Part shown: positions 1 to 64,000 of the stretch, piece by piece | Position numbering within the stretch: the stretch's first letter is position 1 | How the letters are laid out: every line of letters starts with the position of its first letter | Made by a program: the position numbers and the translations under genes | NCBI GenBank assembly: GCA_030750865.1 | Contig: JASMHE010000008.1 | Coordinates: 124,001 to 188,000 of the forward strand | From: Alphaproteobacteria bacterium | GTDB lineage: Bacteria > Pseudomonadota > Alphaproteobacteria > Micavibrionales > Micavibrionaceae | Reading direction: 5' to 3' | DNA: 64,000 nucleotides | The notes under the pieces: generated by a model | Database searches by the model: none | Told to the model about the DNA's origin: nothing | Seen by the model: the letters and a program-made list of their open reading frames with translations, nothing else

Positions 1-39
1 CGTGCGTCATCACGTTTTGAAAAAACAGGTGAATTAAAA

Positions 40-489
40 ATGAGACATGGGTCTACAAGCAGACGGTCTAGAAACCGTAATAAAAAGAGCAATAATAAAT
101 CTCGCGTTTACGACAGTAATGGTCCGGATGTACGTATCCGTGGCACAGCGCATCAGATTTTTGACAAGTACGTAGCACTTGCCAAAGATGCGTCCGGTGC
201 GGGTGATTATGTTCTTGCTGAGAGCTATCTGCAATACGCAGAACACTATCAGCGTATCATCACAGACTGGCATCAGATCGTACAGGATGCCGAGCGCGGT
301 ATCGATATTGATGCCGAAGATTACAACGTCTATGGCGATAGTAAGCCAAGAAGACAGCAGCAATCTTCACAAAACCGTAGAGATGACAATGCAGGAAACA
401 AGAAAGAGAGCAATAACAGCGATCTCGGCCTGCCTGGAAGCATCACAGGCGAAAAGGAAAAGCAGCAGGGACAGCTTGAAGACGCGTAA
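40..489 (+). CDS. DUF4167 domain protein
   Basis: A 149-residue basic protein. Residues 1-75 match what I know of the DUF4167 family of Alphaproteobacteria: an Arg/Asn/Lys-rich start, then a block with SNGPDVRIRGTA, a helix with KYVALAKDA and a second with ESYLQYAEHYQRI. The rest is low-complexity, rich in Gln, Asn, Lys and Glu, and probably disordered. The family's role is not settled; the basic, disordered composition would fit nucleic-acid binding, which is inference. ATG at 40 has an AGGTG about 10 bases upstream. It is followed by a strong terminator, so it is probably the last gene of a unit that begins left of the window. Confidence 0.85.
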   Translation: MRHGSTSRRSRNRNKKSNNKSRVYDSNGPDVRIRGTAHQIFDKYVALAKDASGAGDYVLAESYLQYAEHYQRIITDWHQIVQDAERGIDIDAEDYNVYGDSKPRRQQQSSQNRRDDNAGNKKESNNSDLGLPGSITGEKEKQQGQLEDA

Positions 490-545
490 GCGTTGTGTAC
501 GTCTTTATAGTTTCTAATCCTGCACTTCAAAAATTGACGATTATC

Positions 546-571
546 AAGGCGGCATTTTGCCGCCTTTTTTA
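546..571 (+). terminator. Rho-independent terminator after the DUF4167 gene
   Basis: AAGGCGGCA and TGCCGCCTT pair around a short T loop, followed by a run of T residues. It lies 56 bases after the stop codon of the DUF4167 gene and before the clpB promoter, separating the two units. Confidence 0.85.
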
Positions 572-604
572 TGCTTACACGGTGGGGATATTGCCTTAGG
601 CGAT

Positions 605-634
605 CTGGCACACTATTTTAATTAAGTGTATAAT
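605..634 (+). promoter_or_regulatory. Candidate clpB promoter
   Basis: A perfect TATAAT at 629-634 lies 18 bases after CTGGCA (605-610, four of six -35 positions). The clpB start codon is 33 bases downstream of the -10. I see no convincing heat-shock (sigma-32) elements. Confidence 0.5.
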
Positions 635-666
635 GAAAAAATAATCGATACAGATTGAGGTATGTC

Positions 667-3291
667 ATGGATTTCGAACGCTTTACCGAAAAATCACGGT
701 CTTATTTACAGCGCGCGCAGACATTGGCGATGCGTTCCAAGCATCAGTCGATGGAACCGGAACATATGTTGCGTGTCATGATTGATGACGAAGACGGTGC
801 CATCCGCAAGCTTATTCAGGCGGCGGGCGGAGACGTACAGAAGTTGGGCGGCTTTGTTGACAAGTCTTTGGCTAAAATTCCAGCGGTTGACGGTCCGGGT
901 GCGGGACAGCTTCGTTTCTCAACCGATTTCACAAAAATATTGAATAACGCATTGATTGTAGCGGAAAAAGCGGGTGACAAGTTTATCACCGGAGAGCGTA
1001 TTTTGCAGGCTATGATCGCGGCAAAAGCATCCGAAGTCGAAGATTCAATGACCAAGTCCGGTTTGACGCCGACATCGCTTAATCAGGCGATTAATGACAT
1101 GCGCAAAGGACGTACAGCCGATACGGAAACAGCAGAAGGGCAGTTTGACGCCTTGAAGAAATATGCACGTGATCTGACCGAAGATGCGCAGGAGGGCCGG
1201 CTTGATCCGGTCATTGGCCGTGATGAAGAAATCAGACGTACAGTGCAGGTTTTGTCCCGCAGAACGAAAAATAATCCGGTCCTGATCGGTGAGCCGGGTG
1301 TCGGTAAAACAGCCATTATCGAAGGACTGGCTCTGCGTATTGTGAATGGTGATGTGCCGGAGAGCCTGAAAGATAAGCGCTTGATGGCGCTTGATCTCGG
1401 CGCGCTTTTGGCCGGTGCGAAGTTCCGCGGTGAATTTGAAGAACGTCTGAAAGCCGTTATTGACGAAATCAAGGCGCACACAGGTGAAATCATCCTGTTT
1501 CTGGATGAATTGCATACATTGGTCGGTGCGGGAAAGGCCGAAGGCTCTATGGACGCGTCCAATATGTTGAAACCGGCGCTTGCGCGCGGGGAGCTGCATA
1601 TGGTTGGTGCAACGACACTGGATGAATATCGTAAATATATCGAAAAAGACGCGGCGCTTGCGCGGCGTTTCCAGACTGTGTTTGTGCAGGAGCCAACGGT
1701 TGAGGATACCATTTCGATTTTACGGGGCTTGAAAGAAAAATACGAAGCGCACCACGGTGTACGTATCCTCGATACGGCGATTGTGGCGGCGGCAACATTG
1801 TCGAACCGTTATATCACAGACCGCTTTCTGCCGGATAAAGCGATTGATTTGATGGATGAAGCATCATCGCGTTTGCGCATGCAGGTGGATTCAAAGCCCG
1901 AAGAAATTGACGAGCTTGACCGCCGTATTGTGCAGCTCAAGATTGAGCGCGAGGCCTTGAAGAAAGAAAAAGGCGATAAGGCCACAAAAGAGCGTCTCGG
2001 CAATATTGAAGACGAGCTTGAAGAGCTGGAAAAAACGTCGGCCGATCTGACATCCCAGTGGGAAGCGGAAAAAGGCAAGTTGATGTCCGGTCAAAAACTG
2101 ACCGAAGAGCTGGACCGCGCGCGGATCGAACTGGAGCGCGCGCAGCGTGAAGGGGATTGGACGCGCGCCGGTGAATTGATGCATGCCGAAATTCCCGCGT
2201 TGGAAGAAAAGCTCTCACACGCGCAGGATAGCTCGCAGGAGACAAAAGGCGGCCTGATCAAGGAAGAGGTCACGCCGGACGAAATTGCCGCTGTTGTGAG
2301 CCGCTGGACAGGTATCCCGATTGATAAAATGCTGGAAGGCGAACGCGAAAAGCTTCTGGGTATGGAAGACAAGCTGCGCCAGCGCGTTGTCGGGCAGGAT
2401 AATGCCGTCAAGGCGGTATCGAGCGCAATCCGTCGTTCCCGCGCAGGATTGCAGGCACAAAACAGACCGATCGGGTCTTTCTTGTTCCTCGGGCCGACAG
2501 GGGTCGGGAAAACCGAATTGACCAAAGCGTTAGCCGAGTTTCTGTTCGATGACGATTCTGCGATGGTGCGGCTTGATATGTCCGAATACATGGAAAAACA
2601 TGCTGTTTCCCGTATGATCGGTGCGCCGCCCGGCTATGTCGGGTATGAAGAAGGAGGCGCGCTGACGGAATCTGTGCGTCGCCGTCCATATCAGGTCATT
2701 TTGTTTGACGAGGTGGAAAAAGCCCATCCTGACGTGTTTAACGTGCTGTTGCAGGTGTTGGATGATGGTCGCCTGACAGATGGTCAGGGACGTACGGTTG
2801 ATTTCAGCAATACGGTCTTGATCATGACCTCAAATCTGGGTGCGGAATATCTGGTCAATCAGAAAGAGGGCGAGAAAAGCGAAGATGTCAAAGATCAGGT
2901 CATGGATGTGGTGCGCAAAGCGTTCCGTCCCGAGTTCCTGAACCGTTTGGATGAAATTTTACTGTTTGAAAAGCTTGGCCGTGAACAGATTACGGGGATT
3001 GTTGATATCCAGTTGCGCGATCTGGAAGCATTGCTGGCTGATCGTCGTATTCATCTGGAACTGAGCGATGATGCGAAAATGTTGATTGGCAATAAAGGCT
3101 ATGATCCGGCTTATGGCGCACGGCCATTGAAGCGTGTGATCCAGACCGAATTGCAAAACCATCTGGCAGAAATGATTTTGGAAGGCAAAGTTGCAGATGG
3201 CGATCTGGTCAATGTCTCTGAAAAAGGCGACGCCCTTGTTTTCGACGTTACAGAAAACGGTGCGGCGGCGGCCGATAAGGATGTTGCCTGA
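667..3291 (+). CDS. clpB: ATP-dependent chaperone ClpB
   Basis: An AAA+ disaggregase of 874 residues, normal for ClpB, which pulls polypeptides out of aggregates together with DnaK. Order of parts: N domain (about 1-150), first ATPase domain with Walker [10 protein letters not shown] near residue 210, the long charged coiled-coil middle domain (about 400-530) typical of ClpB and absent from ClpA, and a second ATPase domain with GPTGVGKTE near residue 610. ATG at 667 is chosen over a TTG four codons upstream because GAGG lies six bases before it and the product then starts MDFERFTE, as in relatives. The stop codon overlaps the probable start of the next gene. Confidence 0.97.
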
Positions 3292-4732
3292 TTTGTCCGG
3301 TTCTTCTGTTGCAATGTTAAAAGACGAGACTGCGATTGAAACGGTGCAGCCACGCCGCTATGTCTTTTGTGGTGTCGGTGGCAGCGGGATGAGCGCATTG
3401 GCTGTTATGATGGCGGCGCGCGGTCATGACGTTATCGGTACGGACCGTAGCTATGATCGCGGTCAAAGTCCTGAAAAATTTGCACGTTTGCAGCATCAGA
3501 ATATTACGCTGTTGCCGCAGGATGGCAGCGCTTTAGGCGCGAATATTGATTATCTGGTCATATCCAGTGCTGTCGAAGACACCATTCCCGATGTTATTTC
3601 TGCAAAAGAGCATGGTGTCCGTATTATCAAGCGGGCGGATTTGCTGGCGACCCTTTTTAATGCAAGCGATGGCGTTGCAATTGCGGGCACAAGCGGAAAA
3701 ACCACAGTGACTGCGATGGTGGGGCATATTTTGCATCAGGCCGGTATCGACCCGACCATTATCAATGGCGGGTTGATGGCGAATTTCCCCGATGAGAACG
3801 GCGTGCCGCGCAATATTGTGTCCGGTCATGCGGATGTCCTTGTTGCGGAAGTCGATGAAAGTGACGGGTCGATTGCGGCCTATGATCCTTATGTGGCGTT
3901 GCTGAATAATATTGCAGAAGATCATAAGCCGTTGCCGGAACTGAAAACGCTGTTCGGTGATTATTTGGCACGGGCGCGACGCGGTGTTGTGGTGAATGCG
4001 GATGATGATCTGGTCATGGCCCTGTGTGACGATGTGTCTGCGCAGCGTCTTACATTTTCTGCCCTTGATCCGCAGGCTGATTTTTATGTCTCTGAGTATG
4101 CGGCATTGCCGTCGGGCCTGTCTTTTTCTCTGCATACGGCGGGGCGGGACCACGCTGTGCGCATGGCTGTGCCGGGACGTCATAATATGATGAATGCGGC
4201 CGCCGCAATTGCCGTATGTTCTTTGTGCGGTGTGCCGGTTGAAACAGCGTGTCAGGCGTTGGCCGATTTTCGCGGAACGCACAGACGGCTGGAAGTGGTG
4301 GGCCAAACAGGTGGCATCACAGTGATTGATGATTTTGCGCATAATCCGGATAAGATCACGGCATCATTGCAGGCGATGGGTGATCATGACGGGCGGGTCT
4401 TGGTTATCTTCCAGCCGCATGGGTTCGGTCCGATGAAAATGATGCGAGACGGCATTGTTGATGCGGTTACGCAGAATTTGCGGGCAGATGATCTGTTCAT
4501 GATGCCGGAAATTTATGATGCGGGCGGAACGGCGGATCGCACGATCTCTTCGGTTGATCTCATTGACGATATCAAAGCGCGGGGTGTAGAAGCGCACTAT
4601 TTCAAAACACGAGATGATATCGTGCCGTTTGTACAGCAGCAGGCAACATCAGGTGACCGCATTCTGGTGATGGGCGCGCGGGATGATACGTTGACCGATT
4701 TTTGCCGTGATATTCTAGCGGCTTTGGAATAG
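3281..4732 (+). CDS. Mur ligase family protein (MurC/Mpl-like)
   Basis: An ATP-dependent amino acid or peptide ligase of the MurC/Mpl type, about 483 residues. It has the N-terminal Rossmann start CGVGGSGMSALA, a Walker loop AGTSGKTTVTAM near residue 135, the central VAEVDESDGS segment and the C-terminal DDFAHNPDKI and GTHRRLE motifs. It is not embedded in a division/cell-wall cluster and its ATP loop reads GTSGKTT rather than the GTHGKTT usual in MurC, so it may be a second ligase (for example Mpl-like muropeptide recycling). The substrate cannot be read from sequence. ATG 3281 overlaps the clpB stop; ATG 3314 is the alternative. The end overlaps the convergent rlmJ gene by 18 bases. Confidence 0.8.
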   Translation: MLPDLSGSSVAMLKDETAIETVQPRRYVFCGVGGSGMSALAVMMAARGHDVIGTDRSYDRGQSPEKFARLQHQNITLLPQDGSALGANIDYLVISSAVEDTIPDVISAKEHGVRIIKRADLLATLFNASDGVAIAGTSGKTTVTAMVGHILHQAGIDPTIINGGLMANFPDENGVPRNIVSGHADVLVAEVDESDGSIAAYDPYVALLNNIAEDHKPLPELKTLFGDYLARARRGVVVNADDDLVMALCDDVSAQRLTFSALDPQADFYVSEYAALPSGLSFSLHTAGRDHAVRMAVPGRHNMMNAAAAIAVCSLCGVPVETACQALADFRGTHRRLEVVGQTGGITVIDDFAHNPDKITASLQAMGDHDGRVLVIFQPHGFGPMKMMRDGIVDAVTQNLRADDLFMMPEIYDAGGTADRTISSVDLIDDIKARGVEAHYFKTRDDIVPFVQQQATSGDRILVMGARDDTLTDFCRDILAALE

Positions 4733-5530
4733 AGGCAGGATTTTCGCTTTTAAACTGTCGAGCGTTTCCGGGACGGTGTATTGCGGGTTGATGACAATCA
4801 TGCCTGATCCGTACATGCCGAATTCTTGATTTTTCTGGCCGTATATCCATTCATCAATAATGATGTCACCATCAAAGTCCTTGAAGTGGGCTTTGAGCGT
4901 TTCGTGCCGTCCCGACGGCAGCATCGGATACCAAATCATATAAATGCCCGTCGCCCATTTACGATGCGCTTTCAGCACGTCTTTTGCGATGGTGTCATAT
5001 TCGTCTTTTAACTCGTAACTCGGATCAATCAGTACGCCGCCGCGCCGTTCATCCGGGGGCAAGGCTGCAAACAACTCGTGCCGCATGTCGGTCTTTTTTG
5101 CTTTGGCGTTGCTGAAGGGGCGCAGGGCGCGTTTAAGATGTGTAAACTCGCCGGGATGCAACTCGCATGATGTCATGCGGTCGCTGTCCCGTAACATCAT
5201 GGCCGTTAAAACCGACGACCCCGGATATTTTTGCGCTTTTCCGGTGAACGAGTCTTTACCGTTTACGTCTGCAATCATGGCTTTGTAAAGATCCCAAGTC
5301 GTGTGATTGCACGATGCATTTTCCAAGCGGAATAAGCCGTCACGATATTCGGCTGTTTTCATGGCTTCGGGCGAGGCAAGGTCATAGAGGCCGCGTCCGC
5401 TATGCGTATCAAGCCAGTAAAAGGGTTTCTCTTTTTTCTTGAGATAATCCAGCGTTGCTACAAGCCACAGATGCTTGTGGATATCGGCCTGATTGCCTGC
5501 GTGGTAGATATGCTGATAACTCAGGCTCAT
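4715..5530 (-). CDS. rlmJ: 23S rRNA (adenine2030-N6)-methyltransferase RlmJ
   Basis: A 271-residue SAM-dependent methyltransferase of the RlmJ family, which methylates one adenine of 23S rRNA. The start, SYQHIYHAGNQADIHKH, is diagnostic for the family, followed by WLDTHSGRGLYDL (SAM loop) and the catalytic motif as DPSYE near residue 165, where relatives usually read DPPYE. Its ATG overlaps the stop of the upstream RNA ligase-like gene, so the two are probably translationally coupled. The 3' end overlaps the convergent Mur ligase gene. Confidence 0.93.
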   Translation of the reverse strand: MSLSYQHIYHAGNQADIHKHLWLVATLDYLKKKEKPFYWLDTHSGRGLYDLASPEAMKTAEYRDGLFRLENASCNHTTWDLYKAMIADVNGKDSFTGKAQKYPGSSVLTAMMLRDSDRMTSCELHPGEFTHLKRALRPFSNAKAKKTDMRHELFAALPPDERRGGVLIDPSYELKDEYDTIAKDVLKAHRKWATGIYMIWYPMLPSGRHETLKAHFKDFDGDIIIDEWIYGQKNQEFGMYGSGMIVINPQYTVPETLDSLKAKILPLFQSR

Positions 5531-6063
5531 GACACTGTCTCCAGATATTGACCGTTCTCGTCAGAGCGGCCGAGATGAACACTGCACGCGATGTCTGCGT
5601 TCAGGCAAGGCGATGTAAAAAAGGTCTGGATATCAAGTGGTCCGGCATTGTGAATGCGGGCCAGTGTGAAATGCGGGTCATAATCGTGTGCCGTACCGGT
5701 CAGAACGCTGTCCGCTGTCTTTGTCAGGGATGGATGCGCGCTGTGTTGCAAAGCCATTAAATGCTCATCATGCTGTACGCTGTACCCGAACCAGAGTAGC
5801 GCGGGATCAGCCGGATAGGGGCGTTGGTATAGGCCTGTTATTCTGATCTGGCAGGCTGTTCCGATAAACTGATCCGTGATGCGCTTTGCGTGCATATCAT
5901 CGTCGGCGCGGAATTGGCACAATGTCACATGCGCCAGTGCCTTGTTCGGCGCAATGCAATATCCGGCGGCGGCTTTACGCAATATGTGCGCGTGACTGTA
6001 CAGCGCTTCTGTAATGTCTTCGTCGCGTGGCATCAGTGCCAGATTGAAACGGGGTTTTGTCAT
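5527..6063 (-). CDS. 2'-5' RNA ligase / cyclic phosphodiesterase-like protein
   Basis: A 178-residue protein of the 2H phosphoesterase superfamily. Two His-x-Thr motifs are visible: HVTL near residue 43 and HFTL near residue 137, the pair that forms the active site in ThpR/LigT-like enzymes acting on 2',3'-cyclic phosphate RNA ends. The start MTKPRFNLALMP is chosen because it begins the conserved first strand; an upstream in-frame extension reads as non-conserved sequence. It overlaps rlmJ by four bases, which suggests one mRNA and possibly a shared RNA context. The natural substrate is unknown. Confidence 0.75.
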   Translation of the reverse strand: MTKPRFNLALMPRDEDITEALYSHAHILRKAAAGYCIAPNKALAHVTLCQFRADDDMHAKRITDQFIGTACQIRITGLYQRPYPADPALLWFGYSVQHDEHLMALQHSAHPSLTKTADSVLTGTAHDYDPHFTLARIHNAGPLDIQTFFTSPCLNADIACSVHLGRSDENGQYLETVS

Positions 6064-6145
6064 GATGTGTGTATTATAGCGGGATGTTGTAACTGCATGA
6101 TGTATTTTGATCTGAACATTGTGTAACACATTATCGCGCAATCAG

Positions 6146-6188
6146 AAAAGGCGTTTTCGATCACGGGAATGACCGGAAAACGCCTTTT
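6146..6188 (-). terminator. Terminator of the coiled-coil gene
   Basis: A perfect 13-bp stem (AAAAGGCGTTTTC with GAAAACGCCTTTT) closes a 17-base loop, with T-rich ends on both strands. On the minus strand it lies 35 bases after the stop of the coiled-coil protein gene and before the RNA ligase-like gene. Confidence 0.75.
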
Positions 6189-6222
6189 GATGTATGAAGC
6201 GGCCCGCGAGCCGCATGATTGA

Positions 6223-7305
6223 TTATGGCTTGGGCTGTGTTTGCAGCGCAGCGGCTTGCTGCAGACGCCGTTCAACCAACTCTTCGTTATTGGCTTGCCC
6301 TTGTGTCGGTGCCGCATAGCTTTCCTGAACACCGCTGGTAAATGTTTGCCATGCTTTGACAAATGCATCTTTTAAGCTGGTGAGGGCACCACTGGCTGTG
6401 TTTGTTGTTGTCTCAAGCGCACTGGCGCGGCGGTTTGCGCGGTATTCGGCCGCGTCTGCTTTTTCCGCGCTTAAGGCTTTGTCGCGCGCTTCTTTGAGCT
6501 CAGTCAAGATGTCGCCACGTTGTGATGAAATATCATCGAAGCTTTCCTGTGCTGTTTCTACAGCCTGACGACGGTCTGTCTGAATACCGGTCCGCAGATC
6601 GCCACATGCTTGTTTCCATGACTCTCTGGTGTTGATACGCTCTTCTTTCGTTGTATCCAGCTGTGTTTTGCGGGACTCAACGCTTTTCTCGAGCATTTCA
6701 AGGTTTTTGGTGACAAGGTTCAATACAGGGTCGTTGGCGACTTTTTCCTGCAATGTCGTGATTTGTTGGTCGATGGCTTCAATATCGCTTTCGCCGAGAA
6801 CGCTACCGTCTTCCGCGTCAGCACTCGGGACTTCAATCCCAAGATCAATCACATCTTTCAGTGTGTCGCTGAGTTCGCTGAGTTCCTGAATCTGGCGTTG
6901 TGTATTTCTTGCTTCGGCCTGAACACGTTTGCGGGCATCTTTCAAGGCGCCTTGTGTCAAGTGGCGCTGTTTTTGAAGCAAGGTGTTCAGTTCTACCATG
7001 ACAGCCCGTTCTTTGGTCTCGATGACTTGCAGTTTTGTACTGTAAGTTGTGTCAACGTCTTGTTTGCTGTCGAGATATTCTGTCAGGCGGTTGAGTGGTT
7101 TGTTGTTTTTCAGTGCCTCGCGCAGCTGTGCGGCGGCTTCGGTGTAATCAGGCTCGATTTGCGCATCGATCTTTGCCGTATGGTCTGCAAAAGCCTGTTT
7201 TACACGTTTCGGATCCGGTATTGGTGAAACCGGAACCTGAAAATTTTCCAGGGGGTTGATGTCGATAGTTGTACGCGAAAGGTTTTTTTGATCTTCAGTG
7301 CTCAT
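6223..7305 (-). CDS. Unrecognised soluble coiled-coil protein
   Basis: I do not recognise this 360-residue protein. No signal peptide or membrane segment is visible. The first 45 residues are Pro-rich (NPLENFQVPVSPIPDPKRV); residues from about 55 to 310 are very rich in Glu, Gln, Lys, Arg, Ala and Thr with heptad-like spacing and few aromatic residues, as in long coiled coils; the tail is Gln/Ala/Pro-rich. There is a single Cys. The start at 7305 has AGGAAG eight bases upstream. It has its own near-consensus promoter with a leader of about 150 bases and its own terminator, so it is a monocistronic, probably well-expressed gene. A structural or scaffolding role is only a guess. Confidence 0.7.
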   Translation of the reverse strand: MSTEDQKNLSRTTIDINPLENFQVPVSPIPDPKRVKQAFADHTAKIDAQIEPDYTEAAAQLREALKNNKPLNRLTEYLDSKQDVDTTYSTKLQVIETKERAVMVELNTLLQKQRHLTQGALKDARKRVQAEARNTQRQIQELSELSDTLKDVIDLGIEVPSADAEDGSVLGESDIEAIDQQITTLQEKVANDPVLNLVTKNLEMLEKSVESRKTQLDTTKEERINTRESWKQACGDLRTGIQTDRRQAVETAQESFDDISSQRGDILTELKEARDKALSAEKADAAEYRANRRASALETTTNTASGALTSLKDAFVKAWQTFTSGVQESYAAPTQGQANNEELVERRLQQAAALQTQPKP

Positions 7306-7761
7306 TGTTCTTCCTTTCAAAAAGAATCTCCCGGAACCAGTTTTGTTGTTCACCCTCACAGATACACATGTGTGTGCAGGACTTATCCCTGTCCCTTCAT
7401 ATTATGTTGAAGCGTTGTCGTTCCGAGTGTTCTGTGTGCCTCTATTATCCGTGAATGTCTTTTTTTATAAGGGAGGTGGCTTTTTGCTGTCAAGTATTAT
7501 AGAAAATAATTTCCTTATTTCAGGTGTGTAAATTAATCGGCGCGCCTTATTTTGTAGGTATTTCAATGGGCTGTTATTGTTTCTTGTTATCAGGAAAATA
7601 AAGCATATTAAGAAAAAGAGTTCACGACCGAGCGTGTTATGCACCGGCAATGTCGTAATGCAATAATTATATTTTACAAAGAATGCCCTGAGTGCTTTGA
7701 TAGACGCATGCTGATTGCGGCATCATGATAAACAATCAATGACAAGTGCAGGGCGCGATTT
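7306..7761. other. Long intergenic region between divergent genes
   Basis: About 455 bases, AT-rich, with no supportable gene. It holds the minus-strand promoter of the coiled-coil gene and that gene's long leader, which includes the palindrome ACACATGTGT (7364-7373). The half nearest trkH (about 7500-7761) shows no clear promoter or hairpin to my eye. Confidence 0.6.
7464..7493 (-). promoter_or_regulatory. Promoter of the coiled-coil gene
   Basis: On the minus strand a perfect TTGACA (7488-7493) and TATAAA (7464-7469) are 18 bases apart. Transcription should begin near 7457, leaving an untranslated leader of about 150 bases before the start codon at 7305. Confidence 0.6.
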
Positions 7762-9210
7762 ATGAAATCGAACATTATAAGCTTCACAATAGGTGTGCTT
7801 TTGATTGTCGTCGGCGTGGCGGAACTCATTCCGGCTTTTGTGGATTGGCATCGCGCAAACTATGATAACGCGGTCGCTTTTCTCATGTGTTCTGTGGTGT
7901 CATTGTTTTTCGGTGGTGTCTTGGTGTTATCCAATGCATCTTATGAACCAACACTGAATATACGGCAGGCTTTCTTGTTAACCACGTTAAGCTGGTTTTC
8001 CATGAGCTTCTTCGCCAGTTTCCCGTTTTATTTATCTGATCTGCACCTCAGTTTCACCGACTCTTTTTTCGAAGCGCTATCGGGCATAACAACAACGGGA
8101 TCAACCGTTTTGTCGGGGCTTGATACAATGTCACACGGCATTTTGATATGGCGGTCTATGACCCAGTGGATTGGCGGAATCGGCATTGTCGCGTTTGCGA
8201 TTGTTTTCCTGCCGTTCTTGCGTATCGGTGGGATGCAGCTGTTCCAGACCGAGTCGTCCGACCGGTCCGAGAAAGTCATGCCGCGTAGTCATGCCCTTAT
8301 TTTGTCGTTGTTTGAGGTCTACTGCTTGCTGACGATATTGTGCATGGTGGTGTATTATGTGCTGGGGATGAGCTGGTTTGATGCCCTTAATCACGCGCTG
8401 ACGACAATACCGACGGGCGGATATTCAACCCATGATGCGTCTTTCGGGTATTTTGACAGTACGCCGCTGCAACTGGCCGCATCTTTATTTATGTTGCTGG
8501 GCGGCATTCCCTTTGTTCTTTACGTGAAACTTTTGTTTCAGGGGCGTGTTGCATTCCTGCAGGATGATCAGGTGCGTACCATTTTGTCGATGATCATCGT
8601 CTTTGCCGCTATCCTGACAATGTGGCTCGTCTATCATAGCGATTACAGTGTGATTGATAGTTTCCGGTATGTTGTGTTTAATATTGTGTCTGTTGTGACC
8701 ACGACAGGGTATGCGACGACTGATTATACCTTATGGGGCGCTTTTCCCATTATGTTCTTTTTCTTTCTGACCTATATGGGGGCCTGTGCCGGGTCGACAA
8801 CTGGCGGGCTCAAGGTGATGCGGCTTGTGATTGCTGTGAAAACGGTGAACAAACAGCTAAAAGCCCTGATTTATCCGCATGGTGTCTTTACGGTGCGTTA
8901 TCAGGGACGCCCGGTGGACCGCAATGTGGCCATTACCGTTGTGAGTTTCCTTGTTTTATATGTGGCGTCAAATGCCGTTTTGACGATGGCGCTGTCTTTG
9001 ACGGGGCTTGATTTCTCAACCGCGATAAGCGGCGCGGCCACAGCCATTGCAAATGTCGGTCCCGGCATTGGTGATATCATTGGTCCGGCGGGTAATTTTT
9101 CCACGCTGCCAGATACAGCGAAGTGGTTGTTATGTGCGGGAATGCTGATCGGCCGTTTGGAGATTATGACGGTTATTTTGCTGTTCAGATATGAATTCTG
9201 GCGCAATTAA
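7762..9210 (+). CDS. trkH: Potassium uptake protein TrkH
   Basis: A 482-residue inner-membrane K+ channel subunit of the TrkH/KtrB family. The four pore-loop filters expected are all present: TTTGSTV (near residue 112), PTGGYST (217), TTTGYAT (313) and NVGPGIG (431), separated by paired membrane helices. TrkH normally works with the cytoplasmic NAD-binding protein TrkA, which is not in this window. The gene stands alone, with a weak AGGG ribosome site before ATG 7762, and ends convergently with a HAD phosphatase gene. Confidence 0.94.
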   Translation: MKSNIISFTIGVLLIVVGVAELIPAFVDWHRANYDNAVAFLMCSVVSLFFGGVLVLSNASYEPTLNIRQAFLLTTLSWFSMSFFASFPFYLSDLHLSFTDSFFEALSGITTTGSTVLSGLDTMSHGILIWRSMTQWIGGIGIVAFAIVFLPFLRIGGMQLFQTESSDRSEKVMPRSHALILSLFEVYCLLTILCMVVYYVLGMSWFDALNHALTTIPTGGYSTHDASFGYFDSTPLQLAASLFMLLGGIPFVLYVKLLFQGRVAFLQDDQVRTILSMIIVFAAILTMWLVYHSDYSVIDSFRYVVFNIVSVVTTTGYATTDYTLWGAFPIMFFFFLTYMGACAGSTTGGLKVMRLVIAVKTVNKQLKALIYPHGVFTVRYQGRPVDRNVAITVVSFLVLYVASNAVLTMALSLTGLDFSTAISGAATAIANVGPGIGDIIGPAGNFSTLPDTAKWLLCAGMLIGRLEIMTVILLFRYEFWRN

Positions 9211-9256
9211 AGTGTGAGAAGGGGGAATGATGCGCGGCGGTGTCTTTCTCTATTTC

Positions 9257-9979
9257 TTACGGGCCGCTAATGACGTTTTTCATGATAGCGACAAAATCTT
9301 GTTCCGGTGTCACGGTGACATCGGCAAACGCGCTGTCTTTTTGATCCTCTTCCAATTTCCAATATACGGCGGTTGTTTCCGCGCGCTTGCCTGACTCTAC
9401 GCCGCTGGCGCTATCTTCTATGGTGACGATCTGGGTATTATTGCGCAGATTGGCCGATACGGCTTTGACACGTTCGCGCAAATATTCAATGCCTTTCAGA
9501 TAAGGGTAGGGGTGCGGTTTTCTTTGTCCGCCTGCGACATCATCTGCGCTGATGGAAAACAGCATATATTTGTCAAAACCTGCAACGGATAAATTGGCAT
9601 CCACTTGCGGACGAACACCGGAAGAGACCGCGGCTTGCGGAATGCCGAGGCTGTGTGCGTATTCAACAACTTCAAGTGCGCCTTCGCGCGGCTGTAGGGA
9701 TGAGGCGTTATCAAGGTAGTAATCGGCACATGCCTTGAGAAATTCGTCTTTGAGAAGCGGGTAAGCAGGGTTTTTCTGCTTCACCCAATCGTAAATACCG
9801 TGGTCGCCTTTTCCGTGTAACGCGCTCCAGTCCTCGGCGTGAATTGTAACGCCCGTTTCATGGTCGGGCTTTCCTGTGCCGAACGGATCGGCGGCAATGG
9901 CTTCAATCTTTTCGCGGTGTAAAGGCTCGCTCATGACAAGCACGCCGTCAATATCCCATAGAAGAGCGAGTTTAGACAT
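9257..9979 (-). CDS. HAD family hydrolase
   Basis: A 240-residue haloacid-dehalogenase-like phosphatase, subfamily IA, close in layout to beta-phosphoglucomutases and sugar phosphatases. The nucleophile motif is WDIDGVLV near residue 8, motif II lies in AVSSG, the Lys in GGQRKPHPYPYL and the acidic motif in TIEDSASGVESG. A helical cap follows motif I. The start at 9979 has GGAAGGA just upstream and places the nucleophile Asp at the usual distance from the N terminus. The substrate cannot be deduced; neighbours give no hint. Confidence 0.85.
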   Translation of the reverse strand: MSKLALLWDIDGVLVMSEPLHREKIEAIAADPFGTGKPDHETGVTIHAEDWSALHGKGDHGIYDWVKQKNPAYPLLKDEFLKACADYYLDNASSLQPREGALEVVEYAHSLGIPQAAVSSGVRPQVDANLSVAGFDKYMLFSISADDVAGGQRKPHPYPYLKGIEYLRERVKAVSANLRNNTQIVTIEDSASGVESGKRAETTAVYWKLEEDQKDSAFADVTVTPEQDFVAIMKNVISGP

Positions 9980-10089
9980 GAATGTAATCCTTCCGCAGCG
10001 CATTCTGTATCAATGACCCTAAGTCATTTGCCATTGTTTATACGCCGATTGCGCGAAGATGTCAAATATTATGGAAAACATAGTTTCAG

Positions 10090-10120
10090 GGTAGAGTTGC
10101 AAGGTAGAGTTACGAGGTAG
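10090..10120. repeat. Short tandem 13-bp repeat
   Basis: Two 13-bp units, GGTAGAGTTGCAA and GGTAGAGTTACGA, followed directly by a third partial GGTAGA. They lie downstream of tRNA-Ser on its strand and upstream of the HAD gene. No function is apparent. Confidence 0.5.
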
Positions 10121-10164
10121 ATGAATGTGGCGGAGAAAACCTGCTTTGACGGAGGATAATGAGA

Positions 10165-10257
10165 TGGCGGGTACGGAGGGATTCGAACCCTCGATAGAGC
10201 TATTAACCCTATACTCCCTTAGCAGGGGAGCGCCTTCAGCCACTCGGCCACGTACCC
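10165..10257 (-). tRNA. tRNA-Ser (GCU)
   Basis: A complete serine tRNA of 93 bases including an encoded CCA. Acceptor strands GGGTACG and CGTACCC pair, the discriminator base is G as in serine tRNAs, the anticodon loop reads CTGCTAA (anticodon GCT at 10221-10223), a long variable arm with pairing follows, and the T arm contains GGGTTCGAATCCC. It decodes AGC and AGU codons. It stands alone between a HAD gene and a CPBP-type gene; no adjacent integrase or repeated tRNA end suggests an insertion here. Confidence 0.96.
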
Positions 10258-10276
10258 GTATCTAAAAGCAGGTATT

Positions 10277-10305
10277 TTGATAACAGCTATCATGCATGAG
10301 ATCAA
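10277..10305 (-). promoter_or_regulatory. Candidate tRNA-Ser promoter
   Basis: Minus strand: TTGATC (10300-10305), 17 bases, TATCAA (10277-10282), with the tRNA 5' end about 20 bases after the -10. Both boxes match four of six positions or so. Confidence 0.35.
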
Positions 10306-10403
10306 TAGGAAGTTGCCTGTAACAATAAATAAAAACAAAAGGCGATTAGGGCTGTAACCCGTAAGCCAGACCGGAAAGCGGCGCGGGGTGTTTGTGCTGT
10401 TTA

Positions 10404-11057
10404 TCATCCCGTGGCAACAGCGCCGCCATAGAAATACCAGCCAAGCCCGATCATAAACAGGAAGTTTCCATACAAGGCATGTTCGATTGTCACAAGCGCC
10501 AGTGATCGCGTTTTTGCAAAGGTAGAAGCGAAGATGAGACCGCCGATAAGGCTGAGTGTCGGGGCGACCGGATTGATGAACAGAATATGGGCAAAGGCGA
10601 ACACGACGGCACTTGCGATGATCATGGCGGTTTTGTTCTGAAAAAAGGTTTCATAGCGTTTGAAGAAAAACGAACAAAAGATAAATTCCTGCGGCAGAGC
10701 CGATAGAATGGGGTAGAGACAGAACAGAGCGACAAGTAATGTTTGATCATACCGCGCCAGATAAAGCATGCGATCGGGGGCATAGAAATGCAGGAAAACC
10801 GTCATGGCGATGGCTGCGATGATAAAACGGATCAGGACCGGTTTCATGTTGGGCCATGTAATGGCCTCCAGATGCCAGAGATCGCGCCATGTGGTGAAGT
10901 AATGGCGTTTATAAACCAGTGCGCAATAGCCCGCCGCACTCCACAGAAACGCAAACATAAAGGGCGCCAGCTTGTAAAAGATGATGATGCCCGGCAAAAT
11001 GAGGCACAGCAGAATAAATTCGGCAATCAGTCGTGTATTGATCTTCTGTTTGTTCAT
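10404..11057 (-). CDS. CPBP family intramembrane protein
   Basis: A 217-residue membrane protein with about six hydrophobic segments and the CPBP (CAAX protease and bacteriocin-processing) signature: LPQEFIFCSFFFKRYE, then FAFAHILF with the conserved His, then a third helix with NFLFMIGLGWYFYG. The usual Glu-Glu pair of the first motif reads Gln-Glu, which keeps one of the two catalytic acids, so activity is uncertain. Family members act in protein processing or self-immunity, often with unknown targets. The start at 11057 is chosen from an internal ATG; the short upstream extension is polar and unsupported. Confidence 0.75.
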   Translation of the reverse strand: MNKQKINTRLIAEFILLCLILPGIIIFYKLAPFMFAFLWSAAGYCALVYKRHYFTTWRDLWHLEAITWPNMKPVLIRFIIAAIAMTVFLHFYAPDRMLYLARYDQTLLVALFCLYPILSALPQEFIFCSFFFKRYETFFQNKTAMIIASAVVFAFAHILFINPVAPTLSLIGGLIFASTFAKTRSLALVTIEHALYGNFLFMIGLGWYFYGGAVATG

Positions 11058-11134
11058 GAATCTGTTGTCCCCGCGTTTCAATCGCTATTAACATGGTGGA
11101 AACCACGTAAAGTTCAAGCAAAAAAGGATAGAGC

Positions 11135-11752
11135 ATGACAAAACAGCCGTTGAAAGTGTATATGGCAGGGCCGGATGTGTTTTTGGATAACGCGCTGGCG
11201 GTTGCAGATCAAAAACGCGAGATTCTAAAAGCGCATGGTTTTACGGGGCTGCACCCGTTCGACAATAATGTCATGCATGCGGGGGTGTCACCGGATGAAA
11301 TTGCCAGAACGATTTTTCGTAAAAATGTCGGGTTAATGGATCAGGCCGATGTTATTTTGGCGAACCTTACTCCGTTTCGTGGTGTCAGTGCGGATGCGGG
11401 CACTGTGTTCGAAGTTGGGTATATGTATGCCAAAAACAAGCCGATCTTTGCCTATACGAATGTAGAAGATGTGCTGTGTGATCGTGTAAAGTCGGCCAAT
11501 GGCGTGGCGCTGACATGTGATGCAGACGGGCTTTACTGGGATAAAGAGCAGCTCAATGTCGAGAATTTTGGTTTGAAGGATAATCTGATGATTGACTGTG
11601 CCATATTCGCGCAAGATAAAATGCTAGACCATGAACAAAGCCGTTTTCTTGCACTTAAGACGCCGGAAGGCGAGACTCTTGGCTCGCTTGCGGCGTTCGA
11701 GAAAACGGTCAGCCTGATGGCAGAGGTGCTGCTTTTTGACTCTGCGGATTAA
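11135..11752 (+). CDS. Nucleoside 2-deoxyribosyltransferase-like protein
   Basis: A 205-residue protein of the nucleoside 2-deoxyribosyltransferase superfamily, which exchanges or hydrolyses the base of (deoxy)nucleosides or nucleotides in salvage. VYMAGPDVF near residue 9 is the first-strand signature; KNVGLMDQADVILANLTPFRG and DAGTVFEVGYMYA follow, the Glu in FEVGYM being the expected nucleophile near residue 93. The C-terminal part is helical. The promoter of the next gene lies inside its last codons. Confidence 0.85.
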   Translation: MTKQPLKVYMAGPDVFLDNALAVADQKREILKAHGFTGLHPFDNNVMHAGVSPDEIARTIFRKNVGLMDQADVILANLTPFRGVSADAGTVFEVGYMYAKNKPIFAYTNVEDVLCDRVKSANGVALTCDADGLYWDKEQLNVENFGLKDNLMIDCAIFAQDKMLDHEQSRFLALKTPEGETLGSLAAFEKTVSLMAEVLLFDSAD

Positions 11753-11765
11753 GCTGCTCTATAAT
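11736..11765 (+). promoter_or_regulatory. Promoter of the 11901 membrane protein
   Basis: TTGACT (11736-11741), 18 bases, TATAAT (11760-11765). It overlaps the end of the deoxyribosyltransferase gene. The predicted start of transcription is near 11772, directly before a series of hairpins. Confidence 0.6.
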
Positions 11766-11777
11766 CTGCAAAAATAA

Positions 11778-11850
11778 CCGGGCAACGGTTGTCCCGGATA
11801 AAAGCGTTTTGAACGCAGAGTATAGCTACCGAGGGGACGTGTCATCGGTA
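11778..11850 (+). promoter_or_regulatory. Structured 5' leader with three hairpins
   Basis: Three stems follow the promoter one after another: 11778-11797 (CCGGGCAA with TTG-T-CCCGG, one bulged base), 11804-11816 (GCGTT-TTG-AACGC) and 11827-11850 (TACCGA with TCGGTA, 12-base loop). The third loop holds GGGG of a possible ribosome site and a GTG at 11839 that opens a five-codon reading frame ending TAA. None has a T-run, so these are not terminators. It could be a regulatory leader; I match it to no known riboswitch. Confidence 0.4.
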
Positions 11851-11900
11851 ATTTAACACAGGATTTTAATAAGCTGTCGAGTAAGAAACAGCGTCTTGCC

Positions 11901-12599
11901 ATGCATACATTACAAGGTGGTGCGGGGCTTCTTCTTTTCACTTCGGGACTGATCGGCATATATGGCGGCCATTTGCTGACGATGGAGGCTGTCGGACTCA
12001 TTTTGACCGGCGGTGTGAATGCGGGGCGCAATGCGTGGCAGTATAAACGTTTGCATGACGCGGATAATTTGCATGAACAGAACAAAGCCGAAGTGACGAA
12101 TAATCTTGTGTCGGCATCCACCAATTTACCGCAAATGATTCTGACAGGCTCACCAGCTGCGGCAATGGCATCACTGGGATATACGGTGCGGGCTGTTAAA
12201 AACCGTATCTTATATAAACAAGGGCAGGAGCATAAAATACGCCTGTCCAAAGTGGCCGATATGTATGATTCCGGATCATTCAGAGAAGAGCTTTTGGCGC
12301 CGCCGAAGCGGACAGGGCTGAGCCGTATTTTCCACGAAGTTGCCGATATCGCACTGGATCGGGCGCCTGCGCTGATCTTTCTCGGACGCGGGGCATCGCA
12401 GATGATCGAAGGTGTGATTCGATCTGATTACGTGATGCTTGCGGCCGGTATTGCGTTGCAGACGGCGGCCTTTGCCATGTGGATTGCCGACCGGAAGGCG
12501 CGTGCGGAGACAGGCGCTTATATGAAAAAACGTACAGAAAAACTACGGAACAAGTTCGAAGAAGACGACATGCCTGACGACCCGTCAGGGCCGTCATAA
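11901..12599 (+). CDS. Unrecognised membrane protein
   Basis: I do not recognise this protein of 232 residues or somewhat more. Hydrophobic stretches lie near residues 8-38, 75-95, 150-168 and 175-196, and the C terminus is charged (RTEKLRNKFEEDD). The reading frame is open upstream of ATG 11901 to a TAG at about 11823 and encodes plausible protein (NLTQDFNKLSSKKQRLA), but there is no ATG, GTG or TTG in it. A GTG with a good ribosome site at 11839 is in a different frame. Either ATG 11901 is the start, a rare codon is used, or a single-base frameshift separates the two. Confidence 0.65.
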   Translation: MHTLQGGAGLLLFTSGLIGIYGGHLLTMEAVGLILTGGVNAGRNAWQYKRLHDADNLHEQNKAEVTNNLVSASTNLPQMILTGSPAAAMASLGYTVRAVKNRILYKQGQEHKIRLSKVADMYDSGSFREELLAPPKRTGLSRIFHEVADIALDRAPALIFLGRGASQMIEGVIRSDYVMLAAGIALQTAAFAMWIADRKARAETGAYMKKRTEKLRNKFEEDDMPDDPSGPS

Positions 12600-12674
12600 C
12601 GATCATAAAAGCCAAATAACGTGCTGCCGCCTTGTGGTCTTCACAAAGCTTTGTTCGTGTGTCAGTGCACGTTT

Positions 12675-14129
12675 TTAACCGTTAAGTTTCTCTTTCAGGA
12701 TTTCATTCACAGCGGCCGGATTGGCTTTGCCTTGTGATTTTTTCATCACTTGTCCGACGAAGAAACCGAACAATTTGTCCTTGCCGCCTTTGTAAGCCGC
12801 AACATTATCCGGATTTTCGGCGATGACTTCGTCAATCAGCGCTTCAATCGCGCCGGTATCCGTGACTTGTTTCAGTCCTTTTTCTTCGACAATGTCCGCC
12901 GGATTTTTGCCCGTTTCCATCATATCGGCAAAAACATCTTTTGCGATTTTTCCGGAAATGGTTTTATCTTCGATCAAGCTGACAAGCTCGCCTAGCTGTT
13001 GTGCTTTTACGGGCGATTCCGTCAATGTCAGACCGGCTTTGTTCAATGCGCCGAGCAGTTCATTTAACAGCCAGTTTGCTGTCAATTTTGCATCGCGGTC
13101 TTTTGCGGCTGTTTCGAAATATTCGACACGGTCTTTTTCCGCGATCAGGACACTGGCGTCATAATGGCTCAGACCGTATTCATCGACGAAACGGTGTTTG
13201 ATATCGTCCGGCAGTTCCGGCAATGTTTTGCGGATGTCTTCAATCCAGTCATTGGCCACTTCCAGTGGCAATAAGTCCGGATCAGGGAAGTAGCGATAGT
13301 CATGCGCTTCTTCTTTGGAGCGCAGCGGCCGTGTTTCCATCTTGTTCGGGTCCCACAGACGTGTTTCCTGATCGACCGTTCCGCCGTCTTCGATAAGCTC
13401 GATCTGGCGGCGGGCTTCATATTCAATACATTGATGCACGGCGCGCAATGAGTTCACATTCTTGATTTCACAGCGCGTGCCGTATTCGTCACCGGGTTTG
13501 CGGACCGAAATATTGACGTCTGCGCGCATGGATCCTTCTTCCATGTTCCCGTCACATGTGCCCAAGTAACGCACGATCATGCGCAGTTTTGACAGATAGG
13601 CCGTGGCTTCTTCCGGGCTGCGGATGTCAGGCTCGGATACAATTTCCATCAGCGCACAACCGGAGCGGTTCAAATCAACAAAGGATTTTGTCGGATGTTG
13701 GTCGTGCATGGATTTACCGGCATCTTGCTCCATATGCAGGCGTGTAATGCCGATCTTTTTGACTTCACCGTCGTCCAAATCGATTTCGATGATTCCTTCA
13801 CCGACAATAGGGTGTGCGAATTGCGAAATCTGGTAGCCTTGCGGCAAATCGGCGTAGAAGTAGTTCTTGCGCTCGAAAACAGAGTAATTGTTGATTTTGG
13901 CATTCAGGCCAAGTCCTGTACGCACGGCTTGTTCAACACAATGTTCGTTCAAAACAGGCAACATGCCGGGCATGGCTGCGTCCACCAGACTGACATTGTG
14001 GTTTTGTTCTGCGCCGAATTTGGCCGATGATCCGGAAAAAAGTTTGGAATTTGCAATGATCTGGGCATGAACCTCCATACCGATCACAAGTTCCCATGCA
14101 CCTGTTTCACCTTGAATTGTATATGCCAT
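12675..14129 (-). CDS. gatB: Asp-tRNA(Asn)/Glu-tRNA(Gln) amidotransferase subunit B
   Basis: A 484-residue GatB, the kinase and tRNA-binding subunit of the enzyme that turns misacylated Glu-tRNA(Gln) or Asp-tRNA(Asn) into the correct species. The start [13 protein letters not shown] is diagnostic, followed by [12 protein letters not shown] and [14 protein letters not shown], and the C-terminal helical YqeY-like domain ending in [13 protein letters not shown]. Full length. It is the last gene of the minus-strand unit gatC-gatA-two Cys-rich proteins-gatB; the gap to the upstream gene is 49 bases. Confidence 0.97.
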
Positions 14130-14178
14130 TTTTCTTCCTTTTCGTCTTTCTTACTCAATCGTTTAAGTGCGTTTTGTT

Positions 14179-14844
14179 CTAATTCTTTTTCTCGCTATAG
14201 GCCGTGTAGCATGATTCTAACAGCGTTTCTTTTTTGTTGCGGTAAGGCATGAGGCGATCCAGCATTTTCAGCAGGTCGCGGTGATAGCGCTGTGTTTCAT
14301 CAAGTAAAATAGGGGCCAGCATTGTATAGGCTTCCTGATCAATATAAATTTCCATCTGGCTGGCATAGCATAGGCACATGCTGTCTTTATCGTCTCCGTT
14401 CATACGCGATAATCTGGGATCGAGATAGCAGCTTGTATAAAGCTTATCGCGCGCTGTGATCGATAGGCACGGCGTATGCACTTCGGCCAGCATTTCACGT
14501 TCTGTGATGGTTTCTTCCGGCTCAGGTTGTGACGTATCGAAAAAACGGCTGCCGATTTTGCTTTCGTCGGCGCGTTTTTGCTCCAGTGCGGACATGTGTG
14601 CATCCATGCATGCGCAATATTCATAGTTGGTGTCTTCTTCCAGACCTGGTTCAGGCATGGAAAGACAAAGATCAAAGAACGACATCTCTTCCGCTGCGTC
14701 CTGCTCGTTTTCTTCTTCGGCAAAGTTCAGAGATTGTGCATGGCTGTTTTTCACAGGCCATATCACAGCAATCATGACAAACAGGGCTGCAGTCAAATAC
14801 ATGCAGCGGCGTGCTGAAGAAAATGGAGGCAGGGACATCATCAT
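14179..14844 (-). CDS. Secreted eight-cysteine protein, copy 2
   Basis: I do not recognise the family. 221 residues with an N-terminal hydrophobic segment ending SHA|Q, a likely signal peptide with a periplasmic mature form. The mature part has eight Cys in the pattern C-x16-CxC-x46-PC-x12-C-x17-CxC-x52-C. The upstream neighbour has the same scaffold with nearly the same spacing, so the two are paralogs. Within each protein the pattern C...CxC...C occurs twice, suggesting an older internal duplication. An additional Cys lies in the signal region. The start overlaps the upstream stop (TAATG), so the pair is coupled. Disulfides or metal binding are both possible. Confidence 0.75.
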   Translation of the reverse strand: MMMSLPPFSSARRCMYLTAALFVMIAVIWPVKNSHAQSLNFAEEENEQDAAEEMSFFDLCLSMPEPGLEEDTNYEYCACMDAHMSALEQKRADESKIGSRFFDTSQPEPEETITEREMLAEVHTPCLSITARDKLYTSCYLDPRLSRMNGDDKDSMCLCYASQMEIYIDQEAYTMLAPILLDETQRYHRDLLKMLDRLMPYRNKKETLLESCYTAYSEKKN

Positions 14845-15404
14845 TACGGTGCTGGCTCCCCTTGTATGCAGGCAAGCGCCGTGCGTTTTTCATGCTGAAT
14901 AAATTTCGGATGATTAACAATCGGTCCCATTGGGTCTGTAATGTTCGGATCGTTCTTTAAAATGTCTGACAGATATTTGCGGGCGCTGCTGGCTGTGTAG
15001 TCTGCCATGCGGTTCGCAAGACATTCGCAGATGTCTTTTTGGACGTTATATTCATTTTCGATGCATCGTTTGAAAATAAGATCGCGGACCGGAAATTCCA
15101 TACAGGGGGCATAAACGTTAAGCAGCATCTTGTTGATGGCCTTGCGCGCAGGATCGCTGTCACCCTGCATCATCACCATGTCCTCGACGTAAAAGTCACT
15201 TTGCATTTTCATGGCGGTGCATTTGCAAAAGATGTCTTGTGTCTCACCTGAAATATTCGGATCTCTGGTAGATGTGCAGTTCTGGTAATAGCTATAGGCT
15301 TGTTCCGGTGAAATCGCCGTCTGTGCCGACGCGGATACCGGTGCGAACGCCAGAAGCGCTGTTACCAAAAGGATGCTACGAATAAGGTGAGAGGAATATG
15401 CCAT
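14844..15404 (-). CDS. Secreted eight-cysteine protein, copy 1
   Basis: I do not recognise the family. 186 residues: a clear signal peptide (hydrophobic LLVTALLAFAPV, cleavage about ASA|Q) and a mature domain with eight Cys spaced C-x16-CxC-x38-PC-x12-C-x11-CxC-x50-C, nearly the spacing of the next gene. Sequence identity outside the Cys appears low by eye. The start codon lies three bases after the gatA stop and the stop overlaps the next start, so both Cys-rich genes are placed tightly inside the gat operon. A role with the amidotransferase is unlikely because they are exported; shared expression is the safer reading. Confidence 0.75.
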   Translation of the reverse strand: MAYSSHLIRSILLVTALLAFAPVSASAQTAISPEQAYSYYQNCTSTRDPNISGETQDIFCKCTAMKMQSDFYVEDMVMMQGDSDPARKAINKMLLNVYAPCMEFPVRDLIFKRCIENEYNVQKDICECLANRMADYTASSARKYLSDILKNDPNITDPMGPIVNHPKFIQHEKRTALACIQGEPAP

Positions 15405-15407
15405 ATA

Positions 15408-16901
15408 TTATGCTGCTTTCTGTGTGCGGATTGCAGGGAGCGCGGTGAAATTCGCCGCTTTTTCAATGTGCTGTCCGACTTTCAGGATTGTGGCTTCGTC
15501 CCAGCTTTTGCCGACAAGTTGCAGCCCCAATGGCAGGCCGTTTTTGCTGAGCCCGGCTGGAATGGATAGTCCCGGCAGCCCGGCCAGATTGATCGATACG
15601 GTGTACACATCGTTCAGATACATGGTCAGCGGGTCTTCTTCATTTTCGCCGATAGCGAATGCCTCGGATGGCGCTGTCGGTGTCAGAATGACATCACATT
15701 GTTCATATGCATTGGTGAAATCCTGTGCGATCAGGCGACGGATTTTCTGTGCCTTGACGTAGTAAGCGTCATAGTAGCCTGCGGAAAGAACATACGTGCC
15801 GATCATGATGCGGCGTTTTACTTCGTCGCCAAAGCCTTCGGCGCGTGTTTTTTCGTACATATCAATCAGATTGTCGCCATCATCGCAAACGCGCAGTCCG
15901 TAACGCACGCCGTCATAGCGCGCAAGGTTCGATGATGCTTCGGCTGGGGCGATAATATAATATGCGGGCAGGGCGTATTTCGTATGTGGCAATGAAATAT
16001 CGACAATTTCCGCGCCGGCGTCTTTCAGCCACGCAATGCCTTGTTCCCACAATTTATCGATTTCTTCGGACATGCCTTCCATGCGGTATTCTTTCGGGAT
16101 GCCGATGCGCAGGCCTTTGATATCGTCGGTCAGTCCGGCCGTGAAATCAGGAACGTCTTTCGGGGCTGACGTGCTGTCTTTTGGGTCGTGTCCTGCCATT
16201 GATTTCAGCATCAGGGCGCAATCCTCGATCGTGCGGGCCATTGGTCCTGCTTGGTCGAGTGAGGAGGCGAATGCAACAACGCCCCAGCGTGAACAGCGGC
16301 CATATGTCGGTTTGATGCCTGTAATGCCGCAGAAGCTGGCCGGTTGACGGATAGAGCCGCCCGTGTCTGTGCCTGTTGCACCCATTGCAATGCGTGCCGC
16401 AACGGCAGAGGCTGATCCGCCGGAGGAGCCGCCCGGAACCAGATTGGCATCGGGACGGTTTTTGTTTTTCCACGGATTGATGACATCACCGAAATAGCTG
16501 GTTGTGTTTGATGACCCCATCGCGAATTCATCAAGGCTGGTTTTGCCGAGCATGACGGCCCCGTCACGCAGCAAGTTGCCGGAAACGGTGGATTCATATG
16601 TCGGGACAAAGCCTTCCAGAATATGACTGGACGCGGTTGTTTGCACGCCGTCTGTACAGAACAGGTCTTTGATTGCAAGCGGAATGCCGTCCAGAATACC
16701 GGCTTTGCCTTCGCTGCGGCGTTTGTCTGATTGCTGTGCTTGTTCCAGTGCGCGTTCCGGTGTTTCGGTTACATATGCATTAAGGTGTTTTGCATCTGCC
16801 ATCGCATCAATATGCGCCTGTGTCAGTTCCACAGACGTAAAGTCTTTGTTTTCCAAGCCGTTCAGGGCTTCTGTGATGGTAAGATGTGTCAAGTCTGTCA
16901 T
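15408..16901 (-). CDS. gatA: Asp-tRNA(Asn)/Glu-tRNA(Gln) amidotransferase subunit A
   Basis: A 497-residue amidase-signature enzyme that releases ammonia from glutamine for the GatCAB complex. The Ser-cisSer-Lys triad can be placed: Lys in IAIKDLF near residue 78, GGSSGGSA near 154 and [16 protein letters not shown] near 178. The N terminus [10 protein letters not shown] and internal [12 protein letters not shown] are typical of GatA rather than of other amidases. It follows gatC by 70 bases and precedes the first Cys-rich gene by three. Confidence 0.97.
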
Positions 16902-16971
16902 GGGGTAGCCTATCTCTAATCTATGATTCTACAAAATAAGAATGAATAAAGTCTTTGTTTTTTTGTGATGT

Positions 16972-17262
16972 TTATTCAACAACCTTCGGCACAACGTAAA
17001 ACCCTTCCAGTGTTTCGGGCGCGTTGGCAAGAATGTCGTCCTGACAATCGCCGTCTGTTTGTAAGTCTGTGCGCTGTGGCAATGTGATTTCCGCCGAGCT
17101 TGGTAGGGGCTCGACGTTATCTGTATCAACTTCACCGAGCTGTTCGACCCATGTGAGGATACCGTTTAGTTCTGGTGCCAGTTTTTCGGCTTCTTCGTCT
17201 GTGACGCGAATGCGTGAGAGTCGTGCGACTTTTTTGACGGTTTCAATATCAATTGCTGACAT
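16972..17262 (-). CDS. gatC: Asp-tRNA(Asn)/Glu-tRNA(Gln) amidotransferase subunit C
   Basis: A 96-residue GatC, the small subunit that wraps between GatA and GatB. It shows the expected VKKVARLSRIRVTDEEAE helix and the extended WVEQLGEVDTDNVEPL belt, then the acidic LRxD-like segment replaced by LPQRTD. First gene of the unit, with a candidate promoter 46 bases upstream. Confidence 0.95.
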   Translation of the reverse strand: MSAIDIETVKKVARLSRIRVTDEEAEKLAPELNGILTWVEQLGEVDTDNVEPLPSSAEITLPQRTDLQTDGDCQDDILANAPETLEGFYVVPKVVE

Positions 17263-17563
17263 ATTCTTAATCTCCGGACGTTTCCTGTAATAAGCTGTAT
17301 TCTGGGATTTTTAGCATTGTGCCGCATGGCAATCAAGCGCTAATAAAGGATGACGAACAAACACTGTGCAAAAGCAAATACGTGCGGTGTTGATTGTTTG
17401 TCCTGTTTGAAGCAAAAGCGTTTCATGTGTAAAAGGTGAAAGAGATAATGTGCGCGAAAGAGAAGAGAGAGATAACAGTAGAATTTTGTGTGTGAATATG
17501 CTCAGCTAGGCATGTATATCACAAGCCACCAGTGAATACCCCGTTGCGTGGGGCGGAGCAATA
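17263..17563. other. Intergenic region between gatC and ruvX
   Basis: About 300 bases between divergent genes. It contains the gatC promoter at 17308-17336. I see no clear plus-strand promoter for ruvX, no hairpin terminator and no small gene. Confidence 0.5.
17308..17336 (-). promoter_or_regulatory. Candidate gatC promoter
   Basis: Minus strand TTGATT (17331-17336), 17 bases, TAAAAA (17308-17313). Each box matches four of six or better. It would drive gatC, gatA, the two Cys-rich genes and gatB. Confidence 0.45.
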
Positions 17564-18055
17564 ATGACCGTGAGTAAACATCTTTTGAAAAACAGAGCGC
17601 CGCAATGCCCGTTTCCGGCGCGTTTGCTGGGGGTTGATCTTGGAAAGAAGACGATCGGCCTTGCTGTGTCCAACGATATGCAAACCGTTGCGACGCCGCT
17701 TGAAACGGTAAAGCGCACCAAGTTTTCACAAGATGTGATGGCGCTTGCCGCTGTTCTGGATGATTATAATATTCAGGGCATTGTATTCGGGTATCCGTTG
17801 CATATGGATGGCCGCCGGAGCGGTGGGTGTGATGCTGTGGAGTCTTTTGTGGATGAAATGCGTAAACATGACTCTGTCGCGGGGCGTCATCTTTGGATTG
17901 CGTTTCATGATGAACGTTTATCCACAGTTTCTGTGGAGGAGTCTGTGGATCAATTCGTGGATAAAAAATCGGCAAAGGAATCCGGTGTGACGGACAAGCT
18001 GGCGGCGCAGGTCATTTTGCAAGGTGCGCTGGATTACATGGCGCGGCAGCGCTGA
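17564..18055 (+). CDS. ruvX: Holliday junction resolvase-like RuvX (YqgF)
   Basis: A 163-residue RNase H-fold protein of the YqgF/RuvX family, linked to pre-16S rRNA end processing and to Holliday junction resolution. It has LLGVDLGKKTIGLAVS near residue 22, GIVFGYPLHMDG near 75, DERLSTV near 118 and the DKLAAQVILQ finish with the last catalytic Asp. GGAG lies before ATG 17564. The stretch after DERLSTV has an unusual four-residue repeat (VEES, VDQF, VDKK) encoded by DnaA-box-like DNA. Confidence 0.92.
   Translation: MTVSKHLLKNRAPQCPFPARLLGVDLGKKTIGLAVSNDMQTVATPLETVKRTKFSQDVMALAAVLDDYNIQGIVFGYPLHMDGRRSGGCDAVESFVDEMRKHDSVAGRHLWIAFHDERLSTVSVEESVDQFVDKKSAKESGVTDKLAAQVILQGALDYMARQR
17918..17964. 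repeat. DnaA-box-like cluster inside ruvX
   Basis: A perfect DnaA box TTATCCACA (17918-17926) is followed by three 9-mers in the opposite orientation at exact 12-bp steps: TGTGGAGGA (17932), TGTGGATCA (17944) and CGTGGATAA (17956), the last two one mismatch from TGTGGATAA. The DNA also encodes a four-residue protein repeat, which could by itself create the 12-bp period. Confidence 0.35.
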
Positions 18056-18194
18056 TATTTGCACGGGGTGTGTTGATAAAGACAGGGTGCAAAAGCGCTG
18101 GTGCAAGGGTGTTGATATCTATATCTACGCGATTGATGGGCGTGTCATGTTTTGCGTGCTATATTTTGTGCCACGTACCGCGCCAAATCTCGTG

Positions 18195-18959
18195 TCAGGC
18201 ATCATAGCGCATCAACTCGTTGCCGTTCTCATGCAGCCAGCTTTTTCCATATGTGTAATCTTCGCAAAGTGATTTGCAGCAGGCCCAAAAGGCGCGGCTA
18301 TGGTCCATATGTTGCAGGTGTGCGACTTCGTGTGCGACAACATAATCAAGCACTGTGTGTGGCGCGAAAATCAATCGCCATGAAAATGAAATCTTGCTGT
18401 CATGCCCGCAACTGCCCCAGCGGCTTTTTGTGTCGCGGACCTGAACGGCCGCGACGGTTTTGTCGATTTGCGCGGCTTTTTCTTTGGTAAGGCGCGTCAG
18501 TTCTTTTTCGGCTTCTTTTTTCAGAAAACGTACAAGGCGTGGTGTCGGGTCATCTTTGTTTGTTTTTATTATTATTTCGTTTTTATTCAGTGTTATATCA
18601 GTTCTTTTTAAAGTAATATCATAAGAAATATTGATGCGCCGGTCGTGCCCGAACACAGGAATGATTTGCCCGTGTGTCAGCGGAATAAGGGGCGGAAGCT
18701 TATCAATATTGCCTAAAACCCATGATTCGTTCTGTAGCAAGAATAAGCGCGCTTTTTTGATGGGGTAGCGGGGCGGAATGGTGAACCTGATTTTGCGGTC
18801 TTTGCTGTCCAGACGAAGCGCAAGGCGTTTTGCGCGTTTGTTGACGGCAATTTTGACGTGGGCGCGCAGATGGTCCAGTTCTGCGAAGATGAAATCTTCG
18901 TCAATGACGGGCACGGATTTCTCCGAAATTTTGGAAATCGTTTGTTTCAAAAGATGCAT
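18195..18959 (-). CDS. YgjP-like metallopeptidase domain protein
   Basis: A 254-residue protein of the YgjP/DUF45 zinc-peptidase family. The zinc motif is HEVAHLQHMDHSRAFW near residue 205, with a third metal ligand in the following His, and the preceding DTKSRWGSCG is the family hallmark. The N-terminal half is a basic beta-rich region. Cellular role is unknown for the family. It lies 20 bases after the start region of phaZ's 3' end, on the same strand, so phaZ and this gene may be cotranscribed. Confidence 0.85.
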   Translation of the reverse strand: MHLLKQTISKISEKSVPVIDEDFIFAELDHLRAHVKIAVNKRAKRLALRLDSKDRKIRFTIPPRYPIKKARLFLLQNESWVLGNIDKLPPLIPLTHGQIIPVFGHDRRINISYDITLKRTDITLNKNEIIIKTNKDDPTPRLVRFLKKEAEKELTRLTKEKAAQIDKTVAAVQVRDTKSRWGSCGHDSKISFSWRLIFAPHTVLDYVVAHEVAHLQHMDHSRAFWACCKSLCEDYTYGKSWLHENGNELMRYDA

Positions 18960-18979
18960 AACGTCTATTTGACGCGATT

Positions 18980-20374
18980 CTATGCATCGTCTGCAACAGA
19001 TTCTTTTGCTTTGCGGGCGTCTTTTTCTTTACGCCATTTCGTGATGGCACGTACGCCGTATTTGTCTTTGTCCCACGGCACAGGCTGTTTGTCCGCGATG
19101 TGTTTCAGGTCGCTTTGCGGGATCGGCGAGATTGTATCATCGTCGAACTGTCTGATGAAATGGCGGATGCGCGGCATAATATGCTGTCGCCATCGGCGGC
19201 CGTTAAAGATACCGTAATGACCGACATTTTCTTGAAAATGGTGAAACTTCTTGGCCGGATCAAGCTGTGTTGCCAGATCGTGCGCTGCCGTTGTTTGACC
19301 GCATGCCGAGATATCGTCCATCTCACCTTCGACAGTCAAAAGCGCTGTGTGTGTGATGGATTCGGGTTTAACGGGCAGGGCGTGTCCGCTGATTTTATCG
19401 TGCCAGACCATTTTCCCTTTCGGCAGGGAATGTTTCTGGAACACGGTTTCAACGGTTTGTAGATAGAAACTGGCGTCAATATCCATCACAGACAGATATT
19501 CGTTGTAAAATTCCTGATGTTTCCGTGTTGAATCGCCGTCACCGGCAACCAGATGTTCGTAAAATTGCAGGTGCGAGCCGATATGATGGTCCAGATTCAT
19601 CGACATAAAGCCCGATAGCTGGATAAAGCCCGGATAGACGCGGCGGTGCGCACCGGGGTAATAATAAGGCACGCGGTAGCAGACATTATTTTCAAACCAG
19701 CTCAGCGGCCGTTCTTCGGCAAGGGCGGTGACCTGTGTTTTTGATACGCGCGGATCAATCGGGCCGCCCATAAGTGTCATTGTCAGCGGGGCGTTCGGGT
19801 CTTCTTCGGCTTCCATCAGTGAAATGGCGGCAAAGACGGGAACGGCAGGCTGGCAGACGGCAATCACGTGGGTTTGCGGACCCAGCAAGCTCATAAATTT
19901 AATCAGATACGATATATAATCATCCAGACTGAACGAGCCTTCCGACATGGAAACCTGTCGTGCGTCTGTCCAGTCTGTAATGTAAACGTCGTGATGCGGT
20001 AACAGCGCTTCGACCGTGCCGCGCAACAGGGTTGAAAAATGACCAGACATCGGTGCAACCAAAAGAACCTTCGGGTCGTTGCGCTTTGTATCGCGTTTAA
20101 AGTGGATCAGACGGCAAAAGGGTTCTTCTGCGACGACCTCTTCTTCGACATCAACGGTTTTCCCGCCGATTTTGGTCTCATGCAGCATGAATTCGGGTTT
20201 CCCAAAACGGCGCGTTACGCGCTCGAACAGGGTGGCGTTCGCAATCAATGTACGGCTAAGTTGTGTATCGCGGAGCGGGTTCCACGGATTATCGAGGGTC
20301 ATTTTTGTGAGTTCTGCGCCCAGGCGTGCCGGCACAAGCGCGGCGTGGGTCATTTCATATAACTTGTAAAGCAT
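18980..20374 (-). CDS. phaZ: Intracellular polyhydroxyalkanoate depolymerase
   Basis: A 464-residue intracellular PHB depolymerase, which mobilises carbon stored in PHA granules. The nucleophile is the Cys in AVCQPAVP near residue 172, as in PhaZ enzymes that use Cys instead of the lipase Ser. Later acidic and His positions fall in LTVEGEMDDISA and ENVGHYGIFNGRRW. The C-terminal region is the conserved PHB depolymerase domain. The tail is basic. No PHA synthase or phasin lies in this window. Palindromes just upstream of the gene are candidate operators. Confidence 0.93.
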   Translation of the reverse strand: MLYKLYEMTHAALVPARLGAELTKMTLDNPWNPLRDTQLSRTLIANATLFERVTRRFGKPEFMLHETKIGGKTVDVEEEVVAEEPFCRLIHFKRDTKRNDPKVLLVAPMSGHFSTLLRGTVEALLPHHDVYITDWTDARQVSMSEGSFSLDDYISYLIKFMSLLGPQTHVIAVCQPAVPVFAAISLMEAEEDPNAPLTMTLMGGPIDPRVSKTQVTALAEERPLSWFENNVCYRVPYYYPGAHRRVYPGFIQLSGFMSMNLDHHIGSHLQFYEHLVAGDGDSTRKHQEFYNEYLSVMDIDASFYLQTVETVFQKHSLPKGKMVWHDKISGHALPVKPESITHTALLTVEGEMDDISACGQTTAAHDLATQLDPAKKFHHFQENVGHYGIFNGRRWRQHIMPRIRHFIRQFDDDTISPIPQSDLKHIADKQPVPWDKDKYGVRAITKWRKEKDARKAKESVADDA

Positions 20375-20405
20375 TGTATCGTACTCTTTTCCCTAACGCA
20401 TTCGC

Positions 20406-20440
20406 CGTCACGGTGACGCGATTCCATTGCCTTTAGTATA
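20406..20440 (-). promoter_or_regulatory. Candidate phaZ -10 box and palindrome
   Basis: On the minus strand TATACT (20435-20440) is a good -10, though no clear -35 accompanies it. About ten bases after the expected start of transcription lies the palindrome CGTCAC-G-GTGACG (20406-20418), a possible repressor site. Confidence 0.35.
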
Positions 20441-20470
20441 CCTGAAGAAGGTTACGAATCTATTACTGCA

Positions 20471-20498
20471 ATGCACAATAATGTATCATGCTGTGCAT
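20471..20498. promoter_or_regulatory. Inverted repeat between phaZ and the CobD-like gene
   Basis: Perfect 7-bp arms ATGCACA (20471-20477) and TGTGCAT (20492-20498) are separated by 14 bases, placing half-site centres 21 bp apart, two helical turns. It sits in the divergent intergenic region and could serve either gene. Confidence 0.35.
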
Positions 20499-20542
20499 AA
20501 CACAATCAAACACATCGTTTTTTTGCCTGAAATTGCTATGAT

Positions 20543-21583
20543 ATGGCTGTTATGGAAGACCAATTACTTGATATTTATGATTATATCTGGGACCCGAACC
20601 GCTTCGGCACGGCAATCTTTGCTATTTTGCTGACGGCTGTGTTCGGGATTATCACCGGGCCGATGCAGGGAAATTCCAATCCGTTTTTATGGCTTGTCTT
20701 TGATAAGATATTCGGCAGTATCGGCGGACGGCTTGATCGGCCGAACAGAACGGGACGGGAACTGATGTTTCGTGGTATGTTTGTGTCGTTCTTTGCGCTC
20801 GTTGCGGCCTATTATCTGGGGGTCGGGGCTAAATATGTGTCGCTTCTGGTGCCGCTATACGGCTTTACCGAGATCTATATGCTGGCGATGGCTATTACGT
20901 GCGGTTCTGTGTGGTTCACGTTGCTACGGCTGTACTTTGCAATGGAAAAGAAGCGGGTGACCAAAGGCTCTTATTACGCTGTGGCCCATTCGGTGCGCGC
21001 TGATTTGTCGGCGCTGGATGATTTTTCGATTACGCGGCTCGGTATGGGATATGCGGCTTTTGCGCTGGATAAAGGATTGGTTGCACCGGTTTTCTGGTAT
21101 TTGCTGACGGGATTGCCGGGGGCGTTTTTATATGCAGGCGTGGCCATGCTGGCCTGGCGTTTCGGTAAAGAGGGGTTTAGCAAAGGTTTTGGCCGCTTAC
21201 CCCTTGCGCTGGAGCAATTGATGGGCTTTGTCCCGCATGTTCTGACAGGTATTATTGTATCTTGCGCCGGATTGTTTACGCCGACCGGCGGCTTTACGCG
21301 CGCCTTTATCGGGCAATATTGGGGCGGTGATAAAGCGCCATATTACGAAGGCGGCTATCCGTTAAAGGCGTTATCCTATTCCCTGAAGGTCAGTCTCGGT
21401 GGCCCGTACAAAGATTTGGATGGTAGCGCGGTAAAACGTGAATGGGTCGGCCCCGAAGGGGCGACAGCCCAGCTTTCGGTCGGGCATTTGCGCCGCGCGA
21501 TCTATCTGCATGCGGTTGCCGTCCTGATTTACATCGTTGCGATCGCATGGGCGATTTTATGGTCGGGTATTCTGGTTGATTAG
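20543..21583 (+). CDS. Orphan CobD/CbiB-like membrane protein
   Basis: A 346-residue polytopic membrane protein. Residues about 145-235 and 285-330 line up with CobD/CbiB (adenosylcobinamide-phosphate synthase): R-ADLSALDD for the RDTSALDE motif, LVAPVFWYLLTGLPGAFLY for its PLFW..GLPGA..YK, and VSLGGPY..WVGPEGATAQL..HLRRA for LGGP..Y..LG.....DIRRA. The motif with SMxGY and the Asn/Asp residues of the middle loop are not well conserved (WRFGKEGFSKGFGRLP). No other cobalamin gene is nearby. It may be a CobD paralog such as an AmpE-type protein rather than a B12 enzyme. ATG 20543 and ATG 20552 are both possible starts. Confidence 0.65.
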   Translation: MAVMEDQLLDIYDYIWDPNRFGTAIFAILLTAVFGIITGPMQGNSNPFLWLVFDKIFGSIGGRLDRPNRTGRELMFRGMFVSFFALVAAYYLGVGAKYVSLLVPLYGFTEIYMLAMAITCGSVWFTLLRLYFAMEKKRVTKGSYYAVAHSVRADLSALDDFSITRLGMGYAAFALDKGLVAPVFWYLLTGLPGAFLYAGVAMLAWRFGKEGFSKGFGRLPLALEQLMGFVPHVLTGIIVSCAGLFTPTGGFTRAFIGQYWGGDKAPYYEGGYPLKALSYSLKVSLGGPYKDLDGSAVKREWVGPEGATAQLSVGHLRRAIYLHAVAVLIYIVAIAWAILWSGILVD

Positions 21584-21749
21584 AGATGTCTGCGCGTTCT
21601 CTTGAGGTAACGGGAGTGGGCAGGATGCCGCAATTTCACGGGTTTTGATAAAAAATGGCGCATAATGTGTGTTAAAGCTTGACGAAACAGTTTGTTTTTG
21701 ATTATTGTCCGCATCACAGTTTTAAATACAAGATATAAGGAACAGAAAA

Positions 21750-22064
21750 ATGAGCCGTCGTTGTATGGTCACCGGTAAAGGTGTAATGAGTGGTAATAAC
21801 GTTTCTCACGCGCTGAACAGAACGCGCCGTAAGTTTTTGCCAAACGTTCAGGACACAAGTGTTTTCAGTGAAGCGCTTGGCCGTAAAGTGCGTATCCGCG
21901 TTAGTGCAGATGGTTTGCGTACGCTGGACCACAAAGGTGGTTTTGATGCGTTTTTGGTAAACACAGCACCATCAAAGCTTGATCCGGAATTGCGTCCGGT
22001 TCGCAAAGCTGTCGTCAAAGCACTTGATGAAAAAGGTGTTCTTGGCGCCGCGCAGCAGCAATAA
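21750..22064 (+). CDS. rpmB: 50S ribosomal protein L28
   Basis: A 104-residue ribosomal protein L28, a component of the large subunit. It starts SRRCMVTGKGVMSGNNVSHA with the usual RTRRKFLPN and the basic-strand KVRIRVSADGLRTLDHKGG. A TATAAGGAACAG ribosome site precedes ATG 21750. TTGACG at 21679 with GATTAT at 21700 is a weak promoter candidate with a short spacer. tgt follows after 50 bases. Confidence 0.97.
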   Translation: MSRRCMVTGKGVMSGNNVSHALNRTRRKFLPNVQDTSVFSEALGRKVRIRVSADGLRTLDHKGGFDAFLVNTAPSKLDPELRPVRKAVVKALDEKGVLGAAQQQ

Positions 22065-22114
22065 GCTACGTATTCACTCGACTTAGAAAAGATTAAGTAA
22101 GAAGAGATACTAAA

Positions 22115-23356
22115 ATGGGAAGCTCGTCGAAAAGAAAGAAAAAGTCGGCGGGCTTTATTCATGTGCAACCACCGGAAAAAATCGATTATTCCGGTTTTGC
22201 TTTTGATATTACGCACCGTGATCCTGAATCCCAAGCGCGTATCGGGCAGTTAAAGACGCCGCACGGTACGATCGAAACTCCCAATTATATTTTTTGCGGT
22301 ACAAAGGCCTCTGTCAAAAATGTGATGCCGCATGTCATGAAGGATTTGCAGACAGATATCATTTTGGCAAATACCTATCACTGCATGATCCAGCCGGGCG
22401 CCGATCTGGTTGAAAAGATGGGCGGCTTGCATAAATTTACGGGCTGGGATGGCCCTATGATGACTGATAGTGGCGGGTTCCAGATTTTTTCAATGGGGCA
22501 TGGCTCTGTTGCAGATGAAATCAAGGGGCGCAACCGCAGTAATTCGAAATCTGTTCTGAAGATCACCGAAGAGGGTGCAAAGTTTAAATCTTATAAAGAC
22601 GGCCGGATGATTATGCTGACGCCGGAACGTTCGATGGAGATTCAGCGGCAGCTGGGCGCGGATTTGATCTATCAGTTCGATGAATGTACGGCATTTCACG
22701 TTGATCGCCGTTATACCGAAGATTCCATGCATCGCTCGCACCGCTGGGGCGACCGCAGCTTAAAAGCATTTGATGAACAGCATGACGGCACGCAGGGGCT
22801 GTACGGCATTATTCAGGGCGGCGTTTATGAGGATTTGCGCGCACAAAGCTGTGCATGGGTCGAAGATCGCCCGTTCTTTGGTACGGCTGTTGGTGGATCG
22901 CTTGGCGGGTCGGAAGAGCAAATGCGCGAAGTTGTATCCTGGTGTATGAATGATCTGAAAAAAGAGCGTCCGGTACATTTGCTTGGTATCGGCCGTATTC
23001 GCGATGTGTTTGAATTTGTGCGTATGGGGATTGATACGTTTGACTGTGTATCGCCGACACGGATTGCCCGTCATGGCTGGGCGCTGGTAAAAGGTGCGCC
23101 GGATGAACGCATTAATATCCGCAATGCCCGTTTCCGCGAAGATGCGGAGCCGCTTTTCCCGTCATTGGATAATCCGGCATCACGTGATTTTTCCAAAGCG
23201 TATATCCATCACCTGTTCAAAGCGGGGGAAATGCTGGGGATGCAGCTTCTGGCCATGCATAATGTTGCGACAATCAATTTGCTGATGCGCGAAATCCGTC
23301 AGGCGATCAAGGATGGTACGCTTGATGAACTTGAAAAAGAATGGCTGCCGTCTTAG
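22115..23356 (+). CDS. tRNA-guanine transglycosylase family protein lacking the zinc cysteines
   Basis: A 413-residue member of the queuine/preQ1 tRNA-ribosyltransferase family, which swaps guanine for a queuosine precursor at position 34 of tRNA. The general base region MMTDSGGFQIFS (near residue 118), IIQGGVYEDLR and nucleophile region GIDTFDCVSPTRIARHG (near 310) are intact. The zinc site is not: where relatives read CxCxxC before RNYSRAYLHHL, this protein reads L-D-N-P-A-S before RDFSKAYIHHL, so all three Cys are replaced (by Leu, Asn, Ser). The fourth ligand, His in LLAMHN, remains. The N terminus carries a basic extension (GSSSKRKKKS). It may be a divergent TGT with another base preference or a non-catalytic partner. 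Confidence 0.85.
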   Translation: MGSSSKRKKKSAGFIHVQPPEKIDYSGFAFDITHRDPESQARIGQLKTPHGTIETPNYIFCGTKASVKNVMPHVMKDLQTDIILANTYHCMIQPGADLVEKMGGLHKFTGWDGPMMTDSGGFQIFSMGHGSVADEIKGRNRSNSKSVLKITEEGAKFKSYKDGRMIMLTPERSMEIQRQLGADLIYQFDECTAFHVDRRYTEDSMHRSHRWGDRSLKAFDEQHDGTQGLYGIIQGGVYEDLRAQSCAWVEDRPFFGTAVGGSLGGSEEQMREVVSWCMNDLKKERPVHLLGIGRIRDVFEFVRMGIDTFDCVSPTRIARHGWALVKGAPDERINIRNARFREDAEPLFPSLDNPASRDFSKAYIHHLFKAGEMLGMQLLAMHNVATINLLMREIRQAIKDGTLDELEKEWLPS

Positions 23357-23498
23357 GAAGGCTGTTTTAGGTATGGCCGTTTTGGGGAAATCCGCTTTTC
23401 CCTGTTAACGAAATCTACAATATTGGTGTATAGTATGAACAGGATTCTCGTTTTGCGGGGATCACAACAATTTTAATGCACAAAGCTCGGTTCCGAAG

Positions 23499-24347
23499 AT
23501 GCGTGATTTAACATCAGACAGTGATAATGTCGCCTTTTTTGATAAGGTGTTGCAGGATTATGCTGCATGGTTTGGTGAAGTGTCCAAAGGGCATGTCAGC
23601 GTGGAACCGCCGGAAGATTTCTTGGCGTGGTGCGATGCGGTAAAGCACGAGGCGTTCCTCAATCAAAAGCTGATCGCGAAAGCACGAGATGCATTTTTAG
23701 CGCTGCATACAAAGGCGATAGATCAGGGTGGCGGTTTTTCCGAAGATTATGGGGCATGTATGGCACTGGTGCATCATATCAGCCTGCATGTATTGCAGAC
23801 CAACTTTGGGTACGATACCGAAACAGGGCTGCGGAACGAAAAAGCCATGTATGATGATTTGTCGTCCGAGCTGGAGCGCCGCGCGCGCGAAGGTAGCCCG
23901 TTTTGTCTTGTGCTGGGGCGTATTGACCATTGGGATAAAATCAAAGATGAGGTTGATGAAACACTGTACAAAGAAATCATGACGCAGCTATCCGCTGTGA
24001 TGCGCGCCTGTGTGCGCCGTTTTGATGATGCGTACCGGTTGCAAAACGGTGATTTTGTGATGAGTTTGAAGCAAACCAAGACGACCGGCGGCGCCGCGGC
24101 GGTAAAGCGGTTCAAGTCCATGCTGGCCAGCAAAAAGATAGTTGTTCCGCACGGGGATGATGGAGATGACGTGTTGACGATGTCATTTTGTCTGGCAGAA
24201 CCTGTTCCGGGTGACACGCTGGAGGATTTGATCCGTAATATGCGTACCGACATGTTGCGTATTGTCGGGGAAGATGAGAGCGCCGCGCTGGAATATATTG
24301 AGCGTAGCCCCCTTGAGCGTTATTTGTCTGATAATACTGAAAAATAG
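23499..24347 (+). CDS. Degenerate GGDEF domain protein
   Basis: A 282-residue cytoplasmic protein. Residues about 105-260 have the layout of a diguanylate cyclase domain: DTETGLRNEKAMYDDL at the start, CLVLGRIDHWDKIKDEVDE with the first metal Asp, and the signature loop as YRLQNGDFVMSL. The catalytic GG[DE]EF is therefore NGDFV, and cyclase activity is unlikely. The N-terminal 100 residues are helical and unlike a known sensor domain to my eye. It could act as a binding or regulatory protein for c-di-GMP or GTP; that is inference. Confidence 0.7.
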   Translation: MRDLTSDSDNVAFFDKVLQDYAAWFGEVSKGHVSVEPPEDFLAWCDAVKHEAFLNQKLIAKARDAFLALHTKAIDQGGGFSEDYGACMALVHHISLHVLQTNFGYDTETGLRNEKAMYDDLSSELERRAREGSPFCLVLGRIDHWDKIKDEVDETLYKEIMTQLSAVMRACVRRFDDAYRLQNGDFVMSLKQTKTTGGAAAVKRFKSMLASKKIVVPHGDDGDDVLTMSFCLAEPVPGDTLEDLIRNMRTDMLRIVGEDESAALEYIERSPLERYLSDNTEK

Positions 24348-24449
24348 GCCCTTTATCCAATAAGCACTTGTTTTTTGAGCGATTTCAGATAATGTCTTAC
24401 GCGAAAATCATAAAAAATAAAAATTGAAACGAATAATAGGGTCTCCACG

Positions 24450-25103
24450 ATGAAACAGCATCCTGATTTTAAGAATTTATATGTGGCCGATCACCCGTTG
24501 GTGCAGCACAAATTAAGCCATATGCGTGACAAGAACTGCGAAAAAGCCATGTTCAAGGCGTTATTGAAGGAAATTGCCTTGTTGATGGGGTATGAAATTA
24601 CGCACACGCTGGAACTGACGACGAAAAAAATACAAACACCGCTGTGTGAAATGGATGCACCTGTGCTGACAGACAAAGCACCGGTTATTATTCCGATCCT
24701 GCGGGCGGGGCTTGGCATGTCCGAGGCACTGGAAGAGTTGATCCCGACAGCGCATTACGGGCATATCGGTATGTACCGTGACGAAGAAACCAAGCGTCCT
24801 GTGGAATATCTTGTGAAGTTACCGAACTTGAAGGGGCGCTCTGTTATTCTGGTCGATCCGATGCTGGCGACAGGGTATTCGGCAAAATGCACGCTGGACA
24901 TTCTGGTGCGTGAAGGGGCTGATCCGAAGCAAATCAAGTTTATGGCGTTGCTGGCCGCACCGGAAGGTGTGAAAGTGCTGGAAGAAGCGTATCCGGATGT
25001 GCGTATTTATACGGCATCACTGGATTCCCATTTGAACGAAAAAGCCTATATCGTGCCGGGGCTTGGTGATGCAGGCGACCGTATGTTCGGAACGTTTGAT
25101 TAA
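24450..25103 (+). CDS. upp: Uracil phosphoribosyltransferase
   Basis: A 217-residue UPRTase making UMP from uracil and PRPP in pyrimidine salvage. The PRPP loop [14 protein letters not shown] near residue 136 and the uracil-binding C terminus [15 protein letters not shown] are exact family features, as is the start [18 protein letters not shown]. The histidine kinase gene follows after 23 bases and may share its mRNA. Confidence 0.97.
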
Positions 25104-25126
25104 CCTTTATATTTAGGTTTAGATAA

Positions 25127-26713
25127 TTGAAACAAGACGTTGATTATAAAAAGATTTATCAAACTACGCCTGTGCCAAAATTTGTCGCCCAGCGGCAAGA
25201 GGATGAGGCCGGAAAAGCCGAGTATATTTTGCTCGAAGCGAATAAATCTGCCGAGCGTTTTTTCAAAAAGCAACTTCCCGATCTGACCGGCCAAAAAGTC
25301 ACCGAACTCTTCCATATTGAGAACTCGTCCTATATTCACAACACGTTCAGCGTTGTCGAAGAGATGAAAGAAGCGCGTAAGCTGAAATCAGAAGCTGTGC
25401 TGGAAAACGGATTCCGCCTGAGCGGGTTTTGGGTTATTCCCGTGCTGGATGAAAAGGGCGAGGTGATTTATATGGATGTCACCGGTGCGCCGGACAGTTC
25501 GGCGGCGCTGAGCTTGCAGCAAGAACGCGATGACGCCATTACGCTTTTGACCTCTGTCTTTGATGTCAGTGAAGTCGGTATTGTCGTGACGGACCAGAAT
25601 AACCGCATTCTGCGCGTGAATGACAGTTTTATCCGGATTTACGGCTGGGACCGTGATTATCTGATTGGCAAGGAGTTTATCGAGCTGATTACGCCTGATG
25701 AGCGCGAAAAAGCCCGTAAAAGCCATGAGGAATTCCTGAAAGGCGGTATTCGCAGTTCCGGTGAGATGAAGATTATCCGTAAAGATGAAACGATCGCCAA
25801 TGCGCTGTTTACCACAGCGGCACTTGAATTAAGTCAGGGGCGTAAATTCCAGGTGACAACCATCATGGATATTACGCTGCGTAAACAGATGGAAAACTCG
25901 TTGCGGATCGCAAAAGAACAAGCCGATACGGCAAATCATGCCAAATCGACTTTCCTTGCGAATATGAGTCATGAATTACGCACGCCGCTGAACGCCATTA
26001 TCGGTTTTTCCGAAATGATGATGAAGGAAACCTTCGGCGCTCTGGGGAATGAACGCTATAAGGAATATCTTGGCGATATTCACGTCAGTGCGCGTCATTT
26101 GCTTGAGATTATCAACGAAGTGCTGGATATGTCGAAGATTGAAGCGGGCCGCGTCGAGCTTGATGAAGAGTTCTTTGATATTGCGCATCTGTCGTCATCT
26201 GTGGCCCGTATGATGGATTCACGTGCGTTTAGCAGCGGTGTGAAGCTGGAAGAAGAGTTTAATACCGATATTCCGGCGGTTTATGCCGATCCGCGTTTGA
26301 TCCGTCAGGTTCTGATTAATTTGATCGGCAATGCGATTAAATATTCGAAATCTCAAGGGGCGATCAAGATACATGGCCATGTTGATCCGCAAGGCAATTT
26401 GAAGCTTATTGTCGAAGATGACGGTGTGGGGATTCCCCGTAGCCGTATTCGTGAAGCACTGGAGCCGTTCGGTCAGGTGAATATGTCTGCGGAATCAAAT
26501 TCTATACAGGGAACGGGGCTTGGTTTGCCGCTGGCCAAAGCGATGATCGAGCTTCATAACGGCTCGTTCGAGCTGGAATCGGACATTGATCAGGGCACAA
26601 AGGTTATTATGACGTTGCCTGCCTCACGGGTCGGGCGAAAGTCGAAGAAAAAAGACGAAAGCGGCGATACGCAGGAGATATCACCATTCGCGAGCTTTGC
26701 GAGTGACAGATAA
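25127..26713 (+). CDS. PAS sensor histidine kinase
   Basis: A 528-residue sensor kinase without membrane segments, so cytoplasmic. Two PAS-like regions (about 10-115 and 140-250; the second has VVTDQNNRILRVNDSFIRIYGW) precede the dimerisation domain with the phosphorylated His in MSHELRTPLNAIIGFSEMM near residue 281, and the ATPase domain with the N box IGNAIKYSK, VEDDGVGIP and GTGLGLPLAKAMIELHNG. The H-box region resembles the PleC/DivJ group of Alphaproteobacteria. Start codon is TTG at 25127. No response regulator is adjacent. Confidence 0.9.
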   Translation: MKQDVDYKKIYQTTPVPKFVAQRQEDEAGKAEYILLEANKSAERFFKKQLPDLTGQKVTELFHIENSSYIHNTFSVVEEMKEARKLKSEAVLENGFRLSGFWVIPVLDEKGEVIYMDVTGAPDSSAALSLQQERDDAITLLTSVFDVSEVGIVVTDQNNRILRVNDSFIRIYGWDRDYLIGKEFIELITPDEREKARKSHEEFLKGGIRSSGEMKIIRKDETIANALFTTAALELSQGRKFQVTTIMDITLRKQMENSLRIAKEQADTANHAKSTFLANMSHELRTPLNAIIGFSEMMMKETFGALGNERYKEYLGDIHVSARHLLEIINEVLDMSKIEAGRVELDEEFFDIAHLSSSVARMMDSRAFSSGVKLEEEFNTDIPAVYADPRLIRQVLINLIGNAIKYSKSQGAIKIHGHVDPQGNLKLIVEDDGVGIPRSRIREALEPFGQVNMSAESNSIQGTGLGLPLAKAMIELHNGSFELESDIDQGTKVIMTLPASRVGRKSKKKDESGDTQEISPFASFASDR

Positions 26714-26715
26714 GC

Positions 26716-26744
26716 TTGCATTTTTTGTTCTGAGTACGTATTTT
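26716..26744 (+). promoter_or_regulatory. Candidate fur promoter
   Basis: TTGCAT (26716-26721), 17 bases, TATTTT (26739-26744), directly after the kinase stop codon and about 30 bases before the fur start. Confidence 0.4.
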
Positions 26745-26773
26745 ATCCGAAATCAATCTATGAAAACAGAAGA

Positions 26774-27196
26774 GTGACCGATATGAGCGGATTAATGGAT
26801 CGTTGCGCCGAAGCCGGCTTAAAGATGACGGAACAGCGTCGTGTTATTTTACAGATATTGGATAGTGCGGAAGATCATCCGTCTGTGGAGTCTGTCTATG
26901 ATCGCGCTAAAAGCGTTGATTCCTCCATCAGCATGGCAACGGTGTACCGTACATTGAATTTGCTGGACGAGCTTGATCTGGTCGTTCGTCACGAATTTAA
27001 CGAAAGTTTCGCGCGTTACGAAGTGAATATGGAGCATCATCACCACCTGATTGATCTTGAAACAGGTGAAGTGCATGAGTTCCAGAACGAAGAGCTGGAA
27101 GCGCTGAAAGAAAAGATTGCAAACGAGCTCGGATTTGAATTGGTTGATCACACGCTAGAGCTTTACGGCCGTAAACTTGACAAGTCGTCTAAGTAA
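26774..27196 (+). CDS. fur: Fur family transcriptional regulator
   Basis: A 140-residue metal-responsive repressor. The winged helix (LKMTEQRRVILQILDSAEDHPSVESVYDRAK through ATVYRTLNLLDELDLV) is followed by the metal-binding MEHHHHLIDLETGEVHEF. The C terminus lacks the CxxC pairs of E. coli Fur, as I expect for alphaproteobacterial Fur/Mur proteins that sense iron or manganese. No heme regulatory motif is present, which argues against Irr. GTG 26774 and ATG 26783 are both possible starts. The SUF operon, a common target of iron-dependent control, lies 3 kb downstream. Confidence 0.9.
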   Translation: MTDMSGLMDRCAEAGLKMTEQRRVILQILDSAEDHPSVESVYDRAKSVDSSISMATVYRTLNLLDELDLVVRHEFNESFARYEVNMEHHHHLIDLETGEVHEFQNEELEALKEKIANELGFELVDHTLELYGRKLDKSSK

Positions 27197-27257
27197 GACA
27201 CATTACACAGACATGTACGGACGTACGGATAAAACATAAATTGTCTGGAGAAAACGG

Positions 27258-27491
27258 GTGTCGGAATTTTCCTGTAAGGAAGTCATATTTGATGGTGCGA
27301 ATAACGAAGTGCGCTGTAAGTGTAAGCCTGCTGCGTTACGGGCCTATCATGGCATGAAAGATGCCGGGTGCGACGAAGGTACGGCGCTTGATGCCGCGTA
27401 TCGTGTGTACCGTTTTCATCATCCGCTGGATACAAAGGAAGATTCCCATTTAACGGTCGAACGCTGGATTTATGCAGATCAGGTTCATTGA
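27258..27491 (+). CDS. Small hypothetical protein
   Basis: I do not recognise this 77-residue protein. It starts at GTG 27258 with TCTGGAG seven bases upstream. Its features are four Cys (SCKEV, RCKCKP, AGCDEG), an Ala-rich helix and a His/Asp-rich end (FHHPLDTKEDSHL). The next gene follows after 36 bases on the same strand, and both are preceded by recognisable ribosome sites, so it is probably a real gene. Confidence 0.6.
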   Translation: MSEFSCKEVIFDGANNEVRCKCKPAALRAYHGMKDAGCDEGTALDAAYRVYRFHHPLDTKEDSHLTVERWIYADQVH

Positions 27492-27527
27492 CGACAGACA
27501 TAAGGAAGAGCAGAGAGGGCGACCGCC

Positions 27528-27866
27528 GTGGAAGATGATCGTTTACCGACAGGATTATGGGTTGAAGGCCATCTTCATCAATTAACATTACAAGGTATTC
27601 CGTATTACATCGCCAATAAAGGCCCGTATGCGTCAGGGACGGTTCTGTTGAAGCTTAACGGGATCGAACATGGCTGTTTGTTGTTGCAGCAGCAACGCGA
27701 TCTGGACGGGGTCATGGGCTGGATGGCTTTGTTTGACGGTGAGAAAGTCGAGGAACACGAGGTGGATGCCTATGTCCGCCGTGCCGTTGACCGCGATCCT
27801 GATATCTGGGTCATTGAAATTGAAGACCGTGATTTCAACAATCCGTTCGATGGAAAGGTGTTCTAA
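27528..27866 (+). CDS. DUF1491 family protein
   Basis: A 112-residue protein matching my recollection of DUF1491, a family of Alphaproteobacteria: RLPTGLWVEGHLHQL at the start, GTVLLKLNGI in the middle, and the ending VDAYVRRAVDRDPDIWVIEIEDRD. Start is GTG at 27528 after GAGAGGG. No function is known to me. prfC follows 60 bases later. Confidence 0.7.
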   Translation: MEDDRLPTGLWVEGHLHQLTLQGIPYYIANKGPYASGTVLLKLNGIEHGCLLLQQQRDLDGVMGWMALFDGEKVEEHEVDAYVRRAVDRDPDIWVIEIEDRDFNNPFDGKVF

Positions 27867-27926
27867 AGCGTCTTGCGTCATTTAGGCGCTTGATTTTTAC
27901 AACGATTTTATGTTTTAACCAATGCC

Positions 27927-29501
27927 ATGACAATTCAAGACAAGGTACAGCAGCGCCGCACATTTGCGATTATTTCCCACCCCGATGCCGGTAAAACGAC
28001 ATTGACGGAGAAGCTGTTGTTGTATGGGGGCGCGATCCAGATGGCCGGTATGGTCAAAGCGCGCGGGGAACGCCGCCGTGCCAGGTCAGACTGGATGAAG
28101 GTTGAGCAGGAGCGCGGTATTTCGGTCAGTTCCGCTGTGATGACGTTCGATAATGGCGGTATTACCTATAACTTGCTTGATACGCCCGGCCACGAAGATT
28201 TCAGTGAAGATACATACCGGACATTAACGGCTGTCGATAGTGCCGTGATGGTGCTGGATAGCGCAAAGGGGATTGAACCGCAGACACGCAAATTGTTCGA
28301 AGTGTGCCGTTTGCGTGACATGCCGATCACGACATTCATCAATAAAATGGACCGTGACGGACAAGACCCGTTTGACTTGCTGGATGAAATTGAACAGCAG
28401 CTCGCGCTGGATGTGTCGCCTGCGAGCTGGCCGATCGGTGCGGGGCGTCATTTCAAGGGGTGTTATGATCTGTTGAAAGATCAGTTGATCTTGTTTGAAC
28501 GCAGTAAAGGCGACGCGCTGGTTGAAGGCATCCAGTGCGAAGGGCTTGATGACCCGAAGTTAGAGGAACTGCTGGAAGATCACGAAGTCGAGAAATTACG
28601 CGAAGATGTCGAAATGGTACGCGGGCTATGTAAGCCGTTCGATAGGCAGGCTTATCTTGAGGGGCATTTAACGCCTGTTTATTTCGGCAGTGCGATCAAC
28701 AATTTCGGCGTAAATGAGTTGTTGCAGGGTATTGGCGCAAATGCACCGGCACCGCGTCCGCAGGAAACCGAACAGCGTGAAATTGATCCGTGCGACAAGA
28801 AGGTCAGCGCCTTTGTATTCAAAATTCAGGCCAATATGGACCCCAAGCACCGTGACCGCTTGGCGTTTGCCCGTATTTGTTCGGGGCATTTCAAAAAAGG
28901 TATGAAGTTAAAACATGTGCGCAGTGGCAAACAAATGACGATGCATAATCCGATTATGTTTCTGGCGCAGGACCGCGAAACCGTCGAAGAAGGTTTTGCC
29001 GGTGATATTATCGGTATTCCGAACCACGGTAATTTGCGCATTGGTGATGCGCTGACGGAAGGTGACGATTTAACGTTCAAGGGGATTCCAAGCTTTGCGC
29101 CCGAATACATGCAGCGCGCCCGTCCTGAAGACCCGTTAAAAGCCAAACATCTGGGCGCGGCGCTGGAACAGCTTGCTGAAGAAGGGGCTGCCCGTGTCTT
29201 TAAGCCGACAATGGATGCCAACTGGGTTGTCGGTGTTGTTGGCCCGTTGCAGTTTGATGTGTTGAAAGACCGCATTCGTACCGAATATGAAGTGCCTGTG
29301 AAATTTGAAGATACATCACTTTACACGGCGCGCTGGGTGACATGTGATGATCACGCCAAGCTGAAGGCGTTTATTGATGCCAATGGCAGTGCGATTGCCA
29401 ATGATCATGATGGCGATCCCGTGTTTATGGCGCGCAATGCGTGGCACCTTGATGATGCGCAAAGTAAGTTTCCTGATATCAAATTTTCGGCTACAAAATA
29501 A
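27927..29501 (+). CDS. prfC: Peptide chain release factor 3
   Basis: A 524-residue translational GTPase that recycles RF1/RF2 after termination. G1 is SHPDAGKTT near residue 18, followed by GERRRARSDWMKVEQERGISVSSAV (a hallmark that separates RF3 from EF-G), DTPGHEDFSEDT, and NKMDRDGQDPFDLLDEIE. Length and domain order are normal. A strong terminator follows. Confidence 0.97.
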   Translation: MTIQDKVQQRRTFAIISHPDAGKTTLTEKLLLYGGAIQMAGMVKARGERRRARSDWMKVEQERGISVSSAVMTFDNGGITYNLLDTPGHEDFSEDTYRTLTAVDSAVMVLDSAKGIEPQTRKLFEVCRLRDMPITTFINKMDRDGQDPFDLLDEIEQQLALDVSPASWPIGAGRHFKGCYDLLKDQLILFERSKGDALVEGIQCEGLDDPKLEELLEDHEVEKLREDVEMVRGLCKPFDRQAYLEGHLTPVYFGSAINNFGVNELLQGIGANAPAPRPQETEQREIDPCDKKVSAFVFKIQANMDPKHRDRLAFARICSGHFKKGMKLKHVRSGKQMTMHNPIMFLAQDRETVEEGFAGDIIGIPNHGNLRIGDALTEGDDLTFKGIPSFAPEYMQRARPEDPLKAKHLGAALEQLAEEGAARVFKPTMDANWVVGVVGPLQFDVLKDRIRTEYEVPVKFEDTSLYTARWVTCDDHAKLKAFIDANGSAIANDHDGDPVFMARNAWHLDDAQSKFPDIKFSATK

Positions 29502-29550
29502 CACGGCGCGAACACGCGATGTAAAGTCGTGTGTGTGCCATAAGAAAAAG

Positions 29551-29584
29551 CCCCGTGAGCCGAAGCCGCACGGGGAGTTTTGTT
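29551..29584. terminator. Bidirectional terminator between prfC and a small minus-strand gene
   Basis: CCCCGTG (29551-29557) pairs with CACGGGG (29569-29575); GTTTTGTTTT follows on the plus strand and CTTTTTCTT on the minus strand. It can end prfC and the convergent small gene. Confidence 0.8.
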
Positions 29585-29618
29585 TTCTAGAGAGATGATA
29601 ACTAAACTGAATTCTGTG

Positions 29619-29852
29619 TTATGGTGTCGGGATATCCGGTCCTGATGGCGCGACTGTTGCGGGGGCCAGTTCCGGCCCGTCATTTGCCAGTGAGCCACCA
29701 AGCAGGCTGAGCCCGTTTCCAATTTCGGCAGCCTTTTCCATGAATGACTGTGCCAATTCACTTTCCTGCATGTGGTCCAGCGCTGTTTGCGATAGTTGCT
29801 GCAGCTGATCACCGAAATTTGAAAGTAAGTTGAATAGTCCTGTGATATTCAT
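29619..29852 (-). CDS. Small hypothetical protein
   Basis: A 77-residue protein I do not recognise: an amphipathic Leu/Gln-rich helical N-terminal half (FNLLSNFGDQLQQLSQTALDHM) and a Pro/Ala-rich tail ending PSGPDIPTP. AGGGG lies eight bases before the ATG and a terminator follows the stop, which supports a real gene. Confidence 0.55.
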   Translation of the reverse strand: MNITGLFNLLSNFGDQLQQLSQTALDHMQESELAQSFMEKAAEIGNGLSLLGGSLANDGPELAPATVAPSGPDIPTP

Positions 29853-29979
29853 GTTTTTGCCCCTAATAAATCTTGTTTTCCGTCTTATGTAATTCCATGA
29901 TGACGTCCGAATCTTTCAAAAGAGTTAATTTTTTGAATTATTTTCGAAAGAATCCGAAAAAAGCTTGAAAAGCGCAGTA

Positions 29980-30014
29980 TATAATGACATTTAAATGGTA
30001 CTGAATTTGTACTA
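29980..30014 (+). promoter_or_regulatory. SUF operon -10 box and inverted-repeat operator
   Basis: A perfect TATAAT (29980-29985) lacks a good -35. At the expected transcription start lies TGGTAC-N7-GTACTA (29996-30014), an inverted repeat with five of six bases matched in each arm. Its place over the start site and next to an Rrf2 regulator gene fits autorepression. Confidence 0.45.
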
Positions 30015-30027
30015 TTTATGGTTTTTA

Positions 30028-30504
30028 ATGATTAAACTCTCAAAATTAACAGATTATGCCGTGGTTGTTTTGGTCGATTTGGCGCAGCACGCGGCCGCGT
30101 TGCAATCCGCATCTGTGATTGCTGCGCGGACATCGTTGCCCGAGCCAACCGTTTCCAAGATTCTGAAGATTTTGGCACGGCACGATATTGTCCGGTCAAT
30201 TCGCGGCGCGCAGGGCGGATACAGGCTGGAAGAATCACCGGACTGCATCGCCGTCAAAGATGTGATCGAGGCGATAGACGGACCGATTGCGTTAACATCC
30301 TGTGTATCGCAAGCGGATAATACATGCGCCGTTGAACGGCAATGCGTCGTGAGCGGACGGTGGAATAAAGTTAACGATGCCGTTACATCTGCGCTTGAAA
30401 AGATTACACTGGTCGATATGATGCCGCATGAGGCGGGATCTGCTGTGACCGCGACAACGGAACAGCTTTTCATGAATGAAAAAACACAAGAGGCACGTAC
30501 CTGA
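30028..30504 (+). CDS. Rrf2 family regulator of the SUF operon
   Basis: A 158-residue Rrf2 regulator starting [20 protein letters not shown], with the winged helix [32 protein letters not shown] and three Cys at about residues 92, 100 and 106 (C-x7-C-x5-C), the likely [Fe-S] ligands. Its place directly before sufB identifies it as the SUF cluster-assembly regulator, IscR/SufR-like in role. ATG 30028 is preferred over an ATG at 29995 because relatives begin at M-x-KLSKLTDY and because the operator overlaps the earlier one. sufB starts one base after its stop. Confidence 0.88.
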
Positions 30505-30505
30505 A

Positions 30506-31978
30506 ATGAGTAGCCGTATTGAAGAAGAAACCATCAAGCAGGTTGAAGCGTTAAATAAATATGACGCAGGCTTTGTCACGGATATTGAAATGGAAATGGC
30601 TGAAAAAGGCCTGAACGAAGATGTGATCCGTTTTATTTCGGCCAAAAAGGAAGAGCCGGAATGGATGCTGGATTGGCGTTTGAAGGCTTATCGTCAATGG
30701 TTGAAAATGCCTGAGCCTGACTGGGCAAAGGTCAACCATCCGCCGCTTGATTATCAGGATGCGTATTATTTCGCCGCGCCCAAAGGGCCCAAGCCGCAAT
30801 CATTGGATGAGGTTGACCCGAAATTGCTGGAAACGTATGAGAAGCTGGGTATTCCGTTGAAAGAACAGGAAATTCTGGCCGGTGTGGAAGGCACGGAAAA
30901 CAAAGTCGCTGTGGATGCGGTGTTTGATTCTGTGTCTGTTGCCACAACGTTCAAAAAAGAGCTGGAAGCCGCCGGTGTTGTGTTCTGTTCTATCAGTGAA
31001 GCGATTCAGGATTATCCGGAACTGGTCCAAAAATATATGGGCAGCGTTGTGCCAATGCATGATAACAAACATGCGTGCCTGAACAGCGCGGTCTTTACGG
31101 ACGGCTCGTTTGTGTATGTGCCCGAAGGGGTGCGTTGCCCGATGGAGCTGAGCACTTATTTTCGCATCAATGCGCTGAATACGGGGCAGTTCGAACGCAC
31201 GTTGATTATTGCCGATAAAGGGGCTTATGTGTCTTATCTGGAGGGTTGTACCGCGCCGATGCGTGATGAAAACCAGCTTCACGCGGCTGTGGTTGAACTG
31301 GTCGCGCACGAAGATGCCGAAATCAAATATTCAACGGTGCAAAACTGGTATCCCGGTGATGAAAACGGCAAGGGCGGGATTTATAATTTCGTGACCAAGC
31401 GCGGTCTGTGCGAAGGTGCGCGCAGTAAAATCAGCTGGACACAGGTTGAAACGGGGTCTGCCATTACATGGAAATATCCGAGCTGCATTTTGAAAGGCGA
31501 TGACTCGCAAGGGGAGTTTTATTCCGTTGCGATCACCAATAACATGCAGCAAGCAGATACTGGCACAAAGATGATCCATATCGGTAAGAACACGAAAAGC
31601 CGGATCATTGCCAAAGGGATATCGGCGGGCAAGTCGGACCAGACCTATCGCGGTTTGGTGAAAATCATGCCAAATGCCGATGGCGCACGGAACTTTACAC
31701 AGTGTGACAGTCTGTTGATCGGCGATCAGTGCGGCGCACATACCGTGCCTTATATTGATACTAAGAATAAATCGGCGCATCTGGAGCACGAAGCGACCAC
31801 ATCGAAAATCGGTGAAGATCAGCTCTTTTATTGTCGTCAGCGCGGTATTGACGAAGAAGAGGCGGTGGCTTTGATCGTCAATGGCTTCGTTCGCGAAGTG
31901 ATGCAAAAAATGCCAATGGAATTCGCTGTCGAAGCGCAAAAGCTTGTGGCAATCAGTCTGGAAGGGAGTGTCGGGTGA
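30506..31978 (+). CDS. sufB: Fe-S cluster assembly protein SufB
   Basis: A 490-residue scaffold subunit of the SufBCD complex, where new Fe-S clusters are built. It shows KPQ-rich N-terminal segments, [42 protein letters not shown], the Cys of YLEGCTAPM, and the C-terminal beta-helix ending [30 protein letters not shown] 30506 lies one base after the regulator's stop; an in-frame ATG 30 bases earlier lies within the regulator gene and is less likely. Confidence 0.97.
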
Positions 31979-31980
31979 TA

Positions 31981-32238
31981 ATGACGAATGATATCTGGAC
32001 AGAAAAAGACGATGCGCTGCACGCCGAATTGAAGTTCAAAGACTTTGTCGCGGCATTTGGCTTTTTAAGTGAAGTTGCGATCCTGATGGAAAAACATAAC
32101 CATCATGCCGAGATTTATAATGTCTATAATACGGTCAAATTGAAACTGACGACCCATGATGCGGGCGATGTTGTGACCGAAAAAGACAAAGCGCTTGCCG
32201 CAGAGATTACAAAACGGGTGGGGCGTTATGATGTTTGA
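31981..32238 (+). CDS. Pterin-4a-carbinolamine dehydratase-like protein
   Basis: An 85-residue protein of the PCD/DCoH family. The motif EKHNHHAEIYNVYNTVKLKLTTHDAG carries the two His and the His-Asp pair of the active site that dehydrates 4a-hydroxytetrahydropterin. No aromatic amino acid hydroxylase is in the window. Its start lies three bases after the sufB stop and its end overlaps the next gene by eleven bases, so it is firmly part of the SUF mRNA. A role in Fe-S assembly has not been shown for the family to my knowledge; an alternative is a moonlighting cofactor repair function. Confidence 0.85.
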   Translation: MTNDIWTEKDDALHAELKFKDFVAAFGFLSEVAILMEKHNHHAEIYNVYNTVKLKLTTHDAGDVVTEKDKALAAEITKRVGRYDV

Positions 32239-32611
32239 AATGATGAATGATAATCCGTTTCTGGTGATTGTCGGGATGGTGTACATCATGGTCGGCGTGT
32301 CGTATTTTTCGGTGCCGAAAATCTGGGAAGAATTTGTCGATCTGTTTGCCCATAATAATATCATTATTCTGGTCTATGGCATGATCGTTTTTACATTCGG
32401 TGTCACGATTCTGACACTGCAATATAGCTGGGACGGCATTGCCGAGGGGCTGTTGACGATTATCGGTCTGATTGGCGTGCTGGAAGGTACGGCCATGTTG
32501 GTCCGTCCGCGTATGTTACAGGCACTGGTGATTACGGTGTTCTACAGAAAACTATTATCCCTGAGCGGCGCATTCGCGATCGCTGTGGGGTTGGCGTTAC
32601 TATTTTTATAA
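32228..32611 (+). CDS. Unrecognised four-helix membrane protein in the SUF operon
   Basis: A 127-residue integral membrane protein with about four hydrophobic helices (near residues 8-28, 42-62, 70-92, 105-127) joined by short loops. No Cys and no known motif. It overlaps the PCD-like gene by 11 bases and ends ten bases before sufC, so it belongs to the operon. I cannot name the family. The start at ATG 32228 is the earliest that does not run further into the upstream gene. Confidence 0.65.
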   Translation: MMFEMMNDNPFLVIVGMVYIMVGVSYFSVPKIWEEFVDLFAHNNIIILVYGMIVFTFGVTILTLQYSWDGIAEGLLTIIGLIGVLEGTAMLVRPRMLQALVITVFYRKLLSLSGAFAIAVGLALLFL

Positions 32612-32620
32612 AGGTGAGAA

Positions 32621-33370
32621 ATGATTGAGATTAAAGATTTACATGTAGAAATTGAAGGTAAAGAAATTTTGAAAGGGCTGGATTTGACGATTGAATCCGG
32701 CAAGGTCCACGCCATTATGGGGCCGAACGGATCGGGGAAATCAACCTTGTCCAATGTGATTGCAGGGCATGATGCCTATGATGTGACAAAAGGCTCGATC
32801 ACGCTGGACGGTGAAGATGTGCTGGAGATGGAGCCGGAAGAACGGGCTGCGCTTGGTATCTTTCTGGCGTTCCAATATCCGGTGGAGATTCCGGGCGTGC
32901 AGATGACGACCTTTTTGAAAACGGCTGTGAACGCAGTGCGCAAACAGCGCGGTGAAGAAGAGCTGGATGCGCTCGGCCTTTTGAAATTGATGAAGCAGAA
33001 GACAAAAGAACTCAGCATTTCCGATGATATGATGAAACGGGCTGTGAATGTCGGCTTCTCTGGCGGTGAGAAAAAGCGGAACGAAGTGCTGCAAATGGCC
33101 ATGCTGGAGCCGAAATTTGCGGTGCTGGATGAAACGGATAGTGGTCTTGATATTGATGCGCTGAAAATTGTGGCCGATGGTGTGAATGCACTGCGGTCCG
33201 ATAATCGCAGCTTTCTGGTCATCACGCACTATCAGCGTTTGCTGGATTATATCAAGCCGGATGTTGTGCATGTTCTGGCCGGCGGCAAGATTATCAAATC
33301 GGGCGGACCGGAATTGGCGCATGCGCTTGAAGAAAAGGGTTATGCCGATTTTATAGATGAGGCCGCATAG
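32621..33370 (+). CDS. sufC: Fe-S cluster assembly ATPase SufC
   Basis: A 249-residue ABC-type ATPase that powers the SufBCD scaffold. Walker A GPNGSGKST near residue 34, signature NVGFSGGEKKRNEVLQM, Walker B FAVLDETDSGLDID and the switch His in LVITHYQRLLDYI are in order. AGGTGAGA precedes the ATG. SufC is soluble and has no membrane partner in the canonical complex. Confidence 0.98.
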   Translation: MIEIKDLHVEIEGKEILKGLDLTIESGKVHAIMGPNGSGKSTLSNVIAGHDAYDVTKGSITLDGEDVLEMEPEERAALGIFLAFQYPVEIPGVQMTTFLKTAVNAVRKQRGEEELDALGLLKLMKQKTKELSISDDMMKRAVNVGFSGGEKKRNEVLQMAMLEPKFAVLDETDSGLDIDALKIVADGVNALRSDNRSFLVITHYQRLLDYIKPDVVHVLAGGKIIKSGGPELAHALEEKGYADFIDEAA

Positions 33371-33379
33371 GAACTGACA

Positions 33380-34207
33380 ATGTCAACGACGCTGACACAT
33401 ATGGCGCTGCATGTTTGCGATCTGGAAGCCAGCCTTGATTTTTACAAGGGGTGGGGCGATATGGTTGATGTCTCGCCGTTGGCGGACCAGAAATCGCCGT
33501 GGCTGTCCTCACGTGGTGATGAAGGTAAATTTGCGCTTGTGTTGGTGCCGGGAGCGACAAAACCAGGAAAAACCGTGCCTGATTGTGACCCTGAGCCGAA
33601 GACATGTCTTGGATTTTCGGTCGAAACAAAACAGCGCTTGAAGCAGATTTATAATCAGGTGGCCGCGAAAGCGCCGATTGTACAGGCCTATGAAGAAACA
33701 GCGGATGGCGCGCGGGCATCGTTTCGTGTGGAAGACCCGAACGGTTATGTCGTCGAATTCTGGACATCAGCACAAGCGGCCACGCAAACACGGTTGCATA
33801 ACGTCGCATTGCAATCACGCAATATGACTGTCAGCCGTGATTTTTACAAAGACTGGGGAGATATGCATGTGCTGCTGTACGGAAAGACAACGCAATCATG
33901 TCGTCTTGTGTCCAATGACAGCGATGTGCGGGCCTTGCAGTTGATTTTATCCGGCAGTGCCGCAGAGGCGGCGACAGAGGAAGCGTGCGTTGATGTTCGC
34001 GATGTTAGTCATATGGGGTTCGCGGTTGATAGCAGAGAAGAATTGGAAAAGATTTATAAGCGCGCCAAAGCAAATGATTTGGTCACCGTTGATATGGTTG
34101 ATATGGATGCACCTGCCGGAACGTTGTTCTTTATGCGTGATCCGGACGGATATACGGTAGAATTTAGTTATGGTCAGCCGCTTGGCGCCGGATACGGGCC
34201 ATCCTGA
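33380..34207 (+). CDS. Two-module VOC (glyoxalase/dioxygenase superfamily) protein in the SUF operon
   Basis: A 275-residue protein made of two vicinal-oxygen-chelate modules: the first opens THMALHVCDLEASLDFYKGWGD and closes DPNGYVVEFWT, the second opens HNVALQSRNMTVSRDFYKDWGD and closes DPDGYTVEFSY. Each supplies a His and Glu of the expected metal site. The modules look like a tandem duplication. The substrate is unknown; glyoxalase-like or ring-cleaving dioxygenase roles are both possible. It lies nine bases after sufC and 32 before sufD, unusual company for this family. Confidence 0.85.
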   Translation: MSTTLTHMALHVCDLEASLDFYKGWGDMVDVSPLADQKSPWLSSRGDEGKFALVLVPGATKPGKTVPDCDPEPKTCLGFSVETKQRLKQIYNQVAAKAPIVQAYEETADGARASFRVEDPNGYVVEFWTSAQAATQTRLHNVALQSRNMTVSRDFYKDWGDMHVLLYGKTTQSCRLVSNDSDVRALQLILSGSAAEAATEEACVDVRDVSHMGFAVDSREELEKIYKRAKANDLVTVDMVDMDAPAGTLFFMRDPDGYTVEFSYGQPLGAGYGPS

Positions 34208-34239
34208 CGGACACTTGATTGTGAAGGTAGAAAGTTGAA

Positions 34240-35493
34240 ATGAGTAAAGCAGAGACAAAAGACAACACGAACGTTATGCAATTTCCGGTAAAATCAAAAT
34301 ATAAACCGGAAACAGCAGGCCGATACACGGCCGGATCATTGCCCGAAAGCGGTGTGAATTGGCTGGATGAGGTACGGCAAGAAGCGCTTGCGCGGGTCAA
34401 AAAAGACGGTTTGCCGACACCGCGCCTTGAACGTTGGAAGAAAACAAATCTTATTCCCGCGATCAAAGATATACCGGCCACGGTGTCAAAATGCCTTGTA
34501 TCATTTGGTGACAATAGTAACGCGCGTGTCATTTCGGATTTATCCGAAAAGCTGGAAGAAGACTGGGTACGTGATTTGATTACGGCGGAACCATGCGATG
34601 CAGCGCAATACAAAGATATGATGCTTTGGGATTTGAATACGGCGTATCTTGATGATGCCACAGTGATTGATGTGCCAAAGAATACGACAGAAGATCAGCC
34701 GATCACAATCACGATCAACGGTGAAAGCGGCACGTTCACAGCGCCGCGCCTGATGGTGCGGGTCGGTAGCGGGTCGGAAGTCACGATTATCGAAGATGTT
34801 CAGGGCGGCGGCGCATATTGGCGCAATCGGGTGACGCAAATTCTGGTTGAACCGAATGCAACGGTGAAGCATTACCGTACGCAGATCGAAGATGACGCGG
34901 CTGTCTATACGCAGAACACTTATGCGCGTGTGGCGCGTGATGCCCGTTATGAAACATTCACACTGGGATCAGGTGGTAAAATGGTGCGACACCAGATTCA
35001 TGTTGATTTGGTTGGCGAAAATGCCGATTGTAAAACGCATGCGGTCAATCTGGTTGACGGATCGGATCATATCGACAACACCTATACCATCAACCATATG
35101 GTGCCACATTGTACATCGAACCAGTTTGTACGCTCTGTATTAAAAGAGCAGGGGCATAGCGTGTATCAGGGTAAAATCCATGTCTTTAAAGATGCGCAGA
35201 AAACAGATGCGTATCAATTGTCGAACGCCTTGTTGTTATCTGATACGGCGGAAATGAACGTGAAGCCGGAGCTTGAGATTTATGCGGATGATGTTGTGTG
35301 TTCGCATGGCACAACGACAGGCCAGATCGACGAAGATGCGCTGTTTTATCTGCGCAGTCGCGGCGTACCGGAAAAAGAAGCGCGCGGGCTTTTGATCCAG
35401 TCCTTTATCGGTGAAGTTCTGGATGTGGTGGATGATGAAGACTTCCGTGAGATGTGCGATGGCGAGGTTCTTCGATGGCTCAGGGAGGCGTAG
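34240..35493 (+). CDS. sufD: Fe-S cluster assembly protein SufD
   Basis: A 417-residue SufD, paralog of SufB and partner in SufBCD. The N-terminal helical part (ESGVNWLDEVRQEALARVKKDGLPTPR) leads into a beta-helix with KTHAVNLVDGSDHIDNTYTINHM and the C-terminal ELEIYADDVVCSHGTTTGQIDEDALFYLRSRG. Full length. sufS starts five bases after its stop. Confidence 0.96.
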   Translation: MSKAETKDNTNVMQFPVKSKYKPETAGRYTAGSLPESGVNWLDEVRQEALARVKKDGLPTPRLERWKKTNLIPAIKDIPATVSKCLVSFGDNSNARVISDLSEKLEEDWVRDLITAEPCDAAQYKDMMLWDLNTAYLDDATVIDVPKNTTEDQPITITINGESGTFTAPRLMVRVGSGSEVTIIEDVQGGGAYWRNRVTQILVEPNATVKHYRTQIEDDAAVYTQNTYARVARDARYETFTLGSGGKMVRHQIHVDLVGENADCKTHAVNLVDGSDHIDNTYTINHMVPHCTSNQFVRSVLKEQGHSVYQGKIHVFKDAQKTDAYQLSNALLLSDTAEMNVKPELEIYADDVVCSHGTTTGQIDEDALFYLRSRGVPEKEARGLLIQSFIGEVLDVVDDEDFREMCDGEVLRWLREA

Positions 35494-35498
35494 TCGCA

Positions 35499-36740
35499 AT
35501 GTCAACAGCGTCACAGAAAAGACAGCCTGCCGATTGGCGCGCGGATTTCCCCATTCTGAAGCAGGAAATCAACGGGCGGAAGCTTGCCTATCTTGATAGT
35601 GCGGCAAGTGCCCAGAAGCCGCAAGTCGTGCTGGATGCCATGACCCATGCGATGAATGACCATTATGCGAATATCCATCGCGGCCTGTATCATTTCAGTC
35701 AGCAGACTACAACGGCGTTTGAGCGCGCCCGCGCAAAGCTAGCGGCCTTTATCAATGCGGATGGCGAGCGTGAAATCGTATTTACGCGCAACGCGACCGA
35801 GGCCATCAATCTTGTGGCACAAAGCTGGGCCCGCCAGAATCTGGAAAAAGGCGATGAAGTGATTTTGTCCGAAATGGAGCATCACGCGAATTTCGTGCCC
35901 TGGCATATGTTGCAGAATGAAATCGGGTTCACGATCAAATATATTCCGGTACATGATGACGGCACGCTGGATATGGATCGTTTCCGCAGTATGTTGCGGC
36001 CGGAAACAAAGCTGATTTCCGTGGTGCATGTGTCCAATGCGCTTGGCACGAAAAATGATGTGAAGACGCTGACACATATCGCCAAAGATTTTTATCCGGA
36101 AATGACTGTGATGATTGATGGTTCGCAGGCTGCGGTGCATGGCGCTGTGGATGTGCAGGATATTGGGGCGGACTTTTACTGTTTCACAGGGCACAAACTC
36201 TACGGTCCGACTGGCGTGGGTGTTTTGTGGGGGCGTTATGATTTGCTGGATCAGATGCCGCCTTATCAAGGGGGCGGGGATATGATCGAGACCGTTGCCT
36301 TTGACGGCGTGAGCTTTAAACCCGCACCGGCACGGTTTGAAGCCGGAACGCCCGCTTTTGTCGAGGCGATTGCGCTTGGCACAGCGATCGATTATATGAC
36401 TGATATCGGTATGGAGAATATCGCCGCGCATGAACAGGCGCTGCTGGCCTATGCCACGCCAAAGATCAAAGCGGTGGACGGCTTGATCTTGCATGGTGAT
36501 AATAACAACAAATGCGGCATATTGTCCTTTACGCTGGATTGGGGGCATCCGAGTGATGTTTCTATGATTTTGGACCAGTGCGGTGTTGCCGTGCGTTCGG
36601 GGCATCATTGCTGCATGCCGCTTATGTCTATTTTGGGTGTGGATGCGACAATTCGTGCCTCATTCGGTTTATATACAAATACGGACGATATTGATGCGCT
36701 GATTGCGGGGCTGAAAAAGGCAAAGGATTTATTAGGATAA
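35499..36740 (+). CDS. sufS: Cysteine desulfurase SufS
   Basis: A 413-residue PLP enzyme that takes sulfur from cysteine for cluster assembly. The PLP Lys is in CFTGHKLYGPTGVG near residue 232 and the persulfide Cys in VRSGHHCCMPLM near 370, where relatives read HHCAQP; a second adjacent Cys is therefore present here. Start ATG 35499 has GGGAGG ten bases upstream; an earlier in-frame ATG lies inside sufD. No SufE or SufU gene is in the window. Confidence 0.96.
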   Translation: MSTASQKRQPADWRADFPILKQEINGRKLAYLDSAASAQKPQVVLDAMTHAMNDHYANIHRGLYHFSQQTTTAFERARAKLAAFINADGEREIVFTRNATEAINLVAQSWARQNLEKGDEVILSEMEHHANFVPWHMLQNEIGFTIKYIPVHDDGTLDMDRFRSMLRPETKLISVVHVSNALGTKNDVKTLTHIAKDFYPEMTVMIDGSQAAVHGAVDVQDIGADFYCFTGHKLYGPTGVGVLWGRYDLLDQMPPYQGGGDMIETVAFDGVSFKPAPARFEAGTPAFVEAIALGTAIDYMTDIGMENIAAHEQALLAYATPKIKAVDGLILHGDNNNKCGILSFTLDWGHPSDVSMILDQCGVAVRSGHHCCMPLMSILGVDATIRASFGLYTNTDDIDALIAGLKKAKDLLG

Positions 36741-36747
36741 GCAAGCC

Positions 36748-37314
36748 ATGACAGATGTGAAAAAAGATACGGACAAGACAGACGATCCTTTTGATTTTGA
36801 AAAGGAGTTCGCGGAATTTGAAGCGCAGGAAGAAGGCGATACAGCGGCGGCAACACCAAGCAGCACGGCCGGACTGCCCGATATCACCGATCAGATCGAG
36901 GAAAATAAAGCCCATCAGGATATGCTGAAAAGCTCGATGGATGCCGAAGAATATGACGAACTTGCGATGCCGCACATGGCCGAAGTGCCAAAGGATCATA
37001 AATTATGGCCGGCCATCAATGATGCGTTGCGTGAAGTGTATGATCCTGAAATTCCGGTCAATATTTTCGAGCTCGGGTTGATTTACAAAATCGACATTAC
37101 CGAAGCAAAAGACGGTAAATATGATGTCTATGTCGAGATGACTCTGACATCACCCGGATGTCCTGTTGCCGGTGAAATGCCGGGTATGGTGCAGGGCGCG
37201 ATTTTCCCGATTGACGGCATTGGCGCGGTTGATGTTGATTTGATTTGGGATCCGCCGTGGGATCCGTCATTCATGGCAGAGACAGCCAAATTACAGTTGA
37301 ATATGTTTACATAG
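36748..37314 (+). CDS. sufT: SUF system protein SufT
   Basis: A 188-residue protein with a C-terminal MIP18/DUF59 domain (residues about 85-185): INDALREVYDPEIPVNIFELGLIYKIDI, VEMTLTSPGCPVAGEMP with the conserved Cys, and DLIWDPPWDPSFM. The first 75 residues are strongly acidic and probably disordered, longer than in many relatives. SufT supports maturation of Fe-S proteins under high demand. Its ATG lies seven bases after the sufS stop. Confidence 0.9.
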   Translation: MTDVKKDTDKTDDPFDFEKEFAEFEAQEEGDTAAATPSSTAGLPDITDQIEENKAHQDMLKSSMDAEEYDELAMPHMAEVPKDHKLWPAINDALREVYDPEIPVNIFELGLIYKIDITEAKDGKYDVYVEMTLTSPGCPVAGEMPGMVQGAIFPIDGIGAVDVDLIWDPPWDPSFMAETAKLQLNMFT

Positions 37315-37368
37315 ATTTTTTATTTATTTTGTGACAAGAGCATTGACGAAAAAGAAGGAGCAAGAGCA

Positions 37369-37761
37369 ATGACAAATGTACCGATTTATCTGTCCGATGA
37401 AGCTGCGGCCCGTATTAAGGAGCTGACATTGGAAAAAGAAGGCGCTGTCGGCGTCAAGCTGAGCATTGCGCAAGGGCGCGGTTGCGGCGGCAATGAATAC
37501 CGTATGGAACGTATTTTCCAAGAAGAACCGGGTCTTGATAAAATTATCGTTGATAACGATATCGCCCTTTATATCCCGATCACAGACAGCTTTATGATGT
37601 TCGGTATGGCGATTGATCATGGTCGTGATGCGGTCGGGAACGAGCAGTTTATCTTCCGCAACCCGAACGAAGGCGGGCGTTGCGGCTGCGGGGAATCATT
37701 CAGTCTTGATCCCGAAAAGCTGGCAAAAGCCCGCGAAGATGCGGAAAAAGCATCCTCTTAA
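37369..37761 (+). CDS. sufA: A-type Fe-S carrier SufA/IscA-like
   Basis: A 130-residue HesB/IscA family protein that carries or donates clusters. The three conserved Cys are in QGRGCGGNEY (near residue 40) and GGRCGCGESF (near 105-107). It is the last gene of the SUF run, 54 bases after sufT, with AAGGAG before the ATG. No clear terminator follows before the convergent dusA gene. Confidence 0.93.
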   Translation: MTNVPIYLSDEAAARIKELTLEKEGAVGVKLSIAQGRGCGGNEYRMERIFQEEPGLDKIIVDNDIALYIPITDSFMMFGMAIDHGRDAVGNEQFIFRNPNEGGRCGCGESFSLDPEKLAKAREDAEKASS

Positions 37762-37806
37762 GGTGCGGTGCTTTTCGTATCATCGTGATGCGGCACATAT
37801 CTTATT

Positions 37807-38790
37807 TTATTGCGACATGAAGGCGAGGGCATCGGCAATGACCGTGTCGTCGCCTTTATCTTTGTGGGCGTTTTCGCTGATATAGCGGCGCCATTTTTTT
37901 GCGCCGGGTTGCAGATGGTATAGCCCGATCATATGGCGGGTGATAGTTTTGGTCGGTGTGCCGTATGTTTTATTTTGATGCTGAATATAGGGAATCATCG
38001 CTCTGGCAACATGGTCACGGGTGCTGACGGTTGTGTTACCAAAGATGTTTTCTTCCAGCGTCGCAAGGAAATACGGGTTTTGATAGACTTCGCGCCCGAT
38101 CATGACACCATCAAAATCTTTTAAATGTTGCTGTGTATCTTCCAGTGTTTTAATGCCGCCATTCAAAATCAGGCGCAGGGACGGATAATCGGCTTTCATC
38201 TCTTTGACGAGGTCGTAATTCAGCGGCGGAATATCGCGGTTTTCTTTGGGGCTTAGTCCTTTGAGCCATGCTTTGCGTGCATGGATGGTGAATTCACGGC
38301 AGCCGGTGGCTGATACGCTATCCAGAAATGATTTCAGGAAGGGGCGCTCTTCATAATCATCAATGGCGATACGGCATTTGACTGTGACGGGAATGGAAAC
38401 AGCGCGTTGCATGGCATCAACGGCGCGGGCAACGACATCGGGCTGTGCCATAAGGCAAGCGCCGAAATTGCCGTTCTGAACGCGGTCGGACGGGCAGCCG
38501 CAATTCAAATTGACTTCATCATAACCGTAATCTTCTGCCATTTTCGCGCACGTCGCAAGCGCCTGCGGATCATCGCCACCAAGTTGCAGGGCCAGATATT
38601 TTTCAGTCGGATCATAGCGCAAGAAACGGTCGCGATCCCCGTGAATAAGCGCGCCTGTTGTGACCATTTCTGTGAAAAGGCGCACATTTGGCGAGATCAA
38701 ACGCAGGAAATACCGGCAGTGCCGGTCTGTCCAATCCATCATCGGGGCGATGGCGATATAGGGATAAAATGTGCTCTGCTCTTGATTCAT
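37807..38790 (-). CDS. dusA: tRNA-dihydrouridine synthase DusA
   Basis: A 327-residue flavoprotein that reduces uridine 20/20a in the D loop of tRNA. It has IAPMMDWTDRHCRYFLR, VNLNCGCPSDRVQNGNFGACLM with the catalytic Cys near residue 100, FTIHARKAWLKGLSPKENR, and ILNGGIKTLED. These are DusA rather than DusB or DusC features. The start at 38790 is the Met of the conserved N terminus; a short ATGAATCAAG element is duplicated just before it, giving a second, out-of-frame ATG 14 bases upstream. Confidence 0.95.
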   Translation of the reverse strand: MNQEQSTFYPYIAIAPMMDWTDRHCRYFLRLISPNVRLFTEMVTTGALIHGDRDRFLRYDPTEKYLALQLGGDDPQALATCAKMAEDYGYDEVNLNCGCPSDRVQNGNFGACLMAQPDVVARAVDAMQRAVSIPVTVKCRIAIDDYEERPFLKSFLDSVSATGCREFTIHARKAWLKGLSPKENRDIPPLNYDLVKEMKADYPSLRLILNGGIKTLEDTQQHLKDFDGVMIGREVYQNPYFLATLEENIFGNTTVSTRDHVARAMIPYIQHQNKTYGTPTKTITRHMIGLYHLQPGAKKWRRYISENAHKDKGDDTVIADALAFMSQ

Positions 38791-38866
38791 ACTTGATTCA
38801 TTACGGTTTTGTCTTAACAATGAGCGCAGAATATACAGTTCAAACCCTTTAAAAGTCCAGATTTCT

Positions 38867-39388
38867 ATGTCTTTACGCGTTATTGTTTCACAGTTGATGT
38901 TATGTGTGCTGCTTGTTTGTCCGGCGGCATGGGCGGATTCCGCGCCAGAGCGTTTCCGCGATACAGATTATCCGTTGCCGCGTTTTGTCTCGTTGAAATC
39001 CGACAAAGTCTATGTGCGGGCAGGGCCATCAACCAATTATCCGATTGAATGGGTGTTCCGCCGCGAAGGGTTGCCGGTTGAAATTATTCAGGAATTCGAG
39101 ACATGGCGTAAAATCCGCGATCACGAAGGCCAGACCGGCTGGGTGCATAAATTGCTATTATCCGGTAAGCGCACCGTTCTGACCCGTACCGAAGGGGATG
39201 AAAAACGCATTGCAATGCACGAAGGGTTTGCGGATACATCGCGCATTGTGGCCTATGTCGAACCAATGGTTGTGGCGGAGCTCGATAAGTGTGTCGAGCA
39301 GTGGTGTCGCTTGCAGGCGGGGCTGTATCGTGGCTGGGTTGAAAGAAAATTCCTTTTTGGCATTTACGAAACCGAAGAATTCAATTAG
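38867..39388 (+). CDS. Secreted SH3-domain protein
   Basis: A 173-residue protein with a signal peptide (hydrophobic core LMLCVLLVCPAAW, cleavage about AWA|D) and a bacterial SH3-like domain, residues about 35-95: DKVYVRAGPSTNYPIEWVFRREGLPVEIIQEFETWRKIRDHEGQTGWVHK. The second half (residues about 100-170) reads like a further SH3 repeat ending LYRGWVERKFLFG. Such domains often bind cell-wall peptide. It is divergent from dusA. Confidence 0.85.
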   Translation: MSLRVIVSQLMLCVLLVCPAAWADSAPERFRDTDYPLPRFVSLKSDKVYVRAGPSTNYPIEWVFRREGLPVEIIQEFETWRKIRDHEGQTGWVHKLLLSGKRTVLTRTEGDEKRIAMHEGFADTSRIVAYVEPMVVAELDKCVEQWCRLQAGLYRGWVERKFLFGIYETEEFN

Positions 39389-39423
39389 AATCATAAAAGT
39401 TGGTTGTCCTGACCGACTTGTGT

Positions 39424-39456
39424 TTATCCACAATTTTATCCAAATAATTATCCTCT
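39424..39456 (+). repeat. Three DnaA-box-like repeats at 12-bp period
   Basis: TTATCCACA (39424, a perfect DnaA box), TTATCCAAA (39436) and TTATCCTCT (39448) occur in the same orientation exactly 12 bp apart in an AT-rich intergenic stretch before the unknown gene at 39492. No protein-coding constraint explains them here. Confidence 0.45.
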
Positions 39457-39491
39457 AACCCACGCTGATTCAGCGGCGCAATGGATTCAAG

Positions 39492-40493
39492 ATGTTTTTA
39501 TACGGTGAGAAAGCGGCCTTTGCAGGCCAAATGTATGATTCGCTTTTGCAAAAAGCAGTTGTCGGCAATGAAGAAATTGACGGTATGCGCTTGTTGCAGC
39601 AATTGTCCGGCATCATGGTCGAGACATTAATGTTGTTTGATGAGCCGGATGATGGCATCACGGTGACATATCATAAACTTGCCGAGTTATTGTCCTGTGA
39701 ACCGAAATCCTGTTTACTGGGGCGCTCTGTGTTGCCGCCGGCTTATGTCATGGATGTCGAGGTCGAACAAGGACGCCATCTGGCAAAAACCCTGTTCGAA
39801 GATTGGCTGAATTGTGCGTATGACTTCCATGACCTGATTTTATTTTCCGTGCATCATCTGATTATCCGTATGGAAGCGTCCGGACAGCCGCGTGCGGATG
39901 TGTTCCGTTTGTTTATCGAAATTACAAACCGTGCGATGGCATTTGAATTTGCCGCGCAGGAGCTGTGCGATATTGTGCTTGATGCGTCTGTCGATGGTAT
40001 TAAGGGCGAAGATTCATCCGGTGGAAAATGGACGCTGTCCCAGTGTGTCAGCGCGCTTGGCGCGACAGCCGGACGTAATTTGGCGTTATCAATGCCTGAA
40101 TGTGAAATTTTTAACGGCCCTTTATTTCCGGAAAAACTGGATCAGGTTGCCTGTGTTATGACGCAGGAAGCAACACGTCTTGGCGTGCCGGTCGGTTCTG
40201 ACTGGCGTTTCGGGCTGGCGGCAAATGATTTTGTGACCTCTGCCCCTTATGATCTGATTATGACGCTTGAGCCATCGTGTCAAAAGCTGTTTGAATTGCT
40301 CGGTTTGCGTGATCTGATGGAGCAAGCTGTCTGTGTGTCAAAGGCAACAGGACGTATGCTTGCAATTACGTCTTCGGGGGTAGATCCTATGATTGACCCT
40401 GTCATTGCAAAGCCGCTTGCAATGGGGGCGATGACAGATACCTATAAAACCGTCTGCCGTGAAAAGGCGGAATATGCTTTTGGCGCTGAATAA
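39492..40493 (+). CDS. Unrecognised cytoplasmic protein upstream of the fab operon
   Basis: I do not recognise this 333-residue protein. No signal peptide or long hydrophobic segment is visible; it is mixed helical, acidic and contains about eleven scattered Cys. Phrases such as FGEKAAFAGQMYDSLLQKAV at the start are not a known motif; the Cys are not in CxxC pairs. DnaA-box-like repeats lie 36 bases upstream. The next genes (fabA-B-I) have their own promoter, so a functional link to fatty acid synthesis is not implied. An out-of-frame ATG lies 12 bases upstream. Confidence 0.65.
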   Translation: MFLYGEKAAFAGQMYDSLLQKAVVGNEEIDGMRLLQQLSGIMVETLMLFDEPDDGITVTYHKLAELLSCEPKSCLLGRSVLPPAYVMDVEVEQGRHLAKTLFEDWLNCAYDFHDLILFSVHHLIIRMEASGQPRADVFRLFIEITNRAMAFEFAAQELCDIVLDASVDGIKGEDSSGGKWTLSQCVSALGATAGRNLALSMPECEIFNGPLFPEKLDQVACVMTQEATRLGVPVGSDWRFGLAANDFVTSAPYDLIMTLEPSCQKLFELLGLRDLMEQAVCVSKATGRMLAITSSGVDPMIDPVIAKPLAMGAMTDTYKTVCREKAEYAFGAE

Positions 40494-40551
40494 ACGCTGA
40501 AAATTGGCCGTATCTGTGCCCATTCTTTTTCTGATATCGAGTCATTCTGCA

Positions 40552-40581
40552 TTGACCTATGGGGGAGATAGGTCGTATAAA
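40552..40581 (+). promoter_or_regulatory. fabA promoter with internal operator
   Basis: TTGACC (40552-40557), 18 bases, TATAAA (40576-40581). Overlapping the -35 and filling the spacer is a perfect inverted repeat GACCTAT-N7-ATAGGTC (40554-40574). Such placement is typical of repressor sites. The expected transcript starts near 40588, 37 bases before fabA. The half-sites do not match the FabR or FadR sites I know. Confidence 0.65.
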
Positions 40582-40624
40582 TGTCGCACGATTTTTTGAA
40601 TGATAACAACGATGAAGCGAGCCA

Positions 40625-41146
40625 ATGACATTTGAACAGAAATCCAGCTATAGCTACGACGAAATCATTGACTGCGGACATGGGAAATTGTTCGGACCGG
40701 GGAATGCACGTTTGCCATTACCACCGATGTTGATGTTTGACCGTATTACCGAGGTAACAACAGACGGCGGCGCATACGGTAAGGGCAGCATTGTTGCTGA
40801 GTTTGATATCAAGCCTGATTTATGGTTTTTCGAATGCCATTTTGAATCTGATCCTGTTATGCCGGGCTGTTTGGGCCTTGATGCACTGTGGCAGCTCGTC
40901 GGTTTTTATCTCGGGTGGACCGGTGCGCCGGGCTCCGGCCGTGCGCTTGGTCTTGGTGAGCTGAAATTGACAGGACAGGTCCTGCCGTCAGCCAAGCTTG
41001 TGACATACAAGCTCGACCTGAAGCGTGTGATTAACCGCCGTCTTGTGATGGGCGTTGCTGACGGAACAATGAGCGTTGACGGCGAAGTTGTTTACGAAGC
41101 AAAAGACCTGAAAGTCGGCTTATTTGAAAACCCGAATGCGATTTAA
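40625..41146 (+). CDS. fabA: 3-hydroxydecanoyl-ACP dehydratase/isomerase FabA
   Basis: A 173-residue hot-dog fold enzyme that makes and isomerises the C10 double bond of unsaturated fatty acids. The active His lies in [27 protein letters not shown] near residue 72 and the Asp near 86. The segment [15 protein letters not shown] is FabA-specific and separates it from FabZ. It heads fabA-fabB-fabI, all on one strand with gaps of 50 and 26 bases. Confidence 0.97.
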
Positions 41147-41196
41147 TGCAATCCGGAATTTGAATTCAAAACATTACTGGAAGGAAGAGGTTTAAA

Positions 41197-42438
41197 ATGA
41201 ACCAACCGCATGTAAGACGAGTTGTTGTGACTGGTATGGGCGTTATCTCCTGTATCGGCAATGATGTGAACGAAGTAACAGCCGCGCTGAAAGCCGGTAA
41301 ATCAGGTATCTCATTTGCGCCTGAATATGCTGAAATGGGTTTCCGCAGCCATGTACATGGTAAGCCGAATATTGAACTGGCAGATCACATTGATAAACGT
41401 ATGCTGCGTTTTATGGGTGATGGTGCGGCTTATAACCATTTGGCGATGGAGCAGGCGATTGCTGATTCCGGTCTTGAAACAAAAGACATTGTGAATGAGC
41501 GTACCGGTATTGTGATGGGCTCTGGCGGACCGTCAACACGTAACGTGATTGCATCATGTGATATTGCCCGTGAAAAATCACCTAAGCGCGTCGGGCCGTT
41601 TATGGTGCCGCGCTGTATGTCCAGCACGAATTCTGCGACAATTGCGACGAACTTCCAGATTAAAGGTGTGAACTATTCGATTTCATCGGCCTGTTCAACA
41701 TCTGCGCACTGTATCGGCAATGCGACAGAGCTGATCCAGTGGGGAAAACAGGATGTGATGTTCGCTGGTGGCGGCGAAGAGCTTGATTGGTCTTTGTCTG
41801 TGCTGTTTGATGCGATGGGCGCAATGTCTTCGAAATATAATGATACGCCCGAGCGTGCATCACGCGCATACGATGCGGATCGTGATGGTTTTGTGATTGC
41901 CGGTGGCGGAGGTGTTCTGGTTCTTGAGGAGCTTGAACATGCCAAAGCACGCGGCGCGAAAATTTATGCCGAAGTCACAGGATATGGCGCGACATCTGAT
42001 GGCGCGGATATGGTTGCACCAAGTGGTGAAGGGGCTGTGCGCTGCATGAATCAGGCGTTATCGACTGTAAAAACGCCTGTCACATATATTAATTCACACG
42101 GTACAAGTACACCGGCAGGTGATATTACTGAAGTGAACGCAATCAAAGAGGTCTTCTCTGGTCGTGATCAGGATCTGCCGCATATCTCGTCGACAAAGTC
42201 GATGACGGGCCATTCATTGGGCGCGACAGGTGTGCAGGAGGCAATTTATAGCCTGCTTATGTTGAAGGAGGGCTTTGTTTGCCCAAGCATCAACATCGAA
42301 ACACTTGATGAAGGGGCTGCGGATGTGCCGGTCGCGCAGAAGCTGCTTGAAGGTGTGGATCACGAAACGGTGATTTCAAACAGTTTCGGATTTGGTGGAA
42401 CAAACTGCACGCTCGCCATGTCGAAATATAGTGAATAG
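41197..42438 (+). CDS. fabB: 3-oxoacyl-ACP synthase I FabB
   Basis: A 413-residue condensing enzyme that elongates the unsaturated chain from FabA. Catalytic Cys in SSACSTSAH near residue 167, His in [12 protein letters not shown] near 302 and His in [11 protein letters not shown] near 337. [13 protein letters not shown] at the start is usual. AAGGAAGAGG precedes the ATG. FabB rather than FabF is called because of the partner fabA. Confidence 0.96.
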
Positions 42439-42464
42439 TTTTTAATAATAAGGAAAAAAAGAAG

Positions 42465-43283
42465 ATGAATGATGCTGTTCCGCAAATTATGAAGGGAAAG
42501 AAAGGGCTGGTCATGGGCGTTGCCAATGATCGCTCTATTGCATGGGGGATGGCCAAGTCATTGGCGGATGCAGGCGCAGAGCTTGCATTTTCGTATCAGG
42601 GAGACAATCTCAGAAAACGTGTAGAACCGCTTGCGAATAGCGTAGGCAGTGACGTGCTTGTTGAATGCGATGTCACAAGCGAAGAAGCCATTGATAAGAT
42701 GTTCGATAATCTGCGAACACAGTGGGACGATCTTGATTTTCTTATTCATGCCGTTGCATATTCGAATAAAGATGAATTGCAGGGGCGTTATGTTGATACA
42801 ACGCTCGATAACTTCCTGAAAACAATGCATATTTCATGCTATTCCTTTACGTCAGTCATGCGCCGAGCCAAAGAAATGATGACAGAAGGCGGCTCTGCCG
42901 TGACGTTGTCTTATTATGGCGCAGAAAAAGTCATGCCGAATTACAACGTCATGGGGGTTGCAAAAGCAGCGCTTGAGGCCTCTGTCCGCTATCTTGCGGC
43001 AGATTTGGGTCCTGGTGGCGTGCGCGTGAATGCGATTTCGGCCGGACCAATGCGCACCTTATCCGGTGCTGTGATTGGCGGGTCAAGAAAGACATTTAAA
43101 TACAATGTGTTAAGCTCTCCACTTCGTAAATCGGTTGAACTTGATGAGCTGGGCGGTACAGGGCTTTATTTGTTGTCCGACATGTCATCTGCTGTGACCG
43201 GTGAAGTGCATTATGTCGATTGTGGCTTTAATGTTGTCGGTATGCCGCCACACGAAAATCTGGATGAAATCGCAGGGCATTGA
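42465..43283 (+). CDS. fabI: Enoyl-ACP reductase FabI
   Basis: A 272-residue NADH-dependent short-chain reductase finishing each round of fatty acid elongation. The cofactor start GLVMGVANDRSIAWGMAK and the active-site pair Tyr-x6-Lys in YNVMGVAK near residues 159-166 are as in FabI, the target of triclosan. The C terminus is VDCGFNVVGMP. The gene ends the fab unit. Confidence 0.96.
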   Translation: MNDAVPQIMKGKKGLVMGVANDRSIAWGMAKSLADAGAELAFSYQGDNLRKRVEPLANSVGSDVLVECDVTSEEAIDKMFDNLRTQWDDLDFLIHAVAYSNKDELQGRYVDTTLDNFLKTMHISCYSFTSVMRRAKEMMTEGGSAVTLSYYGAEKVMPNYNVMGVAKAALEASVRYLAADLGPGGVRVNAISAGPMRTLSGAVIGGSRKTFKYNVLSSPLRKSVELDELGGTGLYLLSDMSSAVTGEVHYVDCGFNVVGMPPHENLDEIAGH

Positions 43284-43374
43284 TTGCGTCTGCCATTGTT
43301 GTTTAGGGCGACGTTCGTTTGTATCGATCTCTAATCGATTTCTATAAGTGAGATATCATCTATCAGTAAGCAAG

Positions 43375-43421
43375 CGCGGGGGCTTTCGGTGATTTTCAGC
43401 GTGTCTGATACCCCGCGTTTT
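43375..43421 (+). terminator. Candidate fab operon terminator
   Basis: CGCGGGG (43375-43381) can pair with CCCCGCG (43411-43417), followed by TTTT. The loop is long (29 bases), so support is moderate. Confidence 0.4.
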
Positions 43422-43469
43422 CTCTTCCGCGTTTTTCTCTCCGGCTTTTTTTCTATCTACCGTTATCTT

Positions 43470-44678
43470 TTATTTTGATTTTTTGCTGCCGCCGCTTTTC
43501 TTTGCTTTTGCGGCCAGTTCCTGTACGCCAACGCTGAGCGGCCGGTTTTCATCGCCAGCCAAGAATAGCGTTTGTGTCGGGAAGGCAAATTCGATACCTT
43601 CTTCGCCGAACTGTTCAAAAATACCGAAGAGCAGCTTTTGCTGGAATTCGTTATATGCCCACCAGTCAGCCGGATGATACCAGAAAATGACAAACAGGTT
43701 CAGCGAATCTGCGTTCAGATCGTTGAAATAGACACGCGGCGGAAATTCTTCATCCATGCCTTCGTGATCTTCCAGCAGGCCTTCGATAATTTCGATGGCA
43801 CGGCGGATTTTCTCCGGCGGTGTATCATAGGTAATGGTCACGTTCATGATGCGGCGGATATGGGGACGTTTGCCGACATTTTCGATGTTTTTATTGGCAA
43901 GCTCGCCATTGGGGAAGGTGACAAGATGCCCGGCCAATGTGCGCACGCGTGTTGAGCGGAAACCGACCTGCTCGACATTCCCGTCAAAGCCATCAACGAT
44001 AATACGGTCGCCGACTTCAAACGGGCGATCTGCAAAGATGACGAGCGATCCGAACAAATGTTTAATGGAATCCTGTGCGGCCAATGCGAAGGCCAAGCCA
44101 CCAATACCAAGCCCGGCAATGATCGATGTGATGGGCTGATTGCTGATAATTTGGGCGATCTGCACAAAGGTCAATATGATGACGGCGATCCGCAGGCTGG
44201 TCCGGATCATTGGCCCGACCATATCGATCATGCGGCTGTCTTGCTTGTCAGCCCATCGTCTGAAGATCGTATAAGGCACATCAACAAGCTGATAGAAAAT
44301 AAAGCCGATCGACATACAGATCAGAACATTGATGACCGTCTGGATGACGCTATTGATGTCATCGTCAATGTCTAAAAAGGCAACACCGGCTTTGACACCC
44401 CAAAGCAGGCCGAGAAAACCGGCTGATCCGGCGATAGATCGCACGATGATTGAAAAAATCTCCTGATTTTCGGCGGATTTCTTTTCGATTTGCCGCAACG
44501 TCAATACGGCCAGTTTGCCAAAGATATAACCAAGCACGATTGCGGAAACAAGCAATGTGATTTCTGTCAGGCTAAAGCCCCAGAATTCTTGTTTGCCAAT
44601 ATCGCCGACAACATTTTCAATGCCTGTTGCGATTGTGTCTGTCGTGTTTTCAATATTCTGTGTTATGTCGTCCGGCAT
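43470..44678 (-). CDS. MscS family mechanosensitive channel
   Basis: A 402-residue membrane protein with about five helices before the MscS core. The pore helix and following domain can be seen in IIAGLGIGGLAFALAAQDSIKHLFGSLVIFADRPFEVGDRIIV near residues 175-220, then GFRSTRVRTLAGHLVTFPNGELANKNIENV. The extra N-terminal helices make it longer than E. coli MscS (286 residues). The tail is Lys/Ser-rich. It relieves turgor under osmotic downshock. Convergent with fabI. Confidence 0.9.
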   Translation of the reverse strand: MPDDITQNIENTTDTIATGIENVVGDIGKQEFWGFSLTEITLLVSAIVLGYIFGKLAVLTLRQIEKKSAENQEIFSIIVRSIAGSAGFLGLLWGVKAGVAFLDIDDDINSVIQTVINVLICMSIGFIFYQLVDVPYTIFRRWADKQDSRMIDMVGPMIRTSLRIAVIILTFVQIAQIISNQPITSIIAGLGIGGLAFALAAQDSIKHLFGSLVIFADRPFEVGDRIIVDGFDGNVEQVGFRSTRVRTLAGHLVTFPNGELANKNIENVGKRPHIRRIMNVTITYDTPPEKIRRAIEIIEGLLEDHEGMDEEFPPRVYFNDLNADSLNLFVIFWYHPADWWAYNEFQQKLLFGIFEQFGEEGIEFAFPTQTLFLAGDENRPLSVGVQELAAKAKKSGGSKKSK

Positions 44679-44760
44679 AGCGTACCCTTATGTTTATAAT
44701 GTCTAAGAAATTAGCATTTTTTTCGTAAGTGTAAAGAGAAACAGTGCGAGACGGCCGTCA

Positions 44761-45504
44761 TTAATGTACGGTGAAAAGCGCTTCTTCAATGACGTCAGGG
44801 ACATCCGTAAAAAAGCTATCGACGCCCCAGCTTTGTAATTCACGCGCTTTTTGCGGATCATTGATGGTGTAACACAGTACAGGAAGGTCAAGGTCGATTA
44901 TATCTTCCACCTGTTCGCGTTCAACGTTATTGCCGTTGCAATGGACCGTGCTGACATCCAGATAGTCGGCCAGATCTTTCCAGTTTTCCGGCCATTCATC
45001 AAGCAGCAGGCCGCGTTTCCAGTCACGCGCAACGTCCATAGCCGTTTCCAGAGACACATGCTGGAAGCTGGAGATGATCAGTTTGTCATGGTCATCCCAC
45101 ACACGTGACAGATGGTCGAGCGCGATTTCCGCCGTTTCTTTTTCACGTCCGGGGCAGGGCTTTATCTCAAGGTTCAGGCCCAAATTCATTTCGATCAGTT
45201 CCTCGATGACTTCGTCCAGTGTCGGGATTTTGATGCCCGTAAAACCATCGGAAAACCAGCTTCCGGCTTCTAACTGACGGAGGTCTTCGTACGTGATTTC
45301 TGCCACGAGGCCGTGACCGTTTGTTGTGCGGTCAAGCGTATCATCATGGAAGATAATCGGGATACCGTCTTTTGTGAGTTTGACGTCAAGTTCGACCCAT
45401 TTAACACCCATATCAGATGCTGTGCGAATGGATTCGATTGTATTCTCCGGTGCATAGCCGCATGCGCCGCGATGTCCGATAATTCTGGGTAGTTTTAACG
45501 TCAT
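44761..45504 (-). CDS. ugpQ: Glycerophosphodiester phosphodiesterase
   Basis: A 247-residue GDPD TIM-barrel enzyme that splits glycerophosphodiesters to glycerol-3-phosphate. IIGHRGACGYAPENTIESI near residue 7 holds the catalytic His, and WVELDVKLTKDGIPIIFHDDTLDRTTNG the metal acids and second His. No signal peptide, so cytoplasmic (UgpQ-type). It lies downstream of pnp on the same strand, behind pnp's terminator. Confidence 0.93.
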   Translation of the reverse strand: MTLKLPRIIGHRGACGYAPENTIESIRTASDMGVKWVELDVKLTKDGIPIIFHDDTLDRTTNGHGLVAEITYEDLRQLEAGSWFSDGFTGIKIPTLDEVIEELIEMNLGLNLEIKPCPGREKETAEIALDHLSRVWDDHDKLIISSFQHVSLETAMDVARDWKRGLLLDEWPENWKDLADYLDVSTVHCNGNNVEREQVEDIIDLDLPVLCYTINDPQKARELQSWGVDSFFTDVPDVIEEALFTVH

Positions 45505-45515
45505 GTCTGCTCCTA

Positions 45516-45550
45516 TAAAAAAACGCAGCGCTCTTGGAAAAGCACTGCGT
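45516..45550 (-). terminator. pnp terminator
   Basis: On the minus strand ACGCAG-x-GCT pairs with AGC-x-CTGCGT (one mismatch), followed by TTTTTTT. It lies 20 bases after the pnp stop and just before ugpQ. Confidence 0.8.
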
Positions 45551-45570
45551 CTTAATTGCTTATGCGAAGA

Positions 45571-47703
45571 TTAAGCTGATTCTTTCTTCTTATCTTCTTG
45601 TTCGATCACTTCACCTGTTTCTTGATCAACGCGCTTCATGGACAATTTGACCTTGCCGCGATCGAAACCGATCAGTTGAACTTTGACTTCGTCACCTTCG
45701 TTGCAAATGTCCGTGACATTTTTGACGTGATGATCAGCCAATTCAGAGATGTGAACCAGACCGTCTTTACCGGTCATGAATGTAACAAAGGCACCAAAAT
45801 CGACAACTTTTGCGACTTTACCCGTGTAAACCTTGTTCAACTCGGGTTCGTCAGTGATGTCTTTGATGATCTTAACAGCGGCTTCGATGGCCTCGAGGTT
45901 GTTTGCGTACACCTTCACGGAGCCGTCATCATCAATGTCGATTTTCGCACCGGTTGTTTCGACAATCTCGCGGATCACTTTACCGCCCGTACCGATAACG
46001 TCACGGATCTTGTCAACAGGGACTGTCAATGTTTCGATCTGTGGTGCGTTTTCGCGTACGCCTGTGCGTGCCTCTGTCATGGCTTTTGCCATTTCACCGA
46101 GGATGTGGATACGGCCGTCTTTGGCTTGGTCCAGTGCGATTTTCATGATCTCTTCAGTGATGGATGTGATCTTGATATCCATTTGAAGTGATGTGATACC
46201 GGCTTCCGTACCGGCCACTTTAAAGTCCATGTCGCCGAGGTGATCTTCATCACCGAGGATATCGGACAGAACAGCGAAATCATCACCTTCTTTGATCAGG
46301 CCCATCGCAATACCGGCGACAGGGCGCGGCAATGGAACACCGGCATCCATAAGTGCCAGTGATGTGCCGCAGACCGTTGCCATTGATGATGACCCGTTCG
46401 ATTCTGTGATCTCGGATACAACGCGCATTGTGTAAGGGAACTCTTCCGGTGATGGCAGAAGAGGGTGGATCGCACGCCATGCCAGTTTACCGTGACCAAT
46501 TTCGCGGCGTCCCGGGAAGCCGAAGCGTCCGCATTCGCCGACAGAATATGGCGGGAAGTTATAGTGCAGCATGAAGTTTTCTCTGTATTCGCCTTCAAGT
46601 GCATCGATGATTTGCTCATCTTGACCCGTGCCAAGTGTTGCAACGGCGATCGCTTGTGTTTCACCGCGTGTGAATAGGGCAGAACCGTGTGTCTGTGGTA
46701 CGATGCCAACTTCGGATACGATCGGACGAACTGTTTTTGTGTCACGTCCGTCAATACGGCCACCTGTTTTCAGGATTTGACCGCGCACAACGTCTGCTTC
46801 TGCGCCTTTGAACTTGGATGTAACGGTGTTTTCGTCAATACCGGCATCTTCATCAAGATATTTCTCAACGGCTTTTTCACGTAGCGCGCCAACAGCGTTA
46901 ACACGTTCTTGCTTGTCTTTGATGCTGTATGCTTTTTCAAGGTCTTTGCCGAAGTCTTTCTTGATGGACTCGCCAAGCTTTTCGATGGCTTTGTCTGCTT
47001 CCGGCAGATCCCACGGCTCTTTCGCGCACATTTCAGCAAGGCCGATAATACCTTTGATAACATCCTGGAATGCATCGAAACCGGCTTTGACCGCGCCAAG
47101 CATTGTGGATTCTTCGAGCTCTTTTGCTTCGGATTCAACCATCAGAACACCTTCTGATGTACCGGCAACAACAAGATCAAGGTTTGATTCTTCCATTTCC
47201 TGCAATGTCGGGTTAATCACGAATTCATCGTTGATCTGTGCAACGCGTGCTGCGCCGATTGGTCCCATAAATGGCAGGCCGGAAATTGTCAGCGCTGCTG
47301 AACAGCCGACCATTGCAACGATATCCGGATCGTTTTCAAGATCGTGTGACAGAACCATCGCAATGACCTGTACCTCGTTCATGAACCCTTTCGGGAACAG
47401 CGGGCGGATCGGACGGTCAATCAAACGGCTGACCAGTGTTTCTTTTTCAGATGGTTTTGCTTCACGCTTGAAGAAGCCGCCCGGGATTTTACCGGCTGCA
47501 TAGGCTTTCTCAGCATAGTTTACTGTCAGCGGGAAGAAATCTTGTCCTTCTCTGACGCTTTTTGCGCCGACAACGGTACACAGAACGCTTGTTCCGCCCA
47601 TTGTGGCAACAACCGCACCGTCAGCCTGACGCGCGATTTTACCTGTTTCCAGTGTGATAGTCTTTCCTGCAAAGTCGATTTCTTTGCGATAAACGTTAAA
47701 CAT
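45571..47703 (-). CDS. pnp: Polynucleotide phosphorylase
   Basis: A 710-residue 3'-5' exoribonuclease using phosphate, part of RNA decay. Two RNase PH-like domains (the second with [21 protein letters not shown] and [19 protein letters not shown]) are followed by a KH domain with [15 protein letters not shown] near residue 558 and an S1 domain with [28 protein letters not shown] near 625. The start has AAGGAA before ATG 47703. A short hairpin GTGCG-TTAT-CGCAC lies in the leader, near 47760. Confidence 0.97.
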
Positions 47704-48001
47704 ATAATTTTCCTTTTCTTACGTTTAAAATGAAGCCTGATGCTGATCTTGAATATGTGCGTTATCGCACCATATCTTTCAACATGGCTTCCGGTTTACT
47801 CTTTGTTTGTAACTGATGGGATATTCTGAAGATCGGTGGACGATACACAACAGAAGCAAAATGCTCTGGAACTTTTATTCTGCTGTCTACAGTCAACCGG
47901 GCTCTCCAAACTTATCTTGACAGTCGCCACAGTGATGGCATGATTAGCGGCAAAAGTCAAATATTAAAGCCACAAAATGGCGGATTAGAAGGGAATAAAA
48001 A
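47704..48001. other. Intergenic region between pnp and gpmI
   Basis: About 298 bases between divergent genes. It holds the gpmI promoter candidate at 47917-47944 and a small hairpin near 47760 in the pnp leader. No gene or repeat is seen. I found no convincing minus-strand promoter for pnp. Confidence 0.5.
47917..47944 (+). promoter_or_regulatory. Candidate gpmI promoter
   Basis: A perfect TTGACA (47917-47922), 16 bases, CATGAT (47939-47944), 57 bases before the gpmI start. Confidence 0.45.
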
Positions 48002-49534
48002 ATGTCTCAGAGTGCAGCGAAAAAACGGCCTGTCGCTTTATGTATACTCGACGGTTTTGGTATCGGCGATGGCGGAAAATATGATGCCATCGCACAGGCA
48101 GATTTGCCTGTTTGGGATGATATCAAAGCGCATTGTCCCGGCGCATCACTTGTGACATACGGGCTGGATGTCGGCTTGCCTGCCGGACAGATGGGAAACT
48201 CGGAAGTCGGGCATATGAATATTGGCGCAGGCCGCGTTGTGATGCAGTTCTTGCCGCGTGTTGACGATGCGTTTCAAAAACAGCAGGTCAGAACATTGGA
48301 TGCCTATCGTGATCTGGTGTCTGCTTTGCAGAAAAGCGGCGGCATATGCCACTTGATGGGGCTTGTGTCTGATGGCGGGGTGCATGCCCATATCAAACAT
48401 ATTGTCAATTTGGCTACATTGCTTTCGAATGACGGCATCACGGTCGCCGTGCATGCCTTTACAGATGGGCGTGACACGCCGCCGGAAAGCGGAAAACAGT
48501 TTATGACGGAATTGTCTGCGGCGGTTGATGCACTTGATAATGTGTCGATTGCGACAGTATCCGGCCGCTATTACGCGATGGATCGTGATAACCGCTGGGA
48601 GCGTGTTTCAAAGGCGTATGATGCGATTATTGCTGCGGACGGGGAAAAGGCCGCTGATGCTGTTTCTGCTGTCGAGAAGGCGTATGCGGATGATGTCACA
48701 GATGAATTTATTGTGCCGGCCGTGATCGGCGATTATGCCGGTGCGAATGACGGAGATGCCGTGTTGTTCGCAAATTTTCGCGGAGATCGTGCGCGGGAAA
48801 TCCTGAATGCGATATTGATGGATGACTTTGACGGTTTTCCACGCAGCAAAACAATAAAAGTCAGTGCGGCGACCGGCATGGTTGAATATTCAGAGACACT
48901 GAATCACTTGATGGGCACGTTATTCCCGCCGCTGGTCAACGAAAATATATTAGGAGAAGTCATCGCGGATGCGGGGTTAACGCAACTGCGCGCGGCTGAA
49001 ACGGAAAAATATCCGCATGTGACGTTCTTTTTCAATAGTGGCCGTGAAGAGCCGTTTGAAAATGAAGACCGCATTTTGGTGCCGTCTCCGAAAGTGCCGA
49101 CATATGACATGCAACCGGAAATGTCCGCGCCCGAACTGACGGACAAGCTGGTGGATGCGATTAATAGCGCAAAATATGATGCTATGATTATCAATTACGC
49201 CAATCCGGATATGGTGGGGCATACGGGTGACCTGAATGCCGTTGTGAAAGCGCTTGAAGCGGTTGATAAGGGACTTGGCCGTATCAAGGAGGCTATTCTG
49301 GCGCAGGGCGGCGCACTGATTGTCTGCGCCGACCACGGCAATGCCGAAAAAATGTGGGACGAGACCACAAACGGTCCGCATACTGCGCATACGCTTAACC
49401 TTGTGCCTGTTCATATTTGCGGGGCAGGGGATATCAGCGTCAAGGATGGCAAGCTTGCCGATCTTGCGCCAACGGTACTGAAATTGATGGGGGTTGCACA
49501 GCCCGCTGAAATGACCGGTGAGAGCTTAATTTAA
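48002..49534 (+). CDS. gpmI: Cofactor-independent phosphoglycerate mutase
   Basis: A 510-residue alkaline-phosphatase-fold enzyme that interconverts 3- and 2-phosphoglycerate using two Mn ions. LCILDGFGIGDGGKYDAI at the start, the nucleophile Ser in QMGNSEVGHMNIGAGR near residue 67, FTDGRDTPPESG, and the metal site LIVCADHGNAEKMWD near 440. It lies between rpsO and pnp, which are adjacent in many bacteria. Its 3' end overlaps the convergent transporter gene by nine bases. Confidence 0.96.
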   Translation: MSQSAAKKRPVALCILDGFGIGDGGKYDAIAQADLPVWDDIKAHCPGASLVTYGLDVGLPAGQMGNSEVGHMNIGAGRVVMQFLPRVDDAFQKQQVRTLDAYRDLVSALQKSGGICHLMGLVSDGGVHAHIKHIVNLATLLSNDGITVAVHAFTDGRDTPPESGKQFMTELSAAVDALDNVSIATVSGRYYAMDRDNRWERVSKAYDAIIAADGEKAADAVSAVEKAYADDVTDEFIVPAVIGDYAGANDGDAVLFANFRGDRAREILNAILMDDFDGFPRSKTIKVSAATGMVEYSETLNHLMGTLFPPLVNENILGEVIADAGLTQLRAAETEKYPHVTFFFNSGREEPFENEDRILVPSPKVPTYDMQPEMSAPELTDKLVDAINSAKYDAMIINYANPDMVGHTGDLNAVVKALEAVDKGLGRIKEAILAQGGALIVCADHGNAEKMWDETTNGPHTAHTLNLVPVHICGAGDISVKDGKLADLAPTVLKLMGVAQPAEMTGESLI

Positions 49535-50731
49535 AAAGCGTTTTTCAACTTTGCTTGAGACCATACCGAGGCTTGCGAGCATAAAGCAGGCCACGAAGAA
49601 CATATCATGCGAATAATATAAAAGCGGGATGAGGATCAGGGACGCCGAAATGCGCCCGATGCCCCTGCAAATTTCGCTTGCACCGATATATTTTCCTGAC
49701 CGCCCTTTGTACCAACGACTGATAGCGCCGACATTGTAGAAATGGCTGCCGATGAACCACAGAATAGATGAAGGGATGAGCAGGATTTGGCTTTGCGAAA
49801 AAAGCCAGGGCAACCAGCCGAGTGTTTTCGAGGTCGCGCCGATCAGTGTTTCTTCGCCTTTGTTGCGGTTTGTCAGGTAACCCACGATCGGGGATGCGAG
49901 AAATTTGATCAGGGATTGCAGCGCAATGACGATCCCTGTTTTGATGCTGCTAAGGCCGATTGCCGCCATCCAGACAGGCGCAAAGAAATAAAGCAGGAAG
50001 TGATTGGCGCTGAAGACGATCATATTGGAACTGCGGCTGATATTTTCGAAAATGGTTTTGTACATGTCAAAAAAAGCAAATGGCTTTTTCTCTAGCGGTC
50101 TGCGGGCCATGAGGTGGAAATAAATAATGATAGCCGCAATCATCAGCACAAAACAAATGACCAAAGCCCCTGTGAAGCCCATTGCGGCCACGGCCCAGCC
50201 GCCAGCAACCGCACCGATTAACGCCCCGATATTCAGTGCAAATTCGGCGACCGAGATATCATTGCCGTGATTGTCGTCGGACAAATATTCGATCATCAGG
50301 CGATGATGAAACAGCCAGAACGTGGCGGACATGATGATGTTTAAAACGGCCAGCAGCGCGCCTTTTGTAAAATTAATGTCGGTCAGAATAAAGTCGTGAT
50401 ACGACAGGAACAGGCCCAATGCGGCAATTTTTATAATGGCTAGCGGGATGATAAAGTGCCGTAATTTGTATTTTTCGAATGCGTATAGAAGATAGGGAAG
50501 CCAGAAAAGATTGGCGAACATAAAGCGTATCACGAAATAGCCAAGCAGGCTGAGCGGCCCGTAAAAGAACAGATTGAACGAAATAAGGAAGCTGGCCGCC
50601 ATGACCGATCCACTACCGATGATCGCGGCAATATAAACGAGAAACCGTTCATATGACCGGAACGGTGCAATAAAACCGATATGCAGTAAATATCCGAATT
50701 TCGACAAAGGTGACTGTTTCATAGGCAGCAT
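49526..50731 (-). CDS. Major facilitator superfamily-like transporter
   Basis: A 401-residue membrane protein with about twelve hydrophobic helices in two halves of six, and a polar central loop (LMARRPLEKKPFAFFDMYKTIF). The layout fits the MFS, though I do not see a classical GxxxDRxGRR loop and cannot assign a substrate. ATG 50731 or 50722 begins only a few bases after the rpsO terminator, so expression may depend on read-through. Confidence 0.7.
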   Translation of the reverse strand: MLPMKQSPLSKFGYLLHIGFIAPFRSYERFLVYIAAIIGSGSVMAASFLISFNLFFYGPLSLLGYFVIRFMFANLFWLPYLLYAFEKYKLRHFIIPLAIIKIAALGLFLSYHDFILTDINFTKGALLAVLNIIMSATFWLFHHRLMIEYLSDDNHGNDISVAEFALNIGALIGAVAGGWAVAAMGFTGALVICFVLMIAAIIIYFHLMARRPLEKKPFAFFDMYKTIFENISRSSNMIVFSANHFLLYFFAPVWMAAIGLSSIKTGIVIALQSLIKFLASPIVGYLTNRNKGEETLIGATSKTLGWLPWLFSQSQILLIPSSILWFIGSHFYNVGAISRWYKGRSGKYIGASEICRGIGRISASLILIPLLYYSHDMFFVACFMLASLGMVSSKVEKRFLN

Positions 50732-50741
50732 CTTCCCATAA

Positions 50742-50770
50742 AAAAACGGCTCCGTAAAAGAGCCGTTTTT
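50742..50770 (-). terminator. Terminator of the rimP-rpsO operon
   Basis: An 11-bp stem AAAAACGGCTC with GAGCCGTTTTT around a seven-base loop, with T-runs on both strands. It lies 24 bases after the rpsO stop. Confidence 0.85.
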
Positions 50771-50794
50771 GAATTTCTAATTCTGTGTACAGAA

Positions 50795-51064
50795 TTAACG
50801 ACGGATGCCGAGTGATTTAATCAATTTCTTGTAACGCTCTGCATCTTTGCTGTTCAGGTAGTCGAGCAATTTACGACGCTGTGCAACCATTTTCAAAAGG
50901 CCGCGACGGCTGTGCACGTCATGCTTGTGATCCTGCATGTGGCCTGACAGGTTGTTGACGCGTTCTGTCAGAATTGCGATCTGAACTTCCGGTGAACCTG
51001 TATCTGTTTTTGATGTTTGGTACTCTTTAATGAGTTCCTGTTTCTTTTCAGCTGTAATCGACAT
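50795..51064 (-). CDS. rpsO: 30S ribosomal protein S15
   Basis: An 89-residue S15, an early 16S rRNA binder. [52 protein letters not shown] matches the family throughout. Two ATGs stand in tandem; the second (51064) has better spacing from AGGAG and gives the usual N terminus. Last gene of the operon. Confidence 0.97.
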
Positions 51065-51080
51065 CATCTTCTCCTATTGT

Positions 51081-52019
51081 TTAAAGATTAAATACTCTCG
51101 ACGGACTGATTTCCGTTCCGGCAATTTCGGTAATCGCAACGGGTTTGCCTTTGCATGTTACCAATGCCGTGTTGACTTCGTTTAATGTGTCGAGCCCGGC
51201 ATCATAAAGACGTTGTACATCGGGACGGGACACGAAAGTCACGGATTGACCGTTTCTCAGTCTGGCTGCTTCGGTTTCGTTTAAGGCCAATGCCAAGATG
51301 TCGTCCAGCATGGTCTCAACGGGAAGCAATACCGTGTCGAGGTCGGCACTATGGTCAATTTTTTCAAAAACATCAAGAGAAATCGCACTTTTTTCGTTCA
51401 GTGGGCCGACGGATGCGCGTTTCAGAAAGGAAACATGCCCGAATGTGCCCAAATCGCGCGCCAGATCGCGCGCCAGCGAGCGGATATAGGTGCCTTTGCC
51501 GCACAGACATTCAAATGTTGTTTCGGTCTGTGTATGTGCTGTGACTGTCAGGTTTTCAATATAGACGTTACGCGGCTCGATGGTAACGCTTTCACCTTCG
51601 CGGGCGAGGTCATAGGCGCGCTGTCCGTCAATTTTAACGGCAGAAAATTGTGGTGGAACTTGTGAAATATCGCCGTGATATTGTGGCAAAAGGGCGTCGA
51701 TGTCGGCAGCGGATGGCCGCACATCAGAGGTGTAAATGACATCGCCTTCGGCATCATCCGTTGTGGTTTGCTGTCCCCATTTGACGCGGAAGATATATGT
51801 CTTCAGGGCATCCTGACAATAATGGATGGTTTTGGTGGCTTCACCGAGGGCGAGGGGGAGTATGCCTTCTGCAAGCGGGTCAAGCGTGCCGCCATGTCCG
51901 ATCTTTTGAGGTTTCAAGGCGCGTTTGACAGTCCGCACCACATCGGTTGAACCCATGCCTGCCGGTTTGTAAATATTGATCCAGCCATGAATGGCGTTGC
52001 CTTTTTTACGACGTCCCAC
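51081..52019 (-). CDS. truB: tRNA pseudouridine(55) synthase
   Basis: A 312-residue TruB making the T-loop pseudouridine of nearly all tRNAs. Catalytic Asp in GHGGTLDPLAEGILPLALGEATK near residue 47, WGQQTTTDDAEGD, and YDLAREG with the conserved Tyr. The start GWINIYKPAGMGSTDVV is usual. It ends 16 bases before the rpsO start. Confidence 0.96.
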   Translation of the reverse strand: MGRRKKGNAIHGWINIYKPAGMGSTDVVRTVKRALKPQKIGHGGTLDPLAEGILPLALGEATKTIHYCQDALKTYIFRVKWGQQTTTDDAEGDVIYTSDVRPSAADIDALLPQYHGDISQVPPQFSAVKIDGQRAYDLAREGESVTIEPRNVYIENLTVTAHTQTETTFECLCGKGTYIRSLARDLARDLGTFGHVSFLKRASVGPLNEKSAISLDVFEKIDHSADLDTVLLPVETMLDDILALALNETEAARLRNGQSVTFVSRPDVQRLYDAGLDTLNEVNTALVTCKGKPVAITEIAGTEISPSRVFNL

Positions 52020-52045
52020 AATAGCGATCCTTTTATGTTCTGGAA

Positions 52046-52426
52046 TTAGTCTTCGTCAGCGTACGAAATGGTGCTGAGGATATTGTCAATCCGTGTGCCC
52101 TGATCATAGCTATTGTCATAGACGAATTTGAGGCGCGGGGTGAATTTCAATTTCAGCTTGTTGTTAATTTCCTTTTGGAAATAAGACGTTGATTCATTCA
52201 GCGCAGGCAGGAAATGTTCCGCACTGTGTCCGCCGAGGCCGATAATATAGGCCGTTGCGTTTTTTAGGTCGGGACTGGGACGTACTTCCGTGACGGTGAT
52301 TTCGGACGCGTGGTCCAACAAGATCGGGTGATCGAAATTACCGCGTTGCAGGATTTCTGCAAGCGTCTGGCGTATTTGTTCACCGACACGGAGCTGTCTT
52401 TGTGATGGTCCTTGTGCTGAATGCAT
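52046..52426 (-). CDS. rbfA: Ribosome-binding factor A
   Basis: A 126-residue KH-like protein needed for 16S rRNA maturation. QLRVGEQIRQTLAEILQRG at the start, VTEVRPSPDLKNATAYI in the middle, and the C-terminal LKFTPRLKFVYDNSYDQGTRIDNIL are family features. It lies between infB and truB, its usual place. Confidence 0.95.
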   Translation of the reverse strand: MHSAQGPSQRQLRVGEQIRQTLAEILQRGNFDHPILLDHASEITVTEVRPSPDLKNATAYIIGLGGHSAEHFLPALNESTSYFQKEINNKLKLKFTPRLKFVYDNSYDQGTRIDNILSTISYADED

Positions 52427-52453
52427 AATTACAGACTTTCTTTTTATGAATGT

Positions 52454-55033
52454 CTATTCAAGTACGCGGTCTTCGGCAATCACTTCGTAACACTCAATGA
52501 CATCGTTTTCTTTGATATCATCATAGTTTTCGAACGCCATACCGCATTCCGTGCCTTCTTTCACTTCGCTGACTTCGTCTTTGAAGCGTTTCAAGGTCTT
52601 GAGTGTGCCTTCATGGATGACAACATCATCGCGCAACAGACGCACTTTCGCGCCGCGTGCCACTTTGCCTTCCGTGACCATACAACCGGCAATATTCCCG
52701 ACTTTGGATACTTTGAAGACTTGCTGGATCTTGGCCTGACCAAGATATTCTTCGCGCAATGTCGGTTCAAGCATGCCGCTGAGAACGGCTTTTGCATCAT
52801 CAATCACGTTATAGATCACATTGTAATAACGAATTTCGATGCCTTCGCGTTCGGCAAATTCGCGGGCTTGTGCATTGGCGCGCACGTTAAAGCCGATGAT
52901 CAACGCGTTCGAGGCATTTGCCAGCGTTGTATCAGATTCCGTAATGCCACCGACGCCGGCGTGTAGAACACGGATGATAACATCGTCGTTTTCTTCTTCG
53001 ATTTTCTTCAGTGATCCGACAAGCGCTTCCGCAGAGCCGTGAACGTCCGCTTTCACGATAACAGAAAGTGTTTGTTTTTCACCTTCTTCGCGGGCGGCAG
53101 CCAGTCTGTGTTCGAATGAGGATGACTGTGCCATCTTCAGGGCGGCCGCTTCACGGTTCTTACGCTGGCGATATTCACTAATCTCGCGGGCGCGACCTTC
53201 GTCGGAAATCACAACGAGGCGATCACCGGCTTGCGGCGCACCGTTCAGGCCGAGAACCTCGACAGGTTGCCCCGGGATCGCTTCGTCCACGCTCTTTCCG
53301 TGGTCGTTCAGAAGGGCTCGGACACGACCATATTCAGCGCCGACAACAAATGTATCGCCCACTTTCAATGTGCCTTTTTCGATCAAAATTGTTGCAACAT
53401 TACCGCGGCCTTGTTCGAGTTTTGCTTCGACAACGGCACCGACACCTGCGCGGTTCGGATTGGCCTTCAGTTCAAGCAGTTCGGATTGCAGCAAGATGGC
53501 TTCTTCCAGCTTATCAAGGTTCAGGCGCTGTTTTGCCGATACTTCGATACACAGAACATCACCGCTCATGTCTTCGACAACAACTTCATGCTGCAGAAGG
53601 TCCGCTTTTACTTTCATCGGATCGGCATCCGGCAGATCAACTTTGTTGATTGCGATGATGATAGGCACTTCAGCGGCTTTCGCGTGGTTAATGGCTTCGA
53701 TTGTTTGCGGCATGATAGAATCATTGGCTGCAACAACGATAACGACGATATCCGTTACGTTTGCACCGCGTGCACGCATTTCCGTAAAGGCAGCGTGGCC
53801 GGGTGTATCAAGGAATGTGATTTTAGAACCGCTTTCCATTGTGACCTGATAGGCACCGATATGCTGGGTAATACCACCGGCTTCGCCTGCGACAACGTCT
53901 GTGGCGCGCAAGGCATCAAGCAGTGATGTTTTACCGTGGTCAACATGCCCCATGATCGTAACCACAGGCGGTCTTGGCTGCATATCTTCTTCTTTGTCGT
54001 CATCACCTTCGATGCCGATTTCAATGTCGGCATCGGTCACGCGGCGAATTTTGTGGCCGAGTTCTTCGATAATCAGTTCGGCTGTATCCGCATCAATTGT
54101 TTGGTTGATGGTCGCCATAACACCAAGTTTCATAAGGTGTTTTACAACTTCACCACCCGGTTCGGCCATACGGTTTGCCAGTTCCTGTACCGTGATGGTT
54201 TCGGGAACGATGACTTCGCGCGTGACTTTCTTTGGCGGCTCGGAACCTTTGTCCGACGTGGCCATACGCGCTTTTTCACGGGCGCGGCGTTGTGCGGCAA
54301 GAGAAGGGCCGCGATCACGGGCGTAATCTTCGTTCAGCACCTGTGTTACTGTCAATTTTCCTGAACGCTTGCGATCTTGGCCTGTGCGGGCCTTTTTCGT
54401 CGCGTTGCGTTTCATTCTTTCGCGATAGCTTTCTTCTTCTTCGCGATCGGCACGATCAATATCTTTGCGGTGCTTGTGTGCGCCCGTATCAAACGACGGA
54501 CCACTTGTTGCTGCAAAGTTCTGGGATTCTTCTTGTGCTTTTTTCTTGGCTTCTTCGCGTTTTTTCGCTTCTTCAGCTTCAATACGCTCAAGCTCTTCAA
54601 GCTCTTTCTGGCGCGCAGCTTCTTGCGGATCGAGATCTTCTTCAGGCTCTTCTTCCTTGCTGGCGCTTTCGGCTTTTTGTTTGGCTTCTTCTTTTTTGCG
54701 TTTCGCGTCTTCGTCGGCCTGTTTTAAGGCACGAATGCGGGCTTCGCGTTCACTGTCGGTAAGATGGCGAGCATCACCGCCTTTGGCGCTACTCTCTTCT
54801 TCGGAGGCGGGAGGGGCGGCAGGCGCTTCTTCCGGTGTTGTCGTCGCGCTTGAGCTGCCGGACCTTTTGCGTTTGACCTCAACGGCAACACCGCCACTTC
54901 TGGAAGGCGAGGAGCTACCTGATCCGACCGGGCTTTTCAGGCTCAGTGTTCCGCCAAGACTAAGGGTTTTCTTCTTAGTTTGGTCCTCTTTCTTGTCTTC
55001 GGTTTCTTCGTTTTTGTTTTTCGTCTCGCTCAT
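52454..55033 (-). CDS. infB: Translation initiation factor IF-2
   Basis: An 859-residue GTPase that brings initiator tRNA to the 30S subunit. The first 300 residues are low-complexity, with runs of Glu, Lys, Ala and Arg, as in other IF-2. The GTPase starts [19 protein letters not shown] near residue 360, followed by [16 protein letters not shown] and [15 protein letters not shown], then the C1/C2 domains. The gene for the YlxR/DUF448 protein that often separates nusA and infB is missing; only 62 bases lie between them. Confidence 0.97.
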
Positions 55034-55095
55034 AATTTGCCTTTATACAGATGTTGCTGTCAGAATTAAAGGGGCTGGCCGATTCAATGCAGAAC

Positions 55096-56682
55096 TTATG
55101 CATTGCTCGCAGCCTCTTTTTCATCAGACGCGTTTTCTGCGTTATTTGTTTCAGTTGATGCATCGGCAGCAGTCTCGTCTTCTGATTCTGTCTGTTCGTC
55201 TTCGAACCAGTGTGCACGGGCTTTCATAATCAAGGATTCTGCCGCGCTTGATGCGATCGTTTCTTCGCCGAGAATTTCGACCAGTTCGTCTGTGGCAAGG
55301 TCGGCCAGGTCATCACGTGTTTTCACATCGTTTTCACCAAGTTTGATAATCATATCTGGTGTCAAACCTTCGAAAGTCAAGAGGTCTTCTTGAATACCAA
55401 GTTCCTTGCTTTTCTCTTTCAGCTCTTTTTCTTTTTCTTCGAGCCATGCAATCGCACGGTTGCGCAATTCTGTCGAAATTTCTTCTTCGAACCCTTCAAT
55501 CTGGTTCAATTCTTCGATCGGTGTTTCCGCAACTTCGCGTACTGTTGTAAAGCCTTCTGTGACAAGAAGATGTGCGATCACATCATCCACATCCATGCTT
55601 TCCATGAACAATGCAGAGCGTTTTGTGAATTCTTCGGCACGGCGTTCTGCTTCTTGTTCTTCGGTCATGATGTCGATATCCCAGCCTGACAGAATAGATG
55701 CTAAACGCACATTCTGGCCACGGCGACCAATCGCCAGCGAAAGCTGCTCTTCGGGGACGACGACTTCCATACGCTTGTTATCTTCATCAAGCACAACCTT
55801 GCTGACCTCTGCAGGGGCAAGGGCACTGACGATAAATGTCGGCAGGTCAGGGGACCACGGCACGATGTCGATTTTCTCGCCTTGCAGTTCGTTGACAACA
55901 GCCTGAACGCGGCTACCTTTCATACCAACACATGCGCCGACCGGGTCAATTGAACCGTCTTGTGATGTGACGGCGATCTTCGCGCGGCTGCCCGGATCAC
56001 GTGCAACGCCTTTGATTTCGATCACGCCGTCGTAAATTTCAGGCACTTCCTGTGTAAACAATTTTGCCATGAATTCAGGGCGAGAGCGTGACATAAAGAT
56101 TTGCGGGCCACGCTGTTCGCGGCGCACGTCATAGATGTAAGCCCGTGTGCGGTCGCCGTTTTTCAGATTTTCACGCGGCAGACTTTCGTCGCGGCGGATC
56201 AACGCTTCGGCACGGCCGCCAAGATCGATTGTGACATTGCCGTATTCAACACGTTTCACAACACCGTTGATCACTTCGCCAACGCGGTCTTTGAATTCTT
56301 CGTATTGACGCTCACGCTCGGCTTCACGAACCTTTTGTACGATAACTTGTTTTGCTGTCTGGGCGGCGATGCGGCCAAAATCAAGCGGTGGCAGATCATC
56401 AATGATGAATTCACCGATTGTGATATCGGGCTTGATACGCTTTGCTTCTTCGAGCGTCAGCTGTTTTGTTTCTTCTTCAGGATCAACTTCTTCGACAACT
56501 TCGCGATAGCGTTTCAGTGTGATGGAACCTGATTTACGATCAATCTCTGTACGGATGTCGTGATCGTAACCATATTTAGAGCGGCCAGCTTTTTGAATAG
56601 CTTCTTCCATCGCCTCGAGAACGATTTCCTGATCGATGTTCTTCTCTCTTGCGACTGCATCTGCGACTTGCAATAGTTCCAT
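55096..56682 (-). CDS. nusA: Transcription termination/antitermination protein NusA
   Basis: A 528-residue RNA polymerase-associated factor. The N-terminal domain (ELLQVADAVAREKNIDQEIVLEAMEEAIQKA), S1 domain (near residues 135-200, VINGVVKRVEYGNVTIDLGGRAEALI), two KH domains (GACVGMKGSRVQAVVNEL and LAIGRRGQNVRLAS) and two C-terminal helical repeats follow in order. The tail is acidic (TESEDETAADASTE...). It is 33 bases from rimP. Confidence 0.97.
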   Translation of the reverse strand: MELLQVADAVAREKNIDQEIVLEAMEEAIQKAGRSKYGYDHDIRTEIDRKSGSITLKRYREVVEEVDPEEETKQLTLEEAKRIKPDITIGEFIIDDLPPLDFGRIAAQTAKQVIVQKVREAERERQYEEFKDRVGEVINGVVKRVEYGNVTIDLGGRAEALIRRDESLPRENLKNGDRTRAYIYDVRREQRGPQIFMSRSRPEFMAKLFTQEVPEIYDGVIEIKGVARDPGSRAKIAVTSQDGSIDPVGACVGMKGSRVQAVVNELQGEKIDIVPWSPDLPTFIVSALAPAEVSKVVLDEDNKRMEVVVPEEQLSLAIGRRGQNVRLASILSGWDIDIMTEEQEAERRAEEFTKRSALFMESMDVDDVIAHLLVTEGFTTVREVAETPIEELNQIEGFEEEISTELRNRAIAWLEEKEKELKEKSKELGIQEDLLTFEGLTPDMIIKLGENDVKTRDDLADLATDELVEILGEETIASSAAESLIMKARAHWFEDEQTESEDETAADASTETNNAENASDEKEAASNA

Positions 56683-56715
56683 TGTCTTTTCCTTTTTCTT
56701 CGCCTTCTATAAAAG

Positions 56716-57228
56716 TTAAGTTCGTTTTTTAATAAATTTCTTTGATTTTTCAATCAAATCATCCGTTAACACCAATTTTGCTTTCTGGATGGTGTCAAAG
56801 GGAATTTCAATGTCATCAAGATCTGTTCTGAGGACGACGTTATCATCTTCGACAGCCTCAATGAAACCCCGAAACTTCTTTTGTCCTTGTATCGGGGGCA
56901 TGATTTCGACCTTTGCCTCAAGCGTTCTAAATGTTTCGAAATCATCCAGCGTGACAAGCGGGCGGTCGATGCCCGGGCTGCTGACTTCAAGGTTATAGTG
57001 CCCTTGTATCGGGTCTTCAACGTCCATAACCGCCGAGATTTCACGGCTAAGTGCGGCGCAGTCATCAATGCCGAGTGCACGTGTTTCCGGGCTTTCTGCC
57101 ATGACTTGCAGAATTTTACCGCCTTCTTCCTGACCGCTGATGTTGACGCAGACAAGACGCAAGCCTTTTTGCTGTGCAATCGGCTCGATAATATCGAATA
57201 TCTTTTTTTCCGCAGGCGTTTGACGCAT
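56716..57228 (-). CDS. rimP: Ribosome maturation factor RimP
   Basis: A 170-residue RimP, needed for 30S assembly. FDIIEPIAQQKGLRLVCVNISGQ at the start, ALGIDDCAALSREISAVMDVEDPIQGHYNLEVSSPGIDRPLV in the middle, and an Sm-like C-terminal domain ending FDTIQKAKLVLTD. ATG 57228 is preferred because it lies after the promoter and leader hairpin; an upstream extension would run through the terminator stem and promoter. Confidence 0.95.
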   Translation of the reverse strand: MRQTPAEKKIFDIIEPIAQQKGLRLVCVNISGQEEGGKILQVMAESPETRALGIDDCAALSREISAVMDVEDPIQGHYNLEVSSPGIDRPLVTLDDFETFRTLEAKVEIMPPIQGQKKFRGFIEAVEDDNVVLRTDLDDIEIPFDTIQKAKLVLTDDLIEKSKKFIKKRT

Positions 57229-57274
57229 ATGCTTGTTCAATCCATTTTTTCGTGTTCGTCCGGATTTTTGCAAC

Positions 57275-57300
57275 AAAAAAGGCGAGCCGCGAAGCTCACC
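57275..57300 (-). terminator. Intrinsic terminator in the rimP leader (possible attenuator)
   Basis: On the minus strand GGTGAGC (57300-57294) pairs with GCTCGCC (57287-57281) around TTCGCG, one G-U pair, followed by TTTTTT. It is about 22 bases after the predicted transcription start and 47 before the rimP ATG, so it lies inside the leader of rimP-nusA-infB-rbfA-truB-rpsO. Confidence 0.65.
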
Positions 57301-57328
57301 CTGATCTAAAATCCGAGTATTTGCGTGG

Positions 57329-57357
57329 ACTATAACGGAGTCATCTATGGGATGCAA
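57329..57357 (-). promoter_or_regulatory. rimP-nusA operon promoter
   Basis: Minus strand TTGCAT (57352-57357), 17 bases, TATAGT (57329-57334); five of six matches in the -10. Start of transcription is expected near 57322. Confidence 0.6.
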
Positions 57358-57436
57358 CCTATTTTTTGTTTGACATAAGTTTTTGTTGAGCGGTAAGTTT
57401 ACGCAAAATACAGATCATGACGCGGGAGATGAACAC

Positions 57437-58081
57437 ATGATAAATCGTATGCGGCAATATTTTAACGAACGGGCACAGGAAAAGCAGCGCAGAGCACGGG
57501 CAAAAGCGCTTATCAATGATGTGAAAACCGCGATTGAAAACAAGAATATCACGGCCCTGAATGACGCGGTTGATACCATTTTGATGGATTACGATGAAAA
57601 TGTGCTGAAAAAAGAACATCGGGATTTGCTGTTTTCTGCGATCGAAACAAAAGATACAGATGTCTTCAAAGCGGTCTACAGCTTGTTGCCAGATCCGAAT
57701 TTTATGTTCGTGTGGCATCACGGTATGCCGGGCGGCGGCATTCATATAACGGTGTTTGAACCTGTTTTGGAGCGGTGTATTGAAAAGGGGACGGAAGATA
57801 TGGCTTTGTTCATCGCCGAACAGCCGGCGTTTGATCCTCGTGTACAAGGCGCCAAGCAGACATGGCGTTTCCATAGCAGTGGCGGGATTTTTGAGGCAGG
57901 ACGTTCCGAGAAAACCACAACATACAGCAATGATTTTCGTAAAATTGCGGCTGACCACGGGATGGAATCGCTTGCCACTGTTCTGAATGAACGTGAAGCG
58001 GACGCGTTGACGGCGGAAGCGGCCGAATTGAACCGCAGAGCTGATGCGCTACGCGGGCCGGGGCCGTTTCGGGTGCAGTAA
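57437..58081 (+). CDS. Unrecognised protein between trmB and rimP
   Basis: A 214-residue soluble protein I do not recognise. It starts at ATG 57437 after GGGAG. The first 35 residues are a basic helix (RMRQYFNERAQEKQRRARAKA). Residues about 30-140 have alternating helices of the kind seen in ankyrin-like or solenoid repeats (ALNDAVDTILMDYDENVL, DLLFSAIETKDTDVFKAVYSLL, ERCIEKGTEDMALFIAEQP), but no exact ankyrin motif. The tail is Arg/Gly/Pro. It is the only plus-strand gene in a block of minus-strand housekeeping genes, an insertion into an otherwise conserved order. Confidence 0.65.
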   Translation: MINRMRQYFNERAQEKQRRARAKALINDVKTAIENKNITALNDAVDTILMDYDENVLKKEHRDLLFSAIETKDTDVFKAVYSLLPDPNFMFVWHHGMPGGGIHITVFEPVLERCIEKGTEDMALFIAEQPAFDPRVQGAKQTWRFHSSGGIFEAGRSEKTTTYSNDFRKIAADHGMESLATVLNEREADALTAEAAELNRRADALRGPGPFRVQ

Positions 58082-58126
58082 AATCAATAAGGCGGAAGCG
58101 CTTTGCTGATGTCGCGCGCAATCAGG

Positions 58127-58831
58127 TTAAGTGCGTTCGAAAATCAGATAGCTTTGTTTGCGGCCGGCTTTTTCACCTTTTTGTTCATAACGGGTTTTAA
58201 TCCAGTCTGAAGGCGTTACGCGCCAGTCATCGGCCTGTGTTGCCGTCCATTCAAAATCAGGGTGGTTTGCGGCTTGAGTGGCCATCCATTCAGCCAGATC
58301 ATCAACATCGGTTGCCATGATAAGCTTTGCGCCTGATTTCAGCACGCGCGCAAAATCATTCAGATTGTCCGGATTAATAATGCGGCGTTTATGGTGTTTT
58401 GATTTTGGCCACGGGTCGGGGTTCAGAACATAAAGGCCGTCCAGTGCATCATCGGTCAGTGATTTGACCAGCATGATGGCATCATCCATTAATACACGGA
58501 CATTCTGGTTGTCCCACGCGCGAATTTCGCGCATAAAGGCGGCCATTCCGTTAATATAGGGTTCGGCGGCCAGATAACCGTAATCGGGGTTTTGTTGCAT
58601 CATCGCGGCAACATGTTCGCCGTTACCAAATCCGATTTCCATCCAGTATGCTGTCTTGTCTGTATCAAAAAGAGAAGCGGGAGATATATCGGCCTTTTGC
58701 GTCAGCGCGGATTGCGGCACTTCAAGTCGTGGATACAAATGATCCATTGCCTCTTGTCGTTCCGTGTTCAAGGGGCGTCCTAAACGGCGTCCGTAAAGGC
58801 GTCTTTTGTCCGTCGGCTCTGAATGCGTCAT
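58127..58831 (-). CDS. trmB: tRNA (guanine-N7)-methyltransferase
   Basis: A 234-residue SAM enzyme that methylates G46 of tRNA. MEIGFGNGEHVAAMM near residue 60, LNPDPWPKSKHHKRRIINPDNL near 130 and TDVDDLAEWM are the family markers. The start at 58831, four bases after the metK stop, gives MTHSEPTDKRRLYGRRLGR, as in relatives. Confidence 0.95.
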   Translation of the reverse strand: MTHSEPTDKRRLYGRRLGRPLNTERQEAMDHLYPRLEVPQSALTQKADISPASLFDTDKTAYWMEIGFGNGEHVAAMMQQNPDYGYLAAEPYINGMAAFMREIRAWDNQNVRVLMDDAIMLVKSLTDDALDGLYVLNPDPWPKSKHHKRRIINPDNLNDFARVLKSGAKLIMATDVDDLAEWMATQAANHPDFEWTATQADDWRVTPSDWIKTRYEQKGEKAGRKQSYLIFERT

Positions 58832-58835
58832 CCGT

Positions 58836-60044
58836 TTATCCGATGAGATTTTGCAGGTCTTTGACCAGATCGGTTCTTTCCCATGAAAAACCGCCATCTG
58901 CTTCCGGATCGCGGCCAAAGTGACCGTATTTCGCGGTACGGGCATAGATCGGCTTGTTCAGGCCGAGATGCTGGCGAATGCCGCGTGGTGTGAAATCCAT
59001 GACTTTCTGGATGCTGTCGATCAAAACAGACTCAGGTACCGTGCCTGTGCCGTGTGTGTCGATGAAAACGGACAGCGGTCTGCTGATGCCGATGGCATAA
59101 GATAACTGTATTGTGCATTTGTCGGCATACCCTGCGGCAACAATATTTTTCGCAGCATAGCGGGATGCATAAGCCGCCGAGCGATCGACTTTTGTCGGGT
59201 CTTTGCCTGAAAATGCGCCGCCGCCATGCGGGCAGGCGCCGCCATATGTATCAACAATGATTTTGCGGCCAGTCAGGCCCGCATCACCGACAGGGCCGCC
59301 AATAACGAAGCGTCCGGTTGGGTTCACATAGAAATTGTCTTCATCACACATCCAGCCTTCGGGCAAAATGCCGGTGACTGTTTCGCGCACGGCGTTGCGG
59401 ATATCGTCCTGTGATACATCTTCGTCATGTTGTGTTGAAACAACAACGGATGTGGCTTTGACCGGCTTGCCGTCAATATATTGCAAAGACACCTGTGATT
59501 TTGAATCTGGCCCCAATATGCCAAGTGCGCCGTTATGACGTGCTTCTGCCAAAGATTGCAGGATTTTGTGGGAATAATGAATTGCAGCCGGCATCAGCGC
59601 GTCCGTTTCACGGCAAGCATAGCCGAACATGATGCCCTGATCGCCTGCGCCTTCTTCTTTATCGACACCCGTGCCGGCATCAACGCCTTGCGCAATATCA
59701 ACGGACTGTTTGTGGACGCGGATATCAAATTCCGCTGTGCGATGGCTGAAGCCTTCTTGATCATAACCGATATCTTTGATGACTTGGCGTGCTATCTCTT
59801 CCATGCGGCTATGTGTGATGGAATCCGGTCCGCGCGTTTCACCGAAAATACCGACATAATTCGTTGTCGTCGCACATTCCACCGCTGTACGGCTATACGG
59901 GTCTTCCTGCATGTAAAGATCCAGAATGGCATCAGATATCTGGTCACATATTTTGTCTGGATGCCCTTCAGATACGGATTCACTTGTGAAGACGTAATTA
60001 TTTTGTGCCGGATCAATTTGAATAGTCGGTGCGCTTTCAGCCAT
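58836..60044 (-). CDS. metK: S-adenosylmethionine synthase
   Basis: A 402-residue enzyme making SAM from methionine and [27 protein letters not shown] near residue 20, [13 protein letters not shown] near 130 and [19 protein letters not shown] near 270 are the signatures. ATG 60044 is chosen because a GAGGCG ribosome site lies upstream. I looked for a SAM riboswitch in the 170 bases before it and did not find one. It feeds trmB and the methyltransferases of the operon. Confidence 0.96.
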
Positions 60045-60215
60045 ATTTCGGTCGCCTCGGTTGTTTGAATTTAAGCGTTGATGTTTTTCACGTGTTATAT
60101 GGTACTTATCATACAATCAGGCAACGTTAACAGGTTTTTTAGCCCCTTCAAGATGAAAATAGCGAAATGCCGAAAAAGGGCAGGGATAGATCAGAGGTGG
60201 CAATATAGGACGATC

Positions 60216-60680
60216 TTAATCGTCGTTTCCTGTCATGGTTGCGGCCATCGATTTGATCATGTTCAGCAAGTCTTTTCTGACTTTTGGATCTTTGATGGAG
60301 TAATAAATACGCACCAGTTCAATGGTTTCTTTGTTTGACAGAACGTCTTCGCCTGAAAACGCGTCTTGTTCGTTGTCGGACAGGCCGTAGCTTAACTTGT
60401 TTGCCGCTGTTTTGCCGTTCCCAGTGATATTATCAAAGAAATATGTAACGGGTACGTCAAGAATTTTGCTGAACTGGTACAGACGGCTGGCGCTGATACG
60501 GTTTGTGCCGCGTTCATATTTTTGTACCTGTTGGAATGTCAGGCCGATCGCTTCGGATAGTTTTTCCTGACTTAGTCCCAGCAAAGAGCGTCGCATGCGT
60601 AAGCGTTGTCCGACATGGATGTCAACAGGATTAGGTTTCCCTTTTTTAGAGGATACGGTGCTTTTTTTGCTTTCGGTCAT
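60216..60680 (-). CDS. XRE family regulator, PraR-like
   Basis: A 154-residue regulator. Helix-turn-helix at residues about 20-80: VDIHVGQRLRMRRSLLGLSQEKLSEAIGLTFQQVQKYERGTNRISASRLYQFSKILDVPVTYFFDN, a pattern I know from PraR and close relatives of Alphaproteobacteria. The C-terminal half is helical. Its usual place between lnt and metK is kept. A perfect inverted repeat lies in its promoter region, which suggests self-control. Confidence 0.85.
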   Translation of the reverse strand: MTESKKSTVSSKKGKPNPVDIHVGQRLRMRRSLLGLSQEKLSEAIGLTFQQVQKYERGTNRISASRLYQFSKILDVPVTYFFDNITGNGKTAANKLSYGLSDNEQDAFSGEDVLSNKETIELVRIYYSIKDPKVRKDLLNMIKSMAATMTGNDD

Positions 60681-60749
60681 AGCTGTTTAACTTGTCCGGT
60701 TATTTTCATTCAATATTCGAAAATCAGTGCCCGAACAGTTTTCTACGTT

Positions 60750-60780
60750 GTTATATGGTCTCTGATAGATATCAGACCAA
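60750..60780 (-). promoter_or_regulatory. Promoter region and operator of the PraR-like gene
   Basis: Perfect inverted repeat TCTGATA-GA-TATCAGA (60761-60776). On the minus strand it lies between TTGGTC (60775-60780) and TATAAC (60750-60755); the spacing of 18-19 bases depends on which -10 register is used. Confidence 0.5.
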
Positions 60781-60852
60781 TACATACGCATGCAACTGCC
60801 ATTTTACAACTAACCCTAAGTATTAGATGTTTATGTTTTTTCGAACTTTTAC

Positions 60853-62496
60853 TTATTCATCTTTTAATCGATTGAAAAGAAAAGATAAAATGAATCCACA
60901 AAAGAGGATAAATAAAGAAAAGGCGCCGCCCGCGGTTGCATAAATTGTTTGTCTGGTTTCAAGCGCCGCGAGGTCTGCGGTGATTGTTTCTGTGCTGTTT
61001 AAGGGGGCGGTATCCATGATTCGACCGTCACTGTTGATGATGGCGGAAATACCTGTGTTCGCGCTACGGAAAAGGGGGCGGCCATATTCAATCGCCCTGA
61101 ATTTGGCTTTTGCCAGATGTTGGGGGGGACCTGCGCTGTCCCCGTACCACGCATCATTGGTGACATTGACGATAAAAGATGGCTGAGGCGTCTGTGCGAA
61201 ATCCGTGCGTAGTGCAGATGGAAAGATAACCTCATAGCACACAAGCCCGGCAAAAGAGAATGGATCACCTATTTTATCATCCGTGAAGGTTATGACATGG
61301 TTGCCGTCACCTTTTTCAAAGCCGGAAAAGGATGTCACTGTCTCTAATGGGATCATGTCTTGAAATGGAATATATTCACCAAACGGCACAAGGTGAGATT
61401 TATTGTATAGCGCGACGATATCAGCCCGCTGGTTCAGGACTGCGATGCTGTTATAATATCTTTGTGTTCCGTTGCTGTCTTCGTCAACACGCATCATGCC
61501 TGTAATCAGGTAAGCATTATCATAAGAAGACAGCATTTCACGCAGTGCTGATGCCGCATAATTTGATTGCAGGGCGTGGCTGGTCAGGGCCGTTTCCGGC
61601 CATATAATCAGTGTGGTGTGTTGTGAGATGCTGTTTTCATCGATGTTGTTTGGCGGCGTGTCAGAACGGCTTAGCGCGATCAGTTTGTCCAGATTGTACC
61701 GCATTTTGTCGCGGCGCCATTTGTCTTCTTGTTTGATATTCGGCTGCACAACTTTCACGACTGTATTTTGCTTGGCTGTTAACATGTTGTGATCGGGTAG
61801 GATGCGAGCTGCGCATATGGCAAGCATGCCGAATATCAGAATGGATATACCGGTGATAATAAAGCGGTGTGATTTTGATATCCGTGATATGAATAACAGG
61901 GCAGGGGAAGTGCACCAGAAGATTGTCAGCGTTGATAGAAACGCTGTTCCGCCAATGGCGAGGCTGTCATGTATCGCGGTTGAAACAGGATCGTTACCGG
62001 CCCATATATATGCCGGAACATTCCAGGGAAAACCTGTAAAGACAACGCCGCGCAAGATTTCGGACAGAGACAGCAGTGAGACAAAACCGAAGAAGAGCGC
62101 GCGTATATCGCCGCCGAAATACCGTTTGCTGAGCGTACATGCGATAGCGGGAAATGTTGATAGCAATAGCGGTAACGCCAGAATGGCAAGCGGATAGGCC
62201 CATCGATAAGGATTTCCGTCAACCAGTAACGCATTGCCGATCCATATCAGGCCGAAGAAGAAGGCGCCAAAACCGAAGGCGCAGCCATATAAAAACGGCT
62301 TTGCGTGATCTTGTGCAAAGAGGAAAAAGAACAGGCTGTATGCCAAAAACGCGACGGGCCATATATGATAGGGCGGCATGGCAAGCACCAGCATAGCCCC
62401 GCATAAAAAACAGAGAGCAATACGCATAAGCTGCGGCAGAAGCGTCCGGAGCTTTTGAGGCATGTGTGCTGTGATTTTTTGCATTAAAAACATCAT
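60853..62496 (-). CDS. lnt: Apolipoprotein N-acyltransferase
   Basis: A 547-residue inner-membrane enzyme adding the third acyl chain to lipoproteins. Six to seven N-terminal helices precede a nitrilase-like periplasmic domain whose catalytic Glu (IIWPETALTS near residue 300), Lys (YNKSHLVPFGEY near 367) and Cys (GLVCYEVIFPS near 420) are all present. A C-terminal helix ends the protein. It starts 25 bases after corC. Two or three ATGs near 62496 are possible starts. Confidence 0.95.
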   Translation of the reverse strand: MMFLMQKITAHMPQKLRTLLPQLMRIALCFLCGAMLVLAMPPYHIWPVAFLAYSLFFFLFAQDHAKPFLYGCAFGFGAFFFGLIWIGNALLVDGNPYRWAYPLAILALPLLLSTFPAIACTLSKRYFGGDIRALFFGFVSLLSLSEILRGVVFTGFPWNVPAYIWAGNDPVSTAIHDSLAIGGTAFLSTLTIFWCTSPALLFISRISKSHRFIITGISILIFGMLAICAARILPDHNMLTAKQNTVVKVVQPNIKQEDKWRRDKMRYNLDKLIALSRSDTPPNNIDENSISQHTTLIIWPETALTSHALQSNYAASALREMLSSYDNAYLITGMMRVDEDSNGTQRYYNSIAVLNQRADIVALYNKSHLVPFGEYIPFQDMIPLETVTSFSGFEKGDGNHVITFTDDKIGDPFSFAGLVCYEVIFPSALRTDFAQTPQPSFIVNVTNDAWYGDSAGPPQHLAKAKFRAIEYGRPLFRSANTGISAIINSDGRIMDTAPLNSTETITADLAALETRQTIYATAGGAFSLFILFCGFILSFLFNRLKDE

Positions 62497-62521
62497 TTTG
62501 ATGCTTTTATCAGGAAATCTT

Positions 62522-63535
62522 TCAGATGTCTTCTGCTTTGGGAATGTTTTTGATCAGCAGTCTGTTGACACGGCGCGGGTCGGCATCGATCACTTCGAAA
62601 ACCATGCCATTCGGATGCGTGATGATTTCACCGCGTGCAGGAATGCGTCCAGCCAGTGTGAAAACAAGGCCGCCCAGCGTATCGACATCGGCATAGTCTG
62701 ATTCTTCAATGGCCAGAATTTTGCCGAACTGTTCTTCGAACTCGTCAATATCAATACGGGCATCGGCAGAAACAGAGCCGTCTTTATTCTGTGCGATACG
62801 GGGCGCATCATGAAAATCATATTCATCATCAATTTCACCGACAATGGCTTCGATTACATCGCCGACTGTCACCAGACCGTCAATGCCGCCATATTCGTCG
62901 ATCACAAGGGTCATGTGCTTTTTCATCTCGCGGAACATTAATAGCAGGTCCAGAACACTCATCGCCGGAGAGACGATCGGCACATCGCGGATCAGATCCT
63001 CGATCACGATCTCTTGCTGTTTGGCAAGACAGGCCAGAATATCTTTGATGTGAATTGTCCCGAGGACATCGTCGAGCGTGTCTTTATAGACAGGAATACG
63101 GCTGTTCTGCTCTCTGGAGAGTAGCGCAAGCAATTCGGCCTGTGACGTGGTGACATCAATGGCGATAATATCGGCGCGCGGGATCATGATTTCGCTGACG
63201 GGCATATCGCGCAGTTCCAGAATATTGGATAACAAGGCGCGTTCATGTGCAGAGGCTTCATCCAGTGCGCTGCTGCCATTTTCCGCTTCGACAATATATT
63301 CTTCGAGCGCTTCGCGCAGAGACGTGTCGTTTTTATTCTTCATGATATTATTGAAAAGCCGTCCGAATATAGACGGTGTCGTGCTGTGCTGTGGCAATTG
63401 AACACCATCAGGGACGCGTTCGGTGCTGGGCACATTTGTTCTGAGGTCGTCTTGATTCATCGTTGTTTGCACGGGCACGGGGCCCTTGCTACTCGGAGGT
63501 TCGCCTTTATCTTCAGTATCAAACATCTTCATCAT
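62522..63535 (-). CDS. corC: CorC/HlyC family CBS-domain protein
   Basis: A 337-residue protein with a pair of CBS domains (MIPRADIIAIDVTTSQAELLALL near residue 118 and the PAMSVLDLLLMFREMKKHMTLVIDEYGGIDGLVTVGDVIEAIVGEI region near 195-240) and a C-terminal CorC_HlyC domain (ADVDTLGGLVFTLAGRIPARGEIITHPNGMVFEVIDADPRR). No membrane segment. CorC is linked to magnesium efflux; the older haemolysin label is not meaningful. Between ybeY and lnt, its usual place. Confidence 0.92.
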   Translation of the reverse strand: MMKMFDTEDKGEPPSSKGPVPVQTTMNQDDLRTNVPSTERVPDGVQLPQHSTTPSIFGRLFNNIMKNKNDTSLREALEEYIVEAENGSSALDEASAHERALLSNILELRDMPVSEIMIPRADIIAIDVTTSQAELLALLSREQNSRIPVYKDTLDDVLGTIHIKDILACLAKQQEIVIEDLIRDVPIVSPAMSVLDLLLMFREMKKHMTLVIDEYGGIDGLVTVGDVIEAIVGEIDDEYDFHDAPRIAQNKDGSVSADARIDIDEFEEQFGKILAIEESDYADVDTLGGLVFTLAGRIPARGEIITHPNGMVFEVIDADPRRVNRLLIKNIPKAEDI

Positions 63536-63554
63536 CGTTTTCTAGCTTTCTCTA

Positions 63555-64000
63555 CTATGCCACAGTTTTTTCATTTGTATAGGGGTTTTCGATCGCAAGG
63601 GCTGATAAAACCTCTATCTCAAGCGATTCCATCTCTTCAGCTTCATCATCTTCGATATGATCATAGCCCATTAAATGTAACAAGCCGTGAATAATCATGT
63701 GTGTGTAGTGATCTTTCAGGCTCTTATCCTGTTCGTCTTTTTCCCGATCAAGCGTTTCATAGGCCACAACGATATCACCCAGCGGCACGGGGGATTGCAG
63801 GGCAAGAAAGGCGGGATCGTCATTGTCGAAATCAATGGCGGGAAAGGACAAAACATTCGTGGCTTTGTCTTTTTCGCGGTAATGATGGTTCAATGTTTGA
63901 ATGGCCGTATCATTGGTGAGGGTCAGTGCAAGTTCTGCTGTTTCGATCATATCCGGCCATCGTCCTTGCGCGCGCAGATGGTCGTAGGTGGCATTACACG
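63555..64000 (-). CDS. ybeY: Endoribonuclease YbeY, 5' end cut by the window edge
   Basis: A metal-dependent RNase for 16S rRNA 3' maturation and ribosome quality control. LNHHYREKDKATNVLSFP and the zinc motif HGLLHLMGYDH are present. The first in-frame ATG (63950) is probably internal: the frame stays open to base 64000 and the residues before it (including LRAQGRWPDM) suit the family's N-terminal region, so the true start lies beyond the window. Confidence 0.93.
   Translation of the reverse strand, partial: CNATYDHLRAQGRWPDMIETAELALTLTNDTAIQTLNHHYREKDKATNVLSFPAIDFDNDDPAFLALQSPVPLGDIVVAYETLDREKDEQDKSLKDHYTHMIIHGLLHLMGYDHIEDDEAEEMESLEIEVLSALAIENPYTNEKTVA

Follow-up and report, generated by a model that had tools for sequence, protein, structure and literature searches.

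Mitochondrial twin CX9C proteins have helices cross-linked by disulfides and little else conserved, and the Csp copper storage proteins are helical and exported, with many cysteines, more than in the proteins described here, lining one four-helix bundle. A further described system is the LprI type, exemplified by ScwA of Salmonella. ScwA resides in the periplasm, influences cell-wall enzymes and depends on DsbA, which introduces its two disulfides, for stability; its cysteines (C30, C100, C237 and C259) include no CxC (PMC7933661).

We analysed a window of 64,000 nucleotides from an alphaproteobacterium of the family Micavibrionaceae, in which two adjacent open reading frames (ORFs), orf186 and orf221, lie between genes that we take to be gatA and gatB; these names, and that of gatC, were assigned from the sequence (Table 1). 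The initial annotation had described a pair of eight-cysteine proteins at this position, with a three-base gap at one end and an overlapping stop and start between them, and this was borne out: the gap between gatA and orf186 is 3 bases, orf186 and orf221 overlap by 1 base (TAATG), and the spacing from orf221 to gatB is 49 bases. Both ORFs begin with a hydrophobic leader and an A-x-A-like site, which by eye agrees with the signal peptides proposed for them. Between positions 12500 and 17600 neither promoter-like sites (3 found against 5.7 expected) nor terminator-like sites (9 against 7.7) rose above chance, a result that speaks neither for nor against a single transcript. The genes orf186 and orf221 are probably co-expressed with gat, presumably by co-transcription.

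Table 1. Positions of the eight-cysteine genes, their parts and the neighbouring gat genes in the window.
Feature	Position	Strand	Basis
gatC, start of the gat gene set	16972..17262	-	ORF; match in L032
gatA, upstream neighbour	15408..16901	-	ORF, matched again at related loci
orf186, exported twin-module eight-cysteine protein (predicted), copy 1	14844..15404	-	186 aa ORF, cysteine gaps, profile match, helical model
orf186 leader peptide, residues 1-27	15324..15404	-	By eye: hydrophobic run, then A-x-A, then Q
orf186 module 1, approx. residues 31-104, C43/C60/C62/C101	15093..15314	-	Cysteine gaps and profile-profile test
orf186 module 2, approx. residues 104-182, C114/C126/C128/C179	14859..15095	-	Cysteine gaps and profile-profile test
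orf221, exported twin-module eight-cysteine protein (predicted), copy 2	14179..14844	-	221 aa ORF, cysteine gaps, profile match, helical model
orf221 leader peptide, residues 1-36, contains one extra Cys	14737..14844	-	By eye
orf221 module 1, approx. residues 48-129, C60/C77/C79/C126	14458..14703	-	Cysteine gaps
orf221 module 2, approx. residues 129-216, C139/C157/C159/C212	14197..14460	-	Cysteine gaps
gatB, downstream neighbour	12675..14129	-	ORF; served as search query

The proteins of the gat locus, exported and helical by prediction and with conserved cysteines, resemble in this the LprI domain family (PF07007) and ScwA, and differ in having two CxC each, whereas ScwA has none. We regard the LprI type as the nearest described analogue in manner of working, not in membership. 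Membership itself was rejected: none of the 40 gat-locus members scanned matched PF07007 at E up to 1, and an LprI search of the window's own genome matched two places, neither of them at the gat locus. This genome does contain a genuine PF07007 match (E 5e-16), in a 402-residue open frame (L210, G000:C3:18427-18693 (-)). The twin CX9C proteins differ in their spacing, CX9C as against CxC with x9-22 and x38/x50 here, and were not among the matches in the profile scan of 40 members; nor did the profile scans of the gat-locus family return any match to Csp.

The cysteine gaps are 16,1,38,12,11,1,50 in orf186 and 16,1,46,12,17,1,52 in orf221, with a proline directly before the fourth cysteine in both, and the scaffold first proposed for the pair, C-x16-CxC-x(38/46)-PC-x12-C-x(11/17)-CxC-x(50/52)-C, is thus exact in each. 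Their supposed paralogy also held, with a BLASTP match between them (E 8e-6 in a two-sequence comparison, 0.002 in a genome search) and a place for both within one profile family; scaffold, leader (by eye) and profile match coincide in both window ORFs. Among 123 distinct homologues at gat loci, all eight cysteines are kept in 121 when aligned to the profile, a count that still leans towards cysteines because the profile was built from a 40-member alignment picked by a cysteine regex (for the same reason the 40/40 count of that first alignment is circular). The two remaining homologues are cut at a contig end in one case and contain masked bases in the other, and the second copy of locus L014, missed by the regex owing to start choice, was picked up by the profile. 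The fourth and fifth cysteines are separated by 12 residues in 121 of 121; 99 of these have 16 residues in gap 1 and 85 have 50 in gap 7, and none has an extra cysteine between the first and the last. Since 121 of the 123 keep eight cysteines and the fourth gap never varies among those 121, the scaffold is kept beyond chance. Around it the sequence is loose: mean column identity in the alignment of 40 sequences is 18%, and the sole columns conserved above 75% apart from the cysteines are one of Ala and two of Pro. The residue inside CxC is free to vary, CxxC occurs anywhere in only 3 of the 123 homologues, the alignment contains no conserved His, and the three columns with a majority of Met also hold many Leu or Ile.

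A protein search at E <= 0.01 found matches in 31 of 58 genomes (31/37 of the same family, 0/21 of others), and the 40-member profile matched 93 of 142 genomes of the order, comprising 93 of the 104 from the same family and none of the 38 from other families, 29 of which the kinship-ordered list leaves unnamed. In G002, which is one of the 93, the match is at a second locus and not at gat. The gat-locus family is carried by 92 of the 104 genomes of the same family, as one copy in 61 loci and two in 31; this family is probably Micavibrionaceae, to which one named locus, that of Micavibrio sp. UBA2137 (L032), points. The initial annotation had asked whether relatives also adjoin gatA and gatB, and across these 92 genomes they do: 110 of the 123 distinct proteins are flanked on the same strand by gatA on the upstream side and gatB on the downstream side, the other 13 have only one gat flank within the stretch examined, and none lacks both. 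In 81 of 89 loci the start of the first ORF, taken as the first possible one, which leans short, lies -20 to +41 bases from the stop of gatA.

Twelve genomes of the same family are without the gene at gat. In five of them gatA lies directly beside gatB (11-46 bases), G002 has a gap of 259 bases without a gene remnant, G027 has no gatA upstream of gatB within the stretch examined, and in the last five no gatB was found, which makes them uninformative. In 18 genomes from the order's other families gatA adjoins gatB (up to 60 bases) in eight, unrelated inserts separate them in six, no gatA lies upstream in the stretch in three and there is no gatB match in one; all gap sizes were measured from aligned ends. 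G062 is without the gat-locus gene although its genus-mate G035 has it, and the simplest account is that the gene was gained in Micavibrionaceae and later lost in some genomes. Because five genomes of the family have gatA beside gatB and no such gene, the eight-cysteine gene is dispensable, and on the same ground a functional tie to GatCAB was set aside; co-transcription with gat implies no link to tRNA amidation. The locus is a clear case of an exported gene long kept inside a translation operon without an evident functional relation to it. In L009, L012, L013 and L026, inserted genes for membrane proteins that by eye look EamA-like stand between the eight-cysteine gene and gatB, which indicates that the gatA-gatB junction repeatedly takes in unrelated genes.

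A tree of the 123 members was built with FastTree and midpoint-rooted; some of its supports are low. It separates the clade of second copies from the window's group from that of the upstream copies in another group, and it places the origin of a third tandem pair (L020, L157 and L159) elsewhere. By these positions tandem doubling at gat occurred at least twice, and probably a third time. The window's genome also encodes a third, distant eight-cysteine protein (contig C12, L134:4801-5463 (-)), found weakly (E 0.3 and 2). This protein and its relatives, drawn from 11 of 13 weak profile places plus the place in the own genome, make up a second subfamily of ten loci with gaps of x(10-11), x1, x(27-31), x13, x(13-17), x1 and x(30-32), and eight of the ten share neighbours recognised by eye as an acyl-CoA dehydrogenase, a SapC-like protein and a coiled-coil DNA-binding protein. 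Two of the 12 places, L135 and L138, have eight cysteines in another spacing and did not join the cluster.

The view that these proteins belong to no named family withstood the searches of Pfam, NCBIfam, PHROGs, PADLOC and PDB sequences. The first four gave scattered matches only and assigned no family: the best E in a curated-profile scan of 40 members was 0.0039, nearly all matches coming from one member, another curated-profile scan reached 0.0029, no match in either scan passed a cut-off where one was shown, PHROGs gave only E 0.35 and 0.39, and PADLOC gave no match. PDB sequence profiles returned short matches to designed helical proteins (full-sequence E 0.05-0.25), and none for the single module; a tblastn of orf186 against plasmids was also without a match. 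We found no description of the eight-cysteine family of the gat locus in the open-access literature searched, and these proteins are an uncatalogued family, not a new kind of system.

Structure prediction, which the initial annotation had called for, gave helical models for both mature proteins. The best AlphaFold2 models have a pLDDT of 89.6 and a pTM of 0.81 for orf186 (159 residues) and 80.6 and 0.71 for orf221 (185 residues), from four-row alignments with which the five models span pLDDT 89.6-64.5 and 80.6-64.1, respectively. In the orf186 model the first and last cysteines of each module sit towards the ends of its two outer helices, the last one in the final helix, and the CxC lies in a helix between these, the one next after the first cysteine. 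Against the PDB orf186 had no significant match (Foldseek best E 1.0, VIA best Z 5.6), nor did it in BFVD, and orf221 had none in a structure library searched with VIA-align (best Z 5.4). Partial matches to insect odorant-binding proteins and prenyl synthases, all at Z < 6, were taken as common helical arrangements and discarded. The absence of a structural match does not alone make the fold new.

On balance we favour, with fair confidence, the reading that these are twin-module helical envelope proteins oxidised by DsbA and stapled by disulfides, not heme proteins and probably not enzymes, and probably co-expressed with gat. Disulfide stapling is preferred because the number of cysteines is invariant and even, there are no further internal cysteines and no conserved His, and genes for DsbA and DsbB are present; the own genome has one DsbB match and three DSBA-family matches over the cut-off. 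The cysteine pattern resembles that of disulfide staples and neither a heme site nor a metal site of mixed Cys and His, although an all-Cys metal site is conceivable. The initial annotation had offered disulfide cages or metal (copper or heme) handling, and of these guesses the disulfides are favoured by the cysteine invariance and the DsbA/DsbB genes, heme is rejected, with the attachment motif CxxCH in 0 of 123 homologues, and copper draws no support from any conserved non-cysteine residue. A metal buffer or chaperone whose CxC pairs and outer cysteines bind periplasmic Cu(I) or Zn(II) would suit proteins that each have eight invariant cysteines with two CxC motifs among them, and helical cysteine-rich proteins can store copper, as the Csp family does. 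We nevertheless consider it unlikely, given the lack of a conserved His, the Leu and Ile in the majority-Met columns, the tendency of thiols to oxidise where DsbA and DsbB are present, neighbours that are gatA and gatB where metal genes would be expected, and profile scans that matched no metal-protein family; copper handling in particular is unsupported by the sequences. CxC is also a redox motif in known proteins, some of them CxC oxidoreductases, and the two CxC of each protein are kept in 121/121. Even so, that one CxC per module serves as a catalytic or shuttle disulfide seems very improbable: none of the eight cysteines is more invariant than the others, the position inside CxC is free to vary, and the searches matched neither a family nor a fold of thioredoxin-like type.

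The named Micavibrio species are predators, and an envelope-exposed factor that meets prey, host or phage, with a surface that diverges under selection around a core held by disulfides, would agree with the leader peptides, with the low identity around a fixed cysteine scaffold and with the repeated tandem duplication (at least twice). Single-module relatives in many other Pseudomonadota, and the five genomes of the same family without the gene at gat, argue against such a role, which we likewise hold to be improbable. According to the preferred reading of a disulfide-stapled envelope protein, Sec would export orf186 and orf221, and DsbA would then form four disulfides from the eight cysteines. 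Each module would hold two of these, and each disulfide would staple one of the module's outer helices to its CxC helix. The staples would hold the fold and leave the remaining sequence free to drift, and the product would be soluble, located in the periplasm or facing the envelope, and would serve in binding or as a scaffold. Such a binding or scaffold role in the envelope is the most likely one, as a guess by exclusion, metal buffering and redox less so. The doubled protein would have become fixed at its place between the two gat genes early in the history of Micavibrionaceae, then duplicated in tandem at least twice, and co-transcription with gat would supply steady expression.

Each protein had been suggested to consist of two C...CxC...C modules, and profile comparison confirmed it. 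Module 1 and module 2 aligned in hhalign with a probability of 91.1 and a score of 32.6 over 34 columns, covering only the columns around the C and CxC, with the fourth cysteine outside. That score was reached by 0/100 shuffles with the cysteine columns fixed (mean 13.0, maximum 22.4) and by 0/100 full shuffles (maximum 16.3). In a search of the class with the family profile (E <= 0.01) 15 of 385 genomes matched, four of them from the same family, and the other 11 all had a single C...CxC...C stretch; most of the proteins concerned have a leader and measure 86-133 aa. Ten of those 11 went into a single-module profile, which, with the own genome included, found matches in 46 of 398 phylum genomes (36 of the 338 good ones), where about four chance matches are expected at E <= 0.01 per genome; the C...CxC...C pattern was seen in 27 of the 29 phylum loci opened. 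Like the gat-locus family these proteins have a leader, the spacing C-x(about 12-23)-CxC-x(about 12-45)-C and a helix-type sequence, but they have one module instead of two and no gat context in the stretches examined. No Pfam family was found for the 15 outside single-module proteins tested (eight plus seven) and no NCBIfam family for seven, and the neighbours of ten single-module loci, inspected by eye, included no common partner gene. The twin-module protein looks like a doubled form of the single-module protein of other Pseudomonadota, from which it may have originated.

What began as a two-gene oddity thus becomes a definable family, comprising 123 gat-locus members, another subfamily at a different locus and single-module relatives in other Pseudomonadota, no part of which was placed by the curated libraries searched. 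We see an even chance that C...CxC...C is an extracytoplasmic module of Pseudomonadota, helical and with two disulfides, that occurs in 1-3 copies per protein, may represent a new fold and an envelope binding scaffold, and has been kept in its doubled form in the gat operon of most Micavibrionaceae. Understanding a simple member with one module could account for many 'hypothetical proteins'. L108:1471-1956 (-), from a class other than that of the window's genome, encodes two near-identical modules in tandem, a doubling apparently independent of that at gat. In L144:4271-5161 (-), an open frame of 297 residues, three C...CxC...C modules can be made out by eye. In another alphaproteobacterial family a single-module gene (L093:1438-1830 (-)) directly follows adk/secY-like genes and precedes that of ribosomal protein S11, again within a translation-related operon, and at L109:1-1068 (-) a single-module gene is divergent to a threonyl-tRNA synthetase-like gene, the neighbours at both loci having been identified by eye.
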